Positions 1 through 64,000 of a stretch of DNA of 64,000 bases are shown piece by piece. Under the pieces are notes generated by a model that ran no database searches, was not told where the DNA came from, and saw only the letters and a program-made list of their open reading frames with translations. The stretch is from an uncultured bacterium (lineage in GTDB: Bacteria > Bacillota_I > Bacilli_A > RF39 > UBA660): assembly GCA_949292245.1 (NCBI GenBank), contig CASEYV010000003.1, forward strand, positions 1 through 64,000. Reading direction: 5' to 3'. The stretch's first letter is position 1, and each line of letters starts with the position of its first letter. The translations under genes and the position numbers were made by a program.

Positions 1-1592
1 GCACCATACTTATCAATTACATCCATCGGATCAACACCATTACCTAGTGATTTACTCATTTTACGACCTAATTTATCACGAATTAAACCATGGATTAAAC
101 AATCTTTAAAAGGTCTTTTACCTGTAAAATGAAGACCTTGAAAAGTCATTCTGTTTACCCAAAATGGAATTATATCATATCCTGTAACTAATACATTGTT
201 GGGATAAAATTTTTGAAAATCTTCTGTACATTCTGGCCAACCTAATGTTGAAAATGGCCATAAAGCACTACTAAACCATGTGTCTAAAACATCAGGATCT
301 TGTACCCATTCATCACTTGGAGCACTATCTCCTACATAAACTTCATCACCTTTATACCATGCAGGAATTCTATGCCCCCACCAAAGTTGACGAGATATAC
401 ACCAGTCATATGTTATTTCCATCCAGTGATTCATTATCTTTTCAAATCTAGCTGGAACAAAATTAACTTTTGTATCTTTATTCTTTTGATTTTCTAGCAC
501 TGCATCTGCTAAAGGACGCATTTTAACAAACCATTGCTTTGATAAATATGGCTCTATCATAACTCCACTACGTTCACTATGACCTACATTATGAGTTATC
601 TCCTTAACAGCGATTAATAGATTTTCTTTTTCTAAGTCCTTAACTAATTCTTCACGACATGCAAAACGGTCAAGTCCTTCATATTTTAAAGCATTAGCAT
701 TCATTGTTCCATCAGGATTCATTACTACTACTCTTTCTAAATCATGTCTATTTCCTACTTCAAAGTCATTTGGATCATGAGCAGGGGTTATTTTAACAAC
801 TCCGGTACCAAATTCTGGATCTGCGTGTTCATCTGCTATTATAGGAATCATTTTATTTACTATTGGAAGGATTACCATTTTACCAATTAATTTATTATAA
901 CGATTATCATTAGGATTTACTGCAACTGCTGTATCACCAAATAATGTTTCTGGTCTAGTTGTTGCCACTTCTAAATAATCATTTGTGCCAGCTATAAAAT
1001 ATTTAATATGATAAAATGCTCCCTTTATTTCTTTATAATTTACTTCTTCATTAGATAATGCTGTCATTGCTAAAGGATCCCAGTTTATTATTCTTTCACC
1101 ACGATAAATTAATCCTTCAGCATAAAGAGTTTTAAATACATGATTTACGGCTTTATTTAAACCATCATCTAAAGTAAATCTTTCTTTAGAATAACATAAT
1201 GATAAGCCTAATCTTGCCCATTGATTATGTATATTTTGAGCATATTCTTCTTTCCAATCCCATGCGTATTTTAACCATTCTTCTCTTGATAAACTACGAG
1301 GATTTATTCCCATATCTTTTAGTTTTGCATCTACTTTTGCTTGTGTAGCTATCCCGGCATGATCCATCCCCGGAAGCCACATTGCATTGTAACCTTGCAT
1401 TCTTTTAAATCTTATAATTATATCTTGAAGTGTTGTATCCCACGCATGCCCTAAATGAAGTTTTCCCGTAACATTTGGTGGAGGAATAACTATAGCATAT
1501 GGTTCTAATCCTTCTCTTTCTTCAAAATATTTTAACCATTTTTCATATTTTCCTTCTTCTACTATTTCATGATTATACTTTTTTTCTAACAT
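1..1592 (-). CDS. valS: Valyl-tRNA synthetase, N-terminal part (cut by window edge)
   Basis: Class I aminoacyl-tRNA synthetase that charges tRNA-Val in the cytoplasm. Translating the minus strand from the ATG at 1590-1592 gives about 530 residues before the window edge. The HIGH-type signature HLGH lies near residue 46 after PPPNVTGK, and the KMSKS motif lies near the cut end ([11 protein letters not shown]). The editing-domain TTRPET sequence is also present. The C-terminal tRNA-binding and coiled-coil regions lie outside the window. A good ribosome site precedes the start, and a T-box leader sits immediately upstream, so expression should respond to uncharged tRNA-Val. Confidence 0.97.
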
Positions 1593-1611
1593 AAAAACTC
1601 CTTTCTTAAAA

Positions 1612-1795
1612 TAAAAAAAGGATGATACCAAGGAGTGCATTTTGCACGGTACCATCCTTACATTTACTTAATTGTTTTAACGCACTTCTGCAGTATTTTT
1701 CCATTTGCAACCTTCAAATAACCTTAATTTTAGTTCTCACCAACCACTAAATCTCTTTGAAATAAGTATTATTTTACTCCTCAAATATCAACAAA
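1612..1795 (-). promoter_or_regulatory. T-box riboswitch leader of valS
   Basis: The minus-strand leader carries the conserved T-box core AAGGATGGTACCGTGC at 1644-1659. It overlaps a terminator in which 1620-1629 pairs with 1648-1657, followed by a run of seven to eight T. Upstream is a stem I with the characteristic AGAGA and GGTTGGTGAGAAC elements at 1733-1760. A GTT triplet (complement of 1709-1711) sits in a GAAGGTTGC context expected for the specifier loop and would match valine. The exact specifier register is inferred. Uncharged tRNA-Val should stabilise the antiterminator and allow valS transcription. Confidence 0.85.
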
Positions 1796-1820
1796 ACACA
1801 AAACTATTTTATCAAATTAT

Positions 1821-2735
1821 TTAATTGGGTGCAATAGTTTGATATAAATTTTTATCTAGCATTATTTTTATTCCTTCATCACTATTTGTAAAATCTATTT
1901 CTGTATATTCCGGTAGTGTCATTGTTTCATAATTTGTTATATCATTTTTTTTGTATATAAATAATATATTACCATTACTAACTATGAATAAATAATCTCC
2001 TACTGTTGCTACATTTTTTTTTGTTAAATTAGGCAATATTTCAGTGTTATTATAAGTTAATATTTGGTAACCATTATTATATACTATGTAATAATAATTA
2101 TTAAAATCCACTATTTCATTTACACTAGTTATTACACTTTTATTATTTATTATATCTAATATTTCCCAGTTGTTATTCTTTCTAACTATTAATTTATCAC
2201 TATTTAATATATTGTTTTCTATATGATTTGGTATTGCTACATAATCAAAACTATCTACTACAGCACTTTTAACTCCTTCTTCAGTTATCTCTATTATTTG
2301 CCACAAATTTGCTATTTTTCCAAAATATAGATTATTATTATTACTTATATTATATGTCTTTATTGCATCAAACTCCATAGTCTTCTTTTGGCTAACTATA
2401 TTATAAAATTCTATTTTGTCTCCTTCAGTAAAGATTGCTAAAATGGAATTTTGTACTGTTTTTAATTCTTCAGTGCCATATTTATAATAATTTGTATGAT
2501 AATTTGTATCATCTATTATAGTTTCTGTCTTTTTACAATCTATACAAGAATATGTTCCTAATAATTCATTAGCATTGTAAAAATATACTTTGTTATTATA
2601 AAACGTTTCTTTATTGGGATTTTCATCTACTGCGTTTGGTATATCTTCTTTACGATTTAATAAACCTATTATACTTAAGGGTATAAATATTACCAATAAA
2701 ACTATAATAATTTTTGATGTTAATTTATCATACAT
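1821..2735 (-). CDS. Single-pass membrane-anchored protein with WG-like repeats
   Basis: Function not recognised. 304 residues. One hydrophobic segment at about residues 9-26 follows a short positive N terminus, so the rest should be outside the membrane. The ectodomain repeats short hydrophobic strands with motifs such as NLWQIIEI and NNWEILDI, like degenerate WG/propeller repeats. Its opening (VYFYN, then LLGTYSC) closely resembles the start of both halves of the 699-residue protein encoded just upstream. This is therefore a single-module paralog, probably co-transcribed with that gene (11-bp gap with a GAGGG ribosome site). A Cys pair (SCIDC) may form a disulfide or bind metal. Confidence 0.7.
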   Translation of the reverse strand: MYDKLTSKIIIVLLVIFIPLSIIGLLNRKEDIPNAVDENPNKETFYNNKVYFYNANELLGTYSCIDCKKTETIIDDTNYHTNYYKYGTEELKTVQNSILAIFTEGDKIEFYNIVSQKKTMEFDAIKTYNISNNNNLYFGKIANLWQIIEITEEGVKSAVVDSFDYVAIPNHIENNILNSDKLIVRKNNNWEILDIINNKSVITSVNEIVDFNNYYYIVYNNGYQILTYNNTEILPNLTKKNVATVGDYLFIVSNGNILFIYKKNDITNYETMTLPEYTEIDFTNSDEGIKIMLDKNLYQTIAPN

Positions 2736-2746
2736 AAATAATCCCT

Positions 2747-4846
2747 CTATTCTATATATATTTCTACTACTTCTTTTTCATTATCCTTCGTATATGTTAA
2801 TGTTAAAACATTACCACTCTTTAATCCATAACTTATTTCGTTAGCATAATCTTTGCCATCAATGTAAATATCTAAATTCTTTGCTATATCCTTATCACCA
2901 TGAGCAAAAGTATATACTCCTACTTTATTGTCATTATCAACAGTTATATAATATGTGTCTTCTAATATTATATATTTACTACTCTTTATAACTGGGCCAC
3001 TTAAATCATATATTGTATATTCTTCTAAACCTTTAACTAAAATGTAATTTTCTTTGTAATCAACTATTTCATTTTTAGTTTCAAATTTTTCTGTTATTTC
3101 TGTACCATTTGGTTTATATAGATGATATGTTCCATCACTTCTTTTAAATAAATAGTTTTCTCCAAGTTTTTTTACTGATACATTTGTATCTCCATTATCA
3201 TCTTTAAAGGCTATTAATCCAACAACATTACTTGATTCAATATTAATAAGGCCATAAGAATCACTTGAATTCTTAGCAATAACTAGTGTTCCTGCAGTTT
3301 CTACAAAAGTTATTTTATTTTCATCACTATAAATACTTGCATCTACTTCTTTATAAGTAACAATTTTTTTACTTGTTTTTAAATCATATAATATTATGTT
3401 ATTATTAGCATTTGGCCTAGATGTATCACTTATAAATACATAACGTTCATTATATATTGGTAAATATGATGTTTTAACATCATCACTTGTATTTAATACT
3501 TTTGTTTCTTTTGCTATAAAACAATTTTGTAATTCAGTTGATGAACTTGTAACATCATTTGCATAACTACAATTATAACTTCCTAATAGTTTTGTTTTTT
3601 CTTCATCGCTATAGAAATATAATTTGCCTTGATAATAACTTACATATGATAATTTCTTATTAAATGTACTTTCTGCTAGCTTTAAATCCGTGTACGCACC
3701 ATTGTGTTCTATTCTTAAATTTCCATTACTTAAATATGCATTAAATGCCTCTTCTTTTCCTGTTTGCACAAGTTCATCATTAAATATTAATTTTGTATTA
3801 TAATTACTACTTTCTATTCTTACTCCATCTAAATTTAATGGATATAATTCGCTATCAAAAGCATATAGTTTTTTACTATCTACTGCAATTACATAATTAT
3901 CTACAAATCTTATATAATCATACTTGTCTTCTTTTTGACGTATTCCACTATAATCATATATATATACATCATTATCTATTTCTACACTTATATAGTTGTT
4001 ATCAAAGTTTTTAATTTTTCCAGGTATATTACTAGTTAAACTTTTACCATTTAAATCTAATAATATGTAATTATTATTATTTGCTCCAACTATTTTATTG
4101 CTGTTTAAAATATAACCTAAATAATCATATTTAAAACCTACTATTTCTTCTAAATCATTACTTAAATCTATAACTCCATATTGATCTTTAGTATTTTTTA
4201 CTATGGCTTTCTTACCATCTATTTCTTTTACTAAACTATATTCCCCAACTACTTTGCTTTCTTCTAAATTGTATAAAACAATATTGCCATCTTCTTTGGT
4301 GGTTGCATCATATATAAATACATATTTATTAGCAAATACATCACTACGAAAATCAATTGGTACACCATTTTCATATACTTGTTTATCTATATCAAAATCA
4401 TCTTCATTGCTGTAATATGCTACATAACATAAATCTTCATCTTTATTGCTACATTCATATGTTCCTAATTCTTTTTTGTCTTCATCAATTATTACTAAAA
4501 AACCATCTTCATATCTATAATTGTCTTTTTCTACTATTACAACAGGATTTTCAGGTCTCTTATCATTAGGATCTTTTTCTTTTAATACAAAGAAATATAT
4601 TAATAAACCTGCTCCTATTAATACTACTAGTATTATACTTATAATTATTATTACTTTTGTTTTTTTAGGTAATAAAGTCCATTTATTTGGCTTTTTTACC
4701 TTTTTCTTTTTTCCTTTATCTTCTTCAATGTCCTTTAAATCATATTGTGTTTTGGTTATTTCTTCATTTTCTTCAATTTCTACAATTTCATTTGGATTAT
4801 CATTTTCTTCTTTTGCTACTTCATCTAATATATCTTTGTCTAACAT
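2747..4846 (-). CDS. Large membrane-anchored surface protein, two tandem WG-like modules
   Basis: Function not recognised. 699 residues. An acidic cytoplasmic tail (about 1-45) is followed by a lysine-rich stretch, one transmembrane helix (about 64-90) and a long ectodomain. The ectodomain has two related halves of about 290 residues. Both open with a strand then LGTYEC or LGSYNC, continue with NIVLYNL or NIILYDL, and contain KNTKDQYGVIDL or KNSSDSYGLINI, which look like WG repeats. A beta-propeller-like fold is likely. It has its own promoter and an AGGAGGT-type... ribosome site close before the ATG, and the 304-residue paralog follows downstream. A sensor or binding role is only a guess. 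Confidence 0.75.
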   Translation of the reverse strand: MLDKDILDEVAKEENDNPNEIVEIEENEEITKTQYDLKDIEEDKGKKKKVKKPNKWTLLPKKTKVIIIISIILVVLIGAGLLIYFFVLKEKDPNDKRPENPVVIVEKDNYRYEDGFLVIIDEDKKELGTYECSNKDEDLCYVAYYSNEDDFDIDKQVYENGVPIDFRSDVFANKYVFIYDATTKEDGNIVLYNLEESKVVGEYSLVKEIDGKKAIVKNTKDQYGVIDLSNDLEEIVGFKYDYLGYILNSNKIVGANNNNYILLDLNGKSLTSNIPGKIKNFDNNYISVEIDNDVYIYDYSGIRQKEDKYDYIRFVDNYVIAVDSKKLYAFDSELYPLNLDGVRIESSNYNTKLIFNDELVQTGKEEAFNAYLSNGNLRIEHNGAYTDLKLAESTFNKKLSYVSYYQGKLYFYSDEEKTKLLGSYNCSYANDVTSSSTELQNCFIAKETKVLNTSDDVKTSYLPIYNERYVFISDTSRPNANNNIILYDLKTSKKIVTYKEVDASIYSDENKITFVETAGTLVIAKNSSDSYGLINIESSNVVGLIAFKDDNGDTNVSVKKLGENYLFKRSDGTYHLYKPNGTEITEKFETKNEIVDYKENYILVKGLEEYTIYDLSGPVIKSSKYIILEDTYYITVDNDNKVGVYTFAHGDKDIAKNLDIYIDGKDYANEISYGLKSGNVLTLTYTKDNEKEVVEIYIE

Positions 4847-4872
4847 ATTTTACCTCCATATATTATAGTAAA

Positions 4873-4901
4873 ATTATAGCATATATTATTTTAATATTCA
4901 A
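4873..4901 (-). promoter_or_regulatory. Sigma-A-type promoter of the 699-residue gene
   Basis: Reading the minus strand, TTGAAT (4896-4901) and TATAAT (4873-4878) are separated by 17 bp. The predicted start lies about 20 bp before the GGAGGT ribosome site of the gene starting at 4846. Confidence 0.7.
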
Positions 4902-4906
4902 TTTAA

Positions 4907-4934
4907 AAAATTAGAATTTTGATATTCTAATTTT
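4907..4934 (-). terminator. Rho-independent terminator after the 404-residue gene
   Basis: An 11-bp inverted repeat (4907-4917 with 4924-4934, loop of 6) overlaps the TAG stop of the upstream gene. On the minus strand it is followed by a run of T. Confidence 0.7.
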
Positions 4935-6132
4935 CAATTATTTGATATGGATTTTCTGATGTGCCATCTCCAGTTACTCTTGCTGTTTTTATAATGTTTA
5001 TTACTGGTCTTATTCCTCTTAGTAATGTACCTGCTGTACTGCTTTCAATTTTTCCTTTGGTATTTATTATAAATGGATAATATGTATTACCATCTAATTT
5101 GGCACTACTCATTGTATAATAATCAGTCTTTATATCCGCATTGTATAAATAATAATTAGTGTTTTCTTCAGTTGATGCACCTGCAAGCATTACTTCATCT
5201 ATTGTTAATAATCCAATCTTGGAATTTACTTTCGTTCCTAAGCATACATTGGTTGGTATCTTGTTTGTCATGATTCTATTATAAGCACTAAATGTCTTAT
5301 TGTCCGTTTCTAAAACTGTGTCATTACAAAATTTATATGATGCTATATAATTATTGTAATTTGTTAATTCTGTATCATACCATCTATTTAATACTTCTAA
5401 TACATTGGAACTTTCAAAATTATATGTTTCTTCGTAATAACTTCCTATTTCTTCAATTATATCATTTAAAACAAGTTTTATTGAACCATCTCCGTTAATT
5501 CTTACTATTTTCCAATTGTAACTAGCAAATGATACATTATTGTTCGTTACATCTCCCCGAAAGTAATAAGAGGTTCCTAAATCATCTTGCATTTCTAATA
5601 ATCCTTCATCTAATGTGGCATTTTCACCTATTTCACTTAGTGTTGTTTCACTTACAGCATTATTCGTAAGTATTACATCTGCAAAAGTATTCTCTTCATT
5701 TGTTCTTACTCCAACATGAATTTTTCCACTATATTCTTCACTTTGATTGGTAGTAAATTTTAAAGTATATTTTACTGTTTCATTTGCTGCTATTACTCTT
5801 TGATTAATAATTATATCTGATTTTAATTTGTCTGTTTTATCAAAAGAATCAGAAGTTAATTCATATTCTACATCTGTTGCTAATACATCTGTAAATTGTA
5901 TATAATAGTATTTTTCTTCATTGCTATTGTTTACAATAGAAAACGTAGTTGTTGCATCTTTATTATAACTAAACGAAGAGCCATCAAAATAATTTATCGT
6001 AAGATCTCCATCAACATATAAATCTGATGTATCAATAACGTTTTTATAAAATAAATATCCTACTCCTATTGCTATACAACTTATTAATAATAAAAATATG
6101 AAAACTAGTACTGACTTAAAACGCATTCTCAT
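4927..6132 (-). CDS. Membrane-anchored extracellular protein ending in a G-GT-NPY motif
   Basis: Function not recognised. One transmembrane segment (about residues 6-28) precedes an extracellular region whose first third is rich in beta-strand sequence. The last residues, RGIRPVIN then GDGTSENPYQI, match a C-terminal signature seen in secreted proteins of low-GC Bacillota. The neighbouring 6212-6739 protein ends the same way (GSGTSSDPIHI), so the two are related in their C-terminal domains. The ATG at 6132 is preferred over one three codons upstream because AAAGGATG is well spaced from it. Transcription should start from the promoter at 6162-6190 and end at 4907-4934, making it a single-gene unit. 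Confidence 0.7.
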   Translation of the reverse strand: MRMRFKSVLVFIFLLLISCIAIGVGYLFYKNVIDTSDLYVDGDLTINYFDGSSFSYNKDATTTFSIVNNSNEEKYYYIQFTDVLATDVEYELTSDSFDKTDKLKSDIIINQRVIAANETVKYTLKFTTNQSEEYSGKIHVGVRTNEENTFADVILTNNAVSETTLSEIGENATLDEGLLEMQDDLGTSYYFRGDVTNNNVSFASYNWKIVRINGDGSIKLVLNDIIEEIGSYYEETYNFESSNVLEVLNRWYDTELTNYNNYIASYKFCNDTVLETDNKTFSAYNRIMTNKIPTNVCLGTKVNSKIGLLTIDEVMLAGASTEENTNYYLYNADIKTDYYTMSSAKLDGNTYYPFIINTKGKIESSTAGTLLRGIRPVINIIKTARVTGDGTSENPYQIIEN

Positions 6133-6161
6133 AATAATCATCCTTTAATTTTCTTAAATTA

Positions 6162-6190
6162 ATTATACTTGAGGATATTTTTAAAGTCAA
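6162..6190 (-). promoter_or_regulatory. Promoter of the 404-residue gene
   Basis: Minus strand TTGACT (6185-6190), 17 bp, TATAAT (6162-6167), about 30 bp before the start codon. Confidence 0.75.
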
Positions 6191-6211
6191 TAAATTTACA
6201 TAATATTCATT

Positions 6212-6739
6212 TTAATTAATGTGAATTGGATCACTACTAGTCCCAGATCCGGAGACATAAGTTGTAGAATCTCTTAAATAGAAAGCTAGACGTGTTTCAA
6301 TTGGGGTTTGTGAATTAATTCTAGCATCAAAACTACCATTTTCATTCACAATAAATATATACATATACTCCATATCAGAATCACCAGATATAGACCACTC
6401 TTGAAAATTAACATACATCCAATTTGAATTAACTGACAAATTATAATTACTTAAATATGTAGTCCAATATGTATTACTTGCTGCATAAGCATAATCACTT
6501 ACATACATAAGACCTATCTTTAAGTCTTTATTAAATGCATAATTACTGATTGGCCATGTATTAGTTGTTGATTTTTTATAAGTTCCATCATCTTGTTCTA
6601 ACATTAAAGTTAAAAACCCATTTGTATTTACATTTGATTTGGGTTCTTTATACTCTTGATTATCTTTTTTAAAAACAAAAACGCATATTATTACTCCAAT
6701 TACTAATATTATAAATGGTATTACTTTTTTTAACTTCAT
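6212..6739 (-). CDS. Small membrane-anchored protein under XRE operator control
   Basis: Function not recognised. 175 residues from the preferred ATG (at 6737-6739, GGAAG about 9 bp upstream). A GTG seven codons earlier is also open but lies inside an operator dyad. A single transmembrane segment (about residues 5-23) leads into an extracellular domain with aromatic-rich strands (VSDYAYAAS, WTTYLSNYN, WMYVNF). It ends in YLRDSTTYVSGSGTSSDP, the same type of ending as the 404-residue neighbour. Its promoter at 6781-6809 contains one operator between -35 and -10 and a second just downstream, so it is probably repressed by the divergent XRE protein. Its role when derepressed is unknown. Confidence 0.7.
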   Translation of the reverse strand: MKLKKVIPFIILVIGVIICVFVFKKDNQEYKEPKSNVNTNGFLTLMLEQDDGTYKKSTTNTWPISNYAFNKDLKIGLMYVSDYAYAASNTYWTTYLSNYNLSVNSNWMYVNFQEWSISGDSDMEYMYIFIVNENGSFDARINSQTPIETRLAFYLRDSTTYVSGSGTSSDPIHIN

Positions 6740-6756
6740 ATAACTACACTTCCATA

Positions 6757-6834
6757 ACACGGTATCCTTACCATGTTTTTATTTTAACACGGTGTGTATG
6801 TCGTGTCAATATAAAATACGGTATATTCACCGTG
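6757..6834. promoter_or_regulatory. Three phased operator dyads in a divergent promoter region
   Basis: Three related inverted repeats share the core ACGGT: 6757-6776 (GGTA-tcct-TACC core), 6787-6806 and 6817-6834 (ACGGT-atattc-ACCGT, perfect). Their left arms are 30 and 29 bp apart. The minus-strand promoter TTGACA (6804-6809), 17 bp, TAAAAT (6781-6786) reads toward the 6212-6739 gene and has the second dyad between its boxes. A weaker plus-strand promoter for the XRE gene, TTCACC (6826-6831) then TATTAT (6848-6853), overlaps the third dyad. This layout fits a repressor that controls both itself and its neighbour. Confidence 0.75.
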
Positions 6835-6878
6835 GTTAGCGTGCCGTTATTATGAAATAATTAAATTGAGGTATAGTT

Positions 6879-7082
6879 ATGTTTAAAAAATATCGTATTG
6901 AACTAAAATTAACACAAGAAGCATTGGCTGATAAAAGTAATTTAAATACTAGAACTATTCAAAGGATTGAAAATGGTGAGGAAGTGCCAAGTGTTGAAAC
7001 ACTAGCTAAATTAGTTATTGCTTTAAATATTAAAGATAAAGATTTAGTAAATTATATTAAAGAATTTAATTATAAAAAATAA
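6879..7082 (+). CDS. Small XRE-family HTH transcriptional regulator
   Basis: 67 residues consisting almost only of a Cro/C1-type helix-turn-helix. LTQEALADKSNLNTRTIQRIENG supplies the two helices of the DNA-binding motif (split here for reading: LTQEALADKS, then NLNTRTIQRIENG), followed by VPSVETLAKLVIAL. There is no effector domain, so it probably binds as a dimer to the three dyads immediately upstream. A GAGGT ribosome site lies 7 bp before the ATG. It is divergent from the membrane protein at 6212-6739, and a hairpin terminator overlaps its stop codon. Similar lone regulators occur in phages and TA loci, but no phage genes are nearby. Confidence 0.85.
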   Translation: MFKKYRIELKLTQEALADKSNLNTRTIQRIENGEEVPSVETLAKLVIALNIKDKDLVNYIKEFNYKK

Positions 7083-7105
7083 AGTGTCGTTATTGACACT
7101 TTTTT
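7082..7105. terminator. Bidirectional terminator between the XRE and DUF2207 genes
   Basis: Stem AAGTGTC (7082-7088) and GACACTT (7095-7101), loop of 6. T runs on the plus strand, and an A/T-rich tail serves the minus strand. It separates two convergent genes. Confidence 0.75.
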
Positions 7106-8960
7106 AAAAACCACGACCTCCACCGCCGCCGCCGCCGAAGCCACCGCCGCCGGAGAATCCACCACCAAAGCCATTAGATCCAGATGAACTACTAGCTGTT
7201 ATTCTATTTATAGTTACTTGTGATGAATTTATAGCTGAATGCATTGATGATGAAATGATGGATGCCATATGGATATTGTATAAGTTGTTATACATATAAA
7301 AATCCATACTATCAACATTTTCAAATTCTTTAATTTTTACATTCATTGCTTTTTCAACTTTATCAGCTAAACCAAATACAGTTGCATATACTAAATATCT
7401 TTCCCATAATATTATTTCTGGTAGTTCTTTAACACTAAAATTACCAAAATCATTTAAAAAGTTTTTGAATGCTTTCCATTTAGAATAATGCTCTACTCCT
7501 TTTTTAGTTTTCTTTGTGCATGTTAAACTATATACTAAAAATAATATTGCAAATATTACACCAAAAAATGCTATTGGTAATTCTATATTATTACTTGATA
7601 TGTAATATTGTAAAATAATAGAATAAAATAGTAATAAAAATGGTAGCCATATATAGTTTTTTCTATTTTCAAAAAACTCTTGATTTTGACCATCTTTTAT
7701 AACTTTGTTTTTCCAATTTGTGTAACTACTCATAAATCTTTGACATGTTACTGTACTACTTGCATAACTTTTTAATTTTTCAGTTGTAAATGTTGTGCCA
7801 TCACCAACAGTTGTAAATAAAAAATCTACTAAACTGTTTTCTGTTTCATTTAAATTGTCTCTATTTAATAATGTAAATGTATAACTATCTTTCTTATCTG
7901 CTATTGCTTCTGCTTTAATGTTTTTCTTGTATATTAAATTCATAATTGATGCACTTAAAGCATTTTCTGTTATTTTATGATTCATTAAATAATCCACTAC
8001 TTCTACATTATAATCATCTATAAATTCTCGATTGTATTTTAAAGTAAACTGCGATTTTCTTTCTTTATCATATTTAATATAAACATATATAAAACCAGAT
8101 ACTAAAAATATGTAAAAAATTATTGTGCCCCCTAAAGCAATGTTCCATTTTCTTTTAACTTCTTTTCTTAAAACTTCATTTTCTTCATATAGTTTTTGTT
8201 CATATTCAAATATATCATCTAATGTTTGACTACTGTATTTTTGTATCTCACTACTATTAACTAAACTTTTATCAAAAGTAATTCTTACATCTAATGCTTC
8301 ATATTTAGGATTTTCAGCAATTTTAGCTAAAACTTTCGTTGTTTCTTCATTTACTGCACTTGATTCACCCGTAAAATAACCATGAACCCAATGATAAAAA
8401 TATTGGCTGTCATCTTTTCCAGGTAAACTTACTAAAATTTGAACATCTTTTAAAGTATCTTCAAATTCATTACCAATAAAATTCCAATATATTTCAGCAA
8501 AGTCATTATGCATAATTACTACATCTTTTAAAGTATAGGTTATTAAAAATGCTGTTTTTGAGTTATTTGTTTCATAATACATTCTTAATCTATATCCACC
8601 ACTTATTGTGCTCGTAATATATTTTCCTTTATCACCATTGTTGGCATAACTTACATTTTGAAATTCTGTAAATTCTTCATTAAATGTATCAAACGTTATA
8701 CTATTAGTGGATTTAGCATATACTTTTATGTCTGTTAAATTACTTGCATTTAAGTTGCTGTCTGCATAACTGTTAAAATATTTAATGTCTCTTTCATATC
8801 CATTAAAAGTACCATCTAAAAGAATTAGTTCCGATACTTTCATATCACCATTTTCTTGTACTTCAGCATTTATATAAAATTGTTCTATATCATAATCTAC
8901 TGCAGCAGAAAATAAGGGAAATATTAAAAACATTATTAATATAAATATTATTTTTTTCAT
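7104..8960 (-). CDS. DUF2207 domain membrane protein with glycine-rich tail
   Basis: 618 residues with an N-terminal signal peptide (about 1-18) and an extracellular beta-rich DUF2207 region (about 20-250). A transmembrane helix lies at about 275-297, a cytoplasmic part follows, and two further hydrophobic segments lie near residues 440-480. The protein ends in a striking Gly/Ser-rich low-complexity tail (GGGFGGGG type). DUF2207 proteins are commonly encoded beside LemA, and lemA lies immediately upstream here, supporting the assignment. The precise function of the pair is not established; envelope quality control or stress roles have been suggested for LemA-type proteins. A terminator at 8981-8999 lies between the two genes, so they may be separately transcribed. 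Confidence 0.85.
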   Translation of the reverse strand: MKKIIFILIMFLIFPLFSAAVDYDIEQFYINAEVQENGDMKVSELILLDGTFNGYERDIKYFNSYADSNLNASNLTDIKVYAKSTNSITFDTFNEEFTEFQNVSYANNGDKGKYITSTISGGYRLRMYYETNNSKTAFLITYTLKDVVIMHNDFAEIYWNFIGNEFEDTLKDVQILVSLPGKDDSQYFYHWVHGYFTGESSAVNEETTKVLAKIAENPKYEALDVRITFDKSLVNSSEIQKYSSQTLDDIFEYEQKLYEENEVLRKEVKRKWNIALGGTIIFYIFLVSGFIYVYIKYDKERKSQFTLKYNREFIDDYNVEVVDYLMNHKITENALSASIMNLIYKKNIKAEAIADKKDSYTFTLLNRDNLNETENSLVDFLFTTVGDGTTFTTEKLKSYASSTVTCQRFMSSYTNWKNKVIKDGQNQEFFENRKNYIWLPFLLLFYSIILQYYISSNNIELPIAFFGVIFAILFLVYSLTCTKKTKKGVEHYSKWKAFKNFLNDFGNFSVKELPEIILWERYLVYATVFGLADKVEKAMNVKIKEFENVDSMDFYMYNNLYNIHMASIISSSMHSAINSSQVTINRITASSSSGSNGFGGGFSGGGGFGGGGGGGRGF

Positions 8961-8976
8961 AATTCACCTACTTTTA

Positions 8977-8999
8977 AAAAAAGGCGTTTAGCACGCCTT
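8977..8999 (-). terminator. Terminator of lemA
   Basis: Minus strand AAGGCGT, loop of five, ACGCCTT (8981-8987 with 8993-8999), then seven T. It begins at the lemA stop codon. Confidence 0.85.
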
Positions 9000-9546
9000 A
9001 AAATTTAACTTGAACATTTTCTCTTTCAGCTTCTGCTGCTTCAAAGAATGTTTCTTTTTTAAATTTAAATATGCTAGCTACTATGTTACTTGGAACCATT
9101 TCTACTTTGTTATTATAAAGTAAAACTGTGTCATTATAAAATTGTCTAGCACTTGCAATTTTGCTTTCTGTTTCTGTTAGTTCTTGTTGTAAATGTTGAA
9201 AATTTGTATTAGCTTTTAAATCTGGATAACTTTCTGTTAAAGCAAATAATTTTGAAATTGCTTTTTCCAAATCACCATCTGCTTTCATTTGAGCTTCTGG
9301 TGTAGTTGCTGATACATAAGTATTTCTTGCTTGTATTACTGCTTCTAGAGTTTCAGATTCATGTTTAGCATAACCTTTAACTGTTTCAACTAAATTTGGA
9401 ATTAAATCAAATCTTCTTTTTAATTGAACATCAATTTGGGCCCATTGATCTTTTACTCTGTTTCTTAATCCTACTAAAGAGTTATAAGTTGAAAATACCC
9501 ATGCAACTAATAAAACTACTACTATTATTACAATAATCCACCACAT
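8998..9546 (-). CDS. lemA: LemA family protein
   Basis: 182 residues, the usual length for LemA. An N-terminal transmembrane helix (about 2-19) is followed by the family signature YNSLVGLRNRVKDQWAQIDV, then RRFDLIPNLVETVKGYAKHE. The rest is an alpha-helical bundle (NFQHLQQELTETESKIASAR, then FYND) ending in FKKETFFEA. A GGAGGATGATATT ribosome region precedes the start. Its pairing with a DUF2207 protein downstream is the usual genomic context. The molecular role is unclear. Confidence 0.95.
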   Translation of the reverse strand: MWWIIVIIVVVLLVAWVFSTYNSLVGLRNRVKDQWAQIDVQLKRRFDLIPNLVETVKGYAKHESETLEAVIQARNTYVSATTPEAQMKADGDLEKAISKLFALTESYPDLKANTNFQHLQQELTETESKIASARQFYNDTVLLYNNKVEMVPSNIVASIFKFKKETFFEAAEAERENVQVKF

Positions 9547-9615
9547 AATATCATCCTCCTACAATAATTTTATCACATATTCTAAAATTATTGTACTATT
9601 TTTTATTTATATTTG

Positions 9616-11790
9616 TTAAATTTGTAAAGGGCTTAAATCTATATCTAAATAACTATCTTTTATACTTGTAAATAAATTATCTAATTCTTTTAAAACTTTG
9701 ATTAATTTATCATCATATTTGTATTTGATAATTATTTGCATCCGATATTCATTTTTACACTTTAGTACTGCTGCTGTTGTTGGACCTAATACTATAGTTT
9801 CTTTATTTAAATTATTTACTAAATAATTTTTGACTTTTTTAGCATTTTCTAATGTTTTTTCATATTCTTTACCTATTACTTTTAAACTTACTAAATAATA
9901 GTATGGAGGATATTTTAACTTTTTTCGAAAAGCCATTTCTTGTAAATAAAATGAATCATAATCGTTATCTAAAACACATTTTAAACAAAAATGATCAGGA
10001 TTGTAAGTTTGTATTACTACTTCTCCTAAAATGTCACTTCTTCCTGCCCTTCCTGCAACTTGATTTAATAAAGCAAATGTATTTTCACTACTTCGATAAT
10101 CTGGAATATTTAAGGTGGTATCAGCATTTATTACTCCTACTAGTGATACTTTTGGAAAATCTAGTCCCTTACTAATCATTTGTGTTCCTAATAATAAATC
10201 ATATTTATTTTCTTTAAATTCTTTTATTATTTTTTCATGCATTCCTTTATTTCTAGTAGTGTCTTGATCCATTCTTATTACTCTTATCTCTGGGTATAAT
10301 TCTTTTATTTTTTCTTCTAATTTTTCAGTTCCCAGCCCATAATAATTTAAACTATCTTCTTGACATTTTGGACATCTACTCGCTTTTTTTATTTGATAAC
10401 CACAATAATGACATATTAAATTATTAGTCGTTTTATGATATGTTAATGTAATATCACAATTTGGACATTTATAAGTATATCCACAATTACTACAAGTTAT
10501 AAATGTTGCAAAACCCCTTCTATTAAGAAGTAGTATTATTTGTTCTTTTTTTAATAGTTTTTCTTTAATCTTTTCTTGTAATAAATCACTAAAAATCGTA
10601 TTTCTTTTTTTTATCTCATCTTCCATGTTTACTAAATAAATCTTAGGTATTTGAGCTTTTCCTACCCTAGTTGTTAATTTTAATAAATTATATACTTTTT
10701 TATCTGCTCTAGCTTTACTTTCTAAACTTGGAGTAGCACTACCTAATACCAATGGTATGTTGTTATAATTACACCTATATTTAGCAATTTCTCTAGCATG
10801 ATACTTTGGAGTATTGTCTTGTTTGTAACTGTTACTATCTTCTTCATCTATTATAATTATACCAATATCTTTTAATGGTGCAAATATGGCACTTCTTGTT
10901 CCTACTACTATTTTTACTTTTCCTTGCATTATTTTTATATATTCATCATATCTTTCCCCTTGAGATAAGGAACTGTGTAATATCGCTACATCATTACCAA
11001 AAGCCTCATAAAAACGAATCGCTATTTGTGTCGTTAAACCAATCTCCGGAACTAACATAATCGCTGTTTTTCCCATATTTATTACTTTTTCTATCCATTT
11101 AATATATACTTCTGTTTTACCACTGCCTGTTATTCCATATAATAAATAAGTGTTGTACTTGTTAAATTCTACTTGATTAAATACTATGCTTTGTTCTTGC
11201 GTTAATTCCTTTTTTATAATATTTTTATTATCTATGTTTATACGATATTTTTTTACTCTTGCTATTTTAATTAAATTGTTTTCTTTTAGTGCTTTTAATA
11301 TATTACTATTAATCTCTTTTTTATTAATTGTTTCATTCATTAATCTTTCTAATACTATTATTTGTTTTTTCCTATTAGGATATCTATTTATATATTCTTT
11401 TGCTAAAGATATATCATTTATTGAAATAAATTCATCATATAAATCATAATTACTCGTTTGCTTTTTTATTTTTAAACTACTTGGTAACATTGTCTGATAT
11501 GCCGTTATTAAATTACATAATGTACTATCTGCAAGGTACTTTCCTATATCTAATAATTCTTTACTTAATACTAATTCAGGATTTTCTATTCTAATAATGT
11601 CTTTTATTTCATATTCAACATCTATTTCTTTTACTATATCTATTACAATACCAAAAACCTCTTTATGGTTAAAGGGGACATAAACTTTCATTCCTACTTC
11701 TATCTTTGTTTCTAAATATTTAGGAATTTTATAAATAAACATTTTGTTTAAAGATTTTACCGGATATTCAATTATTACTTTTGCATACAT
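9616..11790 (-). CDS. priA: Primosomal protein N' (replication restart helicase)
   Basis: 724 residues. PriA binds stalled forks and reloads the replicative helicase. The N-terminal fork-binding domain begins with EYPVKSLNKMF. Walker A is YGITGSGKTEVY (about residue 218), and the Walker B box reads DEED where most PriA proteins have DEEH. The zinc-binding insert has four CxxC pairs (CSNCGY, CPNC, CHYCGY, CPKC). The helicase C half includes GTEKLEE, GTQMISKGLDFP and QVAGRAGR. The family-typical C-terminal domain is present. The gene is probably transcribed alone or with lemA downstream; no obvious Shine-Dalgarno precedes the ATG. Confidence 0.97.
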   Translation of the reverse strand: MYAKVIIEYPVKSLNKMFIYKIPKYLETKIEVGMKVYVPFNHKEVFGIVIDIVKEIDVEYEIKDIIRIENPELVLSKELLDIGKYLADSTLCNLITAYQTMLPSSLKIKKQTSNYDLYDEFISINDISLAKEYINRYPNRKKQIIVLERLMNETINKKEINSNILKALKENNLIKIARVKKYRINIDNKNIIKKELTQEQSIVFNQVEFNKYNTYLLYGITGSGKTEVYIKWIEKVINMGKTAIMLVPEIGLTTQIAIRFYEAFGNDVAILHSSLSQGERYDEYIKIMQGKVKIVVGTRSAIFAPLKDIGIIIIDEEDSNSYKQDNTPKYHAREIAKYRCNYNNIPLVLGSATPSLESKARADKKVYNLLKLTTRVGKAQIPKIYLVNMEDEIKKRNTIFSDLLQEKIKEKLLKKEQIILLLNRRGFATFITCSNCGYTYKCPNCDITLTYHKTTNNLICHYCGYQIKKASRCPKCQEDSLNYYGLGTEKLEEKIKELYPEIRVIRMDQDTTRNKGMHEKIIKEFKENKYDLLLGTQMISKGLDFPKVSLVGVINADTTLNIPDYRSSENTFALLNQVAGRAGRSDILGEVVIQTYNPDHFCLKCVLDNDYDSFYLQEMAFRKKLKYPPYYYLVSLKVIGKEYEKTLENAKKVKNYLVNNLNKETIVLGPTTAAVLKCKNEYRMQIIIKYKYDDKLIKVLKELDNLFTSIKDSYLDIDLSPLQI

Positions 11791-11814
11791 AAACTTATTT
11801 TATCAAAACCCAAA

Positions 11815-11845
11815 TTAAAAAACAATACTATTTTTTAGTATCGTT
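11815..11845 (-). terminator. Terminator of the SPFH/NfeD operon
   Basis: Minus-strand stem AACGATACT/AGTATTGTT (one G-U pair) at 11821-11845 overlaps the stop codon and is followed by six T. Confidence 0.7.
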
Positions 11846-12733
11846 CTTTTTGTCTTCCATCACTTCTTTTAATGCTGTTCCAAATGTAGCAACTCCTGAT
11901 AGGTCTGCAGGAACTATAATTTTAGTTGATTTCCCATTTGCTAAGTTTTCTAATGCTTCATAACTTTTTAATCTAAGTACTGATTCATCTGCTCCAGCTT
12001 CTCTTAGAAGTTTTATTCCTTCCGCTTCGGCTTTTTTTATTTTTAATAAGGCTTCCGCTTCCCCTTCAGCAACTTTTATTTGACTCATCATTTGAGCTTC
12101 TGCTCTTAATATTGCACTTTCTTTTTCACCTTCAGCTATTAAAATGCTAGATTTCTTTTCACCTTCGGCTTGTAAAATCTTTTCTCTTCTTTCTCTTTCA
12201 GCTCGCATTTGTTTTTCCATAGTATCTTGTATGTCTCTCGGAGGTAAGATGTTTTTTACTTCTACTCTATTTACCTTAATTCCCCATGGATCTGTTGCTT
12301 CATCTAATATAGAACGCATTTTGGTATTTATTATATCTCTACTTGTTAATGTTTGATCAAGTTCAAGTTCACCAATTATGTTACGTAGGGTTGTTGCTGT
12401 TAAATTTTCTATTGCATTAATTGGATATTCTACTCCATATGTGTATAGTTTTGGATCTGTTATTTGAAAATATACTACGGTATCTATTTGCATTGTAACA
12501 TTATCTTTTGTAATTACTGGTTGTGGTGCAAAATCTTTTACTTGTTCTTTTAATGATACTTTATTGGCTATGTTGTCAATAAATGGTATCTTGAAATGTA
12601 GACCATTTTGCCATGTTACATAATATGAACCTAGTCTTTCTATTACATAACTCTTGGCTTGTGGTACTATTTTTATATTTGGTATTATTAATATACATAT
12701 TATTACTAAAATTGCAATTATTATTTCTGGCAT
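11828..12733 (-). CDS. SPFH/Band 7 (stomatin/QmcA-like) membrane protein
   Basis: 301 residues. An N-terminal membrane segment (about 3-20) is followed by the SPFH domain: YVIERLGSYYVTW, LKEQVKDF, VYFQITDP and then LDQTLTSRDIIN. A long charged helix repeats AEGE/AEAQ units (about 185-245) that mediate oligomerisation. Stomatin-like proteins form large rings that organise membrane microdomains. The start overlaps the stop of the NfeD gene by one base (TAATG), the classic NfeD-stomatin operon in which the partners interact. Terminator at 11821-11845. Confidence 0.92.
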   Translation of the reverse strand: MPEIIIAILVIICILIIPNIKIVPQAKSYVIERLGSYYVTWQNGLHFKIPFIDNIANKVSLKEQVKDFAPQPVITKDNVTMQIDTVVYFQITDPKLYTYGVEYPINAIENLTATTLRNIIGELELDQTLTSRDIINTKMRSILDEATDPWGIKVNRVEVKNILPPRDIQDTMEKQMRAERERREKILQAEGEKKSSILIAEGEKESAILRAEAQMMSQIKVAEGEAEALLKIKKAEAEGIKLLREAGADESVLRLKSYEALENLANGKSTKIIVPADLSGVATFGTALKEVMEDKKNDTKK

Positions 12734-13155
12734 TATTTATCACCCTTTCTTACTACTAATTTAACACCTTCAATGGCATCAATTATTACTTCTTCACCAA
12801 CTTCAATTTTTTTGTTACTTATTGCACTCCATTTTTTACCATCAACTTTTACTTCTCCAATAACGTTTTTCTTAATTTCTTCAGTAACTATCCCTTTCAT
12901 ACCTATGACTCTATCTATATTAGTTCTTTCTCTTTGTGTCGGTAGATATTTTTTTAATATTGGTCTCGTTGTAATTAATAAAATTATTCCTAATACTGCA
13001 AATATTGTAGATACTATTGCTACATCTTCAATGAAAAATGATAATATTAAAGCTACTATACCACTTATTACAAACCATATCGTTAATAAATTTACTGTGG
13101 CTACTTCAATAATCGTTAATACTATTACTAATATTAACCAAAAAATCCAATCCAT
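12733..13155 (-). CDS. NfeD family protein (short form)
   Basis: 140 residues. Two or three closely packed membrane segments occupy residues 1-70. A C-terminal OB-fold follows: VIGMKGIVTEEI, then KVDGKKWSAISN and VGEEVIIDAIEGVKLVVRK. The N-terminal ClpP-like protease domain of long NfeD proteins is absent, so this is the short NfeD1b type. It is the first gene of the operon, translationally coupled to the SPFH protein, with which it is expected to form a membrane scaffold complex. Confidence 0.92.
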   Translation of the reverse strand: MDWIFWLILVIVLTIIEVATVNLLTIWFVISGIVALILSFFIEDVAIVSTIFAVLGIILLITTRPILKKYLPTQRERTNIDRVIGMKGIVTEEIKKNVIGEVKVDGKKWSAISNKKIEVGEEVIIDAIEGVKLVVRKGDK

Positions 13156-13199
13156 AAAACTTCAACTCCATGTACTTATTATATAATAATTTTATATGA

Positions 13200-13221
13200 A
13201 AAAAAAGTGCTAAATAGCACT
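13200..13221 (-). terminator. Terminator of the DUF1292 gene
   Basis: Minus strand AGTGCT-attt-AGCACT (13206-13221) followed by eight T, overlapping the stop codon. Confidence 0.85.
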
Positions 13222-13473
13222 ATTGTTTTCTTGCATATCTAATTTGATTGTAAATAAATTTACTAACTTACCTAATGTTTCTTCATCAGCTATTCTAATT
13301 ACATATTGTTCATCATTTTCAATGTGTTCTTTTAATATTACATATTCATCACTAGGTTCTTCATCTTCATTTAAAACAACTGCTAGAAAATATTTTTCAT
13401 TTGCTAAAGTTGCTTCTTCAAGTAATAAACAATTTACATCATTTTCTAAAGTAATCACAGTATCAACCTTCAT
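13210..13473 (-). CDS. DUF1292 family protein
   Basis: 87 residues, acidic and compact: VITLENDVNCLLLEEATLA, then YFLAVVLNED and EYVILKE. The order of strands and the 80-90 residue size fit DUF1292 (YrzB-like), a family of uncharacterised cytoplasmic proteins of Bacillota. It starts three bases after the stop of the 593-residue gene, so the two are co-transcribed and translationally close. Function unknown. Confidence 0.75.
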   Translation of the reverse strand: MKVDTVITLENDVNCLLLEEATLANEKYFLAVVLNEDEEPSDEYVILKEHIENDEQYVIRIADEETLGKLVNLFTIKLDMQENNSAI

Positions 13474-13475
13474 AT

Positions 13476-15257
13476 TTATCTCCCTCTACCAACAACTTCT
13501 TCAACTTGTTCATCTAAGTCTTTTAAGTCTTCTTCAGGTCTATTTTTTATCATGCTCATTGCTTTTTTAAATCCATTTTGAAAAGCTGGAATAACCTTCT
13601 TTAATCCTTGCCATGTCTCAGGCACATTTTCTTCTTCTAACATTGGTTCAACTATACCTGATGCTTTTATATTGTCACGATATTCTTTAGAAATTAATCT
13701 TTTAATTACTAAGGCACTTCCACCTAATGTAGCTAAAGCTACTGATGATAATGCTAGACCTGAAGCAATTCCTACTACAGCACTAGCTGTAAGTAATTTT
13801 TTAACTCCTTGAGCCATTTTAGCTCTTCTTGTTTTTGTAACTTTAGTCTTTTTATTAGCAGGTATTCTTGAAGCAGTATTTTGTACATCTTCAGTATTAA
13901 TTACAAAATCAGGAACACCTAAATCATTTTTATATTCAGGGTAATCTGGATCATTTTCAAATTCTGATAAATCCATCGTTTCTGTAACAGGCGTTTCTCT
14001 TATTTGATCAAAATCATTTTCAGGTAACACCACAGGTGGTTTAGGTAATGAATCCTCTAATTTGTTAGGTTTTATTTCTTCTGGTACAACTTCCGTTGTA
14101 ACTGAAGCAGTTACTTCTCTTTCTAATGTTCCAATTTCAACATTTAATATATCAGCATCTGTGCTAAATCTATTTGTTATTGAATTACTTAAATAATAAT
14201 AACCATATGGCAACGTTAATTCTTTGATACTTTTATCACAGTTTATCTTGGCATCATATATTGTACTTTTTGTATCTTCTAATTCAAATTCATTGTCAGG
14301 GTTTAATCTTTTTAATTCATCTAATAACCAATTTATATTATTTTTTTTCTTTTCAATCTTTTCAGGATTTTTTTCATCTAATGGATTTGAAGTAATAGGT
14401 TCTACTGGTGTTGTCCAAATATTATGATCTCTTTCAAAACCTTCAGCTATATTTTCTTCTATTGTTTCACCAGGCATTTCATCTTTTACCATTGCTGCTT
14501 CTTTACCAACAAATTGTAAAGAATATTTTTGACACAATGCATCAAATTTATCTTGTAATACCTTATTGGAAACACTATCTTTCATTTGGTTTAAAATTCC
14601 TCTAAGAGCAATTTTATTTTTTGCAGTTAATGACAAACTATTTATTATACGTTCTAAATCAAGTACTATCTCTAACAAAACTTCTTTAAATTCTTTAATA
14701 TCAACATTTCTTACAGATTCTTCATAATGTTTTTTATTTTCAACAAATAAATCGAATGCTTCAATACCAGCATTTTTACAAACTATTACGGCATTTTTTA
14801 ATCTTAAAACTTCACGAGTTTTTAATGCTGGTGTTAAATCAGTTCGTTGGTCAATATTTTTTATTGCATTTTCAAGATCGCTTTTTGCAGCTAAATAATC
14901 TTCTTCTCTTTGTCTTAAAGTTTTTTCTGAAGCAATGTATTCACCAATAAATTTAAAACTTTCTTTAAATTTAGCCATGGTTTCTGTAATTTGTTTTAGA
15001 CTTTCTGCACTAGATGACTTAACTATGTCATCTCCCTTAATTATAAAATCTATATTTTCTACAGAGTTCATAATGTCTTTGCTTACAGTTAAAATATCAA
15101 CTTCTTCATTAGCCTTTTTATCTAATGTGCTTTTTAATTCAACTAATTCTTCTACAACTGTTTTTAAATCAACATTTTCTGTAGCTTTTAAAAACTCTCC
15201 AGTTTTATCTATAACAAAACCATTTTCTCCTAATAAATTAAAAACTTCATCATTCAT
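13476..15257 (-). CDS. Large coiled-coil protein with one hydrophobic segment near the C terminus
   Basis: Function not recognised. 593 residues, rich in Glu/Lys/Asp and predicted helical over residues 1-260. A proline/acidic linker follows (about 380-450), then a basic stretch (KKTKVTKTRRAK). A long Ala/Gly/Leu hydrophobic segment (about 478-510, GIASGLALSSVALATLGGSA) is followed by a short acidic tail. No signal peptide is seen, so the bulk is probably cytoplasmic and tethered by the C-terminal segment. It is the first gene of a two-gene unit with the DUF1292 protein. Upstream, TTGCAA and TATTCT are 17 bp apart and may be its promoter. Confidence 0.65.
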   Translation of the reverse strand: MNDEVFNLLGENGFVIDKTGEFLKATENVDLKTVVEELVELKSTLDKKANEEVDILTVSKDIMNSVENIDFIIKGDDIVKSSSAESLKQITETMAKFKESFKFIGEYIASEKTLRQREEDYLAAKSDLENAIKNIDQRTDLTPALKTREVLRLKNAVIVCKNAGIEAFDLFVENKKHYEESVRNVDIKEFKEVLLEIVLDLERIINSLSLTAKNKIALRGILNQMKDSVSNKVLQDKFDALCQKYSLQFVGKEAAMVKDEMPGETIEENIAEGFERDHNIWTTPVEPITSNPLDEKNPEKIEKKKNNINWLLDELKRLNPDNEFELEDTKSTIYDAKINCDKSIKELTLPYGYYYLSNSITNRFSTDADILNVEIGTLEREVTASVTTEVVPEEIKPNKLEDSLPKPPVVLPENDFDQIRETPVTETMDLSEFENDPDYPEYKNDLGVPDFVINTEDVQNTASRIPANKKTKVTKTRRAKMAQGVKKLLTASAVVGIASGLALSSVALATLGGSALVIKRLISKEYRDNIKASGIVEPMLEEENVPETWQGLKKVIPAFQNGFKKAMSMIKNRPEEDLKDLDEQVEEVVGRGR

Positions 15258-15316
15258 ATTTAATCCCTCACTATTATAAGAATAGCATATTTAATTGGGG
15301 ATTGCAATACTTTTAA

Positions 15317-15347
15317 GCAAAAAATAAACCTAATTTTTAGGTTTATT
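15317..15347 (-). terminator. Terminator of the yqeG-rpmF gene string
   Basis: Minus-strand 10-bp stem AATAAACCTA/TAGGTTTATT (15323-15347) followed by six T, overlapping the rpmF stop. Confidence 0.8.
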
Positions 15348-15534
15348 CAGCATCACTATTTTCAACTTTAATAACTTCTTCACCTTTGTAATAACCACAT
15401 TTTGTACATGCTCTGTGTGGTCTTAAAGTTGCTCCACATTTTGGACAAGTTGTTAATGCTCCAACTTCCTTTTTTAAATGAGTACGACGCATTCTTTTTT
15501 TAGTTTTACTTGTTCTTCTAAATGGTACTGCCAT
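15343..15534 (-). CDS. rpmF: 50S ribosomal protein L32
   Basis: 63 residues. The N terminus [19 protein letters not shown] is diagnostic. The zinc ribbon [20 protein letters not shown] carries two Cys pairs, so this is the zinc-binding form. It starts two bases after the yceD stop in the conserved yceD-rpmF arrangement. A strong hairpin terminator follows. Confidence 0.98.
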
Positions 15535-15536
15535 TT

Positions 15537-15995
15537 TTATTCACCACCTTTAAATATATCTTTTAATTTTGCTAATTCGGGATTAATTTCTTCTTGTTCT
15601 TCCCGATTTAATTCCCAACCTTCTCCTTTTAAGTTAACACCTGAATTATTAGTTAAACTTATGGGAATCTCTAATACAATATTTTCCCACAAAAATTCGA
15701 GTTTATCAAGTGTATTTTGCTCATTTTTGTAATATTTTGCACATTTATCAAGTTCTTCATTAATATCTATATTAATTGGATGAGCAATTTCTTCTAATGT
15801 TATGGCATCATTTAAAATCATTTTGCCTACCACTTTTAAATTAATTTCTATTTCATCTGATAAATTGTAATAAATATCACCATTTATGTGAATATCTTCT
15901 AATCTTACTATATCTGTATTTTCATAGTAATCACTTGGAAAATTTATATCTTCATCTAAATGCTTCGGCAAAAAATTTAAATCTATTTCATTCAT
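15537..15995 (-). CDS. yceD: YceD/DUF177 family protein
   Basis: 152 residues. The C-terminal half carries the family's [20 protein letters not shown] followed by [10 protein letters not shown]. In many bacteria DUF177 proteins lie directly upstream of rpmF, as here, and are linked to 23S rRNA accumulation. The N-terminal half is acidic beta-rich sequence. It lacks the CxnC motif that some members have. The start overlaps the previous gene by 8 bp, indicating translational coupling. Confidence 0.88.
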
Positions 15996-17019
15996 TTTCT
16001 TCTACCTCTAATATAAGTTTATAACGATTTTCTAATTCTTTTGATACTTTCTTATCATCCATATCAATTATTACATTTCTTTCTTTATCACTTATTTTTA
16101 ATTCTGCATAAATATATTTATCATTTATGCCATAAGAATATTTTATTTGTTCATAACCTAAATTAAGATCTTGATATGTATTACTATTTATGGCTAAACT
16201 ATACGTTCTTAAAATGTATTCTCCTTCTTTTTCTATCTGATATACAAGGGTTGTGCCAATTAAACCTACAAATTTAATACTTGTATCTTCCCCTTCATCT
16301 AGTTTATTATTAATTGTTACTAAACTACCATTTTTAAATTCATAAGAATATATTTTTTCAACTGATTGAACAATTAAAAATTTATTACTTATTGCAACAA
16401 GCCTTTGTTCATCATTAGATCCTTTAATCATTATTAACTTAGAACTACCAGTTTCTAAATCATATTCATATACCCCAGCATTAACTACATAATATATGTA
16501 ATTGTCCCTTGTTAATACTTCTTTATTAACAAGTTGATTGGTTATTTCTGTTTCTTCATCTGAATCTATCTTTCTATAACTTAATGTGTTGTTTTCAATT
16601 AATATTAAATAATCATCTACTATCTTTATATCAATATTGTTGCTATAAAATGTGTCTAATTCATATAAATAATATTTTTCTTCTTCTTTATTGTATCTAA
16701 GTTCATTAGTAGCATCAGAATAAAATGCTAAATGGTTGTTACGCCAATAAAGTGTGTTAATTGGAAAAAATATTCTTAAATTTAAATCATTTCTTACAAA
16801 ATTTTCATCAAAGCCAATAAGTTTGTATGTTCCTTCATCACTATATTCAACTCCATAATAGTTATATACCGTTGGATATGGATCATCATATACTACTTCG
16901 GGACTTTCTCCATGGTTTTTCATATATTTTGCTAAATTGTACATGATTATTATTACAATTATTACTCCTACAATTGCAACTATTGTAAATATTAATTTTT
17001 TCTTTGCTTCTGGTAGCAT
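15988..17019 (-). CDS. Single-pass membrane protein with beta-propeller-like ectodomain
   Basis: Function not recognised. 343 residues. A transmembrane helix (about 8-26) follows MLPEAKKK, and the remaining part is extracellular. It is built of repeated short strands such as FYSDATNELRYN, YYLYELD, YIYYVVNAGVYEYDLETG and YSYEFKNGS, resembling the WG-like proteins at 1821-4846 and 48252-49820. It sits inside a housekeeping string between mutL (2-bp gap upstream) and yceD (8-bp overlap), so it is expressed constitutively with them. That placement is unusual for a surface protein. Confidence 0.7.
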   Translation of the reverse strand: MLPEAKKKLIFTIVAIVGVIIVIIIMYNLAKYMKNHGESPEVVYDDPYPTVYNYYGVEYSDEGTYKLIGFDENFVRNDLNLRIFFPINTLYWRNNHLAFYSDATNELRYNKEEEKYYLYELDTFYSNNIDIKIVDDYLILIENNTLSYRKIDSDEETEITNQLVNKEVLTRDNYIYYVVNAGVYEYDLETGSSKLIMIKGSNDEQRLVAISNKFLIVQSVEKIYSYEFKNGSLVTINNKLDEGEDTSIKFVGLIGTTLVYQIEKEGEYILRTYSLAINSNTYQDLNLGYEQIKYSYGINDKYIYAELKISDKERNVIIDMDDKKVSKELENRYKLILEVEENE

Positions 17020-17020
17020 A

Positions 17021-18736
17021 CTAAATCACCCTTTTAAACATTTTTTCTAATTCATAACTAGTAAATTTTATAATTGATGGTCTACCATGACAACAATTAT
17101 ATGGATTATCACATTTTACTAAGTCTTTTAATAAAGCATCCATTTCTTCAAAACTAAGTTTTTCATTAGCCTTAATACTCATCTTACATGATACCATTTT
17201 TGCTAAGCTATCTAAAAACCTTTCTTTGTTAAATTTTTTGCCATTTTCAATTACTAAGTCAATTATTGACTTTAAATCGTCGTTTTTAAAGCCTTTATTA
17301 ATCCATGTTGGATGGGCTTTAATTATAATTGTGTTGATTCCAAATTCTTCAATTACAAATCCTAAATCTGTAAGTACTTCTTTATTTTCTAAAAATGTAT
17401 TGTACTCACTTGTTGATAGTTCAATCGATAATGGTATTAGTAAATTTGTAATATCTACTTTACTTTCACGATACTTTTTAGTAATCATTTCATAGTTTAT
17501 CCTTTCATGTGCAGCATGTTGATCAATTATATACATCGATTCTTCATCTTCAGCTATAATGTATGTGCCATGAATTTGACCTATTGGATATAAATCAAGT
17601 TTCTTTAATTCTACATTTTTTGATATTACATTATTATCAGCATTATTTGTAAAATCAAATTTTGTCTGAATTATTGTTTGAAACTCTTCTTCAGTATTTT
17701 CCAAATTTGGTGTGCTATTACTAAATGTATCTTCTATTAAAGCATTAGGTACTAATATGTTAGTATATAACACTTTCTTAATTGTATTATATAATAGTTT
17801 TTCTAAATTTTCAATCATACTTATTTTAATATCTTGTTTGGTAGGATGAATATTTACATCTACTAATGTTGGATCAGTTACTATGTTTATTACTACTATT
17901 GGATAAAAACCTTCATGCTTATAAGTGTTATATGCATCATTTATTGCTCTATTTATATCACTATTACGTATTACTCTACCATTAACAATTGTATTTAAAT
18001 GATTTCTATTTTTCTTTAAAACACTAGGTTTTGAAATATAACCAGATATTTCAAAATCATCAGTATTTGCTTTTATCTCTAACATGTTACTTGATACACT
18101 TAAACCATATATTTCATGAATACATTTAAGCAAATTACCACTACCACTAGTTTTAACTACTACTCGATCATTATTTGTTAAAGTAAAGGCAATATTTTCT
18201 TTAGATAAAGCAAGTTTTTCAATATATCTTATGCAATTGTTTGCTTCCGTTATCTCACTTTTTAAATATTTAAGTCGCGCGGGAGTATTGTAAAATAAAT
18301 TAGTTATTGTGATAGTTGTCCCAATGCTTGCTCCGTATGCTTCAACTAAATCAATGTTTCCACCTTTAATATGAACGTGTGTTCCTGTATCATTATTGCA
18401 AGTTATTAAATTAACTTCTGCAACACTTGCTATACTTGCTAATGCTTCACCACGAAATCCTAATGTTTCAATAAAATATAAATCATCATCTTTGTATATT
18501 TTACTAGTTGCATGTCTTGCAAATGCAAGTTGGGCATCTTCTTTATCCATCCCAATGCCATCATCTATTACTTCTATTTTCTTTAAGCCACCAGCTTCTA
18601 AATTTATTTTTATGTGAGTTGCTCCAGCATCAATAGAATTTTCAACTAATTCTTTTACTACTGATGCACACTTTTCTACTACTTCACCTGCTGCAATTTT
18701 ATTAGCTAGGTTTTCACTCATTACCTTAATTTTCAT
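17021..18736 (-). CDS. mutL: DNA mismatch repair protein MutL
   Basis: 571 residues, somewhat shorter than the usual 600-650. The N-terminal GHKL ATPase has ELVENSIDAGA, DDGIGM and GFRGEAL. The C-terminal domain carries the nicking-endonuclease motif DQHAAHERINYE, SCKMSIKA and CCHGRP, so this is the endonuclease-proficient MutL of Gram-positives that lack MutH. The ATG at 18736 (GGAG six bases upstream) is preferred over a TTG four codons earlier. It overlaps the yqeH 3' end by 11 bp. No mutS is in the window. Confidence 0.97.
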   Translation of the reverse strand: MKIKVMSENLANKIAAGEVVEKCASVVKELVENSIDAGATHIKINLEAGGLKKIEVIDDGIGMDKEDAQLAFARHATSKIYKDDDLYFIETLGFRGEALASIASVAEVNLITCNNDTGTHVHIKGGNIDLVEAYGASIGTTITITNLFYNTPARLKYLKSEITEANNCIRYIEKLALSKENIAFTLTNNDRVVVKTSGSGNLLKCIHEIYGLSVSSNMLEIKANTDDFEISGYISKPSVLKKNRNHLNTIVNGRVIRNSDINRAINDAYNTYKHEGFYPIVVINIVTDPTLVDVNIHPTKQDIKISMIENLEKLLYNTIKKVLYTNILVPNALIEDTFSNSTPNLENTEEEFQTIIQTKFDFTNNADNNVISKNVELKKLDLYPIGQIHGTYIIAEDEESMYIIDQHAAHERINYEMITKKYRESKVDITNLLIPLSIELSTSEYNTFLENKEVLTDLGFVIEEFGINTIIIKAHPTWINKGFKNDDLKSIIDLVIENGKKFNKERFLDSLAKMVSCKMSIKANEKLSFEEMDALLKDLVKCDNPYNCCHGRPSIIKFTSYELEKMFKRVI

Positions 18737-19628
18737 AACTATCTCCAACTATTGAATTTCTAATTTCATAATTAGTAGTATTAAGATATATTGATGTGTC
18801 TGTACTAAATTTAATAAATCCCATACCCTTAATTACTAAATCTTGATTCTTTTTGATTTTAATTAAATATTTATATTCTTCTATCTTCTTTCTTTTTTCT
18901 ATATTTATTTCATTAGCAAAATATAGCGTTAAATTAGCATCTTCTTTTGTACTTATTATAATATCTGCAATATTTAAATAATATTTATTTTTTAATTGAT
19001 ATGTTTTAGGTAATATTTTACTTTTTGGTATAATTACTTGATAATTGCATATAAAACCTGGTGCATCAATTATATTGTTAATTTTAATAAAATCTTGAGT
19101 TGTATTTTCTTTATTGCTTATTGTTATATCACTATTTGTTAATTTATTTATTAAACTACTTTTTCCCATATTGGTAATACCACAAAATATTACTTTGTTG
19201 TTTTCAATGATTTCTTTTAATTTATTACTGTTTTTTTTATCAAATACATTACATAATATAATTTCTTCTTCAATCTTATATTCTTTTTTTATATTTGTAA
19301 TTAATCTATCTATTATTATATTTTTAGGTATTATATCTGATTTCGTTATTACTAAATATTTAGAATTATTTATTTTATGAAAATATTCTATAGTTTCATT
19401 ATTTATATTTAAAAAGTCTACTAAATATAAAACTATAACTTTTTCTTTGTTTATCTTATTAATTAATTCATTGTTATTTTGTTTTTTTTCAATAACTATT
19501 TTTTCACCATAATGTTTTAATTTAAAGCATCTTTGACATAAATCATTTTCTATTTTAGGAGTATAACCTAATTGATTAATATCTTTATCTTGTAAAACTA
19601 TTCCACAACCAATACACTTCTTAGTCAT
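18726..19628 (-). CDS. yqeH: Ribosome biogenesis GTPase YqeH
   Basis: 300 residues, against about 366 in Bacillus. An N-terminal zinc finger (CIGCGIVLQ, then CQRCFKLKHYG) precedes a circularly permuted GTPase. The G4 motif TKSD comes first, then the P-loop GITNMGKSS, then DAPGF. YqeH takes part in 30S subunit assembly. The C-terminal domain is shortened. The ATG at 19628 is preferred over a GTG three codons earlier because GGGTGA is five bases upstream. It overlaps yqeG by 8 bp, matching the conserved yqeG-yqeH pair. Confidence 0.93.
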   Translation of the reverse strand: MTKKCIGCGIVLQDKDINQLGYTPKIENDLCQRCFKLKHYGEKIVIEKKQNNNELINKINKEKVIVLYLVDFLNINNETIEYFHKINNSKYLVITKSDIIPKNIIIDRLITNIKKEYKIEEEIILCNVFDKKNSNKLKEIIENNKVIFCGITNMGKSSLINKLTNSDITISNKENTTQDFIKINNIIDAPGFICNYQVIIPKSKILPKTYQLKNKYYLNIADIIISTKEDANLTLYFANEINIEKRKKIEEYKYLIKIKKNQDLVIKGMGFIKFSTDTSIYLNTTNYEIRNSIVGDSYEN

Positions 19629-20139
19629 AATATTCACCCATTATTAAAATGTTCTTTTTGGCTAATTCCCTTAAAAAAAACTTTTCAAAAAAACGATTTA
19701 TTCTAGTAGTTATTACTTCTTGAGATGCAATTTTGTTTACTAGTATACTAGTAAATCCCATTCTATTGGCACCTAGAACGTCTGTAAGTAATTGATCTCC
19801 AATACATGCTATTTCACTTTCATTAAATTTATATAACTCTATTATCTTTTTATACTTTTTCTTTAATGGCTTTTTACTACTAAATGCTACGTCGACATTT
19901 AATTTTTCTTTAAATGGTGTAAGTCTTTTTTTATTACTATTAGATATTATTATTACTTTAAAATCTTCTTCTAAATGTGCAAATAATTCTTTTAATTTGC
20001 TATCTGGCATAGTTTCTTTGTATGTTACTAAGGTATTGTCTAAATCAAATAATAAACATTTTATACCATTTTTCTTTAGTTTTTTATAATTAATTGAATA
20101 TATACTTTTTTGATAAATATCAGGTATTAATAAATCCAT
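19621..20139 (-). CDS. yqeG: YqeG family HAD IIIA-type phosphatase
   Basis: 172 residues. HAD motifs in order: LLFDLDNTLV (motif I), IIISNSN (motif II), KKPLKKKY (motif III Lys) and GDQLLTDVLGANR (motif IV). N-terminal YQKSIYSINYKKL is typical of YqeG. The physiological substrate is unknown. It is the first gene of the string yqeG-yqeH-mutL-hypothetical-yceD-rpmF. Confidence 0.93.
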   Translation of the reverse strand: MDLLIPDIYQKSIYSINYKKLKKNGIKCLLFDLDNTLVTYKETMPDSKLKELFAHLEEDFKVIIISNSNKKRLTPFKEKLNVDVAFSSKKPLKKKYKKIIELYKFNESEIACIGDQLLTDVLGANRMGFTSILVNKIASQEVITTRINRFFEKFFLRELAKKNILIMGEYYD

Positions 20140-20179
20140 TTATACAACCTTCTTTCCAATTAATTATAACAATTTTTAT

Positions 20180-20207
20180 TAAAAATAAAAAGGACTAAAG
20201 TCCATTT
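20180..20207 (-). terminator. Terminator of the tandem surface-protein array
   Basis: Minus-strand GGAC-TTTA-GTCC stem (20192-20203) followed by TTTTTATTTTT, at the stop of the last array gene. Confidence 0.75.
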
Positions 20208-20992
20208 TATTTAACAATCTCACTTGAATACCAATAATAATTACCATTAGTATCTTTTTTAAATGTTACTTTATATTTAGATATTTCATTTTCTAAAAAT
20301 AAATTATCTGTATCTTTTTCTATTTCTGTTGCCCCTTCAATAAAAATATAATCTACATATATTTCTAAATCATTATTATTAAGAATACTATAATCATACT
20401 TTATATAAGGAATTCCTTCTGGTATACCACCACAACCAGTTATATTAAAGGCATATACTTTATTATCTTTTTCTTTAAATATTCCACAACTTAAATAAGT
20501 ATTATTATAATCAATAGTTTTATTTAAACCAAAAGTCTTATGGAATATTTCATCTATTATGTCTTTTTCTACATTATATACATTACAATTTTCATAATAA
20601 GTATCATTTTCTGGTATTTCACTATCGTTAATAACTTGCTCCATACATTTTTCTTTATCATAATTATTGTTAATATATTTCTCGTTTTCAGAAATTAATT
20701 TTTCTAAAATTATTCCTATAGAATTTAATGTTTCATATGTTGTTTTTTCTTCAAGATATGGAAAAAATAAATAATCATTATATCCATCCCTTAACGTTAT
20801 TAAATTATTGAATAATTCTAAACCTAAATTTCTAGATTCTTCAGTTTCCTTTATTTCTTCTTTTTCATTATTTTCTACTATTTCATCTTTTTTTATAAAC
20901 TCATTATAAACAATATAACCTACACTACCTATTAATAAAATTATTAAAATTACTATTATTGTTATATATTTTTTATTTTTCTTTTCTTCCAT
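20207..20992 (-). CDS. Array family A: anchored protein (copy A1)
   Basis: Function not recognised. 261 residues. A short KKNKK-containing cytoplasmic end and one transmembrane helix (about 9-28, ending GSVGYIVYNEF) lead into an acidic Asn/Glu-rich stalk and an ectodomain. The ectodomain has several Cys (EKCMEQV, YENCNVYN, LSCGIF, TGCGGIP). Its last part, YKVTFKKDTNGNYYWYSSEI, is nearly identical to the end of the gene at 21875-22753, so the two are the same subtype. Last gene of the array, followed by a terminator. Confidence 0.7.
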   Translation of the reverse strand: MEEKKNKKYITIIVILIILLIGSVGYIVYNEFIKKDEIVENNEKEEIKETEESRNLGLELFNNLITLRDGYNDYLFFPYLEEKTTYETLNSIGIILEKLISENEKYINNNYDKEKCMEQVINDSEIPENDTYYENCNVYNVEKDIIDEIFHKTFGLNKTIDYNNTYLSCGIFKEKDNKVYAFNITGCGGIPEGIPYIKYDYSILNNNDLEIYVDYIFIEGATEIEKDTDNLFLENEISKYKVTFKKDTNGNYYWYSSEIVK

Positions 20993-21013
20993 ATAAATCT
21001 CCTTTTTATTAGA

Positions 21014-21862
21014 TTACTTTTTTACTATCATACTTCCAAATTTACAATGTCCATTTACTATTTCTACTTCTACATTTGTATGAATTTCTATCTTTTCATC
21101 TATTATTTCTTCCCATATTTCATTTGGTGTAACTAACACTTTTACAGTATATTTATCATCGTTTGCATTTTTAGTAATTGTTTCTATTTTAAAATCTGTT
21201 CCATGTGATCCAAATCCATCACCAACTATATATGCTATTTTATAACCTTTGTCTTTGTAATTGTTATAATTATTAATAAATGTACAATTGATATCATTAT
21301 TACAGTATTCAAGCATGTCTTCATAGTTTTTAAAGCCATATAATCCATCATATGTGTCAAACATTAAATCAAAATCAAAATAATCGCTATATTTTTGTTC
21401 TTGATTATCGGTCATTAAATATACTATACCATATAGCCAATCAACATTAATATAATTTAGATTATAGATTGCTTCCATTATATAAGGAGCCGCTAATTTG
21501 AAGAAATCATAATTTAAATCTTCATCATCAATCTCAGGTATCATTGTACTATACTGCATATATTCCACACACATTTCTTCACCATTAGTACAAGAAAATA
21601 TTTTCCCTAATTCTTTTTTTATTATTGCTATTTCTTCTTCTTCACTTAATTTGTTTTCTTCATTATTGTTTTTTTGCTCTTCTTCATTATTAGTTTCATT
21701 ATTTTCTTCTTGATTATTATTTAATTCATTATTTTCTATTGTTTCATCTTTTTTTATAAATTCATTATATACTATATAACCTACACTACCTATTAACAAA
21801 ATTGTTAATATCGTTATTATAATATATAACTTTTTATTTTTCTTTTCTTCTTGTATTTCCAT
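21014..21862 (-). CDS. Array family B: anchored protein (copy B1)
   Basis: Function not recognised. 282 residues. It has the same membrane anchor as its neighbours (GSVGYIVYNEFIKKDE at about 21-36) and a long Asn/Glu stalk. The ectodomain includes LMTDNQEQKYSDYF and GLYGFKNYEDMLEYC. The end, GHCKFGSMIVKK, marks the B subtype shared with 22760-23575 and with the remnant at 24426-24584. Cys residues (IFSC, EEMC, EYCNND, NCTF) may form disulfides. Confidence 0.7.
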   Translation of the reverse strand: MEIQEEKKNKKLYIIITILTILLIGSVGYIVYNEFIKKDETIENNELNNNQEENNETNNEEEQKNNNEENKLSEEEEIAIIKKELGKIFSCTNGEEMCVEYMQYSTMIPEIDDEDLNYDFFKLAAPYIMEAIYNLNYINVDWLYGIVYLMTDNQEQKYSDYFDFDLMFDTYDGLYGFKNYEDMLEYCNNDINCTFINNYNNYKDKGYKIAYIVGDGFGSHGTDFKIETITKNANDDKYTVKVLVTPNEIWEEIIDEKIEIHTNVEVEIVNGHCKFGSMIVKK

Positions 21863-21874
21863 ATATTTCTCCTC

Positions 21875-22753
21875 CTATTTTATAATTTCACTTGAATACC
21901 AATAATAGTTATCATTTATATCTTTTTTAAATGTTACTTTGTATAATCCTGCTTCATCACCATATATATCAAATATATTATCTTCAGTAACTTCTGGTGA
22001 TTCATCAGCAATTTTATTATTCATAGCGGCATCAGAAAATATACCACCTTCAACTCCATTATAACCCATTGCTAATAAATTAACATAAACTAATATATCA
22101 CTATTATTTTCTTCAGCATGAATATAATTTAAATATGTTCTATAATCTGTTGCTCCACCGCCATCAGTTGGATAACAAATTATTTCATTTTCTTCTTTTT
22201 CACATCTTAAGAAATTATCTGTAGCTACAGTAAACCATTCATAATTAATGCCTTTATCTAATCCAAACATTTTATAATAATATTCTTCAAAAGTATTTAT
22301 TAAAATCTTTTCATAATAGCAAGTATATGTATTTTCTGTATCAATGCATGATCTATCATATGCATCATTAAGATTATATGTTTTTTCACTATTTGGTATT
22401 TGCATATAAGTATATTCTAATCTTTCTTCATTTTTTAAATCGTTATAGGTTATATCGTATTCTTTATAAAACATATAATTCCCACTAGTAATATTACTTG
22501 TTAACTCTAAACTAGTTCTACTAAATAATTCTAAACCTAATTTATTTAATTCTTCTTCACTCAACTTGTTATTTTCATCTTCATCATTGTTTTGATCATC
22601 ATTTTGAATATCATTATTATTTTGATTATTGTTATTTACTATTTCATCTTCTTTGATGAAGTTATCATACACTATATAACTAACACAACCCATTAATAAA
22701 ATTACTAATATTGCAATAATTACTATAAATTTTGTGTTTTTCTTTCCTTCCAT
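21875..22753 (-). CDS. Array family A: anchored protein (copy A2)
   Basis: Function not recognised. 292 residues. Transmembrane anchor at about 8-28, Asn/Asp stalk, then LGLELFSRTS, which aligns with LGLELFNNLI of copy A1. The shared ending is YKVTFKKDINDNYYWYSSEI. The middle of the ectodomain differs strongly from A1, including an inserted stretch before the shared ending. The 6-bp gap to the B2 gene indicates co-transcription. Confidence 0.7.
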   Translation of the reverse strand: MEGKKNTKFIVIIAILVILLMGCVSYIVYDNFIKEDEIVNNNNQNNNDIQNDDQNNDEDENNKLSEEELNKLGLELFSRTSLELTSNITSGNYMFYKEYDITYNDLKNEERLEYTYMQIPNSEKTYNLNDAYDRSCIDTENTYTCYYEKILINTFEEYYYKMFGLDKGINYEWFTVATDNFLRCEKEENEIICYPTDGGGATDYRTYLNYIHAEENNSDILVYVNLLAMGYNGVEGGIFSDAAMNNKIADESPEVTEDNIFDIYGDEAGLYKVTFKKDINDNYYWYSSEIIK

Positions 22754-22759
22754 ATCTAC

Positions 22760-23575
22760 CTACTTTCTTACTATCATACTACCAAATTTAACATGTCCAT
22801 CAACTACTTCTGTTTCTGTTAATATTTCACTTATTTTATTATCAACATCTACTTTTACATTTACTTCATAAGTACTATTACCAAGTGAAGTTACATCAAC
22901 TATACTAATAGATGCAGGTCTATAGCCAAGGGCTTTAGCTTCTACGTATGCTAATTTATAACCTTTATTTGCATACTCATTATAATTTTTTACATACATA
23001 CACTCATCATCATGTTCACAATATTCATACATTTCATCATAGTTATTAAATCCACTTAAACCATCGTAATCTTCAAATTCTAAATCTATATTAAAGTAAT
23101 CAGAAAATAATTGTTCTTGTTTATCAGTCATCAAGCAATAATAATGAGTATTAATTGTATAATTTGGTAATTTAATATATTCTACTAATCCTTTATATTG
23201 CATTATTTCTGGTGCAAGTTCTTTAAAAAAGTCAAATTCTATAATGCTAGATGAATCAAGTAATCCTTGAAATCTATCACCAATAAGACAACAGTATTCA
23301 TCACTACTAGTAATATCTGAAGCACAAGCAAATATTTTACTTAATTCATTTTCAACTAAAGCAATCTCTTCCTCTTCACCCAACTTGTTATTTTCATCTT
23401 CATCATTGTTTTGTTCAATATCTTGAATATCATCATTATTATCTTGATTATTGTTATTTACTATTTCATCTTCTTTGATGAAGTTATCATATACAATATA
23501 ACCTACACTACCTATTAATAAAATAATTAAAATTACAATTATTACTATATATTTTTTATTTTTCTTTTCTTCCAT
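22760..23575 (-). CDS. Array family B: anchored protein (copy B2)
   Basis: Function not recognised. 271 residues. Anchor GSVGYIVYDNFIKEDE at about 21-36, then a stalk and EEEIALVENELSKIFAC, which aligns with copy B1. LMTDKQEQLFSDYF and GLSGFNNYDEMYEYC match B1 closely. The ending is GHVKFGSMIVRK. It is separated from A2 by 6 bp and from the C gene by 7 bp. The ectodomain has six or more Cys. Confidence 0.7.
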   Translation of the reverse strand: MEEKKNKKYIVIIVILIILLIGSVGYIVYDNFIKEDEIVNNNNQDNNDDIQDIEQNNDEDENNKLGEEEEIALVENELSKIFACASDITSSDEYCCLIGDRFQGLLDSSSIIEFDFFKELAPEIMQYKGLVEYIKLPNYTINTHYYCLMTDKQEQLFSDYFNIDLEFEDYDGLSGFNNYDEMYEYCEHDDECMYVKNYNEYANKGYKLAYVEAKALGYRPASISIVDVTSLGNSTYEVNVKVDVDNKISEILTETEVVDGHVKFGSMIVRK

Positions 23576-23582
23576 AATTCAC

Positions 23583-24425
23583 CTATACATTTGTTTTATT
23601 AAACTCAATTAAAATAAAATTGTCATTTTCTTTTTCAAACACATAATTATATATTTCTGTGTTTTTTATAATTGTTTCCTTATTATTAACAATATATTCT
23701 TCTATTTCATTCTTTTCATCATCACCAGAAAAATATGAATTTTGCTTGTTATATGCATCATCATATGAATAATATAAAGAATAGTATCTATCACCTAAAT
23801 CCGGATAAATTGTCCAAATATATTGATATGAAATATAATATTTACCATTTTCATAATATGATTCTTTTAATAATGATTCATATGGTTCAATTGCTTCAGT
23901 ATCAGATCCAAATATTGCATTTGTATACATTTGATTATTTTTATCATAAGTAAAACCATCTTCATTAAAAACGCTTAATTTATAAAATGGATGAATAGTC
24001 TCGTGATTTAATTGTAAATATTCAATACTTGTTTGTTTAAATGCGTTTTCTATTTCTGCTGTTGAAAAACTTTCTATTTCAGAGTAGTGATTTAAGTTTT
24101 TTATTGTTGTTAATTTTAATAATGCAACTTGTAGTTTTTCTTGATTAGTTATTTCTTCAATGCTTGATTTATCCCATAAAACAAATAATTCATTTTCGAT
24201 TATATTATTTAATTCACTTAATACATTTTCTGATATTTCTTCTTTTTTAATTTGCTCATCTTCTAAATTATTGTTTTCTTTTTCTTCATTATTTTCTACT
24301 GTTTCATTTTCTTTGATAAAATTATCATATACTAAATAACCTATAGCTCCAATGCAAAGTAATGTTACAATAATTATAGCAAAAATATAAAATATTCCTT
24401 CCTTTTTCCCTATAAATCCATTCAT
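23583..24425 (-). CDS. Array family C: anchored protein
   Basis: Function not recognised. 280 residues. The anchor (about 11-35) ends IGAIGYLVYDNFIKENE, clearly the same leader as the A and B proteins. The ectodomain is different, has no Cys and is rich in Tyr/Asn (YYSLYYSYDDAYN). It ends in FILIEFNKTNV rather than either shared ending. It is the first intact gene of the array, immediately after the stop of the B-type remnant. A conserved anchor attached to unrelated ectodomains suggests shuffling of the outer part. Confidence 0.65.
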   Translation of the reverse strand: MNGFIGKKEGIFYIFAIIIVTLLCIGAIGYLVYDNFIKENETVENNEEKENNNLEDEQIKKEEISENVLSELNNIIENELFVLWDKSSIEEITNQEKLQVALLKLTTIKNLNHYSEIESFSTAEIENAFKQTSIEYLQLNHETIHPFYKLSVFNEDGFTYDKNNQMYTNAIFGSDTEAIEPYESLLKESYYENGKYYISYQYIWTIYPDLGDRYYSLYYSYDDAYNKQNSYFSGDDEKNEIEEYIVNNKETIIKNTEIYNYVFEKENDNFILIEFNKTNV

Positions 24426-24584
24426 TTAAAGGACCAACTTTCTTACTATCTTACTGTCAAACTTAAAGTGACAATCAACCATTTTCACATCAACATTTGT
24501 GTGAATTTCAATATTTTTAGTTTCTTCATTTACCCACAATTCATACAACTCCTTAATTTTCTTTTCTTTCAAGTTTCTCACCAT
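24426..24584 (-). pseudogene. Remnant of an array family B gene (52 codons)
   Basis: A short minus-strand frame begins ATGGTG at the right end and stops just before the C gene. Its second half, IEIHTNVDVKMVDCHFKFDS, aligns with IEIHTNVEVEIVNGHCKFGS near the end of copy B1. The anchor, stalk and most of the ectodomain are missing. There is almost no room for a ribosome site after the promoter at 24594-24622. The best reading is a 5'-truncated copy, although the short frame itself is open. Confidence 0.7.
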
Positions 24585-24593
24585 CCTATTTTT

Positions 24594-24622
24594 ATACTAA
24601 CATGAAAAATCTACTAAGTCAA
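24594..24622 (-). promoter_or_regulatory. Promoter of the tandem array
   Basis: Minus strand TTGACT (24617-24622), 17 bp, TAGTAT (24594-24599). The -35 box lies in the loop of the polC terminator. Confidence 0.55.
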
Positions 24623-24636
24623 TTTATTAGTAGATT
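24608..24636. terminator. Terminator after polC
   Basis: A 10-bp stem, 24608-24617 with 24627-24636, with T runs on both sides, so it can work in either direction. It lies about 20 bp beyond the polC stop. Confidence 0.75.
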
Positions 24637-24655
24637 TTTATTTACTTATTGTAAA

Positions 24656-27600
24656 CTAAAATAAGCTTAATTGTGCTGATTCTGGTAAGTCTTTAAAAAC
24701 TCCAAGTTCTTTTAGGGCATTAACAGTTGTTTGATTTACTTTGCCTCGCATTTGGAAATCTTCAATACAGTAAAATGGTTTTTTATTTCGTTCTTCAACT
24801 ATTTTATTAGCAACTGCTTCACCTAAACCATCAACTGACATAAATGGTAAATATAAAGATTTATTTTCTTCATCTATATAAAATGTTTTGGCTAGTGATT
24901 TTTCTAAATCAATGTTTTTGAATTGAAAACCACGGGCAAGCATTTCTAATGCTACCGCTAAAGTGTCACCTACTGCTTGTTCTTTTGCCGTTGCCCCAAA
25001 GCCTTTTTCTTTAATTTCAACAAGTCTTCTTTTTATGCCATCATATCCTCCAAGCATTGCTGATACGTCAAAATCACTTCTTCTAATGCTAAAGAATGCT
25101 GAATAATAATATAGTGGATAATATACTTTAAACCAAGCAACTCGATAAGCCATCATTACATAGGCACAAGCATGAGCCTTGGGAAACATGTATTCTATTC
25201 TTCTACAACATTCAATAAACCATTCCGGTACACTATATTCTCGCATTTGTGATGCTAAAGGAATCCAATTATCTGGTTCTTTTTTTGGTTTACCTTTACG
25301 GACAAATTCACTTATTTTAAATGCTGCAGATGGTTCCATACCATAACTTATTAAACTAACCATTATGTCATCGCGGCATCCTACTACTTCATTAAATGAA
25401 GCAACATTATTTACTATTAATTCACGCACATTTCCTTGCCATACATTAGTACCATGGGCAAGACCAGCAATTTTTACTAAATCCGCAAAATGAGTTGGTT
25501 TTATTTCAAGTAACATATTGATTGCAAATACTGTGCCAAATTCGGGAATTCCTAATGTACCAGTTTTACATAAAATCTCATCTTCAGTTACTCCTAAAGC
25601 CTTAGGACTTGTAAATAAACTAATAACATTTTTATCATCAAAAGGTATTTCTTTAATGTTTACTTTTGTTGTATCACCTAAATATCTAAGCATTGTTGGA
25701 TCATCATGTCCTAGAATATCAAGTTTTAAAACATTGTCATGAATTGCATGGAAATCAAAGTGGGTTGTATACCAAGTTGAATCTGGTTCATCTGCAGGAT
25801 ATTGATATGGTGTAAAATCAAATACGTCCATATATTGTGGTATAACAATAATTCCTCCAGGGTGTTGTCCAGTTGTTCTTTTTACTCCCGTACATCCAAG
25901 GGCTATTCTTTCTGTTTCAATGCTATTCATTATGATACCTAAATCTTCACAATAACCTTTAACATAACCATATGCAGTTTTATCAGCAACTGTTGATATT
26001 GTTCCTGCTCGATAAGCATGGTCTTCACCAAATAAAACTTTTACATAATTGTGAGCATCTGCTTGATTATCACCAGAGAAATTAAGGTCTATGTCAGGTA
26101 CTTTTTCCGCTTTAAATCCTAAGAAAGTCGCAAATGGCATGTCTTGACCTTCTTTTTTTAACTTTTCGCCACATTCACAAACTCGATCAGGCATGTCATA
26201 ACCACTTGCATATTTGTCTGTTAGAGGATTACCTTCTTCATCTTCAAAATATGATTTTTTGCACTTAGGACAAACATAGTGTGGTGGAAGTCCATTAACT
26301 TCTGTTATTCCCATCATCGTTGCCACAAGTGATGAGCCAACTGAACCACGAGATCCTACAAAGTAACCATCAGTATTGCTTTTCTTAACTAATTTTTCTG
26401 CTATTAAATAAATGACATCAAAACCACCACCGATAATACCATTAAGTTCTGCTTCTAATCGTTCTTCAATATTTTGTGGTAGTGGATTACCATAAATTTC
26501 ATGGGCCTTGTTATATACCATTTCTTTAGTTATTTGGGCAGAGTTTTCTAATACTGGAGTATATAATTTATCATGAATTATTTGTAGTTCTTCAACCATG
26601 TCCGCAATTTTATTAGGGTTCGTTATTACTATTTCTTTTCTTAAATCTTCATCTAGGAATGAAAATGCATCTAACATTTCATCTGTTGTTAAAAAATACA
26701 TGTTTGGCAGTTCAATATCACTCCTATTTAATGGGTGAATCTTACCATTAGTCTTTTGATGAACAATTATTTTACGATATATTATGTCTTCTGGACGAAG
26801 ATTGTGAACATCACCACTTGCTACTACTAGTTTCCCCATTTTTTTAGCATTTTTTATTAGTCTAGTTATATATCCATTATATTCTAATATGTTATGAAAT
26901 TTTTTGTCATTACCTATTAAATGTGAACAACTTGATGCTGGTTGGACTTCTATGTAATCATAAAAGTTCATTAAATCCATTAATTCTTCATCACTTAATC
27001 CTATACCTTTTTCAAAAACTTCTCCATTGATACAACCACTACCAATAAGTAAGCCTTCTCTTAGATTTATTAAATCAGTTCTTGGTATCTTAGCATCTTT
27101 TCCTTTAAATAAATATTTTGTATTTGCTAAACTAATTATTTTAAAAAGGTTTTTTAAACCTACTTTGTCTTTGGCAATTACTGTTAAATGAAAAGGACGA
27201 GCAAATTTTATTGCATTTTCTTTGTCGGCTAAGTTTTCTAAATCTATTGTAGTTTTAACATTTTCTCTTTTTAAATGATATAGCATTTGATAAAAACATT
27301 TACTTGTTCCTTCACAATCGTAATCTGCTCTATGATGTTTGTCTTCATCCCATTCAACATTTAAATTTTTTACTAAAGTCGATAGTTTGTGATTTCGCCA
27401 TTCAGGATATACATTTCTTGCTAAACCCATTGTATCAATTACTGTGTTTTTAAATTCACCTAAGTTATATTTTTTCATAGCACTCGATACAAAAGCTATA
27501 TCAAATTGGGCATTGTGAGCTACCATAGGTAAATCACCAACAAATTCTAAAAATATTTTTGTTACTTCTTCTTCACTATCTTTACCTTCTAGCATTTCAT

Positions 27601-28960
27601 CAGTTATGTTAGTTAATTCCGTTATTATTTTAGGTAATGGATTAGGACAAGCAATTAGTTCATCAAATCTATCAATTATTTCATCATTTTTTACTTTAAC
27701 TGCCCCAATTTCAATCATTTGATCTATTCCACTATTTAGTCCTGTTGTTTCAGTATCAAATACTACATATTCTTGGTCAAATAAATTATATTCTTGATTG
27801 TTAAATACAATATTTGCTTCAATATCTACTACATTAACTTCTGCTCCATATAATGCTTTAAACTTTTCTTGGTCTTCTTTACCTTTATTTAATTTTGCCA
27901 CTGTATTATAAACATCCGGATATGCTTGTAAACAATTGTGATCAGTTATGGCTACAGCTTTATGACCAAGCGATGCCGCAAATTTAACTAGAGTGCTTGC
28001 ATCTATTACACCATCCATTGCACTCATCATTGTATGAGCGTGTAATTCTACTCTCTTTTCATCTCTATTATCTTTAATTTTAATGTCTTTGCTAGGTATA
28101 ATTTCAATATTCTTTGCATTAATGACCATTTGCTTTAAATAAGCATCCATTTCTATATTTCCATGAACTCTTAGCCATACACCTTCTTTAATTTTTTTGT
28201 TTATAGGTTCAAATTCTTCTTCATTAAATTTTACTATTTTCATTAAGTAACTATCAGTTTTATCACTGACTTTTAAATTCATGATGTATACAGGGCCTTT
28301 TTTTCCTTGCCTTTCAACTGCTTCCTTGCCAAAAACATAAACTTCAACAATGATATTGCGAACATCTCCTAGAACATTGTTAAGTTGTGTTACTTCACCG
28401 TCCATATGACGTCCCATTATTACTGGTGAATCTTCTTTCTTTATTACTGTGTCTTTATCATGTTTTATTTCTTCTCTAATATTTTCTCTTAAGTCTTCTC
28501 TGATAACTATATCAATGGCTAAATCTCCTAAACCATATCTTTTTAAATTATTTATTAAAAATTGACTTTCACTTAATAAACCACTTTGTTCAAATTCATT
28601 TAATACTCCAAAAGAAATTGTATTGTTATTTATATCTATATCACTATTTTTAATTCCTATTAATGATGGTCTTTTGATTATTATTTCATCAACAAAATAA
28701 TCTAAATATTTTTTTATATCTTCAAATGTTACATTATCATAAACTAAATTTATATCACACTTTTTTTCACCATTAATCCCATTACTGGCACATAAAAATA
28801 ATTGATTAATGGTATCTACATCAATTACTTCTTTGTTTTTTATATATACTATAAATCTTTCTTCTTTTTTCTTTAATACTACTTTATCTAAATAAGCAGT
28901 TTCAAATCCTTCTTTTGAAAAATTAATACTATTAAAAAATCGCTTTAATTCTTCATTCAT
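24656..28960 (-). CDS. polC: DNA polymerase III alpha subunit, PolC type
   Basis: 1434 residues, full length. The replicative polymerase of low-GC Gram-positives, with built-in proofreading. Domains in order: N-terminal region (1-190), OB fold (about 195-295), then a PHP domain with intact metal ligands (VELHAHT near 304, ITDHNC near 339). The DEDD exonuclease is inserted in the PHP domain (FDTETTGL near 401; VAHNAQFD and HRADYD downstream). A zinc cluster (CPKC, then CECG) is followed by the palm with VPDIDLNFSGD. The fingers and a C-terminal LSLF beta-clamp-type tail complete it. The gene overlaps the dnaE 3' end by 8 bp. The two replicases are therefore co-transcribed, whereas polC often sits beside proS or rseP. 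Confidence 0.98.
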   Translation of the reverse strand: MNEELKRFFNSINFSKEGFETAYLDKVVLKKKEERFIVYIKNKEVIDVDTINQLFLCASNGINGEKKCDINLVYDNVTFEDIKKYLDYFVDEIIIKRPSLIGIKNSDIDINNNTISFGVLNEFEQSGLLSESQFLINNLKRYGLGDLAIDIVIREDLRENIREEIKHDKDTVIKKEDSPVIMGRHMDGEVTQLNNVLGDVRNIIVEVYVFGKEAVERQGKKGPVYIMNLKVSDKTDSYLMKIVKFNEEEFEPINKKIKEGVWLRVHGNIEMDAYLKQMVINAKNIEIIPSKDIKIKDNRDEKRVELHAHTMMSAMDGVIDASTLVKFAASLGHKAVAITDHNCLQAYPDVYNTVAKLNKGKEDQEKFKALYGAEVNVVDIEANIVFNNQEYNLFDQEYVVFDTETTGLNSGIDQMIEIGAVKVKNDEIIDRFDELIACPNPLPKIITELTNITDEMLEGKDSEEEVTKIFLEFVGDLPMVAHNAQFDIAFVSSAMKKYNLGEFKNTVIDTMGLARNVYPEWRNHKLSTLVKNLNVEWDEDKHHRADYDCEGTSKCFYQMLYHLKRENVKTTIDLENLADKENAIKFARPFHLTVIAKDKVGLKNLFKIISLANTKYLFKGKDAKIPRTDLINLREGLLIGSGCINGEVFEKGIGLSDEELMDLMNFYDYIEVQPASSCSHLIGNDKKFHNILEYNGYITRLIKNAKKMGKLVVASGDVHNLRPEDIIYRKIIVHQKTNGKIHPLNRSDIELPNMYFLTTDEMLDAFSFLDEDLRKEIVITNPNKIADMVEELQIIHDKLYTPVLENSAQITKEMVYNKAHEIYGNPLPQNIEERLEAELNGIIGGGFDVIYLIAEKLVKKSNTDGYFVGSRGSVGSSLVATMMGITEVNGLPPHYVCPKCKKSYFEDEEGNPLTDKYASGYDMPDRVCECGEKLKKEGQDMPFATFLGFKAEKVPDIDLNFSGDNQADAHNYVKVLFGEDHAYRAGTISTVADKTAYGYVKGYCEDLGIIMNSIETERIALGCTGVKRTTGQHPGGIIVIPQYMDVFDFTPYQYPADEPDSTWYTTHFDFHAIHDNVLKLDILGHDDPTMLRYLGDTTKVNIKEIPFDDKNVISLFTSPKALGVTEDEILCKTGTLGIPEFGTVFAINMLLEIKPTHFADLVKIAGLAHGTNVWQGNVRELIVNNVASFNEVVGCRDDIMVSLISYGMEPSAAFKISEFVRKGKPKKEPDNWIPLASQMREYSVPEWFIECCRRIEYMFPKAHACAYVMMAYRVAWFKVYYPLYYYSAFFSIRRSDFDVSAMLGGYDGIKRRLVEIKEKGFGATAKEQAVGDTLAVALEMLARGFQFKNIDLEKSLAKTFYIDEENKSLYLPFMSVDGLGEAVANKIVEERNKKPFYCIEDFQMRGKVNQTTVNALKELGVFKDLPESAQLSLF

Positions 28961-31802
28961 TTAAACCACCCACTCTTTTTATATTATTAACTATAATTTT
29001 GGTTTTGTCAAACCTCTTTTCAACCTTGCCATTGATCATTATTAAGTCTTTTTCTTGGATATCTATATTATTCTTGTATACTTGGGGAAATAATATAAAT
29101 TCACATATGCCTGTTTCATCACTACCTGTTAAAAAAGCCATTTCTTCCCCTTTTTTAGTCTTTATTACTTTTATTTTATCTACTAATACTACACTAGTAA
29201 TATTTTTAAATATATATTGGTTAATATTTATTATTTTCATGTATTTGCCTGTATATTTACTTGCGGGATGATTAGTTATATAAAAACCATAACTGTTTAA
29301 TTCATCTTGCATTAATACTTTACTTTCATATTCTTCATATTCTACTAATAATGGTTTTTCAATTATAAAATCATCACTTGCTAATTCTATATAATTAAAT
29401 ATGCTATCAATTGCCATGATTAAAGTTTGATGATTAACCGAAAAATCATCAAGAGCTCCTGCTCTTATTAGTATTTCCAGTAAACCTTTTGTTAAAAATT
29501 CTTTGTTCTTATAAGCAAAATCAAATATATCTATGTATCCACTTTTTCGATTAGCTATTATTTTATCTGTTATCTCTTTATTTATATTTTTAATTATCCA
29601 TAAAGGTAAAAGTAATTTGTCTTTGTCTATATAATATGTATCATTTGTATTATTAATGCTTGGTTTATATAATTTTATATTTTTGTTCTTTAAATAATTT
29701 ATGTAAAATGTATTTTTTATGTCATTGGCAGATTCATTTAATAAATTTATAATAAAATATTGGGGATAAAAACATTTTAAATAAGCCATTTCATAACAAA
29801 TTATTGCATAAGCAACCGAATGTGATTTGTTAAAACCAAAACTAGCAAATTTAACTATTAAATCAAATATCTCTTGAGCTATTTTTTCTTCATAACCATT
29901 TTCTTTAGACTTTTCAATAAATTTTATCTTTTCTTTTTGCAAAACATCTTCTTTTTTCTTTGATATTGCTCTTCTTACTATGTCCGCTTGGGCTAAAGTG
30001 TAGTTGGCAAATTTTCTTAATATAGCCATTATTTGTTCTTGATAAATAATTATACCATATGTTTCTTTTAATATCGGCTCTAAATCTGGATGTAAATAAT
30101 TTATTTTTTCTTCATTATTTTTCCTTTTTATATAACTATTAGCTTGATCTTTTGGCCCGGGTCTTCCTAAGGCTATTAAAGCTACTAAATCATTAAAAGA
30201 ATTAGGCTTTAATTTTATACATAAATCTTGCATTAATTTCGTTTCTAATTGAAATATACCTTCTGTCTTTCCTAAACTTAACATTTTATATACTTCTTTT
30301 TTATTTAAGTCAATATCATAAAGATTTGGTTTGTTAATCAACTTTAAAACATTTGCAATAGTTGTTAAATTTTTTAAACCTAGAAAATCCATTTTTAATA
30401 AGCCAATGCCTTCTAAATATTCCATAGGTATTCCTGTTATAAGTTCTTGATTATTATAGTGAATTGGTATTACTTCATCTAAAGTTATGCTAGATATTAC
30501 TACTCCAGCAGCATGAGTTGATGTGTTTTTCTTTAACCCTTCAAGTTTTAATGATATTTTGTATAATTCTTGTAACTCTTGATAATTATTTAAATATCTT
30601 TTTACTTTTTCTTTTTCTAAATTGTTCTTTAAATTTAGAGTTGCATCTATTTCACTTACAAATTTATCAATTAAATTATTATCTATTTTTAAAATTTTTC
30701 CAACTTCTCTTAGAACTAATTTGCTTTTTAATGTATTAAATGTTAATCCCATTGCTACTTTATCTTTACCATATTTTTCTCTAACATAATTAATTACTAC
30801 ATCTCTTTTGGTTGCATCAAAATCAATGTCAATATCTGGCATTGTTATTCTTTCAGGATTTAAAAATCTTTCAAATAATAAATTGTATTTAATAGGATCA
30901 ATATCAGTTATACCTAAAACATAACTAACTAACGATCCTGCAGCAGAACCTCTACCTGGCCCAACTAATATAGAATTCTTTTTAGCATATAAAACATAAT
31001 CGTAAACTATTAAAAAATAATCAACAAAGCCCATTTTTTTAATAATTGAAATTTCATATTCTAATCTGTTTTTGTAATCGATGGTTATTTTTCCTTTTAA
31101 TCTTTTATATAAACCTTTATATGCTAATTCTTCTAAAAACTTTTCTGAATTATCTATATACTTAGGTATATATCTATTACCACTAGGTATTTTTAAATCT
31201 ATTAAATTAACTATATCCATAATTTTTCCAACATCATTTATGTTTTCTTCATAATAATTATTATTAGTAGATTCTTCTTTACTTAATAAACTTAAATATT
31301 TTAAATACTTAGTGTCTTTTTCATATAATGCTCTTATATCTTTAATGTATACTATGTTATTACTTAATATTAGACTATTGTTTTTTTCAAATACATTACT
31401 ATAACCTAAATATACATATTCATAAAAACTTAAATCTTTAAATAAATCAATACTCTCATATGGTATTATTACTAAAATATCGTCTTTATATTTTAGTAAA
31501 TCTTCTATACTTATTTTTCTTTGTTCTTTTATGGTATGAATCTTTAATAAGTTTTTAAATCCTTTATAATTTATAGCATATATATATAAAGGATTATTAT
31601 CTAATTTTATACTTAAGCCAATAATTGGTTTAATATTATTTTTTAAACATTTATTATAAAATTCAAATGAACCATAAAGATTATCATCACATATTCCACA
31701 ACTACTAATTTTTCTTTCATTTAAAAAAGTAATTAAATCATCTATTTTAATTAGGCTTTTTAAAATACTATAATCTGTTGTTATCTTTAGTGGAACATAC
31801 AT
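28953..31802 (-). CDS. dnaE: DNA polymerase III alpha subunit, DnaE type
   Basis: 949 residues, shorter than the about 1100 of Bacillus DnaE. The N-terminal PHP domain is degenerate: the usual HxH and TDHGN metal motifs read TTDYS and CDDNLYG, so no metal site is expected. The polymerase core is intact, with GPGRGSAAGSLVSY and the catalytic PDIDIDFD. HAAGVVIS, GLLKMDFLGL and SHSVAYA are also present. The C terminus has a (HhH)2 region and an OB fold (GEEMAFLTGSDETG). In Bacillus DnaE extends primers before hand-off to PolC; co-transcription with polC suits that. An AAAGAGGT ribosome site precedes the ATG, and a TATAAT lies in the divergent intergenic region. Confidence 0.97.
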   Translation of the reverse strand: MYVPLKITTDYSILKSLIKIDDLITFLNERKISSCGICDDNLYGSFEFYNKCLKNNIKPIIGLSIKLDNNPLYIYAINYKGFKNLLKIHTIKEQRKISIEDLLKYKDDILVIIPYESIDLFKDLSFYEYVYLGYSNVFEKNNSLILSNNIVYIKDIRALYEKDTKYLKYLSLLSKEESTNNNYYEENINDVGKIMDIVNLIDLKIPSGNRYIPKYIDNSEKFLEELAYKGLYKRLKGKITIDYKNRLEYEISIIKKMGFVDYFLIVYDYVLYAKKNSILVGPGRGSAAGSLVSYVLGITDIDPIKYNLLFERFLNPERITMPDIDIDFDATKRDVVINYVREKYGKDKVAMGLTFNTLKSKLVLREVGKILKIDNNLIDKFVSEIDATLNLKNNLEKEKVKRYLNNYQELQELYKISLKLEGLKKNTSTHAAGVVISSITLDEVIPIHYNNQELITGIPMEYLEGIGLLKMDFLGLKNLTTIANVLKLINKPNLYDIDLNKKEVYKMLSLGKTEGIFQLETKLMQDLCIKLKPNSFNDLVALIALGRPGPKDQANSYIKRKNNEEKINYLHPDLEPILKETYGIIIYQEQIMAILRKFANYTLAQADIVRRAISKKKEDVLQKEKIKFIEKSKENGYEEKIAQEIFDLIVKFASFGFNKSHSVAYAIICYEMAYLKCFYPQYFIINLLNESANDIKNTFYINYLKNKNIKLYKPSINNTNDTYYIDKDKLLLPLWIIKNINKEITDKIIANRKSGYIDIFDFAYKNKEFLTKGLLEILIRAGALDDFSVNHQTLIMAIDSIFNYIELASDDFIIEKPLLVEYEEYESKVLMQDELNSYGFYITNHPASKYTGKYMKIININQYIFKNITSVVLVDKIKVIKTKKGEEMAFLTGSDETGICEFILFPQVYKNNIDIQEKDLIMINGKVEKRFDKTKIIVNNIKRVGGLNE

Positions 31803-31859
31803 TTTTTACCTCTTTAATTATTATATAGCAAAATTATATTAAGGTAAATAATTTTGTGT

Positions 31860-31865
31860 TATAAT
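31860..31865 (+). promoter_or_regulatory. -10 box of the 148-residue gene
   Basis: TATAAT 17 bp before the ATG, with an AAGGTGG ribosome site between. No good -35 hexamer is visible. Confidence 0.4.
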
Positions 31866-31881
31866 TTAAAAAGGTGGTATA

Positions 31882-32328
31882 ATGATTATTATAGATACAG
31901 ATAATATTGAAGATTTAATAAATACTTATAATAATAGTTTATTAAATAGTAATTTTGATGATTATTTATTACATCAATTAAAATTTGTTAATAAAGATAA
32001 AATAATTGTTCATTTTAATAAAACGTTTAAAAAAAGTGATCAAGAACTAATAACTAATACCATTCATAATTATTATTTAGATAAATATAAAAAACATAGT
32101 TTTATTGATAAATTTGATGATTATGTTCATATTATTTTACTAATTTTAGGAATTATATTTATTTTAATATCAGAAAAATTAATTAGTTTTTTAAGCGAAT
32201 TATTCTTAATTGCTGGTTGGGTTGTAGTTTGGGAAATCATTTATGATTTATTATTTAATAGCATAAAAAAGAAAAAACTTAAAAATAGTTATAAAAAATT
32301 AGCAAATTGCGAAATTACCTTTAATTGA
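31882..32328 (+). CDS. Small membrane protein of unknown function
   Basis: Function not recognised. 148 residues. The N-terminal soluble part (1-80) begins MIIIDTDNIEDLI and contains VHFNKTFKKSDQELI. Two hydrophobic segments follow (about 84-101 and 104-124), then a basic end. AAGGTGG is well placed before the ATG. It is divergent from dnaE, and its TGA stop is immediately followed by the rpmB promoter. The codon and base composition match the surrounding genes. Confidence 0.65.
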   Translation: MIIIDTDNIEDLINTYNNSLLNSNFDDYLLHQLKFVNKDKIIVHFNKTFKKSDQELITNTIHNYYLDKYKKHSFIDKFDDYVHIILLILGIIFILISEKLISFLSELFLIAGWVVVWEIIYDLLFNSIKKKKLKNSYKKLANCEITFN

Positions 32329-32357
32329 TTGACAAAAGTTAAATATAATGATAAAAT
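32329..32357 (+). promoter_or_regulatory. Promoter of rpmB
   Basis: TTGACA (32329-32334), 17 bp, TAAAAT (32352-32357), then GGAGG before the ATG at 32385. Confidence 0.85.
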
Positions 32358-32384
32358 TTTGAAGTAGAAAAAAGGAGGCAAATT

Positions 32385-32555
32385 ATGGCTACAAAAGTAA
32401 CTACTAAAAAACCTTTAACAGGAAATAGAAGATCTCATGCTTTAAATGCAACTAAGATGAAACAAAAACCAAATTTACAAAAGAAAACCATAAATGGAGA
32501 AAAAGTAATTATAAGTGCTAGAGAAGCAAGAACTATAAATAAAAAGAATGCTTAA
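32385..32555 (+). CDS. rpmB: 50S ribosomal protein L28
   Basis: 56 residues. The core KKPLTGNRRSHALNATKMKQ, then PNLQKKTING and VIISAREARTI, is unmistakably L28. The N terminus reads MATKVTTKKP, so the CxxTG zinc/structural motif of many L28 proteins is missing. A strong AAAGGAGG ribosome site and a consensus promoter precede it, with terminators downstream. It is monocistronic. Confidence 0.95.
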   Translation: MATKVTTKKPLTGNRRSHALNATKMKQKPNLQKKTINGEKVIISAREARTINKKNA

Positions 32556-32601
32556 TAAAAAAGCTTTTTTTATGTATATTTTTATTTTTACTACATATAA
32601 T

Positions 32602-32628
32602 AAAAATATCAAAGCAATAAGCTTTGAT
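32602..32628 (-). terminator. Terminator of the 132-residue gene
   Basis: Minus-strand ATCAAAGC-ttatt-GCTTTGAT (32608-32628) followed by ATTTTTATT. Confidence 0.6.
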
Positions 32629-32637
32629 GATATAAAA

Positions 32638-32668
32638 GACGAGATGAAATTTTATCTCGTCGTTTTTA
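32638..32668 (+). terminator. Terminator of rpmB
   Basis: GACGAGAT (32638-32645) pairs with ATCTCGTC (32654-32661), followed by GTTTTTATTT on the plus strand. Confidence 0.85.
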
Positions 32669-33064
32669 TTTAACTTTTTTCTTTTTAAATATTATTAAGA
32701 AAAATACTAACATTAAAAATATACAAGAACCAATTATTAAAGGAGCAACATATGTAGGAAGTTCTTCTTTTACTTCTAACGGTTCTAATAAATATTCTAA
32801 ATTAGAAGCTTGTTCTGTTTCTTCTTTATTTACAAGTAATGTATATGTATTAATTTCATTTTCCTTTATTACTTGAATATATACTTCATTTTCACCAGGT
32901 ACTAAATTATTATTATCAATTATATTTACTACATAATCATCACTAACTTTATAATTTATTACTAATTCTTCTACATCTTCAGCAATACTTACTGAATAAA
33001 TATTGTTATATATATCAAATTCTGGAGTTATTATCCCATTTAATATTTCTAAATCTTCTAACAC
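32666..33064 (-). CDS. Cadherin-like beta-sandwich protein with C-terminal membrane anchor
   Basis: 132 residues. Residues 3-80 resemble the cadherin-like beta-sandwich domain found in bacterial surface proteins (LEILNGIITPEFDIYNNIYS, then VPGENEVYIQVIKENEINTY). A transmembrane helix (about 106-126) and a KKKKVK end follow. Oddly there is no signal peptide, because the domain begins at the GTG start. That start has an AGGTGG ribosome site. It may be a tail-anchored protein, or the N-terminal signal may have been lost. It lies downstream of hemW. Confidence 0.65.
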   Translation of the reverse strand: MLEDLEILNGIITPEFDIYNNIYSVSIAEDVEELVINYKVSDDYVVNIIDNNNLVPGENEVYIQVIKENEINTYTLLVNKEETEQASNLEYLLEPLEVKEELPTYVAPLIIGSCIFLMLVFFLIIFKKKKVK

Positions 33065-33103
33065 TTATACCACCTAATAATAGGATAGCCATTTTTAAGA
33101 TTT

Positions 33104-34183
33104 TTATATTATTTTTATTAATATTTCATTCATTATATATAATTTAGTAGTATTTATATAAATATAACCTTTCTTTTTAATTAAATCTTTATTTTTATAT
33201 AATTCTTGTAAATTATAAACTTGCTCAATATCTTCATTAAATTTGTCTTTAAATTTTTGTATGTTTATCCCTTCAAGTTTTCTTAAGCCTAACATTATTT
33301 CATAATCCATCTTATCTTTTTTGCCTAATATTTCTTGATTTTTAACATAATTACCTAATAAATATTCTTTTAAATTTTTAGTGTTTTCATATCTTATATC
33401 ATCTATGTATCCAGCAGCACCTAAACCAAAACCATAATATTCTTCATTGTCCCAATATACTAAATTGTGTTTTGATTCATAACCTTTAATTGCAAAATTA
33501 CTTAATTCATAATGATTCGCATTTTTTAATTTTTTTTCAATTAGTTTAAACATTTCATAATCTAATTCTTCTTTTATTAATTGTGTATCATTATTTGCTA
33601 ATTTAGTATGTTCTTCTAAAATTAAACTATATGTACTTATGTGTGTAGGATTTAAACTCATAAATAAATCTAAATCTTTTTTTAAATTCTTTAATGTTTC
33701 TCCAGGTATTGCATACATTAAATCTAGATTTATATTATTAAAACCAAATTCTTTACATAATTTTATCTTGTCTTTGGCATCTTTATAATCAGCAGTTCTT
33801 TCCATAAATAATAAATTATTTTTATTAAAAGATTCTATTCCAATACTTAGTCTATTAACATGGTTTTCTTTTAATACTTCTAATAATTCTTTGGATATAT
33901 CACTTAAATTACATTCAAATGTAAATTCTATTAAATTTGTCTTTTTAAATAGATTTATAATTTCCATTAATCTTTTTATTTCTGGAATACTTAATGCCGA
34001 AGGGGTTCCTCCGCCGATATAAATAGTTGTAATTTCATCATCCATATAACGATCTTTAACTTCTCTTTTTAAAGCAGTTAGATAAGCTCCCGCCCATTTT
34101 TCATTATATAAAAATTTGCAAAAGTCACAATATGAACAAATGCTTTTACAAAATGGAATGTGAATGTATACTGCTTTAGCCAT
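33104..34183 (-). CDS. hemW: HemW-like radical SAM protein (heme chaperone family)
   Basis: 359 residues. The radical SAM cluster motif CKSICSYCDFC lies at about 12-22, followed by IYIGGGTPS and FECNL. IGIESFNKNNL and YAIPGET are family sequences, as is the C-terminal YGFGLGAAGY. The close homolog HemN has oxidase activity, but the HemW branch beside lepA is thought to handle heme insertion. The order lepA-hemW is conserved in Bacilli. No other heme gene is in the window. Confidence 0.92.
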   Translation of the reverse strand: MAKAVYIHIPFCKSICSYCDFCKFLYNEKWAGAYLTALKREVKDRYMDDEITTIYIGGGTPSALSIPEIKRLMEIINLFKKTNLIEFTFECNLSDISKELLEVLKENHVNRLSIGIESFNKNNLLFMERTADYKDAKDKIKLCKEFGFNNINLDLMYAIPGETLKNLKKDLDLFMSLNPTHISTYSLILEEHTKLANNDTQLIKEELDYEMFKLIEKKLKNANHYELSNFAIKGYESKHNLVYWDNEEYYGFGLGAAGYIDDIRYENTKNLKEYLLGNYVKNQEILGKKDKMDYEIMLGLRKLEGINIQKFKDKFNEDIEQVYNLQELYKNKDLIKKKGYIYINTTKLYIMNEILIKII

Positions 34184-34213
34184 TTTTACCTCTGTTTCTT
34201 TTAGGTCTCATTA

Positions 34214-35992
34214 TTATTCATCTCCTAAAACTGCAAGGAAGGCTTCTTGAGGTATTTCAACTGAACCTACCATTTTCATTCTCTTCTTACCTTCTTTTTG
34301 CTTTTCTAATAATTTTCTTTTACGTGATACATCTCCACCATAACATTTTGCTAATACATTTTTACGCATTGCACTGATGTTTTCTCTTGCTATAACTTTA
34401 GATCCAATACTGGCTTGAATTGGAATTTGAAACATCTGACGTGGTATTAATTTTCTTAATTTTTCTACTATTAATCTTCCTTTAGTATAGGCAAAATCTT
34501 TGTGAACTATGATGCTAAATGCATCTACTATTTCACCATTAAGTAAAATGTCCATTTTAACTAAATTGCTTTCTTTATATCCACTTAGTTCATAATCAAA
34601 TGATGCATAACCTTTGGTGGTGCTTTTTAATTTGTCATAAAAATCATATACTATTTCTGAAAGTGGTATTTCATAATGAATGTTTACCCTGGAATCTATG
34701 TATTCTATGCTTTTATATATGCCTCTTTTGTTTTGACATAATTCCATGATAGGACCAGTAAATTCTGTTGGTGATATTATACTTGTATAAATATATGGTT
34801 CTTCAATTTTATCTATCTTTACTTTATCAGGCATTTTATTTGGGGAATCTATTTCAATTAATGAACCATCTGTTAGTGTAACTTTGTATATTACACTTGG
34901 ACTCGTTACTATTATCCCTATATTAAATTCTCTTTCTATTCTAGTAGTAATTACATCCATGTGTAAAAGGCCTAAAAAACCAATACGAAAACCAAACCCT
35001 AAAGCAATACTAGTCTCCGGTTCAAACTTTAAAGCCGCATCATTAAGTTTTAATTTTTCTAGGGCTTCTTTTAATTCTTCATATTTACTAGATTCTGTTG
35101 GAAATATACCCGAAAATACCATTGGTTTCATTTCTTTATATCCCGCAAGGGGAATACTGCTTTCATTGTTTATAACTGTTATTGTATCACCAACTGATAC
35201 ACTACTTATATCTTTTATTGCTGCTGCAATATATCCTACTTCTCCACTACTTAATTCTTGGTATTTTTCTTCCTTCGGAGTGTATACTCCTAGTTCTACT
35301 ACTTCAAAAATACTCTTACTTGCTAGTAGTTTTATCTTGTCTCCTATTTTTATTTTTCCATCAACTACTTTAACTAGTAATATTACTCCACGATAAGAAT
35401 CAAAATGGGAATCAAATATTAAGGCTCTCGTTTTAGCAGTAGTATCTACCTTCGGAGGTTTAATCTTTTCTATTACAGCATTTAATATTTTTTCTACTCC
35501 TTCACCAGTTTTGGCACTACATAAAATAATGTCTTCTTCTTTAAAACCTAATACTTCAATTAATTCTTGCTTAACTTTAGGTATATTGGCATTTGGTAAA
35601 TCTATCTTGTTAATAACGGGAATAATTGTTAAATCATTATCTAAGGCTAAATATAAATTAGCTAATGTTTGTGCTTCTATTCCTTGGGCAGCGTCCACAA
35701 CTAATACTGCTCCTTCACAAGCCGCTAGACTTCTAGATACTTCATAAGAAAAATCAACATGACCCGGTGTATCTATTAAATTAATAATATATCCTTTATA
35801 ATTTAACCTAACAGCATTAAGTTTAATTGTTATTCCCCGTTCTCTTTCTAAATCCATGCTATCTAAAAGTTGGTCTTTCATCTCTCTTTTAGATACTGCT
35901 CCCGTAAGTTCTAATAAACGATCTGCAAGCGTACTCTTACCATGATCTATATGTGCTATTATTGAAAAATTTCTAATCTTTATATCTTGCAT
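34214..35992 (-). CDS. lepA: Elongation factor 4 (LepA)
   Basis: 592 residues. A ribosome-bound GTPase that back-translocates or remodels the ribosome. G1 is [11 protein letters not shown]2 region RERGITIK, G3 DTPGHVDF, G4 NKIDLP. The C-terminal LepA-specific domain has [20 protein letters not shown]. The ATG at 35992 with AGGTG six bases upstream is preferred over a GTG three codons earlier. Upstream neighbours are yqxA and spoIIP, the Bacillus order. Confidence 0.98.
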
Positions 35993-36024
35993 TTGCAACA
36001 CCTGAAAATATTATACAATATCTT

Positions 36025-36348
36025 TTAAAAAAATAAAACTTTTATTGCTTCCCACACTCCACTTATTCCTTCAGTTAATATCTTTTGAATTGATGTTCCA
36101 AGTTTTTCTCCAGCATCACTAAACTTGTTGCTATAATCTGCTTTTTCTTCAATTATATAACTTTCAACATCTACTTCTTTACCATCTATTACATCTTGTT
36201 CAAATCTCTTTATTGCTTCATCTGTTAAGGCTACTTTGTTAGATAATGTACTTTCATAATAACCACTAATAGATGCTATATATAAACCTATATATATTAT
36301 AAATAAGATTGTTAGCATTCTTAAAAACCAATTTCTCTTTTTTTTCAT
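36025..36348 (-). CDS. yqxA: YqxA-like protein (DUF3679)
   Basis: 107 residues. One transmembrane segment (about 10-28) and a short outer part with FSDAGEKLGTSIQ. Length, topology and position between spoIIP and lepA match Bacillus yqxA. The sequence match itself is weak by eye, so the call rests mainly on synteny. Its start overlaps the spoIIP stop by 4 bp. The function of YqxA is unknown; the operon suggests a sporulation-linked role. Confidence 0.6.
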   Translation of the reverse strand: MKKKRNWFLRMLTILFIIYIGLYIASISGYYESTLSNKVALTDEAIKRFEQDVIDGKEVDVESYIIEEKADYSNKFSDAGEKLGTSIQKILTEGISGVWEAIKVLFF

Positions 36349-37289
36349 TGTTCACCCTCTAAATAATCATGTAAAACCTTAGCAAATACTTTTAATATAT
36401 TATTTACTTCTTCAATGTAATTGTACTGGCCACCAACTTCAATAAGAATTGTATTGGGATCAAAATCCTGGTTGTATATACCATTGGCTCCAGCTCCATC
36501 TTTTTTTAATACTCCTCTGGTTAAACTTGAATCTATGGCTTTTAATTTGTCATTTAGAGCATTAGCTAAATCTAAGTTTGGTTGATAATTTTCATGTTTT
36601 AACCCTACTACAAACATTATCTTGGCGTATTTTACCCCATCTATTTCAGCAGTTGTTCTTTCATAACTTCCTGAATCTCTGTGTAAATCTATGAAAAATT
36701 TTAAACTAGGGTTTTCCTTTTTTGCTTCTTCAAGTAATATTCTACTTGCTTTATAACTACTATTATATTTCCAACCATTGGCATTTAAAACATCAACTAT
36801 GCTATTTTCTTCAACTATCGAAGGTATTCCTAAATCTTCTAAATACTCTTTTAAAATAAAACTACCAATATATACTGTATTATTTATATTAAATGCATTT
36901 GCTAAATTTGATACATAACCTTCAGTTTGATGAGAATTATATATGTATACTATTGGTTCATCATTCGTATTATCTTCTTCTTCTATCTCTGAATTTACTG
37001 GTGTACTTAAGTCAATGTCTTTTATTCCACTATTAAATTCTTTTATCCCAAATGAATATTTTAATAAAAATTCTGTACTAGATAACGTTGTTATGTCTGC
37101 TAGATTGTAATATCCAAAGGATGAGTTTACTAAATAATTTAAATATGTGTTATTATTCATTTCTACATCAATCTTATCAAATAAAAACTTAAACGTAATT
37201 AAAAATGAAATTATTAATATAATTATTACACTAAATAATTTTAATCCCCATATTTGTAATTTCTTTCGTCCTTTAAATTTTGCTTTCAT
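36345..37289 (-). CDS. spoIIP: Stage II sporulation protein P (SpoIIP amidase)
   Basis: 314 residues. A short basic N terminus and one membrane segment (about 10-32) are followed by the amidase/endopeptidase domain. Catalytic or metal-binding positions lie in YIYNSHQTEGY, FFIDLHRDSG, and the final VGGQYN (Glu before it). SpoIIP with SpoIID and SpoIIM drives engulfment during endospore formation. The ATG at 37289 has AGGGATG just upstream. Neither SpoIID nor SpoIIM nor gpr (normally next to spoIIP) is in this window. Confidence 0.9.
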   Translation of the reverse strand: MKAKFKGRKKLQIWGLKLFSVIIILIISFLITFKFLFDKIDVEMNNNTYLNYLVNSSFGYYNLADITTLSSTEFLLKYSFGIKEFNSGIKDIDLSTPVNSEIEEEDNTNDEPIVYIYNSHQTEGYVSNLANAFNINNTVYIGSFILKEYLEDLGIPSIVEENSIVDVLNANGWKYNSSYKASRILLEEAKKENPSLKFFIDLHRDSGSYERTTAEIDGVKYAKIMFVVGLKHENYQPNLDLANALNDKLKAIDSSLTRGVLKKDGAGANGIYNQDFDPNTILIEVGGQYNYIEEVNNILKVFAKVLHDYLEGEQ

Positions 37290-37391
37290 AATCATCCCTA
37301 ATATATCATACTATAAATGTTTTATTTATTATGTCGAAACTTGGGGAACATTTCACTTTTTTTAATTTTTTTATAATAACAATTAAAATAC

Positions 37392-37420
37392 TTGCTAAAT
37401 TGTGAAATATTTGTTAAAAT
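37392..37420 (+). promoter_or_regulatory. Promoter of rpsT
   Basis: TTGCTA (37392-37397), 17 bp, TAAAAT (37415-37420), about 30 bp before the ATG. Confidence 0.65.
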
Positions 37421-37449
37421 TAATGAGAAAACAAAGAAGGGAGCAGAAT

Positions 37450-37713
37450 ATGGCAAATATTAAAAGTTCTAAAAAAGCAATTAAAGTAATAGCTAAAAAA
37501 ACAGATAATAATCATGAACTTAAAATGCGTGTTCATAATCTTATAAAAAATTGTGAAAAAGCTATTGCTGCTGGTAATAAAGAAGAAGCTGACAAATTAC
37601 TTAAAGATATTCAAAAATATACAGATAAAGCTGTTAGCAAAGGATTAATTAAAAATAATACTGCTGATCGTGAAAAAGCTAGATTGACACAAAAAGTAAA
37701 AAATATGAAGTAA
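37450..37713 (+). CDS. rpsT: 30S ribosomal protein S20
   Basis: 87 residues. MANIKSSKKAIKV is the S20 N terminus, and the rest is helical and lysine-rich (KAIAAGNKEEADKLLKDIQK). The ATG at 37450 with GGGAGCAG upstream is the real start; the open frame extends further upstream but would add an atypical leader lying over the promoter. It is divergent from spoIIP, as in Bacillus where rpsT faces gpr-spoIIP. Confidence 0.97.
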   Translation: MANIKSSKKAIKVIAKKTDNNHELKMRVHNLIKNCEKAIAAGNKEEADKLLKDIQKYTDKAVSKGLIKNNTADREKARLTQKVKNMK

Positions 37714-37761
37714 CAATTGTTTACTTTATTTTTTTTTGTTATTATTATTATAGGTGATATC

Positions 37762-38727
37762 ATGAAAAATATATTTGTTATTATTTTTTGCGTAGTTTTA
37801 TTACTACTTACTTTTTTGTTTATTGAACCTATTACGGATGCTTTGGCTAGTTTTATAAGTGATGTTCCTAAAGTAGTTGCTAAAGATGGTAATGAATATT
37901 CTAAAGATATCGACTATTTGTTTGTTCAAAGAAGTGATGATTATGAGCCTTATAGTTATCAGGATTTGTTAAATATTTATTATTCTGTTATTAATAATGG
38001 TTGGGATGAATTTACTTTTTATTGTCCTAATGAATATATTAGATGTATCCCTGATATTTCTGCAATTAGTGATGATGAATTAATACTTACTCACTTAAAT
38101 AATTATGTTCATCCTTTTAATAGTTTTACTAATGTTAGAACTTTAATTAATGATAATGGAGAAATTACTTTAAATATAACTTATTTGTATGACGATGATA
38201 AAATTAATTTAATCGATGAAAAAGTTGATGAAATTATTGATGAAATTATTACTGATGATATGGATGATTATGAAAAATTACTTACTGTTCATGATTATAT
38301 TATAAATAATACTAAATATGATATTCAAAGAAATGATTCTAATGAAAGCCCTTATGAATCTAATACCGCGTATGGGCCATTATTTCAAGGCTATGCAACT
38401 TGTAATGGATATACCGATTTAATGGCAATTTTCTTAACTAAATTAGGATTTAATAATTATAAAATTGCTACTACTCCACAAGAAATAACTGAAAGTTCTG
38501 CTGGACATATTTGGAATGCTTTGTATTATGATGATAGTTGGGTTCATATGGATTTGACTTGGGATGATCCAACTCCTGATCCTAGTAATCCTGAATATGC
38601 CAATAAGGATTATTTGTGGCATAAATATTTTTTGGTTACTACTGAAGCTATGGAAGAAGTAGATAAAGGTGATGTGGTAGTTGAAGAACATAATTTTAAT
38701 CCTTTATATTATTTAGAATTTAATTAA
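37762..38727 (+). CDS. Exported transglutaminase-like cysteine protease fold protein
   Basis: 321 residues. The signal peptide or anchor occupies about 1-28. The transglutaminase core is visible: KLLTVHDYIINNTKYD, then YATCNGYTDLMAIFL (nucleophile Cys), AGHIWNAL (His) and HMDLTWDD (Asp), giving a complete Cys-His-Asp triad. Such domains act as proteases or crosslinkers at the cell wall; the substrate is unknown. AGGTGAT is six bases before the preferred ATG. It follows rpsT and ends at a bidirectional terminator. Confidence 0.85.
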   Translation: MKNIFVIIFCVVLLLLTFLFIEPITDALASFISDVPKVVAKDGNEYSKDIDYLFVQRSDDYEPYSYQDLLNIYYSVINNGWDEFTFYCPNEYIRCIPDISAISDDELILTHLNNYVHPFNSFTNVRTLINDNGEITLNITYLYDDDKINLIDEKVDEIIDEIITDDMDDYEKLLTVHDYIINNTKYDIQRNDSNESPYESNTAYGPLFQGYATCNGYTDLMAIFLTKLGFNNYKIATTPQEITESSAGHIWNALYYDDSWVHMDLTWDDPTPDPSNPEYANKDYLWHKYFLVTTEAMEEVDKGDVVVEEHNFNPLYYLEFN

Positions 38728-38760
38728 AAAAGAACTCACTAAATTACTAGTGAGTTTTTT
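38728..38760. terminator. Bidirectional terminator
   Basis: ACTCACTA (38734-38741) pairs with TAGTGAGT (38748-38755), with six T on the plus side and six A before the stem. It serves the convergent transglutaminase and glycosidase genes. Confidence 0.9.
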
Positions 38761-39979
38761 AATCTACTACTTTAAATATTGTTGGTATTCCTCTAGTTTT
38801 ATGTTGCAATGCTGAGTTTATCGGGTCATTTATAATTTTATTGTTTATTACTAAAGCACTAGATGTTCCACCATCTAAATTAGCGGCATTAACGGCTCCA
38901 TATTGTTCCATAATTACTGCTAAATCTTTAATTGATGCTCCTTTTGTTCTAAATTCATTGGAATCAACTACTAACATTAAAACTATACCATCTTTTCTTT
39001 GACCTATTGCTGTTCTGGCTCCATAGCCCCAGCCACCATTTCCTTTAATGTCTGCCATTTGACCATTAACTATTAAAAATGGTCCCATTGTTACTGCATC
39101 TCTTAGTCCATATTTTACTGCATCTTCTGCTGTAGCATCGCGAAGTAAGACTAAACGATTTTCTAAATCAAAACCAATTATTCCACCATTCATGGAATTG
39201 TATACCTCATCAGTTATTATCTTTCCATCAGCTATTGTTACTCCAATTGGATTAGCACCGTTACTATTATAATTTGGATCGTAAAAACCTCCGCCATTAA
39301 TGGCTAAAACTGCTCCTTGTTCACGAGCCATATCATATATGTATTGACCACTTCTACCAATGTTTTTACTTACACCAACACTTATTTTACTTGCATCATA
39401 TATCACTGCAAGATAAGCATCGCAACCATTTACTTCAAATTCAATAATTTTATAAATTGCATCTTCTGCCCTTTGTAAAACTGCTTTTTCATATTCGTTT
39501 GCATATTCTACTTCTTCATCAAAAGTGATTAATCCAGGATCAGTATCACTATCACTTCTACCTACTGAATTACTTGCTAATACTTTGTTAATTTCATCTG
39601 TATTATAAAACCATTTGCAATAATGTTGATGATTCATTGTAGCCATGGCTGTTGTTATTAACCATGTTTTAAAATTATCAAATGGACCATATAATATAAA
39701 TAAAAATGATGAACAACCAACCATGTATATACTTACTAATACCGTAAATAAAATGACTTTTCCTTTTTTAAATCCTCGACGATATTTATATCTTATTAAT
39801 ATAAATATACTATATATTATAAGTATTATACTAAGTATTAATATTGTTAATGCTAATCTTCTATTTATGTCACTTATTAAAGTATTAGAATTGCATCCTA
39901 TTATAAAAAAGACTAAACTTGTAAATATTAAAAATAAACTTAATAATATTAAAATAGTCCCCTTTTTTTTCATATTCAT
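38759..39979 (-). CDS. Phosphodiester glycosidase (NAGPA-domain) membrane protein
   Basis: 406 residues. Three hydrophobic segments occupy about residues 5-105. The outer NAGPA-like domain follows: MAREQGAVLAINGGGFYD, GVTIADGKI, RTAIGQRKDGIVLMLVVDSN and NLDGGTSSALV, all typical of the family. Members remove or trim GlcNAc-phosphate units or take part in exopolysaccharide metabolism; the substrate here is unknown. The ATG at 39979 has GGTGA six bases upstream and is preferred over an upstream GTG pair. Confidence 0.88.
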   Translation of the reverse strand: MNMKKKGTILILLSLFLIFTSLVFFIIGCNSNTLISDINRRLALTILILSIILIIYSIFILIRYKYRRGFKKGKVILFTVLVSIYMVGCSSFLFILYGPFDNFKTWLITTAMATMNHQHYCKWFYNTDEINKVLASNSVGRSDSDTDPGLITFDEEVEYANEYEKAVLQRAEDAIYKIIEFEVNGCDAYLAVIYDASKISVGVSKNIGRSGQYIYDMAREQGAVLAINGGGFYDPNYNSNGANPIGVTIADGKIITDEVYNSMNGGIIGFDLENRLVLLRDATAEDAVKYGLRDAVTMGPFLIVNGQMADIKGNGGWGYGARTAIGQRKDGIVLMLVVDSNEFRTKGASIKDLAVIMEQYGAVNAANLDGGTSSALVINNKIINDPINSALQHKTRGIPTIFKVVD

Positions 39980-40014
39980 AAATTTCACCACTTTTATATT
40001 TATACCATAAATTT

Positions 40015-40860
40015 TTATTTATTACAACTATCTATATATTCTTTTACTAAAAAAATTGTTTCAGCAAAATTTTCATAATTTACATTAAACCATTTTATAT
40101 CCATTTTATTATTAAACCAAGTATATTGTCTTTTCGCATAATGAATTAATTCTTTTGCTTCTTCTAAACTTATTTCTTGCTTTAAATATTTTATTACTTC
40201 TTTATATCCTATTGCTCTACTTAAAATTTTAGAATCTTTATTATCTTTGTATATTTTTTTTACTTCATCTATTAGTCCATCATCAAACATTTTATCTACT
40301 CTTTTATTTATTACTTCATATAACTTTTCTCTATTTGTAGTAAGACCTATAAATATAACATTCTTATATAATAATATAGGTTTTACTAAATCTATGTTTT
40401 TCTTGTTTAAAAAACGAATTATTCTAACACGATTATTTTTATCTATCTTGCTATTTTTATCTTTTTTTAATACTAATTCATATAATTCTTCATTGCTATA
40501 TTCATCATATGTTAAATTATTTTCATCTTCATAAAAACGATAATCCATTAATGCTGCACTAATATATAAACCCGTTCCTCCACAAAAAATTATGTTTTTA
40601 TCTAAATTACTATCTAATATCTTTCTTGCATCTTTTTGATAATCACATACACTATATTCTTCATTTATATCTTTTATATCTAATAAATAATGCTTTATTC
40701 CCTCTTTTTCATCTTCTGTAATTTTAGCACTACCTATATCAAGTCCTTTATATATTTGAACGGCATCAGAATTAATTATCGATGCATTGTAATATTTGGC
40801 AAGTTCTATACTTAATTTTGTTTTACCAACTCCAGTTGGTCCTACAATTACTATAATCAT
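40015..40860 (-). CDS. miaA: tRNA dimethylallyltransferase
   Basis: 281 residues. It adds the dimethylallyl group to A37 of tRNAs that read U-starting codons. The P-loop GPTGVGKTKLS is at the N terminus, then NSDAVQIYKGLDIGSAK (catalytic Asp), FCGGTGLYI, and AIGYKEV with YAKRQYTWF in the swinging domain. The ATG at 40860 with AAAGGTGG upstream is preferred. The sequence directly upstream contains the RNA/peptide module at 40882-41178, whose minus-strand transcript could read into miaA. Confidence 0.97.
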   Translation of the reverse strand: MIIVIVGPTGVGKTKLSIELAKYYNASIINSDAVQIYKGLDIGSAKITEDEKEGIKHYLLDIKDINEEYSVCDYQKDARKILDSNLDKNIIFCGGTGLYISAALMDYRFYEDENNLTYDEYSNEELYELVLKKDKNSKIDKNNRVRIIRFLNKKNIDLVKPILLYKNVIFIGLTTNREKLYEVINKRVDKMFDDGLIDEVKKIYKDNKDSKILSRAIGYKEVIKYLKQEISLEEAKELIHYAKRQYTWFNNKMDIKWFNVNYENFAETIFLVKEYIDSCNK

Positions 40861-40881
40861 TAAACCACCTTTAAAAAACAA

Positions 40882-40910
40882 TTGTAATATTCAAAAATTT
40901 TTGGTATATT
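40882..40910 (+). promoter_or_regulatory. Plus-strand promoter of the small RNA
   Basis: TTGTAA (40882-40887), 17 bp, TATATT (40905-40910). The expected start is at about 40917-40921, exactly at the left inverted repeat. Confidence 0.6.
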
Positions 40911-40918
40911 ATATATGT

Positions 40919-40986
40919 AAGTGTTACCCATATTGGGTAGCATCGATTTGGTTTCGACGCTACATTATTTGTTGGCGTCTTTTTTT
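40919..40986 (+). ncRNA. Candidate antisense RNA (about 67 nt) with its own terminator
   Basis: It starts just after the promoter and contains a small hairpin (TTACCC-atatt-GGGTA). It ends at a clear terminator, 40956-40962 pairing with 40973-40979 (GACGCTA with TGGCGTC), then seven T (40980-40986). It overlaps the last codons and 3' region of the minus-strand peptide gene, so it would be an antisense regulator of that mRNA. No expression evidence is available here. Confidence 0.5.
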
Positions 40987-41145
40987 GGGCTACCACCATA
41001 AATGATGATAACTAAAATTATAATTACTTGAAGGAAAACATCTTCGTTCATTGCATTACCACACTCCTTAAAAGGATTACTTTTTTTAACCCCCGAAGAA
41101 GGAGAAAGTTGGATAACACGATGCCTTACCAATATAGGTAACAGT
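40921..41145. repeat. Imperfect inverted repeats bounding the RNA/peptide module
   Basis: Left arm 40921-40945 and the complement of right arm 41120-41145 share TGTTACC, ATATTGG and GCATCG blocks in the same order. In a full minus-strand transcript the two ends could pair over about 24 positions, folding the 5' end onto the 3' end. Confidence 0.65.
40965..41051 (-). CDS. 28-residue hydrophobic peptide, candidate type I toxin
   Basis: The peptide reads MNEDVFLQVIIILVIIIYG followed by GSPKKDANK: a single membrane-spanning stretch with a charged C-terminal tail, the build of Fst, Ldr/Ibs and BsrG-type toxins. AAGGAG (41064-41069) lies 12 bp before this ATG but only 7 bp before an overlapping ATG-CAA-TGA mini-ORF (41048-41056). 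The TGA of the mini-ORF overlaps the peptide start (ATGA), suggesting coupled translation. A CUCCUU element at 41099-41104 is perfectly complementary to the Shine-Dalgarno. No homolog could be checked. A leader peptide for miaA is the main alternative. Confidence 0.55.
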   Translation of the reverse strand: MNEDVFLQVIIILVIIIYGGSPKKDANK

Positions 41146-41150
41146 TATTT

Positions 41151-41178
41151 ATTATAATTGTTATTTTTTTATTTGCAA
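41151..41178 (-). promoter_or_regulatory. Minus-strand promoter of the peptide mRNA
   Basis: TTGCAA (41173-41178), 16 bp, TATAAT (41151-41156). The expected start at about 41143 coincides with the right inverted repeat. Confidence 0.6.
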
Positions 41179-41193
41179 TAACTTTGACATTAT

Positions 41194-41222
41194 TCGACAA
41201 TTAATTTAAATAATGCTATAAT
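41194..41222 (+). promoter_or_regulatory. Promoter of the thioesterase-tmcAL operon
   Basis: TCGACA (41194-41199), 17 bp, TATAAT (41217-41222). The predicted start at about 41229 rules out the TTG at 41227 as a start codon. Confidence 0.65.
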
Positions 41223-41241
41223 AACTTTGGATGTGATAAAA

Positions 41242-41613
41242 TTGAAAATTGGTGATGGATTTTTAAAATATAATAATATAGAACTATTAGATGATGATAA
41301 TTGCAAAGTAAAATTAAATATTACTAAAGATTCATTAAATCCTTATGGAATTGTGCATGGTGGTCTTACATTTTCTTTAGGTGATACTGCTATGGGAGTA
41401 ATGTGCCATAAACTTAATAAAAATGTTGTTACCTTGAATGCAAATATTAATTATTTAAAACCTGGTGTTGGTAAATATTTAATTGCTATTCCAAATGTAG
41501 TTAAAATGGGAAAGACTACTTGTGTTTTAAATTGTAATATATATGATGATAATGATAATTTAATTGCTATAATGACTGGCACTTATTATATTGTTGGGGA
41601 TTTATGGAAATAA
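41242..41613 (+). CDS. PaaI-type hotdog thioesterase
   Basis: 123 residues from the chosen TTG. The hotdog core has NPYGIVHGGLTFSLGDTAMG (HGG with the catalytic Asp region), then VVTLNANINYLKPG and TGTYYIVG at the end. Members hydrolyse acyl- or aryl-CoA thioesters in the cytoplasm; the substrate is unknown. No ATG start exists. TTG at 41242 with GGATGTGAT upstream is preferred, and GTG at 41233 is possible. It overlaps tmcAL by 10 bp. Confidence 0.85.
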   Translation: MKIGDGFLKYNNIELLDDDNCKVKLNITKDSLNPYGIVHGGLTFSLGDTAMGVMCHKLNKNVVTLNANINYLKPGVGKYLIAIPNVVKMGKTTCVLNCNIYDDNDNLIAIMTGTYYIVGDLWK

Positions 41614-42710
41614 TAGGTATTGTTTGTGAATATAATCCTTTTCATAATGGACATTTATATCATATAAAAAAAATTAAAGAACTTTATCCGGATTCCTTAA
41701 TTATTTTGGTTTTAAATGGTTATTTTTTAGAACGTGGGGAAATTTCTATATTGTCTAAAGAAGCTAAAACAAAAATTGCTCTTGCAAATAATATTGATAT
41801 AATTTTAGAATTACCAGTTATTTATGGAACTCAATCTGCAGATACTTTTGCAAGCATTGCTATTAAAATATTAAATAACTTTTATGTTACTAAAATCGTT
41901 TTTGGTAGTGAATCAAATGATATAAATTTAATTAAAAATGTTGCTAATGCACAATTTAATGATGATTTTGATGTAAAAATAAAAGAATATTTAGATAAAG
42001 GCATAAATTATCCTACTGCCCTTGCTAAAGCTACTAATATTAAATTTGATTTTACTCCGAATGATTTACTTGGTATTTCATATGTTAAAGCAATTATTAA
42101 AAATAATTATAATATTGAACCGATATGCATTAAAAGAACTAGTGATTATCATGATAAAATTAGTAATGATAATATTGTTAGTGCTACAAATATTAGAGAA
42201 AAAATTAAAAATAATGAAGATATTTCCAAATACATTCCTATTAATATAAAAGATTTTATTAATAATGTTAATTATAATAATTATTTTAATTTATTAAAAT
42301 ATAAGATAAATACTGATTTAAATTTAAATAATTATGTAGATGTTGATGAAGGTATTGAATATCGTTTAAAAGGGTTTGTTAATAAATCAAATAATATTGA
42401 TGAATTTATAACTAATATAAAAACTAAAAGATATACTTATAATAAAATTAATAGAATGTTTATTCATATATTACTTAATTTTTTAAAACAGGATAATACT
42501 CAATTAGAATATATTAAAATATTGGGTTTTAACAGTAAAGGAAAAGAATATTTAAGTAATATTAAAAATAAATTAATTATTTCAACTATAGTTAATAAAG
42601 ATTCTATTCAATATAAATATGAATTAAATGCTAGTATTATATATGATATAATTAATAATACTAATACTTATCAATATGAATTAAAAAATAAGCCAATCAT
42701 TATTGATTAG
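41604..42710 (+). CDS. tmcAL: tRNA(Met) cytidine acetate ligase TmcAL (YlbM)
   Basis: 368 residues. It makes N4-acetylcytidine at the wobble position of elongator tRNA-Met using acetate and ATP. The nucleotidyltransferase-like N terminus is GIVCEYNPFHNGHLYHI (HxGH). FLERGEIS, LPVIYGTQSADTFA, VFGSES and SATNIREKI follow. The C-terminal half is more divergent and Asn/Ile-rich. The gene is coupled to the thioesterase gene, and its end lies 3 bp from the convergent carD-like frame. Confidence 0.93.
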   Translation: MEIIGIVCEYNPFHNGHLYHIKKIKELYPDSLIILVLNGYFLERGEISILSKEAKTKIALANNIDIILELPVIYGTQSADTFASIAIKILNNFYVTKIVFGSESNDINLIKNVANAQFNDDFDVKIKEYLDKGINYPTALAKATNIKFDFTPNDLLGISYVKAIIKNNYNIEPICIKRTSDYHDKISNDNIVSATNIREKIKNNEDISKYIPINIKDFINNVNYNNYFNLLKYKINTDLNLNNYVDVDEGIEYRLKGFVNKSNNIDEFITNIKTKRYTYNKINRMFIHILLNFLKQDNTQLEYIKILGFNSKGKEYLSNIKNKLIISTIVNKDSIQYKYELNASIIYDIINNTNTYQYELKNKPIIID

Positions 42711-42713
42711 CTT

Positions 42714-43183
42714 TTAATTTTCTATTAATTCACTAGCCTTTTTAATTACATATTCTTTGGTTTCTTCAAAACTTAAATTTAATACTATACTTAATTCATT
42801 ATATAAATAACTCTCTGCTTTAGTAAAATATTCTTCATCAATTTCACTTATTTTTTTTGATTCTTTCTACGATTTTCATTTCTAATATATGTAGTTTTTA
42901 TTATTTTAATTAATGATTCAAAGTTATCGCTATGCATTAAATTTTTATATGTTTGTTCTATTAAACGATCATTATTTGTTATTATCTCAATACTAGGTAT
43001 TTCTTTTAATAATTTTTCTACCTCTTGTTTGCTAATTAAATCTCTTAATACTTTAGAATTTACTGGTACTTGTAATGTTAAACTATTATCATCAATTGGT
43101 TTTAAAATATAAGTATCATTTTTTATGTCCATAATTTGGCAAACTTGTTTGTGACATACTATGTAATCTTTAATATTTTTCAT
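42714..43183 (-). pseudogene. CarD/CdnL family RNA polymerase-binding protein, interrupted by a frameshift
   Basis: The first frame (111 codons to a TAA at 42848) has CarD features: VCQIMDIKNDTYILKPIDD, then LTLQVPVNS and DLISKQEVEKLL. In the next frame the coding sequence continues directly: ISEIDEEYFTKAESYLYNEL then SIVLNLSFEETKEYV, ending at 42714. That is the normal C-terminal helical domain. The break is at a run of eight A in the message (8 T at 42851-42858). One extra A restores about 156 residues, the usual family length. This could be a real lesion, an assembly error or slippage. A strong GGAGGG ribosome site is present. Confidence 0.85.
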
Positions 43184-43189
43184 AATACC

Positions 43190-43245
43190 CTCCTTAAATA
43201 AAAAGTAGCTATAAAACTGGACTTACGCCATATTTTATAGCTACT
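43190..43245 (-). terminator. Long hairpin with U-run just before the carD ribosome site
   Basis: A perfect 13-bp stem (43204-43216 with 43233-43245), a 16-nt loop, then TTTTTATTT on the minus strand and AAGGAGGG directly after. It should terminate the 282-residue gene, or act as an attenuator for carD, for which no separate promoter is evident. Confidence 0.65.
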
Positions 43246-43287
43246 CGTTTCAATATTATTACATCAAATTATTAAATTTTTTTCTAA

Positions 43288-44136
43288 TTATTTTATTCTT
43301 TTTAAATGATACTCTCCATCATTTATTTCTTGATATTCTCTAGTTAATATGTCTCCTTCATGTGCTACTCCTACTTTAAGTACTATATTTTGTTTATCTT
43401 CACAACATACTTCTGTATACTTTTTTTCGGATTTATCAAATAGTTTACCAATAAGATATAAATATAATCGACATCTTTCTAATATCCCATTTACATTACC
43501 TAAATTTATTAGTTTATCATCAAAAAATTCTACTTTTCTTTCTAATAAACCCATTTTGTCTTTTTTATCTAAACCAAAAAATTGAAAAGCATTGTTTCTA
43601 ACACTAAAAATCCCATGTAATTGAGTAAAATATGTATTTAAATATTCAAAACCAAAATTGTGGTCTAATTCTTCTAAATACTTTTTGTCTAATTGTTTTA
43701 ATGAATATTGATTTGCTATTTTTAAAAAGTTTTCACTATATGAAGATACTAATACTCCAAAATATGCAGGTCTTAATCCATATTGATTATAAAATAAATC
43801 ACTTAGTGGATCTAGATAATACCAACCACTATTGCCATTAACTAATAAAGCATGTAATGGAGGATTAGCTTTAGTTACTGGTACTATTACTGAATCTATA
43901 TTAAATTCTTTAAATAAATCAGCATAAAATTGACAAAGTGTTACACATACTATATCTTTATAATTAAATGAAAAACCATTTTTAAAAATTTCTATTTGTT
44001 CTTTTGGACTTTTTAAGAAATATTCTATATCTCTTCTAAAAAAAGGTGCTAGTTTAATATATAAATATCTAATTATTTGATCTTTAGTCCAACTAGAATC
44101 CACATTACATATTATTTCCATCATTTCTTTAGGCAT
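43288..44136 (-). CDS. Transglutaminase-like papain-fold protein (cytoplasmic)
   Basis: 282 residues without signal peptide or membrane segment. A plausible Cys-His-Asp triad is seen: FNYKDIVCVTLCQFYADLF (Cys), PPLHALLVNG (His) and WYYLDPLSD (Asp), the order of transglutaminase-like proteins. The C-terminal half is helical and unassigned. A very strong AAGGGGG ribosome site sits within a small hairpin just before the ATG. Substrate and role are unknown. Confidence 0.65.
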   Translation of the reverse strand: MPKEMMEIICNVDSSWTKDQIIRYLYIKLAPFFRRDIEYFLKSPKEQIEIFKNGFSFNYKDIVCVTLCQFYADLFKEFNIDSVIVPVTKANPPLHALLVNGNSGWYYLDPLSDLFYNQYGLRPAYFGVLVSSYSENFLKIANQYSLKQLDKKYLEELDHNFGFEYLNTYFTQLHGIFSVRNNAFQFFGLDKKDKMGLLERKVEFFDDKLINLGNVNGILERCRLYLYLIGKLFDKSEKKYTEVCCEDKQNIVLKVGVAHEGDILTREYQEINDGEYHLKRIK

Positions 44137-44186
44137 AAAAAAACCCCCTTGGGTTAATATGTTAACACATTTTTTCCAAAAAATAA

Positions 44187-44213
44187 AGAGTTAATTATAC
44201 TTGCATTAACTCT
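44187..44213 (-). terminator. Terminator of frr
   Basis: Minus-strand AGAGTTAA/TTAACTCT (44187-44194 with 44206-44213) followed by TTTATTTTTT. Confidence 0.75.
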
Positions 44214-44725
44214 TCTTCTTTTTTTCTTATTTCTTCATCAACTATTTTATTATATTTATTTATTAACTCTTGAATTTCTTCTAAATATAGTTTTTCTTCA
44301 TCCTCTGGATATTCTTCTTTTTTTATTTGATTATTAGCATCTTGTCTTATGTTTCTAAGTGCTACCTTAGCTTCTTCACCAATAGCTTTAGCTTGTTTTA
44401 CATAATCTCTTCTTCTGTCTTCTGTTAAATCTGGAATTGTTAAAATAATTATTTCACCATTATTTGTTGGAGTAATTCCTATATTTGCTTCATTAATTGC
44501 TTTTTCTATTTCTTTTAAAGTAGACTTATCATATGGCTTAATAAATAATTGCTTAGCTTCAGGCACTGTAATGTTAGCAACACTCCCTATTGGTGTTGGT
44601 ATTCCATAATAATTAACTATTATTCCATTAAGCATCGCAGGATTTGCTCTTCCTGCTCTAATTGTTATTAATTTTTCTTTTAGACTTGTTATAGTCTGAT
44701 CCATTTTTTTCTGTGCTATATCCAT
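44195..44725 (-). CDS. frr: Ribosome recycling factor
   Basis: 176 residues, slightly shorter than the usual 185. It splits post-termination ribosomes together with EF-G. The RRF signatures ITIRAGRANPAMLNGI and YYGIPTPIGSVANI are present, with PDLTEDRRRDYVKQAK in the second half. Upstream genes are two hypothetical membrane proteins rather than pyrH, which usually precedes frr. Confidence 0.97.
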   Translation of the reverse strand: MDIAQKKMDQTITSLKEKLITIRAGRANPAMLNGIIVNYYGIPTPIGSVANITVPEAKQLFIKPYDKSTLKEIEKAINEANIGITPTNNGEIIILTIPDLTEDRRRDYVKQAKAIGEEAKVALRNIRQDANNQIKKEEYPEDEEKLYLEEIQELINKYNKIVDEEIRKKEEELMQV

Positions 44726-44737
44726 AATTTCTCCTTT

Positions 44738-45511
44738 TTAACTAATTGTTATAGTATCATTATAATTGATTCTATTAGATATTACAATAAAATTTAATTC
44801 TAATTTACCAGTTTTGCTTACACTTAAAGCTTTGTTTTCACCATATTTGCCATTTTTTATACTGTCAATTGTCTTATCAACATCAATTACTTGGGTATCA
44901 CCATCTAATACTTGAGTATCATGTAAACGTTCAGTAACTTTTTCAATTATCATTTCTTCTGTTACATTAAATATGCTTAATAATTCTTCTTCAGTATAAG
45001 CTACTCCATTTTCTTTGTTAATTACATAACTTTTAATATTTTTTATTGCATTACCATTTACACAATTGTAATCATAATCATTTATTACTAAATTTATATA
45101 ATTGCGATATATATTAGTATTATATTCACGATATGTTAAACTGTATAATTTAGCTTCATTAGAACATGTTTGACCTTCTTCTAATGTTATACTGTCTAAA
45201 CTTACTTTTTCAGTTTTTATTTGTTCTAATTCATTATGTAAAGTATTATTTATATCTTCAAAACCTTTAATATTTATTACAACATCTGATAAACTGATGT
45301 TTTCTTCTGGAATTATTTCTTCCGTATTTTCTAAATATACATAGTCTTTTTGTGCATCTATTCTTATTTCTTTTATTTCTACTACGTTTCCTTTTTCTTT
45401 ACTTTCATAATTATCTAAAATATATTCCATGAAAAAGTAACCACCAACTATAAAGATACATAATATTATTATAAAAAATATTAAGCCAACTATATTTTTG
45501 GTATTATCCAT
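44738..45511 (-). CDS. Single-pass membrane protein of unknown function
   Basis: Function not recognised. 257 residues. One transmembrane helix (about 7-30) leads to an extracellular acidic beta-rich domain without clear motifs. A Cys pair (QTCSNEA and YNCVNG) could form a disulfide. It ends in FIVISNRINYNDTITIS. Encoded between a thioredoxin-fold-like protein (7-bp gap) and frr (12-bp gap), so it is expressed with the latter. Confidence 0.6.
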   Translation of the reverse strand: MDNTKNIVGLIFFIIILCIFIVGGYFFMEYILDNYESKEKGNVVEIKEIRIDAQKDYVYLENTEEIIPEENISLSDVVINIKGFEDINNTLHNELEQIKTEKVSLDSITLEEGQTCSNEAKLYSLTYREYNTNIYRNYINLVINDYDYNCVNGNAIKNIKSYVINKENGVAYTEEELLSIFNVTEEMIIEKVTERLHDTQVLDGDTQVIDVDKTIDSIKNGKYGENKALSVSKTGKLELNFIVISNRINYNDTITIS

Positions 45512-45518
45512 AAAATCC

Positions 45519-46133
45519 TCAACTTTCTTTATATTCTTTAAATATTATTCGTAATTCTGATTTTTTACTATTAATGTTAAATGTATTCCAGTATTTACTT
45601 GGTTCGATATTACCTACTCTAAATGTTGTTTCAGTATCAAATAATAGTACTTCATCATTACATACTACTAATAATGATGGTGCATATATATCTGCTATTC
45701 CATAATCATTGTATGTTACATATTCACTTAATTTTTCTACTATAGCTTGGTATGTTCCATTGTTATCTTCTCTATTTTTGAAAAAATCATAATAATATAT
45801 TTTATCTATTCCTACTTCTTTAGCTATGTCATTAACTATGTTTGCATAATAATTTACCCATTCATTGTTTTTGCTACCAAATAATACTATGCCTTTTGTC
45901 CCACTTGCAATAAGTAATGCTTTTGATGCATTAATGTATTCAAATACATTGTCTTCACTTACTAAATTAAAATCTGCTGCAAATCTTTCATTATCAGGTA
46001 ACTTTGGATTGTAATCTTGCATCCCTATGTATATAAATGCCCAAATTAAAAGACAAAATATTATAAAATATATTACCATTTGAATTTTATTTTTAAATAA
46101 AGTTTCATGTTTTACTTTTATTTTTTCTTTCAT
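45519..46133 (-). CDS. Membrane-anchored thioredoxin-fold-like protein lacking the CxxC
   Basis: 204 residues. A transmembrane helix (about 19-37) is followed by an outer domain. The pattern ALLIASGTKGIVLFGSKNNEW, then IAKEVGIDKIYYYDF and APSLLVVCNDEVLLFDTET (split here), resembles bacteriocin-transport-accessory/thioredoxin-like domains. The position expected for CxxC reads KNNEW, so no redox activity is expected. The fold call is by eye. It begins a unit that includes frr, with a TATAAT about 20 bp upstream. Confidence 0.5.
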   Translation of the reverse strand: MKEKIKVKHETLFKNKIQMVIYFIIFCLLIWAFIYIGMQDYNPKLPDNERFAADFNLVSEDNVFEYINASKALLIASGTKGIVLFGSKNNEWVNYYANIVNDIAKEVGIDKIYYYDFFKNREDNNGTYQAIVEKLSEYVTYNDYGIADIYAPSLLVVCNDEVLLFDTETTFRVGNIEPSKYWNTFNINSKKSELRIIFKEYKES

Positions 46134-46216
46134 AATTTCTTCCCTTTTTATTATACCATCTTTTACTATTTTTAATAAAGAAATTTATTATATATTTGTC
46201 AAATTATAGTCAAAAA

Positions 46217-46238
46217 AAATCAAGATTTCTCTTGATTT
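46217..46238 (-). terminator. Terminator of rpsB-tsf
   Basis: Minus-strand AAATCAAG-agaaat-CTTGATTT (46217-46238) followed by five or more T, at the tsf stop. Confidence 0.85.
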
Positions 46239-47115
46239 AATTACCTTTCACTTGATTCATTACTTCTTCAGCAAAGTTATCATTTCTTTTTTCCATACCT
46301 TCACCAACTTCATAACGAATCATACTTTTTATTTCTCCACCATTGTTAGTTACATATTTTTCTACTGATAAATCGCCATCTTTAATAAATGGTTGTTCTG
46401 AAAGACATATTTCTTTATAAAATTTCTTAATTCTACCTTCAACCATTTTTTCAGCAATGTCTGCAGGTTTTCCTTCATTTATTGCTTGTTCTTTTAATAT
46501 TGATTTTTCATTGTCTAATACATCTGCTGGTACTTCACTTGGGAAACAATAAAGTGGCTTCATTGCTGCTGCTTGCATTGCAACGTCTTTTGCTACTTCA
46601 GCATTTGCTCCTTTAACTACTGTTAAAGCTGCAATCTTTCCTCCCATGTGAATGTATGAGCCAAAATGTTCATCATCATTTTTATTTACTATTGCAAATC
46701 TTCTTAAAGATAGTTTTTCACCAATTTTTACTGTTTTACTAATTATTAAATCATTGATTGTTCCTTCATCTGTAACTAATGATTTGGCACTATCTATATC
46801 TTTTGCATCACTTTTTAAAATTGTTTTTCCAATAGTATCAATCATACTTGTAAATTCTTCATTTTTGCTTACAAAGTCTGTTTCACTATTTACTTCGATT
46901 ATAACAGCTTTATTGTTATCTATGTAAATATTTGCTAAGCCTTCAGCAGCAATTCTAGATTCTTTTTTAGCAGATTTAGCAATTCCCTTTTCACGTAAGT
47001 AATTAATTGCTTCTTCCATGTTACCATTAGTTTCTGCTAGAGCTTTTTTGCAATCCATCATGCCTGCTCCTGTTGCTTCACGCAAATCTTTTACCATACT
47101 TGCTGTAACTTCCAT
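46237..47115 (-). CDS. tsf: Elongation factor Ts
   Basis: 292 residues, full length. Nucleotide exchange factor for EF-Tu. VKDLREATGAGMMDCKKAL near the start is the N-terminal UBA domain signature, and VIIEVNSETDFVSKN is the first core motif. HMGGKIAALTVV and MQAAAMKPL occur in the core. It lies 11 bp after rpsB in the conserved rpsB-tsf operon and is followed by a terminator, so pyrH is not part of it. Confidence 0.98.
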   Translation of the reverse strand: MEVTASMVKDLREATGAGMMDCKKALAETNGNMEEAINYLREKGIAKSAKKESRIAAEGLANIYIDNNKAVIIEVNSETDFVSKNEEFTSMIDTIGKTILKSDAKDIDSAKSLVTDEGTINDLIISKTVKIGEKLSLRRFAIVNKNDDEHFGSYIHMGGKIAALTVVKGANAEVAKDVAMQAAAMKPLYCFPSEVPADVLDNEKSILKEQAINEGKPADIAEKMVEGRIKKFYKEICLSEQPFIKDGDLSVEKYVTNNGGEIKSMIRYEVGEGMEKRNDNFAEEVMNQVKGN

Positions 47116-47126
47116 TTTTATCCTCC

Positions 47127-48068
47127 TTATTTACTTAATATTTGTATTAATTCATCTTTTTTCATTGATGAATATCCTTTAATCTTGTTTTCTTTAGCTA
47201 TTTTCTTTAATTCTGTTAAAGTTTTTGCTTCTAATTCATCAATTTTTTCCATTTCCTTGATTTCTTCTAAAACAGTTTCATCTACTTTTACTTCTTCTTT
47301 TTCTTCTTTTGTTGCTTCTTCTTTTTGGCCTTCTTCTTTATTGGTATCGTCTTTTCTTTCATCTTCTGTAATGTAATCAACTATTTCTAAATTGTTAGCT
47401 TCACATATAGCATTATTTAATACTCCTAACATTACTTTGATTGAACGAACAGCATCATCATTTCCTGGAATAACAAAATCTACATCATCTGGATCACAAT
47501 TTGTATCTACTACTCCAAATACTGGAATATTTAGTTTTCTTGCTTCTCTAATGGCATTGATTTCTTTCTTAGGATCTACTACAATTATTGCTTGTGGTAG
47601 TTTTTCCATTTCTCTTATTCCACATAATACTTTGTTTAATTTGTCATATTCTTTCTTTAGACCAATAACTTCTTTTTTAGGTAATAAATCAAAAATACCT
47701 TCTTTTTCCATATTTTCAATTTCTTCTAATCTTTTTACTCTTCTTCTTATTGTTCTAAAGTTTGTAAGTGTTCCACCTAACCATCTTTCTGTTACATAGA
47801 ATGACTTACTTCTTATTGCTTCTTCTTTACAAACATCTTGTGCTTGTTTTCTTGTACCAATAAATAAAAATTTTCCTCCATTTTCAGCAATTGTTTTGAT
47901 TTCAGCATATGCCTTTTCTAAACAATCCTTTGTCTTTTCTAAATCGATGATGTATATATCATCTCTTGAAGTAAAAATATACTCTTTCATTTTTGGATTC
48001 CATCTCTTTGTTTGATGACCAAAATGAACTCCCGCTTCTAAAAGGTAACTCATAGAAACTACTGCCAT
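47127..48068 (-). CDS. rpsB: 30S ribosomal protein S2 with Rho_N-like C-terminal extension
   Basis: 313 residues, about 80 more than standard S2. The S2 core is complete: [45 protein letters not shown] and [19 protein letters not shown]. From about residue 240 there is an acidic/lysine-rich linker and then [19 protein letters not shown] with KKDELIQIL. This resembles the Rho N-terminal/SAP-like helix-extended-loop-helix fold. Such tails may bind nucleic acid; the function here is unknown. A structured leader lies upstream. Confidence 0.95.
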
Positions 48069-48096
48069 AAATAAATCCCTCCTTCGTTTTTTCTTC

Positions 48097-48153
48097 TTGA
48101 TATTTCTAAATTCTTACACTCTTTCGAGCACTAGTAAGAAAAATCCATATCAA
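48097..48153 (-). promoter_or_regulatory. Structured 5' leader of rpsB, candidate S2 autoregulatory RNA
   Basis: In the rpsB message, 48147-48153 pairs with 48097-48103 (UUGAUAU/AUAUCAA). Inside, UUCUUAC pairs with GUAAGAA (48134-48140 with 48111-48117), and the tip is CUC-GAAA-GAG with a GNRA loop. It ends about 30 bases before the start codon. The shape suggests a ribosomal-protein leader. Confidence 0.5.
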
Positions 48154-48181
48154 TGTTTATTTCGCATTTACAGCAATTTAA

Positions 48182-48210
48182 ATTCTATCAAATTTTATGC
48201 TAATTTACAA
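48182..48210 (-). promoter_or_regulatory. Promoter of rpsB-tsf
   Basis: Minus strand TTGTAA (48205-48210), 17 bp, TAGAAT (48182-48187). It leaves a leader of about 105 nt. Confidence 0.65.
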
Positions 48211-48229
48211 GTATTTTTAAATAATTTCC

Positions 48230-48258
48230 AATAAAAAAGGATTAAATTCCTTTAATCC
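48230..48258 (-). terminator. Terminator of the 522-residue gene
   Basis: Minus-strand GGATTAAA-ggaa-TTTAATCC (48239-48258) then six T. Confidence 0.85.
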
Positions 48259-49820
48259 CATCCACAACTAGAATTAATTTCAGTTGTCTTTTGATTGACA
48301 AATGAATAACTATACATTTTACAGGTATAATTTGTTTTATCTTTTATTACAACATTAAAGCTATTTTGATCTTCATTATACCCTATATTTGCAAGATAAC
48401 CATCTAAACCTTTATTATCAACATCTAAGTTATCATTTATAGTTGTAAATGTTGTAATTAAATTATCATCATAATCTCTTAATGTGATATCATTGTTTTC
48501 ATTGGCAACATAATAATTTTCTGCCAATCCTATTATATCTCTATCTATTGTTTTAACTAAATTTCCATTTAAATTATATACATATATTTTACCAAACCAT
48601 GTAACTATTGTATTATTGGAATCATTGAAATATGGTGTAAAGTATCCTTCATCATATACTTTATAATCACTTGGCAAATTATTTTCTCCTATTAAAATAT
48701 TAAAATTGCTATCTAATACTTGAGTTGCTGTATTATTACCACCTCTACCAATATCTACTGTAGCTACATAAAATGTTTCATTTGCAAATTTTACTTGGCT
48801 TAAATGTAAAGCATTATCTATTGTTTTAATTAATTTTAATGTATCTTTATCATATATGTGTACTTTTTGATGATCAGGATAGCCACTCGAATCTGATGAA
48901 AATAAATAATTATCTACTATTTGAATATCCACGTCTCCTTGTAAGTCTACTCTTTTATCTAAATCATCTTTATATAAAACAAATGAATACTTTTCATATG
49001 CATCATTATAAGTCATAATTATCTTGTTATCATATGTTTTTCCATAATAACTTTTTCCAGTAAAACTTTTTAGTATCTTATCTTCTCTATTTATAATATA
49101 CCATTCATTTTGTTCTTCATTTCTTACTAAATAGTAATCATCTAATACACTTATTCTTTCAATTAATGCATTGTCATACCATTTGTCAAATAGAAATTTT
49201 TTATCTTTGGTGTTATAAATATTTCCTTTATCATCTAAACTATATACTATTAAATCATAGTTATCATTCCCAAAATTATTGGCAAGGTAAATATATTCTA
49301 TCTTTTCTTTATTCATTATATTAGTTAAGTTTGTATCTTTTGCTTTTTTACTTATAAAGTCATATATGTATATTTTTTCATCAAGTATAAAGGCTAAATT
49401 TTCGTCATAATCTATATTCTTTTCAACGCAGTCAAAACTGTTACAAGTATATTCGGCAAGTAAATTTTCTTCATCTAAATCATTCCATATTTCTTCTTGA
49501 TAACCTTCATTATTATAATATACTCTTACACAATTGCCATCTACTGTTTCATAACATACGCCGTATTTGTCTTTATAAAATTTCATTTTTAATGGATATA
49601 CTCTTGTGTCATCTTCATCTTTATTAGGATTAACAATCTCATTATCATCATTGTTATTGTTATTTTCACTTGTCTCAATATTATCATTGTTATTTTTATT
49701 TTCATTTGTTTCATTATTATTAATTGTATCTTTTATAAAAAAATACCATACTAAAACTCCAGCTACTAATAGTATTAGTATACTTCCTATAATTAATATT
49801 AATTTTATTTTCTTATCCAC
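48252..49820 (-). CDS. Membrane-anchored surface protein with propeller-like repeats
   Basis: Function not recognised. 522 residues. One transmembrane helix (about 7-29) and an Asn-rich stalk (about 34-70) are followed by an ectodomain of repeated strands, such as IYDFISKKAKDTNLTN and VHIYDKDTLKLIKTIDN and VYNLNGNLVKTIDRD. The repeats look like beta-propeller blades. CNSFDC resembles the Cys-containing entry of the proteins at 1821-4846, so it probably belongs to the same broad family. Terminator at 48239-48258; single gene. Confidence 0.7.
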   Translation of the reverse strand: MDKKIKLILIIGSILILLVAGVLVWYFFIKDTINNNETNENKNNNDNIETSENNNNNDDNEIVNPNKDEDDTRVYPLKMKFYKDKYGVCYETVDGNCVRVYYNNEGYQEEIWNDLDEENLLAEYTCNSFDCVEKNIDYDENLAFILDEKIYIYDFISKKAKDTNLTNIMNKEKIEYIYLANNFGNDNYDLIVYSLDDKGNIYNTKDKKFLFDKWYDNALIERISVLDDYYLVRNEEQNEWYIINREDKILKSFTGKSYYGKTYDNKIIMTYNDAYEKYSFVLYKDDLDKRVDLQGDVDIQIVDNYLFSSDSSGYPDHQKVHIYDKDTLKLIKTIDNALHLSQVKFANETFYVATVDIGRGGNNTATQVLDSNFNILIGENNLPSDYKVYDEGYFTPYFNDSNNTIVTWFGKIYVYNLNGNLVKTIDRDIIGLAENYYVANENNDITLRDYDDNLITTFTTINDNLDVDNKGLDGYLANIGYNEDQNSFNVVIKDKTNYTCKMYSYSFVNQKTTEINSSCGWD

Positions 49821-49895
49821 AATTAATCTACTCCTAATCTTATTATATAATGAATTTAAAAAATTATCGATTCTATCTAGTTCCTTTTACATTCA

Positions 49896-50285
49896 TTATA
49901 CATCTGTTGGTATTAAATAATTAAAATATGGTATATTTCTTAATATTCCATAAATTATTACTATTATTATTAATATATACCATACATAATTTGGAACCTT
50001 GATAATAATATTAAATTTTTTTAAAATAAATTTTATTAATAAATATATTATTCCTATAATTAATAGAATAAAAACTAATGAATTGTATCTAAATGCTTGA
50101 TAAAAATCTAATTTAATTAAAGAAAATAGCATTCTAGTTACTCCACAACCCGGACAATATAATCCAGTGAATTTATGAAAGGGACAAAATATTGCAAATC
50201 CTGTATATAAATTAAGTAAATAATAAAGTAAAAAACCTAAAATAGCTATTATTGCTAGTTTTAGGTTAGTTTTTCTTTTGTTCAT
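49896..50285 (-). CDS. DUF2752 family membrane protein
   Basis: 129 residues, three membrane segments (about 9-32, 59-84, 98-116). The family motif CPFHKFTGLYCPGCGVTRML is clear, with Cys residues in the first loop. DUF2752 proteins are uncharacterised. The start overlaps the stop of the DUF4234 gene by one base, so the pair is co-translated. Confidence 0.88.
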   Translation of the reverse strand: MNKRKTNLKLAIIAILGFLLYYLLNLYTGFAIFCPFHKFTGLYCPGCGVTRMLFSLIKLDFYQAFRYNSLVFILLIIGIIYLLIKFILKKFNIIIKVPNYVWYILIIIVIIYGILRNIPYFNYLIPTDV

Positions 50286-50764
50286 TATTTTGAAAATCTG
50301 TTTAAATCACTTTGAATTATGCAATAATTTATAATTCCTAAACCAAAAATTGATAATAATAGATAAACTATTGAGTTATCACCAATTGGTTTGTTGTATT
50401 TTTGTCCTGCTTGATGTAATTTTTGTCCCATCTTATAATTCCAGTAGTAAAAATAAATGCCACATGTAATTATGGTAAATAGAAAAGCCATTCCTCCGGA
50501 TGCCGTTTGATCATCACTTACCATATTTGATTCATCAGTCATAACTATAAACCAATAAATTCCATAAATCCCACAAGTTATTAATGATAGTAATATACAT
50601 ACAACTATATTTCTTTCTGGTAATTTAACTTCATTATTATTGTAGTTGTTAATTACTACTGTTGAACCATTATTTTCATTACCATTTACACTGCTTCCAC
50701 ACTTGGCACAAAAATTGCTGTTTTCAGATAGTTCGTTCCCGCAATTTGGACAAAATCTTGCCAT
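50285..50764 (-). CDS. Zinc-ribbon DUF4234 membrane protein
   Basis: 159 residues. The N-terminal zinc ribbon has two pairs, CPNCGNELSENSNFCAKCG. An Asn-rich linker is followed by the DUF4234 region, in which CGIYGIYWF and CGIYFYYWNYKMGQKL repeat the family's motif across about four membrane segments. The function of DUF4234 is unknown. First gene of a two-gene unit with DUF2752. Confidence 0.85.
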   Translation of the reverse strand: MARFCPNCGNELSENSNFCAKCGSSVNGNENNGSTVVINNYNNNEVKLPERNIVVCILLSLITCGIYGIYWFIVMTDESNMVSDDQTASGGMAFLFTIITCGIYFYYWNYKMGQKLHQAGQKYNKPIGDNSIVYLLLSIFGLGIINYCIIQSDLNRFSK

Positions 50765-50796
50765 ATTATCACTCCTTTACTTCTAAATTTATTTTA

Positions 50797-50816
50797 CCAT
50801 ATATTTTTTTATATGG
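50797..50816 (-). terminator. Possible terminator of rseP
   Basis: Stem CCATATA/TATATGG (50797-50803 with 50810-50816). The following tract is T-poor, so the call is weak. Confidence 0.35.
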
Positions 50817-50825
50817 CTATTATTT

Positions 50826-51878
50826 TTAGAAAAATCTTATTACATCTTGAATCGTTATATAAATCATTAGTAAAAACAATAATGCAAACCCAATTAAATG
50901 ACAAGTGTTTTCAAATTTAGAGTTTACTGGACTACCTTTTATTTTTTCAATTATTAAGAAAAATACATGTCCACCATCAAATGCTGGGAATGGTAAAATG
51001 TTTATAAATCCAACATTTATTGATAAAAAGGCAATAATATATAGCATGTAAGATATTCCATAATTAATAGATTCATCTACTACTTCATACATTCCTACCG
51101 GGCCAGATAGGGCTTGAATAGAAATTTTACCTGTGAATAAGCCTTCAATCGTTAATGCCATTGAATTAACTATGCTGCCAAATTTAATAAATGAATATTT
51201 AATTGAGCCCCATAATCCTGTCATTGTTTCTTGTTTAATATAAATTCCAAAAACTTGGGTTTCTATTCCTGTTTCTTCATCTTTTTCAGTTATTGGTGTA
51301 ACATCAATGTTTTCTATTTCTCCATCACTGTGTTCTATTTTTAAATCATAAGTGTTATCTTTACTTTTCATTATTAAAAGTATTTGAGCACTATCCCAAT
51401 TAGATACTTTTCTTCCATTTATTTCAAGTATTTTATCACCTGCAGTTATTCCAGCATTAGCCATCGGTAAATCTGGTACTACATCCTCAATTTCTGGTAT
51501 GTTTATCGTTCCACCCCAAATAAGAGAACTTATAAATAAAATTAATATTGCAAGTAAAAAGTTGTTACATACTCCTGCAATTAAAATAATTACTCTTTGA
51601 TACCATGGTTTGTTGCACATAAATGCTTTTTTATCAATCTTTTCGTCATCTTCATAAACTTCTCCAGCCATGGATACAAATCCCCCGATGGGTATAGCTC
51701 TTATGTTGTAGTCAACTTTATCTTTGCCTTTGTGAGTAAATATTATTGGACCCATTCCAATTGAAAATTCATATATGTGTACTTTAAATATTTTTGCCCA
51801 TATGAAATGACCAAATTCATGAACAAGAATAATTATTCCTAAAATAAATATTAATACTAATAAAGATATAAACCACAT
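50826..51878 (-). CDS. rseP: Site-2 metalloprotease RseP/RasP
   Basis: About 350 residues. Intramembrane zinc protease: HEFGH in the first helix (near residue 20), a PDZ domain (AGITAGDKILEINGRKV) in the middle, and the second metal motif in FPAFDGGHV (PxxDGG) near the C terminus. It cleaves anti-sigma factors and signal-peptide remnants. The ATG at 51878 is better spaced from GGAGAG than the ATG two codons upstream. It follows cdsA by a few bases, the conserved cdsA-rseP order without dxr. Confidence 0.95.
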   Translation of the reverse strand: MWFISLLVLIFILGIIILVHEFGHFIWAKIFKVHIYEFSIGMGPIIFTHKGKDKVDYNIRAIPIGGFVSMAGEVYEDDEKIDKKAFMCNKPWYQRVIILIAGVCNNFLLAILILFISSLIWGGTINIPEIEDVVPDLPMANAGITAGDKILEINGRKVSNWDSAQILLIMKSKDNTYDLKIEHSDGEIENIDVTPITEKDEETGIETQVFGIYIKQETMTGLWGSIKYSFIKFGSIVNSMALTIEGLFTGKISIQALSGPVGMYEVVDESINYGISYMLYIIAFLSINVGFINILPFPAFDGGHVFFLIIEKIKGSPVNSKFENTCHLIGFALLFLLMIYITIQDVIRFF

Positions 51879-51891
51879 ATGCATCTCTCCT

Positions 51892-52680
51892 TTAAATAAT
51901 TAGTAAAAATATGTATGTTAAAAAGACAAATATTGTACTATCTAATCGATCTAATATTCCACCATGACCAGGCATAATATTGGAAAAATCTTTTATTCCA
52001 TTTTCTCTTTTTATCTTACTCATTACTAAATCTCCGATTTGTCCCATGCAAGATAAAATCATCGTTACAAATAATGACCTTATACTAAAACTACCAACTA
52101 AGTATGTATAAAATAATACACCTATAATTGTTCCAAATATTAATCCAGTTATTGAACCTTCCCATGTTTTTTTAGGGCTTAATTTTGGACATAATTTGTG
52201 TTTGCCAAAATATTTTCCTCCCAGCATTGCAAATGTGTCTGTTATTATTGGTATTAATATTAAGTAGAAAAATAAATATAAACTTCTTGTACGAATTATA
52301 ACAAATATGTTAAATATTATGCCAAGTAAAAATACTACTCCTAGTAAATAAAAGGCATCTTTAGTTGTATATTTATCTTCTTTATAAAAAATTGTAGGTA
52401 CTAATAATAAAAGTATAGCCATTGTTATAACTTGATATGTTAATCCATGATAAACTGTTAAATCTTCATAATTTGATAAAATAAGAGATAGTATTGAAAA
52501 CATACCAAAAATTATTATCAATGGTGGATATTTGTTATGTGATTTTTTTAAATCAATTACTTCCTTATATCCTAATATTGCTATTAAACATATGCCTACT
52601 GTAAATGGATAACCACCTAAAATTATTAGGGGTATTACAATAATAAGCGCTACTATGGCACTAATAATTCTTTTTTTCAT
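51892..52680 (-). CDS. cdsA: Phosphatidate cytidylyltransferase
   Basis: 262 residues with seven or more membrane segments. It makes CDP-diacylglycerol for phospholipid synthesis. The CDS signature is present: KLSPKKTWEGSITGLIFG, then GQIGDLVMSKIKRENGIKDF and PGHGGILDRLDS. Own promoter upstream. uppS, usually just before cdsA, is not here. Confidence 0.96.
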   Translation of the reverse strand: MKKRIISAIVALIIVIPLIILGGYPFTVGICLIAILGYKEVIDLKKSHNKYPPLIIIFGMFSILSLILSNYEDLTVYHGLTYQVITMAILLLLVPTIFYKEDKYTTKDAFYLLGVVFLLGIIFNIFVIIRTRSLYLFFYLILIPIITDTFAMLGGKYFGKHKLCPKLSPKKTWEGSITGLIFGTIIGVLFYTYLVGSFSIRSLFVTMILSCMGQIGDLVMSKIKRENGIKDFSNIMPGHGGILDRLDSTIFVFLTYIFLLII

Positions 52681-52697
52681 AATCTAGCCTCTATTAA

Positions 52698-52726
52698 AAT
52701 ATATCATACATTGCTTAATTTTACAA
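52698..52726 (-). promoter_or_regulatory. Promoter of cdsA-rseP
   Basis: Minus strand TTGTAA (52721-52726), 17 bp, TATATT (52698-52703). Confidence 0.6.
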
Positions 52727-52728
52727 TT

Positions 52729-52752
52729 AAAAAAAGTAGATTACTCTACTTT
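52729..52752 (-). terminator. Terminator of sepF-divIVA
   Basis: Minus-strand AAAGTAG-agtaat-CTACTTT (52733-52752) followed by a T run. Confidence 0.8.
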
Positions 52753-53172
52753 ATCATCAAAATTTTCCATTTCATCTAATTGATCTTCAACTAAAGCCCT
52801 AAATCTTCTTTTATATACCATTACTTTTCTTCTTAAACTTTCCGCTTCAGTTTCTATTCTTTCAGCTTTAACTAATGCATTGTTGATGACTTTTGTTGCA
52901 TTACGTCTTGCATCTTCTAATATTGTTTTTGATTCATCATATGCGGCTTTTTTAATGTTGCTAGTAGATTCTTCAGCAACTAGTATCGCTCTATTCAATG
53001 TAGATTCTATATCTTTATAGTGTTTTAATTCTTTTTTTAACTCTTCACTATATTGATAACTCTTTTTTAATTTAACTAACATGTTTTCATATTCAACTAT
53101 TACTTCTTTGACAAAGTTGTTAACTTCTTCTTTGTTGTAACCTTGAATACTTGTACTAAACTTATTTACCAT
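52741..53172 (-). CDS. divIVA: DivIVA domain protein
   Basis: 143 residues. The N-terminal membrane-curvature module FSTSIQGYNKEEVNNFVKEV is followed by coiled coil to about residue 130. DivIVA marks poles and division sites. It starts 6 bp after sepF, so ylmG and ylmH, which separate them in Bacillus, are absent here. Shorter than Bacillus DivIVA (164). Confidence 0.9.
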   Translation of the reverse strand: MVNKFSTSIQGYNKEEVNNFVKEVIVEYENMLVKLKKSYQYSEELKKELKHYKDIESTLNRAILVAEESTSNIKKAAYDESKTILEDARRNATKVINNALVKAERIETEAESLRRKVMVYKRRFRALVEDQLDEMENFDDKVE

Positions 53173-53178
53173 AAGAAC

Positions 53179-53592
53179 CTACCAATCTAGTTCTTCATCA
53201 GTATTGTTTTTACTTACTTTTTCCGATTCATCACTAATTTTTCCTTGAACATTTACATTTTTAGGTGTACATAAATATATTCCTACGCCGATTTTTTGCA
53301 TAGAGCCCCCGATTGCATATATTACTCCACTTAAAAAGTCTATTATCCTTTTTGCTTGATCGGATGTAACCCTTTTTAAATTTACTACTACACTATTTCT
53401 ATTTTTTAAATGATCTGCTATTTGTTGAGATTCAGAATATGCTCTTGGTTCTAAAAGAATCATTTTATTACCAGATTTGTCTGCTTCTTTAATGGCTTCT
53501 TCTTCACTCATTGCATAGTATTCATCTTCAGTTCCAACTAAATTGTCGTCATCACCATCATAACTAAATATTTTCTTTAAGTTTAACCCCAT
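53179..53592 (-). CDS. sepF: Cell division protein SepF
   Basis: 137 residues. The N-terminal amphipathic membrane-targeting helix MGLNLKKIFSY is followed by an acidic linker. The SepF domain runs EPRAYSESQQIADHLKNRNS, VVVNLKRVTSDQAKRIIDFL, GVIYAIGGSMQKIG. It tethers FtsZ to the membrane and shapes the septum. GGAGG ribosome site and its own promoter. Confidence 0.95.
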   Translation of the reverse strand: MGLNLKKIFSYDGDDDNLVGTEDEYYAMSEEEAIKEADKSGNKMILLEPRAYSESQQIADHLKNRNSVVVNLKRVTSDQAKRIIDFLSGVIYAIGGSMQKIGVGIYLCTPKNVNVQGKISDESEKVSKNNTDEELDW

Positions 53593-53620
53593 ATGGATTC
53601 CTCCCTAGTCTACTATTAAC

Positions 53621-53649
53621 ATTCTATCAAATTTTTCTTGTCTTGACAA
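53621..53649 (-). promoter_or_regulatory. Promoter of sepF-divIVA
   Basis: Minus strand TTGTCA (53644-53649), 17 bp, TAGAAT (53621-53626), overlapping the region after the glyS stop. Confidence 0.7.
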
Positions 53650-53652
53650 TAC

Positions 53653-55026
53653 TTAAAATTCTAATTTGTTAAGAATATAATCTTTTATTTCATCAACACT
53701 TAGTGTTATTTGTTGCATTGTATCTCTATTTCTTATAGTTACTGTATTTTTTTCAAGAGTAGAATCATCTATAGTTATTGCAAATGGTGTTCCTATAGCA
53801 TCGCTTCTTCTATAACGTTTTCCTATTGAACCAGTCTCATCATAACTACATGCCATATATTTGCATAGTTGTGCGTATATATCATTTGCTTTTTCAGCAT
53901 GTACTTTTTTTATTAATGGTAATATCGTTACTTTATACGGAGCAAGTGCAGGATGTATTTTTAAAACTATCCTTTCTTCTTCATTTACTTGTTCTTTTTG
54001 ATATGAATTAACTAAAATTGCTAGTAACAAACGATCTAATCCTACTGATGGCTCTATTACAAATGGTAAGTATTTTTCATTTGTTTCAGCATCTAAATAT
54101 CGTAAATCTACTCCACTTTTTTCTTGATGAACCGTTAAATCATAATCAGTCCTATCTGCTATACCCCAAAGTTCACCCCAACCAAAAGGAAATAAATATT
54201 CTATGTCTGTTGTTGCTTTACTATAAAATGCTAATTCTTCTTTAGCATGATCACGAAAACGAAGTTTTTCTTTGTCTAAACCTATAGTCTTTAAAAAATC
54301 CATACAATAGTTTTTCCAGTAACCAAACCATTCTAAATCCGTGTTGGGTTTGCAAAAAAATTCTAGTTCCATTTGTTCAAATTCTCTAGTCCTAAAAATA
54401 AAGTTTCCTGGGGTTATTTCATTTCTAAAGGCTTTCCCCGTTTGAGCAACACCAAATGGCAATTTAAGGCGCATGCTTCTTTCAATATTTTTAAAATTGA
54501 TAAAAATACCTTGCGCCGTTTCTCCACGTAAATAAATAGTATTTTTAGTGTCATCTGTTACCCCAATTGATGTTTCAAATAATAAGTTGAATTTTCTAAT
54601 CGGAGTAAATTCAGTAGACCCACATATTGGACATTTTATTTTATTATCACTTATATATTTTTCTAACTTTTCATTGTCCCAGCCATCTCCAGTAACTGCA
54701 CCTTTTGTTGCATCTTCAATTAACTTATCTGCCCGATATCTACTTTTACATTTTTTGCAATCTATTAAAGGATCAGCAAAACTAGCCACATGGCCTGATG
54801 CTACCCATACCTCAGGATTCATTAAAATCGCTGAATCTAAACCATAGTTATATGGGTTTTCTTGAATAAATTTCTTTTTCCAAGCATTCCTTATATTTTC
54901 TTTTAAATTTGTTCCTAATGGACCATAATCCCATGTATTTGATAAGCCATTATATATTTCACTTCCTTGAAATATAAAACCATATTGTTTTGCATAATTA
55001 ACTAATTCTTCCATTGATAAGTTCAT
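53653..55026 (-). CDS. glyS: Glycyl-tRNA synthetase, single-chain homodimeric type
   Basis: 457 residues. Class II synthetase of the alpha2 kind. Motif sequences: YDYGPLGTNLKENI-like opening (TWDYGPLG), FRTREFEQMELEFFC (motif 2), and EPSVGLDRLLLAIL (motif 3). A CKKC/CPIC zinc insertion is present. The ATG at 55026 gives the normal start MNLSMEELVNYAKQ; a GTG three codons earlier is open. No T-box lies upstream, unlike valS. It is 26 bp downstream of tdk and may end the NAD operon transcript. Confidence 0.96.
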   Translation of the reverse strand: MNLSMEELVNYAKQYGFIFQGSEIYNGLSNTWDYGPLGTNLKENIRNAWKKKFIQENPYNYGLDSAILMNPEVWVASGHVASFADPLIDCKKCKSRYRADKLIEDATKGAVTGDGWDNEKLEKYISDNKIKCPICGSTEFTPIRKFNLLFETSIGVTDDTKNTIYLRGETAQGIFINFKNIERSMRLKLPFGVAQTGKAFRNEITPGNFIFRTREFEQMELEFFCKPNTDLEWFGYWKNYCMDFLKTIGLDKEKLRFRDHAKEELAFYSKATTDIEYLFPFGWGELWGIADRTDYDLTVHQEKSGVDLRYLDAETNEKYLPFVIEPSVGLDRLLLAILVNSYQKEQVNEEERIVLKIHPALAPYKVTILPLIKKVHAEKANDIYAQLCKYMACSYDETGSIGKRYRRSDAIGTPFAITIDDSTLEKNTVTIRNRDTMQQITLSVDEIKDYILNKLEF

Positions 55027-55060
55027 ATAATCCACAACCTTTCAAATAATATTATATCAT

Positions 55061-55654
55061 TTATTTTAATTTATTACCAAGTACATATTCTAAATAGTGA
55101 TCACTACATAGCGGAATGTATTCAACTTCTGCATTTTCACCATCTATTACTACTTCTTTACCACTTGATATATATTTTCCATTTACTCTTCTTGCATTAA
55201 ACATTGCTGGTTTACCACATATACAATTTACTGTAAGTTCATGTTTTTCATCACTTCTAGCAAAAAGTTGAGCACTGCCTTCAAATAAATCACCTTTAAA
55301 ATTGCTTTTAAGAGCATAGCATATTACTGAAATATTAAATTTGTGAGCTATATACCATAGTTCATTTATTTGATTTTTAGTTAAAAATTGGGCTTCATCT
55401 ACTAATATAAATTGAGCATATCTGTATTTATTAAAATATTTTTTAGAAAGTAAATTAGCACTTTTAGGTATTAAATAATCCGCTTTAATACTAGAACCTG
55501 TTCTATTTATTACACTTAATCCACCTTTAGTGTCTATCTTTGGTTTCATAACTACTAAGTTAATTAAATATTTAGAATAATTATAATGGTCTTGTATAAG
55601 TTTTGTGGTTTTACCAGTTTCCATTGTGCCATAATATAAAGTTAAGTTTGCCAT
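55061..55654 (-). CDS. tdk: Thymidine kinase
   Basis: 197 residues. Type II thymidine kinase of the pyrimidine salvage pathway. P-loop YYGTMETGKTTKLI, Walker B LVDEAQFL, zinc lasso CICGKPAMFNARR with LCSDHY at the C-terminal side, and the lid near YIPLC. Two bases after the NrtR-like gene, so co-transcribed. Confidence 0.96.
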   Translation of the reverse strand: MANLTLYYGTMETGKTTKLIQDHYNYSKYLINLVVMKPKIDTKGGLSVINRTGSSIKADYLIPKSANLLSKKYFNKYRYAQFILVDEAQFLTKNQINELWYIAHKFNISVICYALKSNFKGDLFEGSAQLFARSDEKHELTVNCICGKPAMFNARRVNGKYISSGKEVVIDGENAEVEYIPLCSDHYLEYVLGNKLK

Positions 55655-55656
55655 AA

Positions 55657-56466
55657 TTAATTTCCTTTGTATTTAAAATAATACGAAGGTCGATGCCCTC
55701 CCCCTGTTTTTATTTTATCTGTTTTTATTACTTTGTCTTCAATTATCCTTCTAAACGCCGGATCTAAAAGTTTTTTATTTAATATTATTTCATATACTTG
55801 TTGTAATTCTTTTAATGTAAAATATTTAGGCATCATATTAAATACTATGTCTGTGTATAATACTTTATTTTTTAATCTTTCTATACCTGATAAAATTACT
55901 ACCGGATTATCAAAGGCTAAATATTTGTTATCAACTATTTCAAATGAATATCTATCTGTAGATAATTCTTTTAATGTCTTTTTAATTGTAAAATCTATGT
56001 AGTCTTGACCATTGTTTAAATAAAATTTTACTAAATTGTCTTTTTCTTCATATGTTACATCAAACCATGATGCTTCTTCACTTATTTGCGTATTAATTGT
56101 ATTTTTATCTATTAAAGAAATATAGGCACTGCTTATTACACGCATTCGGGGATCTCTATCTACTTTGCTAAATGTATATAATTGTTCTATAAATATCTTG
56201 TCTAAATTAGTTTCTTTTTTTAATACTCTAGTTGCCGCTTCATCTAAAGTTTCATCCATCTTAATAAATCCCCCTGGCAAACACCATTTGTCTTTGTAAG
56301 GATGGTTTTTCCTTTTAACTAATAAAATATTAATCTTCTTTTGGTTTAGCTTACGATAGTTAGTTGTTAATTCATCAGCAACACTAACAACTAATATATC
56401 TACTGTTACACTTGGTTTTTCATACTTATCAGGATTATAACTTGCTAAAAATTCTTTTTCTGTCAT
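55657..56466 (-). CDS. NrtR-like NAD regulator (NUDIX fused to winged helix)
   Basis: 269 residues. The N-terminal NUDIX domain has GGFIKMDETLDEAATRVLKK, but the box lacks the canonical REUxEE (RVLKKE), so catalysis is doubtful and ligand sensing is likely. From about residue 195 there is a winged-helix region: YFTLKELQQVYEIILNKKL, then DPAFRRII and GGGHRPSYYFKY, typical of NrtR. NrtR repressors sense ADP-ribose or NAD metabolites. It is encoded in the same string as nadE, nadD and nadK, whose promoter carries two dyads, so autoregulation is likely. Confidence 0.85.
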   Translation of the reverse strand: MTEKEFLASYNPDKYEKPSVTVDILVVSVADELTTNYRKLNQKKINILLVKRKNHPYKDKWCLPGGFIKMDETLDEAATRVLKKETNLDKIFIEQLYTFSKVDRDPRMRVISSAYISLIDKNTINTQISEEASWFDVTYEEKDNLVKFYLNNGQDYIDFTIKKTLKELSTDRYSFEIVDNKYLAFDNPVVILSGIERLKNKVLYTDIVFNMMPKYFTLKELQQVYEIILNKKLLDPAFRRIIEDKVIKTDKIKTGGGHRPSYYFKYKGN

Positions 56467-56497
56467 AATAAATACCTCAAATTTATTATATCATAAA

Positions 56498-57268
56498 TCA
56501 TTTATAATTTAAAAACTTATTATTAATTCTTTTAATAAAGTCATAATTACTTTGTCTTAATATTTTGATGTATTCATTACTAATAAATGTCTTTACTTTT
56601 ATTACATCTTTAATGTATTTGTTCTTGCCATCTATAGTTATTACTATATCTTTTTCTGTTGGTTCTATTATTATAAATTTTTCACTAGGAATAATTAATG
56701 AATTTGATAAAGAAATGTATTTAGTGTTGTTAATTGTTCCAAGAGGAGTTAGTTGTAATGAACGAATGGTGTCAAACATAATTGCTCCATTTAAACTTTT
56801 GTTATAACCTGTTGATCCAAATGGTGTGGCAATTATTAGTCCATCTCCAGCATAGTTTTCTAAATATGAATTGTTGATACTAATACGACATTTAAACACT
56901 TTAAAATCTTTATATCTTATTACTATTTCATTTAAAGAATATATGTTTATTATTTGTTTTTTGGTATATACTATTGTTTTTTGTAAATATATCTTTTGAG
57001 TTTTTAATTTATTTTCTTTTAATTCTTTAATAAAATTATTGATATCTTTTATTGATATATCTTGATAATAACCTAATGTACCAGTATTTATTCCTATATA
57101 ATTATAATTGGTATTATATTTGTTTTTTCTAACACAAGATAAAAATGTTCCATCTCCCCCGATTGCTATTTTTAAATTTTTTAATTTTATGTTTTCTTTT
57201 AGTAGTTTTTGTTCTAATAAATTTTTAACTTTGATAGATTTAATATTATTATTTGCATATATATTCAT
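56498..57268 (-). CDS. nadK: NAD kinase
   Basis: 256 residues. It phosphorylates NAD to NADP. IAIGGDGTFL is the GGDGT catalytic/ATP motif. GINTGTLGYY, DGLIIATPFGSTGYNKS (NAD-binding) and TPLGTINN follow. Fourth gene of the NAD operon, 4 bp after the methyltransferase. Confidence 0.95.
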   Translation of the reverse strand: MNIYANNNIKSIKVKNLLEQKLLKENIKLKNLKIAIGGDGTFLSCVRKNKYNTNYNYIGINTGTLGYYQDISIKDINNFIKELKENKLKTQKIYLQKTIVYTKKQIINIYSLNEIVIRYKDFKVFKCRISINNSYLENYAGDGLIIATPFGSTGYNKSLNGAIMFDTIRSLQLTPLGTINNTKYISLSNSLIIPSEKFIIIEPTEKDIVITIDGKNKYIKDVIKVKTFISNEYIKILRQSNYDFIKRINNKFLNYK

Positions 57269-57272
57269 TTTA

Positions 57273-59291
57273 TCAACTCTTTTCTATTACTATTAATAAT
57301 GTTGAATTTGGTAAATTACATATATTTAGATTTTCATCATATATGGCTATTTTAGATAATAAATTTACATTATAACCTTTTTGTAAATATTCTTTTTTTA
57401 CTATTATTTTACTATTTGGTAATATTTCTTTAATAAATTTTGTATATTCTTTTAATGTAAAATAAGCAAATTGTTCTTGAACTTCCATAGGATATGCTTC
57501 TTCACCCCACGTGTATGTGTATAAAAATTCTAAAGCATCATTTACTAATAATTTTACTTTATTTTCACTTAGTTTTGTGTATTTAATATTACGTCCTTGA
57601 AAGTCATGGCAAAATCTATTTAATATTTCTATGTCTTTGGGATTATAAAACTCAATAATTCGATATGCATCTTTATTTTCTTCCATAACTCCATCTCGTA
57701 TAATTATTCTGCCACCTTTTCTTAAAGCTTTATAAGCTTCAGTTAATACTACTTTTATTGTTTCAGTGTTAAACTTTTTACCATTAAAAGTAATATAGGA
57801 ATATAATTCATGAATAATTGCTGAAAATATTATTGTGTCTTGACTATTATTTTTAATATATTTATTTAAATTTAAAGCATCTCCTTTAAAAATATTCCAT
57901 AGATGGTTTTCTTTTAATTTTAATGTTTTTAACTTTTCTATTACATTTTGGGAAATATCCATTCCTGTTATATTTAAATTGGGATTGTGTTTTTCTAATA
58001 AATTTAGAATAATACCCCCACCAGAACCTATGTCTAATATATTTTGACCCACTAAATAGTTTAATATTTTTTCTTTATCACTTTTAGAGTGATTCATTTG
58101 TTCAAGATATGTTGTTTCTTCAAAAAAACGATCAAATTTGTCTTTACGAAAACCAAATAAATCATATAACATGTATATTGCTTTTTGATAATTACTATCA
58201 TTAATAGATGCTACTTCACAAAATTCAATTAATTTTTTTATTTGAATAGAATATTTAAAATTAAATATTAAATTGTTATTTTCTATTTTAATATTGATTT
58301 TGATGTGTGGTGATACTTTTATCTTATTATGTAATATGTCTTGATAACTTATGGTATTTAAATAATACTCTATTACTCTTTTTTTGTATAAATTTAATTC
58401 TCTTTTTTGATGGTAGTTAAAGTATAAATCTTTCATTAGTTTTTCAAAAGTAACATTATCTATTTTTTCTGTTAGGTGTTTTTGAATTATTAAAAGAATC
58501 TTTATTTGTTCTTTTAAAGAAAAACTTTCAATGGCTGATTCAAAATACCAAATGTCTACTTTGGAAAATAAATCTTCTAAGCATGTTTTTACTTTATTAT
58601 TTAATCTTGTTAAATAATTTAGCTCTTCTTTACTTAATGTTTTGTTTAATTTTTCTAATCTTGTAATATAGTTTTCTTGATTGTTAAATTGATTGTTTAT
58701 TATTAAATCAATAGTTTCTATTACTTTAGGTTCAATATCTTTATATAAATTTTTTGATACTCCACTAATTATACATTTATTTAAAACTATTAATACTTTC
58801 CTTAATTTGTTTTTGATAATTAATTTGTTTTTAATTAATAAATATAATTCATAATTTTTATTTAAGGTTGTTTCTCCTTTTAAAAATTGACCAACCAAAC
58901 CATGAGTTTTAATTAAAGTACTTATAATTATATTATTATTGGTTTCTAAGTATATTTGACTTGATCCTATATTATGAGCATATAAATCATAACCTTTTTT
59001 TCTCCATAAAGAACGTTCACTTTTTCTTCCACATTTTGCTACTTCACTCCATTTTAATGTTTCTTCGACAAGATATAAAATGTCTTTTGCTAACTTTTCT
59101 TCTTTGTTTATTTCATCTAATACTTGTAATGTTTTTAAACAATAGTTTAATACACTATGATTAGTTATTTCTTTTAAGGAAGAAACATTTAAGTAATTAT
59201 AATTTTTTTCTAAAGTATTATATAAATATGTAAGCCATAATTCACTACTATTTTTATTAGCATTATTGATTGATCTTATAGCTTTTAACAT
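57273..59291 (-). CDS. Large class I methyltransferase in the NAD operon
   Basis: 672 residues. Residues 1-400 are an unassigned, helix-rich, lysine/asparagine-rich region with no recognisable domain. A class I SAM-dependent methyltransferase follows: motif I NILDIGSGGGIILNLLEKH (near 425), acidic TGMDIS, then FSAIIHELYSY and LRKGGRIIIRDGV. Its 5' end overlaps nadD by 29 bp, and nadK follows after 4 bp, so translation is coupled to NAD enzymes. The substrate is not known. Confidence 0.8.
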   Translation of the reverse strand: MLKAIRSINNANKNSSELWLTYLYNTLEKNYNYLNVSSLKEITNHSVLNYCLKTLQVLDEINKEEKLAKDILYLVEETLKWSEVAKCGRKSERSLWRKKGYDLYAHNIGSSQIYLETNNNIIISTLIKTHGLVGQFLKGETTLNKNYELYLLIKNKLIIKNKLRKVLIVLNKCIISGVSKNLYKDIEPKVIETIDLIINNQFNNQENYITRLEKLNKTLSKEELNYLTRLNNKVKTCLEDLFSKVDIWYFESAIESFSLKEQIKILLIIQKHLTEKIDNVTFEKLMKDLYFNYHQKRELNLYKKRVIEYYLNTISYQDILHNKIKVSPHIKINIKIENNNLIFNFKYSIQIKKLIEFCEVASINDSNYQKAIYMLYDLFGFRKDKFDRFFEETTYLEQMNHSKSDKEKILNYLVGQNILDIGSGGGIILNLLEKHNPNLNITGMDISQNVIEKLKTLKLKENHLWNIFKGDALNLNKYIKNNSQDTIIFSAIIHELYSYITFNGKKFNTETIKVVLTEAYKALRKGGRIIIRDGVMEENKDAYRIIEFYNPKDIEILNRFCHDFQGRNIKYTKLSENKVKLLVNDALEFLYTYTWGEEAYPMEVQEQFAYFTLKEYTKFIKEILPNSKIIVKKEYLQKGYNVNLLSKIAIYDENLNICNLPNSTLLIVIEKS

Positions 59292-59859
59292 TTTTTACCC
59301 CATATAAATTATTTTCTAATATATATTTATATACTTTTTTATCTAAATATTTACTAGCTTTTTTTAATTTGTTTTCTTTTAATAATTTTCTTATTTTACT
59401 AGATGAAATAGCACTTTTAAATTTAATTATCTTATAATCATTAACTTTATTTAAAGTATTTAAGTGCTTTTTAATATTAATCTTTTTCCTTTGCATAATT
59501 ATTAAATTATATTTTAATAATTCTTCATATTTATACCATTTGGCAAAATCTATTATGTTATCTGCTCCAATTATGATGGATAATTTAGCTGTAGGATATA
59601 ACTTTTTTATCTCTTCTAAAACTTCATATGTCTTACTTAAATGATATAATTTAGTATTTATTGTTATTTTATCAGTTGCTATTAATTTTAACATAGCAAT
59701 TCTTTTCTTAATAGATACTTCACTTTCTTTATCCCAATATTTTTCTGTTGGAATAATTATGATTTTATCAACATAACCTTTTTTTATTAGTTTTTGACAT
59801 ATCTTTAAATGGGCTTTGTGTACTGGATTAAAGGTACCATTATATATTCCTATTTGCAT
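59263..59859 (-). CDS. nadD: Nicotinate-nucleotide adenylyltransferase
   Basis: 198 residues. It makes deamido-NAD from nicotinate mononucleotide. Nucleotidyltransferase motifs: GTFNPVHKAHL (HxGH-like, HxAH here) and SAISSSKIRKLLKEN (the ISSTxIR box). GADNIIDFAKW is typical of NadD. Overlaps nadE by 10 bp. Confidence 0.93.
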   Translation of the reverse strand: MQIGIYNGTFNPVHKAHLKICQKLIKKGYVDKIIIIPTEKYWDKESEVSIKKRIAMLKLIATDKITINTKLYHLSKTYEVLEEIKKLYPTAKLSIIIGADNIIDFAKWYKYEELLKYNLIIMQRKKINIKKHLNTLNKVNDYKIIKFKSAISSSKIRKLLKENKLKKASKYLDKKVYKYILENNLYGVKNVKSYKINQ

Positions 59860-60596
59860 TTCTTTATATAAGTTGCTATTTTAAATTTATGGGCATTATT
59901 TTTATGGTACTTTTCTATTAATTCAGCACTCTTTTTATTTATAGGTATTTGGTTGATATAATCATCAATTTCTCTATATGTAACTTTTAATTTTTCTTCA
60001 TCTGTTTGACCACTTAAACCATCACTTGGTGCTTTATATAATACTTTTTTAGGTACTTTTAATACTTCACCTAGTTTAATTACTTCACTAACTGTAAAAT
60101 CAGCTATTACTTCTATGTCTCTAACTGAATCACCACCCTTAGTAAAATAACCTACATATGATTCTGATTTGTTTGCTGTTCCTGCAACAATATAGGTTTT
60201 ATTGTATAATTTTGAATACATTGCTGCACTATAATACATTGCAGCCATCCTTAAACGCGGTTTTAAATTAATATCACTATCTACTAAATATTTTTCATCT
60301 ACTAAAAAGTTTTTTTTAAATTCATCATACGTTTTTGTTAAATCAATGTTTTCAAGTCTAAAACCATAAAAATCACTAATTAGTTTGGCATCTTCTTTGT
60401 CTTCTTCTTTTGAATGAATCGGTAGGGTTAAACCAATAACATTTTCTTTTCCTAAGGCACTAACAAATAAAGCCGCAGCAACTGCACTATCCTTTCCTCC
60501 ACTTATTCCTAATACTGCTCCCTTTAAATTGTTCTTTTCATAATATTCTTGAATAAACTTTACAATGTTTTCGACTTCTCTTTTGGCATTAAACAT
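59850..60596 (-). CDS. nadE: NH3-dependent NAD synthetase
   Basis: 248 residues. It amidates deamido-NAD. The PP-loop SGGKDSAVAAAL is near residue 33, followed by GLTLPIHSKEEDKEDAKLI, VAGTANKSE, YFTKGGDS and KAPSDGLSGQTDE, all typical of NadE. There is no N-terminal glutaminase domain, so free ammonia is used. GGAGGAG ribosome site. First gene of the NAD operon, directly after two operator dyads and a consensus promoter. Confidence 0.97.
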   Translation of the reverse strand: MFNAKREVENIVKFIQEYYEKNNLKGAVLGISGGKDSAVAAALFVSALGKENVIGLTLPIHSKEEDKEDAKLISDFYGFRLENIDLTKTYDEFKKNFLVDEKYLVDSDINLKPRLRMAAMYYSAAMYSKLYNKTYIVAGTANKSESYVGYFTKGGDSVRDIEVIADFTVSEVIKLGEVLKVPKKVLYKAPSDGLSGQTDEEKLKVTYREIDDYINQIPINKKSAELIEKYHKNNAHKFKIATYIKKCK

Positions 60597-60616
60597 TTTT
60601 TTCTCCTCCTTCTTAT

Positions 60617-60702
60617 GTTATTAACTATTTGTTAATAACAATGTTTAATAAAAAACAATTAGTTGTTATTAACATTATATTAAAAACAAAATTATTTGTC
60701 AA
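60617..60702 (-). promoter_or_regulatory. Consensus promoter of the NAD operon with two operator dyads
   Basis: Minus strand TTGACA (60697-60702), 17 bp, TATAAT (60674-60679), both boxes perfect; the -35 lies in the end of recO. A perfect dyad GTTATTAAC-tattt-GTTAATAAC lies at 60617-60639. A second, GTTATTAAC-attat-ATTAAAAAC (right arm 7 of 9), lies at 60665-60687 and covers the -10 box. These are the likely binding sites of the NrtR-like protein encoded in the same operon. Confidence 0.8.
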
Positions 60703-61420
60703 TACTTTTTAAAAAGTTTTTGCTATTTAGATATAAACCTGTATATTTTTCATAATATATATCTAAAAAATTATTAATTGTTTTTTTAATGGATTCTTCT
60801 ACTTTAATGTCTTTTATACTCTCTATATTAATGTAGTAATACATTCTTATCATCTTTATTACTTTGGGATTCACCGGTATTTCGTTAGTTAAACATTTTT
60901 GACATACAAAACCTCCAGCATCTGCACTAATCGTGGCTATGCCTTGTAAGCTTTTGCAAAATACACATTCATTTAAATCAAATAGTACTCCTAGTTTTTC
61001 TAAGTATTTTATTTCTAATATGTTAGTTAGTACTAAAGGATCTAAACCATCTTCTATTTTTAGAATCGTTGTTATAAAATTGTCATATATTTCTTTTGAT
61101 TCACTTTGCTTGTATACTTGGTATGTTAATTCCGTTATGTAACTTACATAACTAATTAAAAAAATATCACTGCGGATATTTTTTAGGGGATTTATTATAT
61201 CAGCACTTACTAATGTAGATAGTTTGTCTTTTTTGTAATAAATGTTAAATTTGGCATAACTAAGTCGCATTGTTGCTACCCTATTTTTGCTCTTAAGTGA
61301 TGCCGCACCTTTAGCAAGTATTCCTATTATGCCATATTCTTTTGTTAAAACATTTATTATTTTACTGCTTTCTTTGTATGGCATCTCCGTTAAAATAAAA
61401 CCATCTACTTCTTCTAACAC
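60692..61420 (-). CDS. recO: DNA repair protein RecO
   Basis: 242 residues. Loads RecA with RecR. The N-terminal OB fold has GFILTEMPYKESSKI and GILAKGA. The central zinc finger is CVFCKSLQGIATISADAGGF then CQKC. Starts at a GTG with AAGGGA just upstream, one base after the yqzL stop. The conserved era-yqzL-recO order is kept. Confidence 0.93.
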   Translation of the reverse strand: MLEEVDGFILTEMPYKESSKIINVLTKEYGIIGILAKGAASLKSKNRVATMRLSYAKFNIYYKKDKLSTLVSADIINPLKNIRSDIFLISYVSYITELTYQVYKQSESKEIYDNFITTILKIEDGLDPLVLTNILEIKYLEKLGVLFDLNECVFCKSLQGIATISADAGGFVCQKCLTNEIPVNPKVIKMIRMYYYINIESIKDIKVEESIKKTINNFLDIYYEKYTGLYLNSKNFLKSIDK

Positions 61421-61421
61421 A

Positions 61422-61508
61422 TTATCCCTTCTTAATTTTTGTATATTCTAAATAATCTTCTACTTTTCCACTTTTAGCAAATTTTTTCCATGCTTCCTTT
61501 TTATTCAT
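61422..61508 (-). CDS. yqzL: YqzL-like microprotein
   Basis: 28 residues: MNKKEAWKKFAKSGKVEDYL followed by EYTKIKKG. WKxFxxTGxxxxYL is the pattern of YqzL-like proteins, which sit between era and recO in Bacillus and are longer there (about 47 residues). GGTGAT precedes the ATG, and recO starts directly after the stop. Function unknown. Confidence 0.7.
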   Translation of the reverse strand: MNKKEAWKKFAKSGKVEDYLEYTKIKKG

Positions 61509-61548
61509 TTTTATCACCTAATTATATATTGGGTGATTTTTTTAAAAT

Positions 61549-62439
61549 TTATTCATTGTCGATGAATCCTAGTTCAATTAGATATTTTTCCTTTTCTTTC
61601 CAGTTCTTTATTACTTTTACAAATATCTCTAAATATACTTTTTGATTAAGTAATTCTTCAATGTCCCTTCTTGCAAGTGTTCCTACTTGCTTTAACATAC
61701 TGCCATTCTTACCTATTACTATCTTTTTTAATGACTCACGATCTACTATTATATCAACATTTATGTTGGTAATGCCTTTTTTTTCTTCATAAAGTGTTGT
61801 GTAGCAAGTAATGCTATGTGGTACCTCATCTTCTGTTAACATTAGTAGTTTTTCTCTTACAATTTCACTTACCATAAATTTTAAACTACTGCTCGTGTAA
61901 TAATCATCAGGGAAATATTGAACATCATCATGTAAATACTTTTTAGTTACTTCAATTAGTCTTTTTATGTTATCAAATTTTAAGGCTGATGTTGGAACTA
62001 TTTCTACAAATGGATATATATTTTTGTATTTGTCAATTGTCTCTAAAAGATAGGCATCTGATACTTCGTCTATTTTGTTAAGTACTAGTATTACTGGTAC
62101 TTCTGTTTCTTTAAGAGCATTTAATATAAATAAATCTCCTTTACCTATGCCAGACGCTACATCTACTACAAATAATATGACATCAACATCTTTGGTCATA
62201 GAATATGCTTCTTTGTTTAACACTTTACCTAATTTATTCTGCGGTTTGTGTATTCCCGGAGTATCTACAAATACCATTTGATAACCATCTTCATTGTATA
62301 TCCCTTGGATTAAATTTCTTGTTGTTCCAGAAATATTGCTCGTGATAGCTACTTTACGATTGATTATAGCATTTAATAAAGTGCTCTTACCAACATTAGG
62401 ACGCCCTATTATGCTTACAAAACCACTTCTCATATTCAC
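61549..62439 (-). CDS. era: GTPase Era
   Basis: 296 residues. Essential 16S rRNA maturation GTPase. G1 GRPNVGKSTLLNA, G3 DTPGIHKPQNKLG, G4 NKID. The C-terminal KH domain has IVIGKNGSMLKQVGTLARRD. It starts one base after the dgkA stop; YqzL and recO follow. Confidence 0.97.
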   Translation of the reverse strand: MNMRSGFVSIIGRPNVGKSTLLNAIINRKVAITSNISGTTRNLIQGIYNEDGYQMVFVDTPGIHKPQNKLGKVLNKEAYSMTKDVDVILFVVDVASGIGKGDLFILNALKETEVPVILVLNKIDEVSDAYLLETIDKYKNIYPFVEIVPTSALKFDNIKRLIEVTKKYLHDDVQYFPDDYYTSSSLKFMVSEIVREKLLMLTEDEVPHSITCYTTLYEEKKGITNINVDIIVDRESLKKIVIGKNGSMLKQVGTLARRDIEELLNQKVYLEIFVKVIKNWKEKEKYLIELGFIDNE

Positions 62440-62835
62440 CTAAAATAATGCTATGATGTATGGTATGAATATGAATGCACAAATTATCCCCGCCATAATG
62501 CCACTTACAAATGCCGCTGCAGAACCACAATCTTTGGCAATTTTTGCTAAAGGATGTATTTCACTAGTTACTAAATCTACCACCGCTTCAATAGCTGTGT
62601 TTAAAAGTTCTATCGCAAGTACTACTACAAATGCTACTACTATTATTGCCCATTGAATAAATGTTATGTTAAATATAAAACCCATTATAATAGCAAATAA
62701 AGATCCCACTCCATGTAACCATAAACTTTGTTCATTGCCATATGCATAAATTAAACCTTCAATCGAATACTTAACACTGTTCAAAAATCTTTTAAAACTC
62801 ATTTGTTTGTGTTCTTTTTGTCTCTTCAAAATCAT
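62440..62835 (-). CDS. dgkA: Diacylglycerol/undecaprenol kinase family protein
   Basis: 131 residues (120 from an inner ATG at 62800-62802 that overlaps the ybeY stop; this inner start gives the usual MSFKRFLNS). Three membrane segments. The DgkA signature LAIELLNTAIEAVVDL with KDCGSAAAFV is present. In Gram-positives this enzyme phosphorylates undecaprenol. Conserved ybeY-dgkA-era order. Confidence 0.93.
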   Translation of the reverse strand: MILKRQKEHKQMSFKRFLNSVKYSIEGLIYAYGNEQSLWLHGVGSLFAIIMGFIFNITFIQWAIIVVAFVVVLAIELLNTAIEAVVDLVTSEIHPLAKIAKDCGSAAAFVSGIMAGIICAFIFIPYIIALF

Positions 62836-63256
62836 CTAATACCAACTCCTGCTTACTAAACATAATCTTTTCTTCTTCTATTCCTTTTGTGTGATCATAT
62901 CCTAGTAAATGTAATAAACCATGGACTACTAAAAATGCTAATTCTCTTTTTTCACTGTGATGATACTCTTTGGCTTGTTTAATCATCTGCGGAATAGATA
63001 TGTATATCTCTCCAAGTTGTCTAATATTATAACAAATTTTGTTGTTATCTTCAAATGCAAAAGATAATACATCTGTTGTTCTATCAATCCCACGATATTT
63101 TTTGTTTAATTCATGCATTAAATCATCATCTATAAATACTATACTTAAATTTGCTGATTTAACTTTTTCAAGTTTCAATGTCCTGTTTATTATTTTGTCT
63201 AAATAACTGTAATCTTTTTCATATCCATATTCATCTACTATTTTAAAATCATTCAT
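62792..63256 (-). CDS. ybeY: Endoribonuclease YbeY
   Basis: 154 residues. rRNA maturation and quality-control RNase. The zinc motif HGLLHLLGYDH (HxxxHxxGxDH) is intact, with NKKYRGIDRTTDVLSFAFED upstream. Its start overlaps the VanZ-like gene stop by one base. phoH, which often precedes it, is replaced here. Confidence 0.96.
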   Translation of the reverse strand: MNDFKIVDEYGYEKDYSYLDKIINRTLKLEKVKSANLSIVFIDDDLMHELNKKYRGIDRTTDVLSFAFEDNNKICYNIRQLGEIYISIPQMIKQAKEYHHSEKRELAFLVVHGLLHLLGYDHTKGIEEEKIMFSKQELVLDDFEETKRTQTNEF

Positions 63257-63873
63257 TAAAAACTATATACTCCCATCACACCTAATAAATATATTACCAT
63301 AATTATTATAATTATTAAACAGATAATATTGTATATTCCTTCATTTTTTATTACCCCCGGCAAATGCTTATAGATTGCACTACCTCCTACGTATAATAAA
63401 TAACCAAGTAAGCCACCTAGTACATTTAGTATTATGTCATCTACATCAAAACTTCTTCCTATGTTTAATTGAACAAATTCTACTGTTGTACTTACAAATA
63501 AGGAAATTATAAATGGAGCTAAGCAGTTTTTGGGCTTTATGTAACATGATACTATTAAACCAAATATTAAAAATGCTAATATGTTTCCACCAACATTGTA
63601 TATAAATAATCTACTGCCAAATTCATAACGCATTATTTCTTGAAATGGTACTATGTTATAACCACTTCCTGAATTCATTTCTACTTTTGTTAATAGTTGA
63701 AATAGTAAAAATATATAACATATTGATATTAACATTAAAAATTCTTTGTAAAAACTTATTTTATTACGATGATTCCTAAAATAAAAGAATCTAACTAAAA
63801 CCATTGTAATTATAAATATTATTAATACCGGCCAGTTATCTTTTAATATAGATTTAATAGTGTTTAGAAACAT
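63256..63873 (-). CDS. VanZ-like family membrane protein
   Basis: 205 residues with about five membrane segments. The VanZ family region is VEFVQLNIGRSFDVDDIILN, then VLGGLLGYLL. VanZ relatives occur widely, and this does not imply glycopeptide resistance. It directly precedes ybeY (one-base overlap). Confidence 0.85.
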   Translation of the reverse strand: MFLNTIKSILKDNWPVLIIFIITMVLVRFFYFRNHRNKISFYKEFLMLISICYIFLLFQLLTKVEMNSGSGYNIVPFQEIMRYEFGSRLFIYNVGGNILAFLIFGLIVSCYIKPKNCLAPFIISLFVSTTVEFVQLNIGRSFDVDDIILNVLGGLLGYLLYVGGSAIYKHLPGVIKNEGIYNIICLIIIIIMVIYLLGVMGVYSF

Positions 63874-63875
63874 AA

Positions 63876-64000
63876 TTAATCAATCCCTTCTTCTGTAATT
63901 GCTATCTCTTTTTGTGTACTTATTAACTCTTTTACTATTATAAATACTTCTATATCCATTGTACTATTATTTACTACTTTTTTCAAAACTTTTTTATCAA
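63876..64000 (-). CDS. C-terminal end of an unidentified gene (cut by window edge)
   Basis: A minus-strand frame enters from the window end and stops at 63876-63878, two bases before the VanZ-like start. The last residues read MDIEVFIIVKELISTQKEIA followed by ITEEGID. The visible 41 residues are too few to assign. It is probably the upstream gene of the same operon. Confidence 0.55.
   Translation of the reverse strand, partial: DKKVLKKVVNNSTMDIEVFIIVKELISTQKEIAITEEGID

Follow-up and report, generated by a model that had tools for sequence, protein, structure and literature searches.

A probable multi-copy type I toxin-antitoxin module in the genomes of uncultured Bacilli

In hok/Sok and aapA/IsoA, the two ends of the mRNA are joined by long-range pairing, and these modules occur in many chromosomal copies. 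We know of no ibs/Sib locus with a convergent 3′ overlap and a tail-encoding terminator. The ibs/Sib peptides of E. coli are very small and hydrophobic, and the antisense RNA works via target recognition domains (PMC8309996). In Bacillus subtilis, the bsrG/SR4, txpA/RatA, and yonT/SR6 systems have a convergent antitoxin that overlaps the 3′ end of the toxin gene (PMC8309996, PMC5848175, PMC4147584). The type I modules of C. difficile (CD2517.1-RCd8 and others) combine convergent overlap with a basic-tailed hydrophobic peptide and many copies; the toxins are 34 to 59 residues long, several are prophage located or CRISPR associated, and the antitoxins are cognate specific (PMC7699646, PMC6563280).

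The window, i.e., the whole stretch of 64,000 nucleotides that was analyzed, contains an element of about 320 to 330 bp (~40,882-41,199) between miaA and a 4HBT thioesterase gene. Its nearest counterparts in layout are par/Fst, the Bacillus 3′-overlap systems (txpA/RatA and bsrG/SR4), and the C. difficile modules, and it has an end-closed mRNA like that of hok/Sok. Judging from sequence, we hold with good confidence that this is a type I toxin-antitoxin module carried on the chromosome in multiple copies. Within the class, it seems to form a new branch that has expanded. The general features of the class are found here: a hydrophobic peptide of fewer than 60 residues with one helix and, as is usual, a charged end, and, at the sequence level, an antisense RNA gene that overlaps the toxin mRNA. 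A search of the open literature in the RF39 or Mollicutes context returned no earlier description of the element.

The initial annotation had likened the locus to both par/Fst and hok/Sok, and the resemblance to both stands, whereas membership in the Fst/Ldr family does not. With par of pAD1 and the chromosomal RNA I/RNA II (Fst) loci, the element shares convergent promoters, an mRNA of about 230 nt plus a small RNA, a small membrane peptide with a charged tail, and an mRNA whose 5′ end is predicted to pair internally, as is the Shine-Dalgarno sequence in some copies. Unlike in par, the overlap reaches the toxin codons (PMC4147584, PMC7472228). Fst/Ldr membership was rejected on toxin signature, repeat orientation, and the shared terminator. 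None of 50 peptides has the conserved Trp, which FstpAD1 itself lacks (PMC7472228), and the P/D/S/TxxxG(C) motif occurs anywhere in the sequence in 8 of 50 and is absent from the window's helix. In place of the direct repeats DRa/DRb there is a long inverted repeat (24 nt, 83%), the direct repeats amounting to just one of 10 nt, and none of the 52 copies has, on the toxin strand, the U-run that a shared bidirectional terminator would place behind the mRNA 3′ end. The txpA/RatA-bsrG/SR4 group, in which RNase III degrades the duplex, shares the 3′-end overlap of convergent genes; in contrast to those systems and yonT/SR6, here the antitoxin terminator encodes the toxin tail and a 5′-3′ helix closes the mRNA. 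A terminator-encoded tail also sets the element apart from the C. difficile modules, for which the sections of the reports cited above mention none. The pairing of mRNA ends is shared with hok/Sok (50 of 52 copies, with covariation), but the antitoxin covers the 3′ end and not the leader or start region as in hok/Sok and aapA/IsoA, to whose toxins the element peptides show no detectable similarity. Nor did eight peptides searched against Pfam match any named toxin family, the txpA/RatA-bsrG/SR4 group included, in a test limited by their very short length. In Rfam, Pfam, NCBIfam, and PADLOC, no RNA or toxin family scored above the cutoffs.

Anatomy and spread of the element

Every anatomical part listed in the initial annotation was located in the window sequence. 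The interval it gave, 40882-41178, was too narrow, however, since the element extends to a conserved box pair that ends at 41199. The features are as follows.

40015-40863, − strand: miaA (Pfam IPPT match)
40882-40910, + strand: antitoxin promoter, TTGTAA-17-TATATT
40919-40986, + strand: predicted antitoxin RNA of about 67 nt (5′ hairpin, linker, terminator hairpin, U-tract)
40921-40943, + strand: antitoxin 5′ hairpin; the mRNA closing helix takes its 3′ arm from the complement of the 5′ half of this hairpin
40944-40955, + strand: hypervariable linker, complementary to the loop of the mRNA 3′ hairpin (40937-40963, − strand); candidate recognition loop
40956-40986, + strand: antitoxin terminator, GACGC...GCGTC plus T7; its complement encodes toxin KKDANK and the stop
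40965-41051, − strand: toxin-like peptide of 28 residues, MNEDVFLQVIIILVIIIYGGSPKKDANK; pN/pS about 0.34 in its own subfamily
41048-41056, − strand: two-codon ORF AUG CAA UGA, overlapping the peptide start
41064-41069, − strand: Shine-Dalgarno sequence AAGGAG, paired in the predicted fold
41099-41104, − strand: anti-Shine-Dalgarno sequence CUCCUU in the 5′ untranslated region (UTR), from the predicted fold
41129-41143, − strand: 5′ arm of the mRNA closing helix (3′ arm, 40922-40936)
41151-41178, − strand: toxin promoter, TTGCAA-16-TATAAT
41183-41199, − strand: direct-repeat box TGTCGAA-TAA-TGTCAAA, upstream of the toxin promoter
41230-41613, + strand: 4HBT thioesterase gene (domain match)

A DNA search identified the window segment as one of many dispersed copies. 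About 60 copies from about 15 genomes were extracted and aligned, of which 52 were counted as distinct, and the order promoter-RNA-peptide-RNA-promoter aligns over more than 60 copies. The source genome has six, namely C3 (the window), C56, and two in tandem on each of C29 and C72; tandem copies are frequent. Of 30 genomes in the genus, 24 gave matches to a covariance model of the antitoxin RNA (R1), the number of copies per genome reaching 12. A few genomes of other genera in the family (G145, G187, and G170) also carry the element in the same layout with different peptides, e.g., MNKDFCFLVIIIMLILVILRLI and MNKESLHLCILVLLVIIIILFVIILRLI. Under stricter filters, 296 genomes sampled across the class gave matches in the genus alone. 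The conserved promoter pattern occurs in 53 named stretches, all of them from genomes of uncultured Bacilli assembled from metagenomes, and viral contigs gave 0 matches to the exact form of this strict pattern.

The two inward promoters proposed initially are present and are kept in all 52 distinct copies. In DNA this rich in AT, promoter matches by themselves do not exceed chance (29 found versus 32 expected); it is the relatives that supply the proof. Both start sites sit on the inverted repeat (40913-40936 and 41129-41152), as had been noted. Because the repeats lie at both start sites, the two RNAs start with homologous sequences, and because of this homology the mRNA 3′ end, being complementary to the start of the antitoxin, is predicted to pair with the 5′ end of the same mRNA.

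The two RNAs and the membrane peptide

The + strand RNA is predicted to fold at −24.0 kcal/mol (z of −5.4), with seven U residues in its terminator, in line with the short, strongly terminated RNA that had been proposed. Its structure is kept and covaries: 98% of the cells are paired, with 25 double-change cells versus 7; among 47 copies, pairing of the terminator stem is 100%, and three of its pairs hold 23 double changes. As the annotation had held, the two genes overlap at the 3′ end of the toxin gene, within which the antitoxin terminates; 48 of 50 toxins extend into the antitoxin, most by 5 to 8 codons. Read backwards, the U-tract and stem are AAAAAAAGACGC, which the window's subfamily reads as Lys-Lys-Asp-Ala. 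A different frame is used by other subfamilies, giving Glu-Lys-Arg-Arg-stop, Ala-Lys-Arg-Arg-stop, or Glu-Lys-Arg-His-Arg-Lys-stop, and the LLVIII... subfamily, which stops before the terminator, has no tail. Since the terminator complement is read as tail codons, the basic tail is a product of the antitoxin terminator in most subfamilies. Such a terminator-dictated coding tail is an unusual overlapping constraint of protein and RNA.

The − strand mRNA (41147 to about 40919) is predicted to fold at −71.3 kcal/mol compared to −43.2 for shuffled sequences (z of −6.3); 0 of 200 shuffles folded as well, and its first bases are paired with the last. This closing helix, which had been suggested from the window, forms in 50 of 52 copies with a median of 17 pairs. 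Within it and the 3′ hairpin, 12 of 25 pairs have changed on both sides, and there are 100 double-change cells versus 31 expected from shuffles, counted on an alignment not fitted to the structure. The cells of both structures are 90% paired, compared to 30 to 48% after the partner is slid by 1 to 3 columns. An RNA of about 225 nt had been proposed for this strand; its promoter and peptide ORF are present, but a terminator at the 225-nt 3′ end is not, as no U-run follows it on the toxin strand in any of the 52 copies. Therefore, the mRNA probably either continues past this point, which at this locus would be into miaA, or is shortened by trimming; we infer a 3′ end near 40919.

The leader features vary more. 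Sequestration of the Shine-Dalgarno sequence by a 5′ stem-loop, in the window through CUCCUU as initially proposed, is predicted in the FLQV, FFQLV, and MIRIL subfamilies, the window's own among those for which it is predicted, but over all copies the pairing was not better than in shuffled leaders (P = 0.17), and sequestration as a general feature is not supported. The two-codon ORF, likewise present in the window as described, is kept in FLQV and some other subfamilies only. In the window's subfamily, the modeled pairing of the Shine-Dalgarno sequence and the overlap of the start codon with the two-codon ORF suggest a further brake on translation. Separately, a G-run in the 5′ UTR, often GGGGGUUUUGG (window, about 41090-41094, − strand; L200-L216), is nearly invariant, other genera included. 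No consistent pairing partner was found for it, and it could be a ribosome standby site.

Across copies, the peptides have 22 to 39 residues and a single predicted helix, with a hydrophobic core (median KD of 3.0 over 15 residues) and a median tail charge of +2. The N terminus, core, and tail vary widely among subfamilies, with hydrophobicity retained. Of the 52 distinct copies, 50 have kept the frame open, and a comparable hydrophobic ORF appeared in 0 of 1,000 dinucleotide-shuffled mRNAs. By codon comparison, the peptide is under purifying selection, with pN/pS values ranging from 0.30 to 0.43 across five subfamilies; in CQV the value is higher, at 0.76. Frameshifts occur in a few copies (L056, L063, and L044:467-675). 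In L036:283-520, L037:394-631, and L046, a normal RNA layout surrounds a peptide very unlike the others, MIRILKSYIMIIINIKIKFSINKKDATRK, which recurs in two genomes. The kept frame, the RNA structure that is kept along with it in relatives, and both promoters support the type I-like module first suggested for this locus.

Proposed mode of action, specificity, and alternative readings

By the best reading, the module acts like the par, bsrG, and hok systems. The − strand mRNA would encode a single-helix membrane peptide, which in most subfamilies carries a short basic tail, and overproduction of this peptide would presumably disturb the membrane. Pairing of the mRNA 5′ and 3′ ends would give a stable, poorly translated mRNA. 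The convergent + strand RNA, presumably transcribed from its own promoter, would end within the toxin gene and, because it ends there, would be perfectly complementary, as an antisense RNA, to the final toxin codons and the mRNA 3′ end. First contact would be made with the variable loop of the mRNA 3′ hairpin, and zipping along the mRNA 3′ end would then open the 5′-3′ helix, leaving a duplex that RNase III would probably cut. The antisense RNA very probably silences the membrane-peptide gene.

The candidate contact site is the linker of about 8 to 20 bases between the antitoxin 5′ hairpin and terminator. In 13 pairs of same-genome paralogues with toxin genes at least 90% identical, it differs at 42% of positions, where random sequence would differ at 48% and unrelated flanking DNA differs at 39%. 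The differences in the same pairs were 5% (14/260) for synonymous codons, 6% for the flanking stem arms, and 18 to 24% for the promoter spacers. An example is L036 and L037, in which the toxin genes are all but identical and the linkers are unlike. Within genomes, linker dissimilarity was not significant against label shuffling (2 similar pairs versus 1.9 expected). The divergence fits selection for separate recognition, a proposal already made for par loci and their variable direct repeats (PMC7472228); it could also stem from recombination at the loop. We tentatively suggest, while rating it somewhat below an even chance, a lineage-specific expanding toxin-antitoxin family in which a terminator-overprinted tail (lysine codons from the U-tract, in two frames) and diversifying selection on the contact loop make the copies independent, each defending its own place in the genome. 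The paralogues amount to a natural experiment, with near-identical toxins and antitoxins that differ most in a loop of 10 to 15 bases, so that the cognate specificity of antisense antitoxins can be probed directly. The same set bears on how duplicated addiction modules escape mutual cancelling, and it adds uncultured small-genome Bacilli, for which the literature search turned up no previous report, to the hosts of type I systems, here in dozens of natural variants.

Among other readings, the most serious, although an unlikely one, is a nontoxic small membrane protein that acts in regulation, has its amount controlled by a cis-antisense RNA, and has multiplied in copy number. Purifying selection and the antisense anatomy agree with it as well, and there is a weak, below-cutoff similarity to MgtU, a small transporter-protecting protein, which probably reflects hydrophobic composition. 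However, the sequence varies by subfamily while hydrophobicity is kept, and the copies are often in tandem with diverged linkers; this pattern is closer to that of a toxin with a generic membrane target than to that of the partner of one protein. A structural dispersed repeat of the MITE or REP type, without gene function and with the inverted ends serving as transposition signals, would account for the dispersal, the size of about 330 bp, the inverted repeats near the ends, and the empty sites in relatives. We consider it very improbable, as the promoters, frame, terminator, and helix covariation are all kept, none of which a parasitic repeat needs, and the inverted repeats do not mark the element edges but correspond to the 5′ ends of the RNAs, internal to the promoters. 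The least probable reading is the alternative in the initial annotation, a leader peptide or attenuator controlling miaA. The peptide mRNA of the window does point at miaA with no terminator in between, but this reading fails because in G002, G003, G007, and G028 the miaA gene pair is intact and close together without the element, and because the other copies are dispersed elsewhere, with downstream genes in the same orientation at 19 copies and the opposite at 17. A type I module thus remains the preferred reading.

The upstream direct-repeat box

The box upstream of the toxin promoter is found in 36 of 52 copies with a loose pattern; in the window it is TGTCGAA-NNN-TGTCGAA with one mismatch. 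Allowing at most 1 mismatch, this box pair occurs up to 31 times per genome compared to 0 to 1 for a reversed control (G019 and other genomes of the genus; L091-L120 and L217-L236). In the window (41193-41222), one box unit coincides with the −35 sequence of the thioesterase promoter (TTCGACA); this unit is already present at the empty G002 site, so the element may have landed beside a preexisting box. The layout is like that of a CtsR operator. CtsR as the reader of the box was rejected, as it was found in none of the 30 genomes of the genus that were searched. Stress-linked transcription of the toxin is a lead and not a result.

The box pair also precedes genes that resemble dnaA, hsp20, a cold-shock protein, a metal-pumping ATPase, and miaB (names assigned by eye from the translations) and additionally lies at some apparent gene ends. 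At L115 (G009:C114 near 3044), the box pair and a promoter are followed by a sequence starting AACTGTTACCCG and later by CGGGTAACA, and the peptide is absent; this is possibly a decayed or different element. In the leaders of the miaB-like genes (L096, L104, L105, L234, and L235), a GAAAGCG...CGCTTTC element stands behind the same box pair and is perhaps another regulatory RNA.
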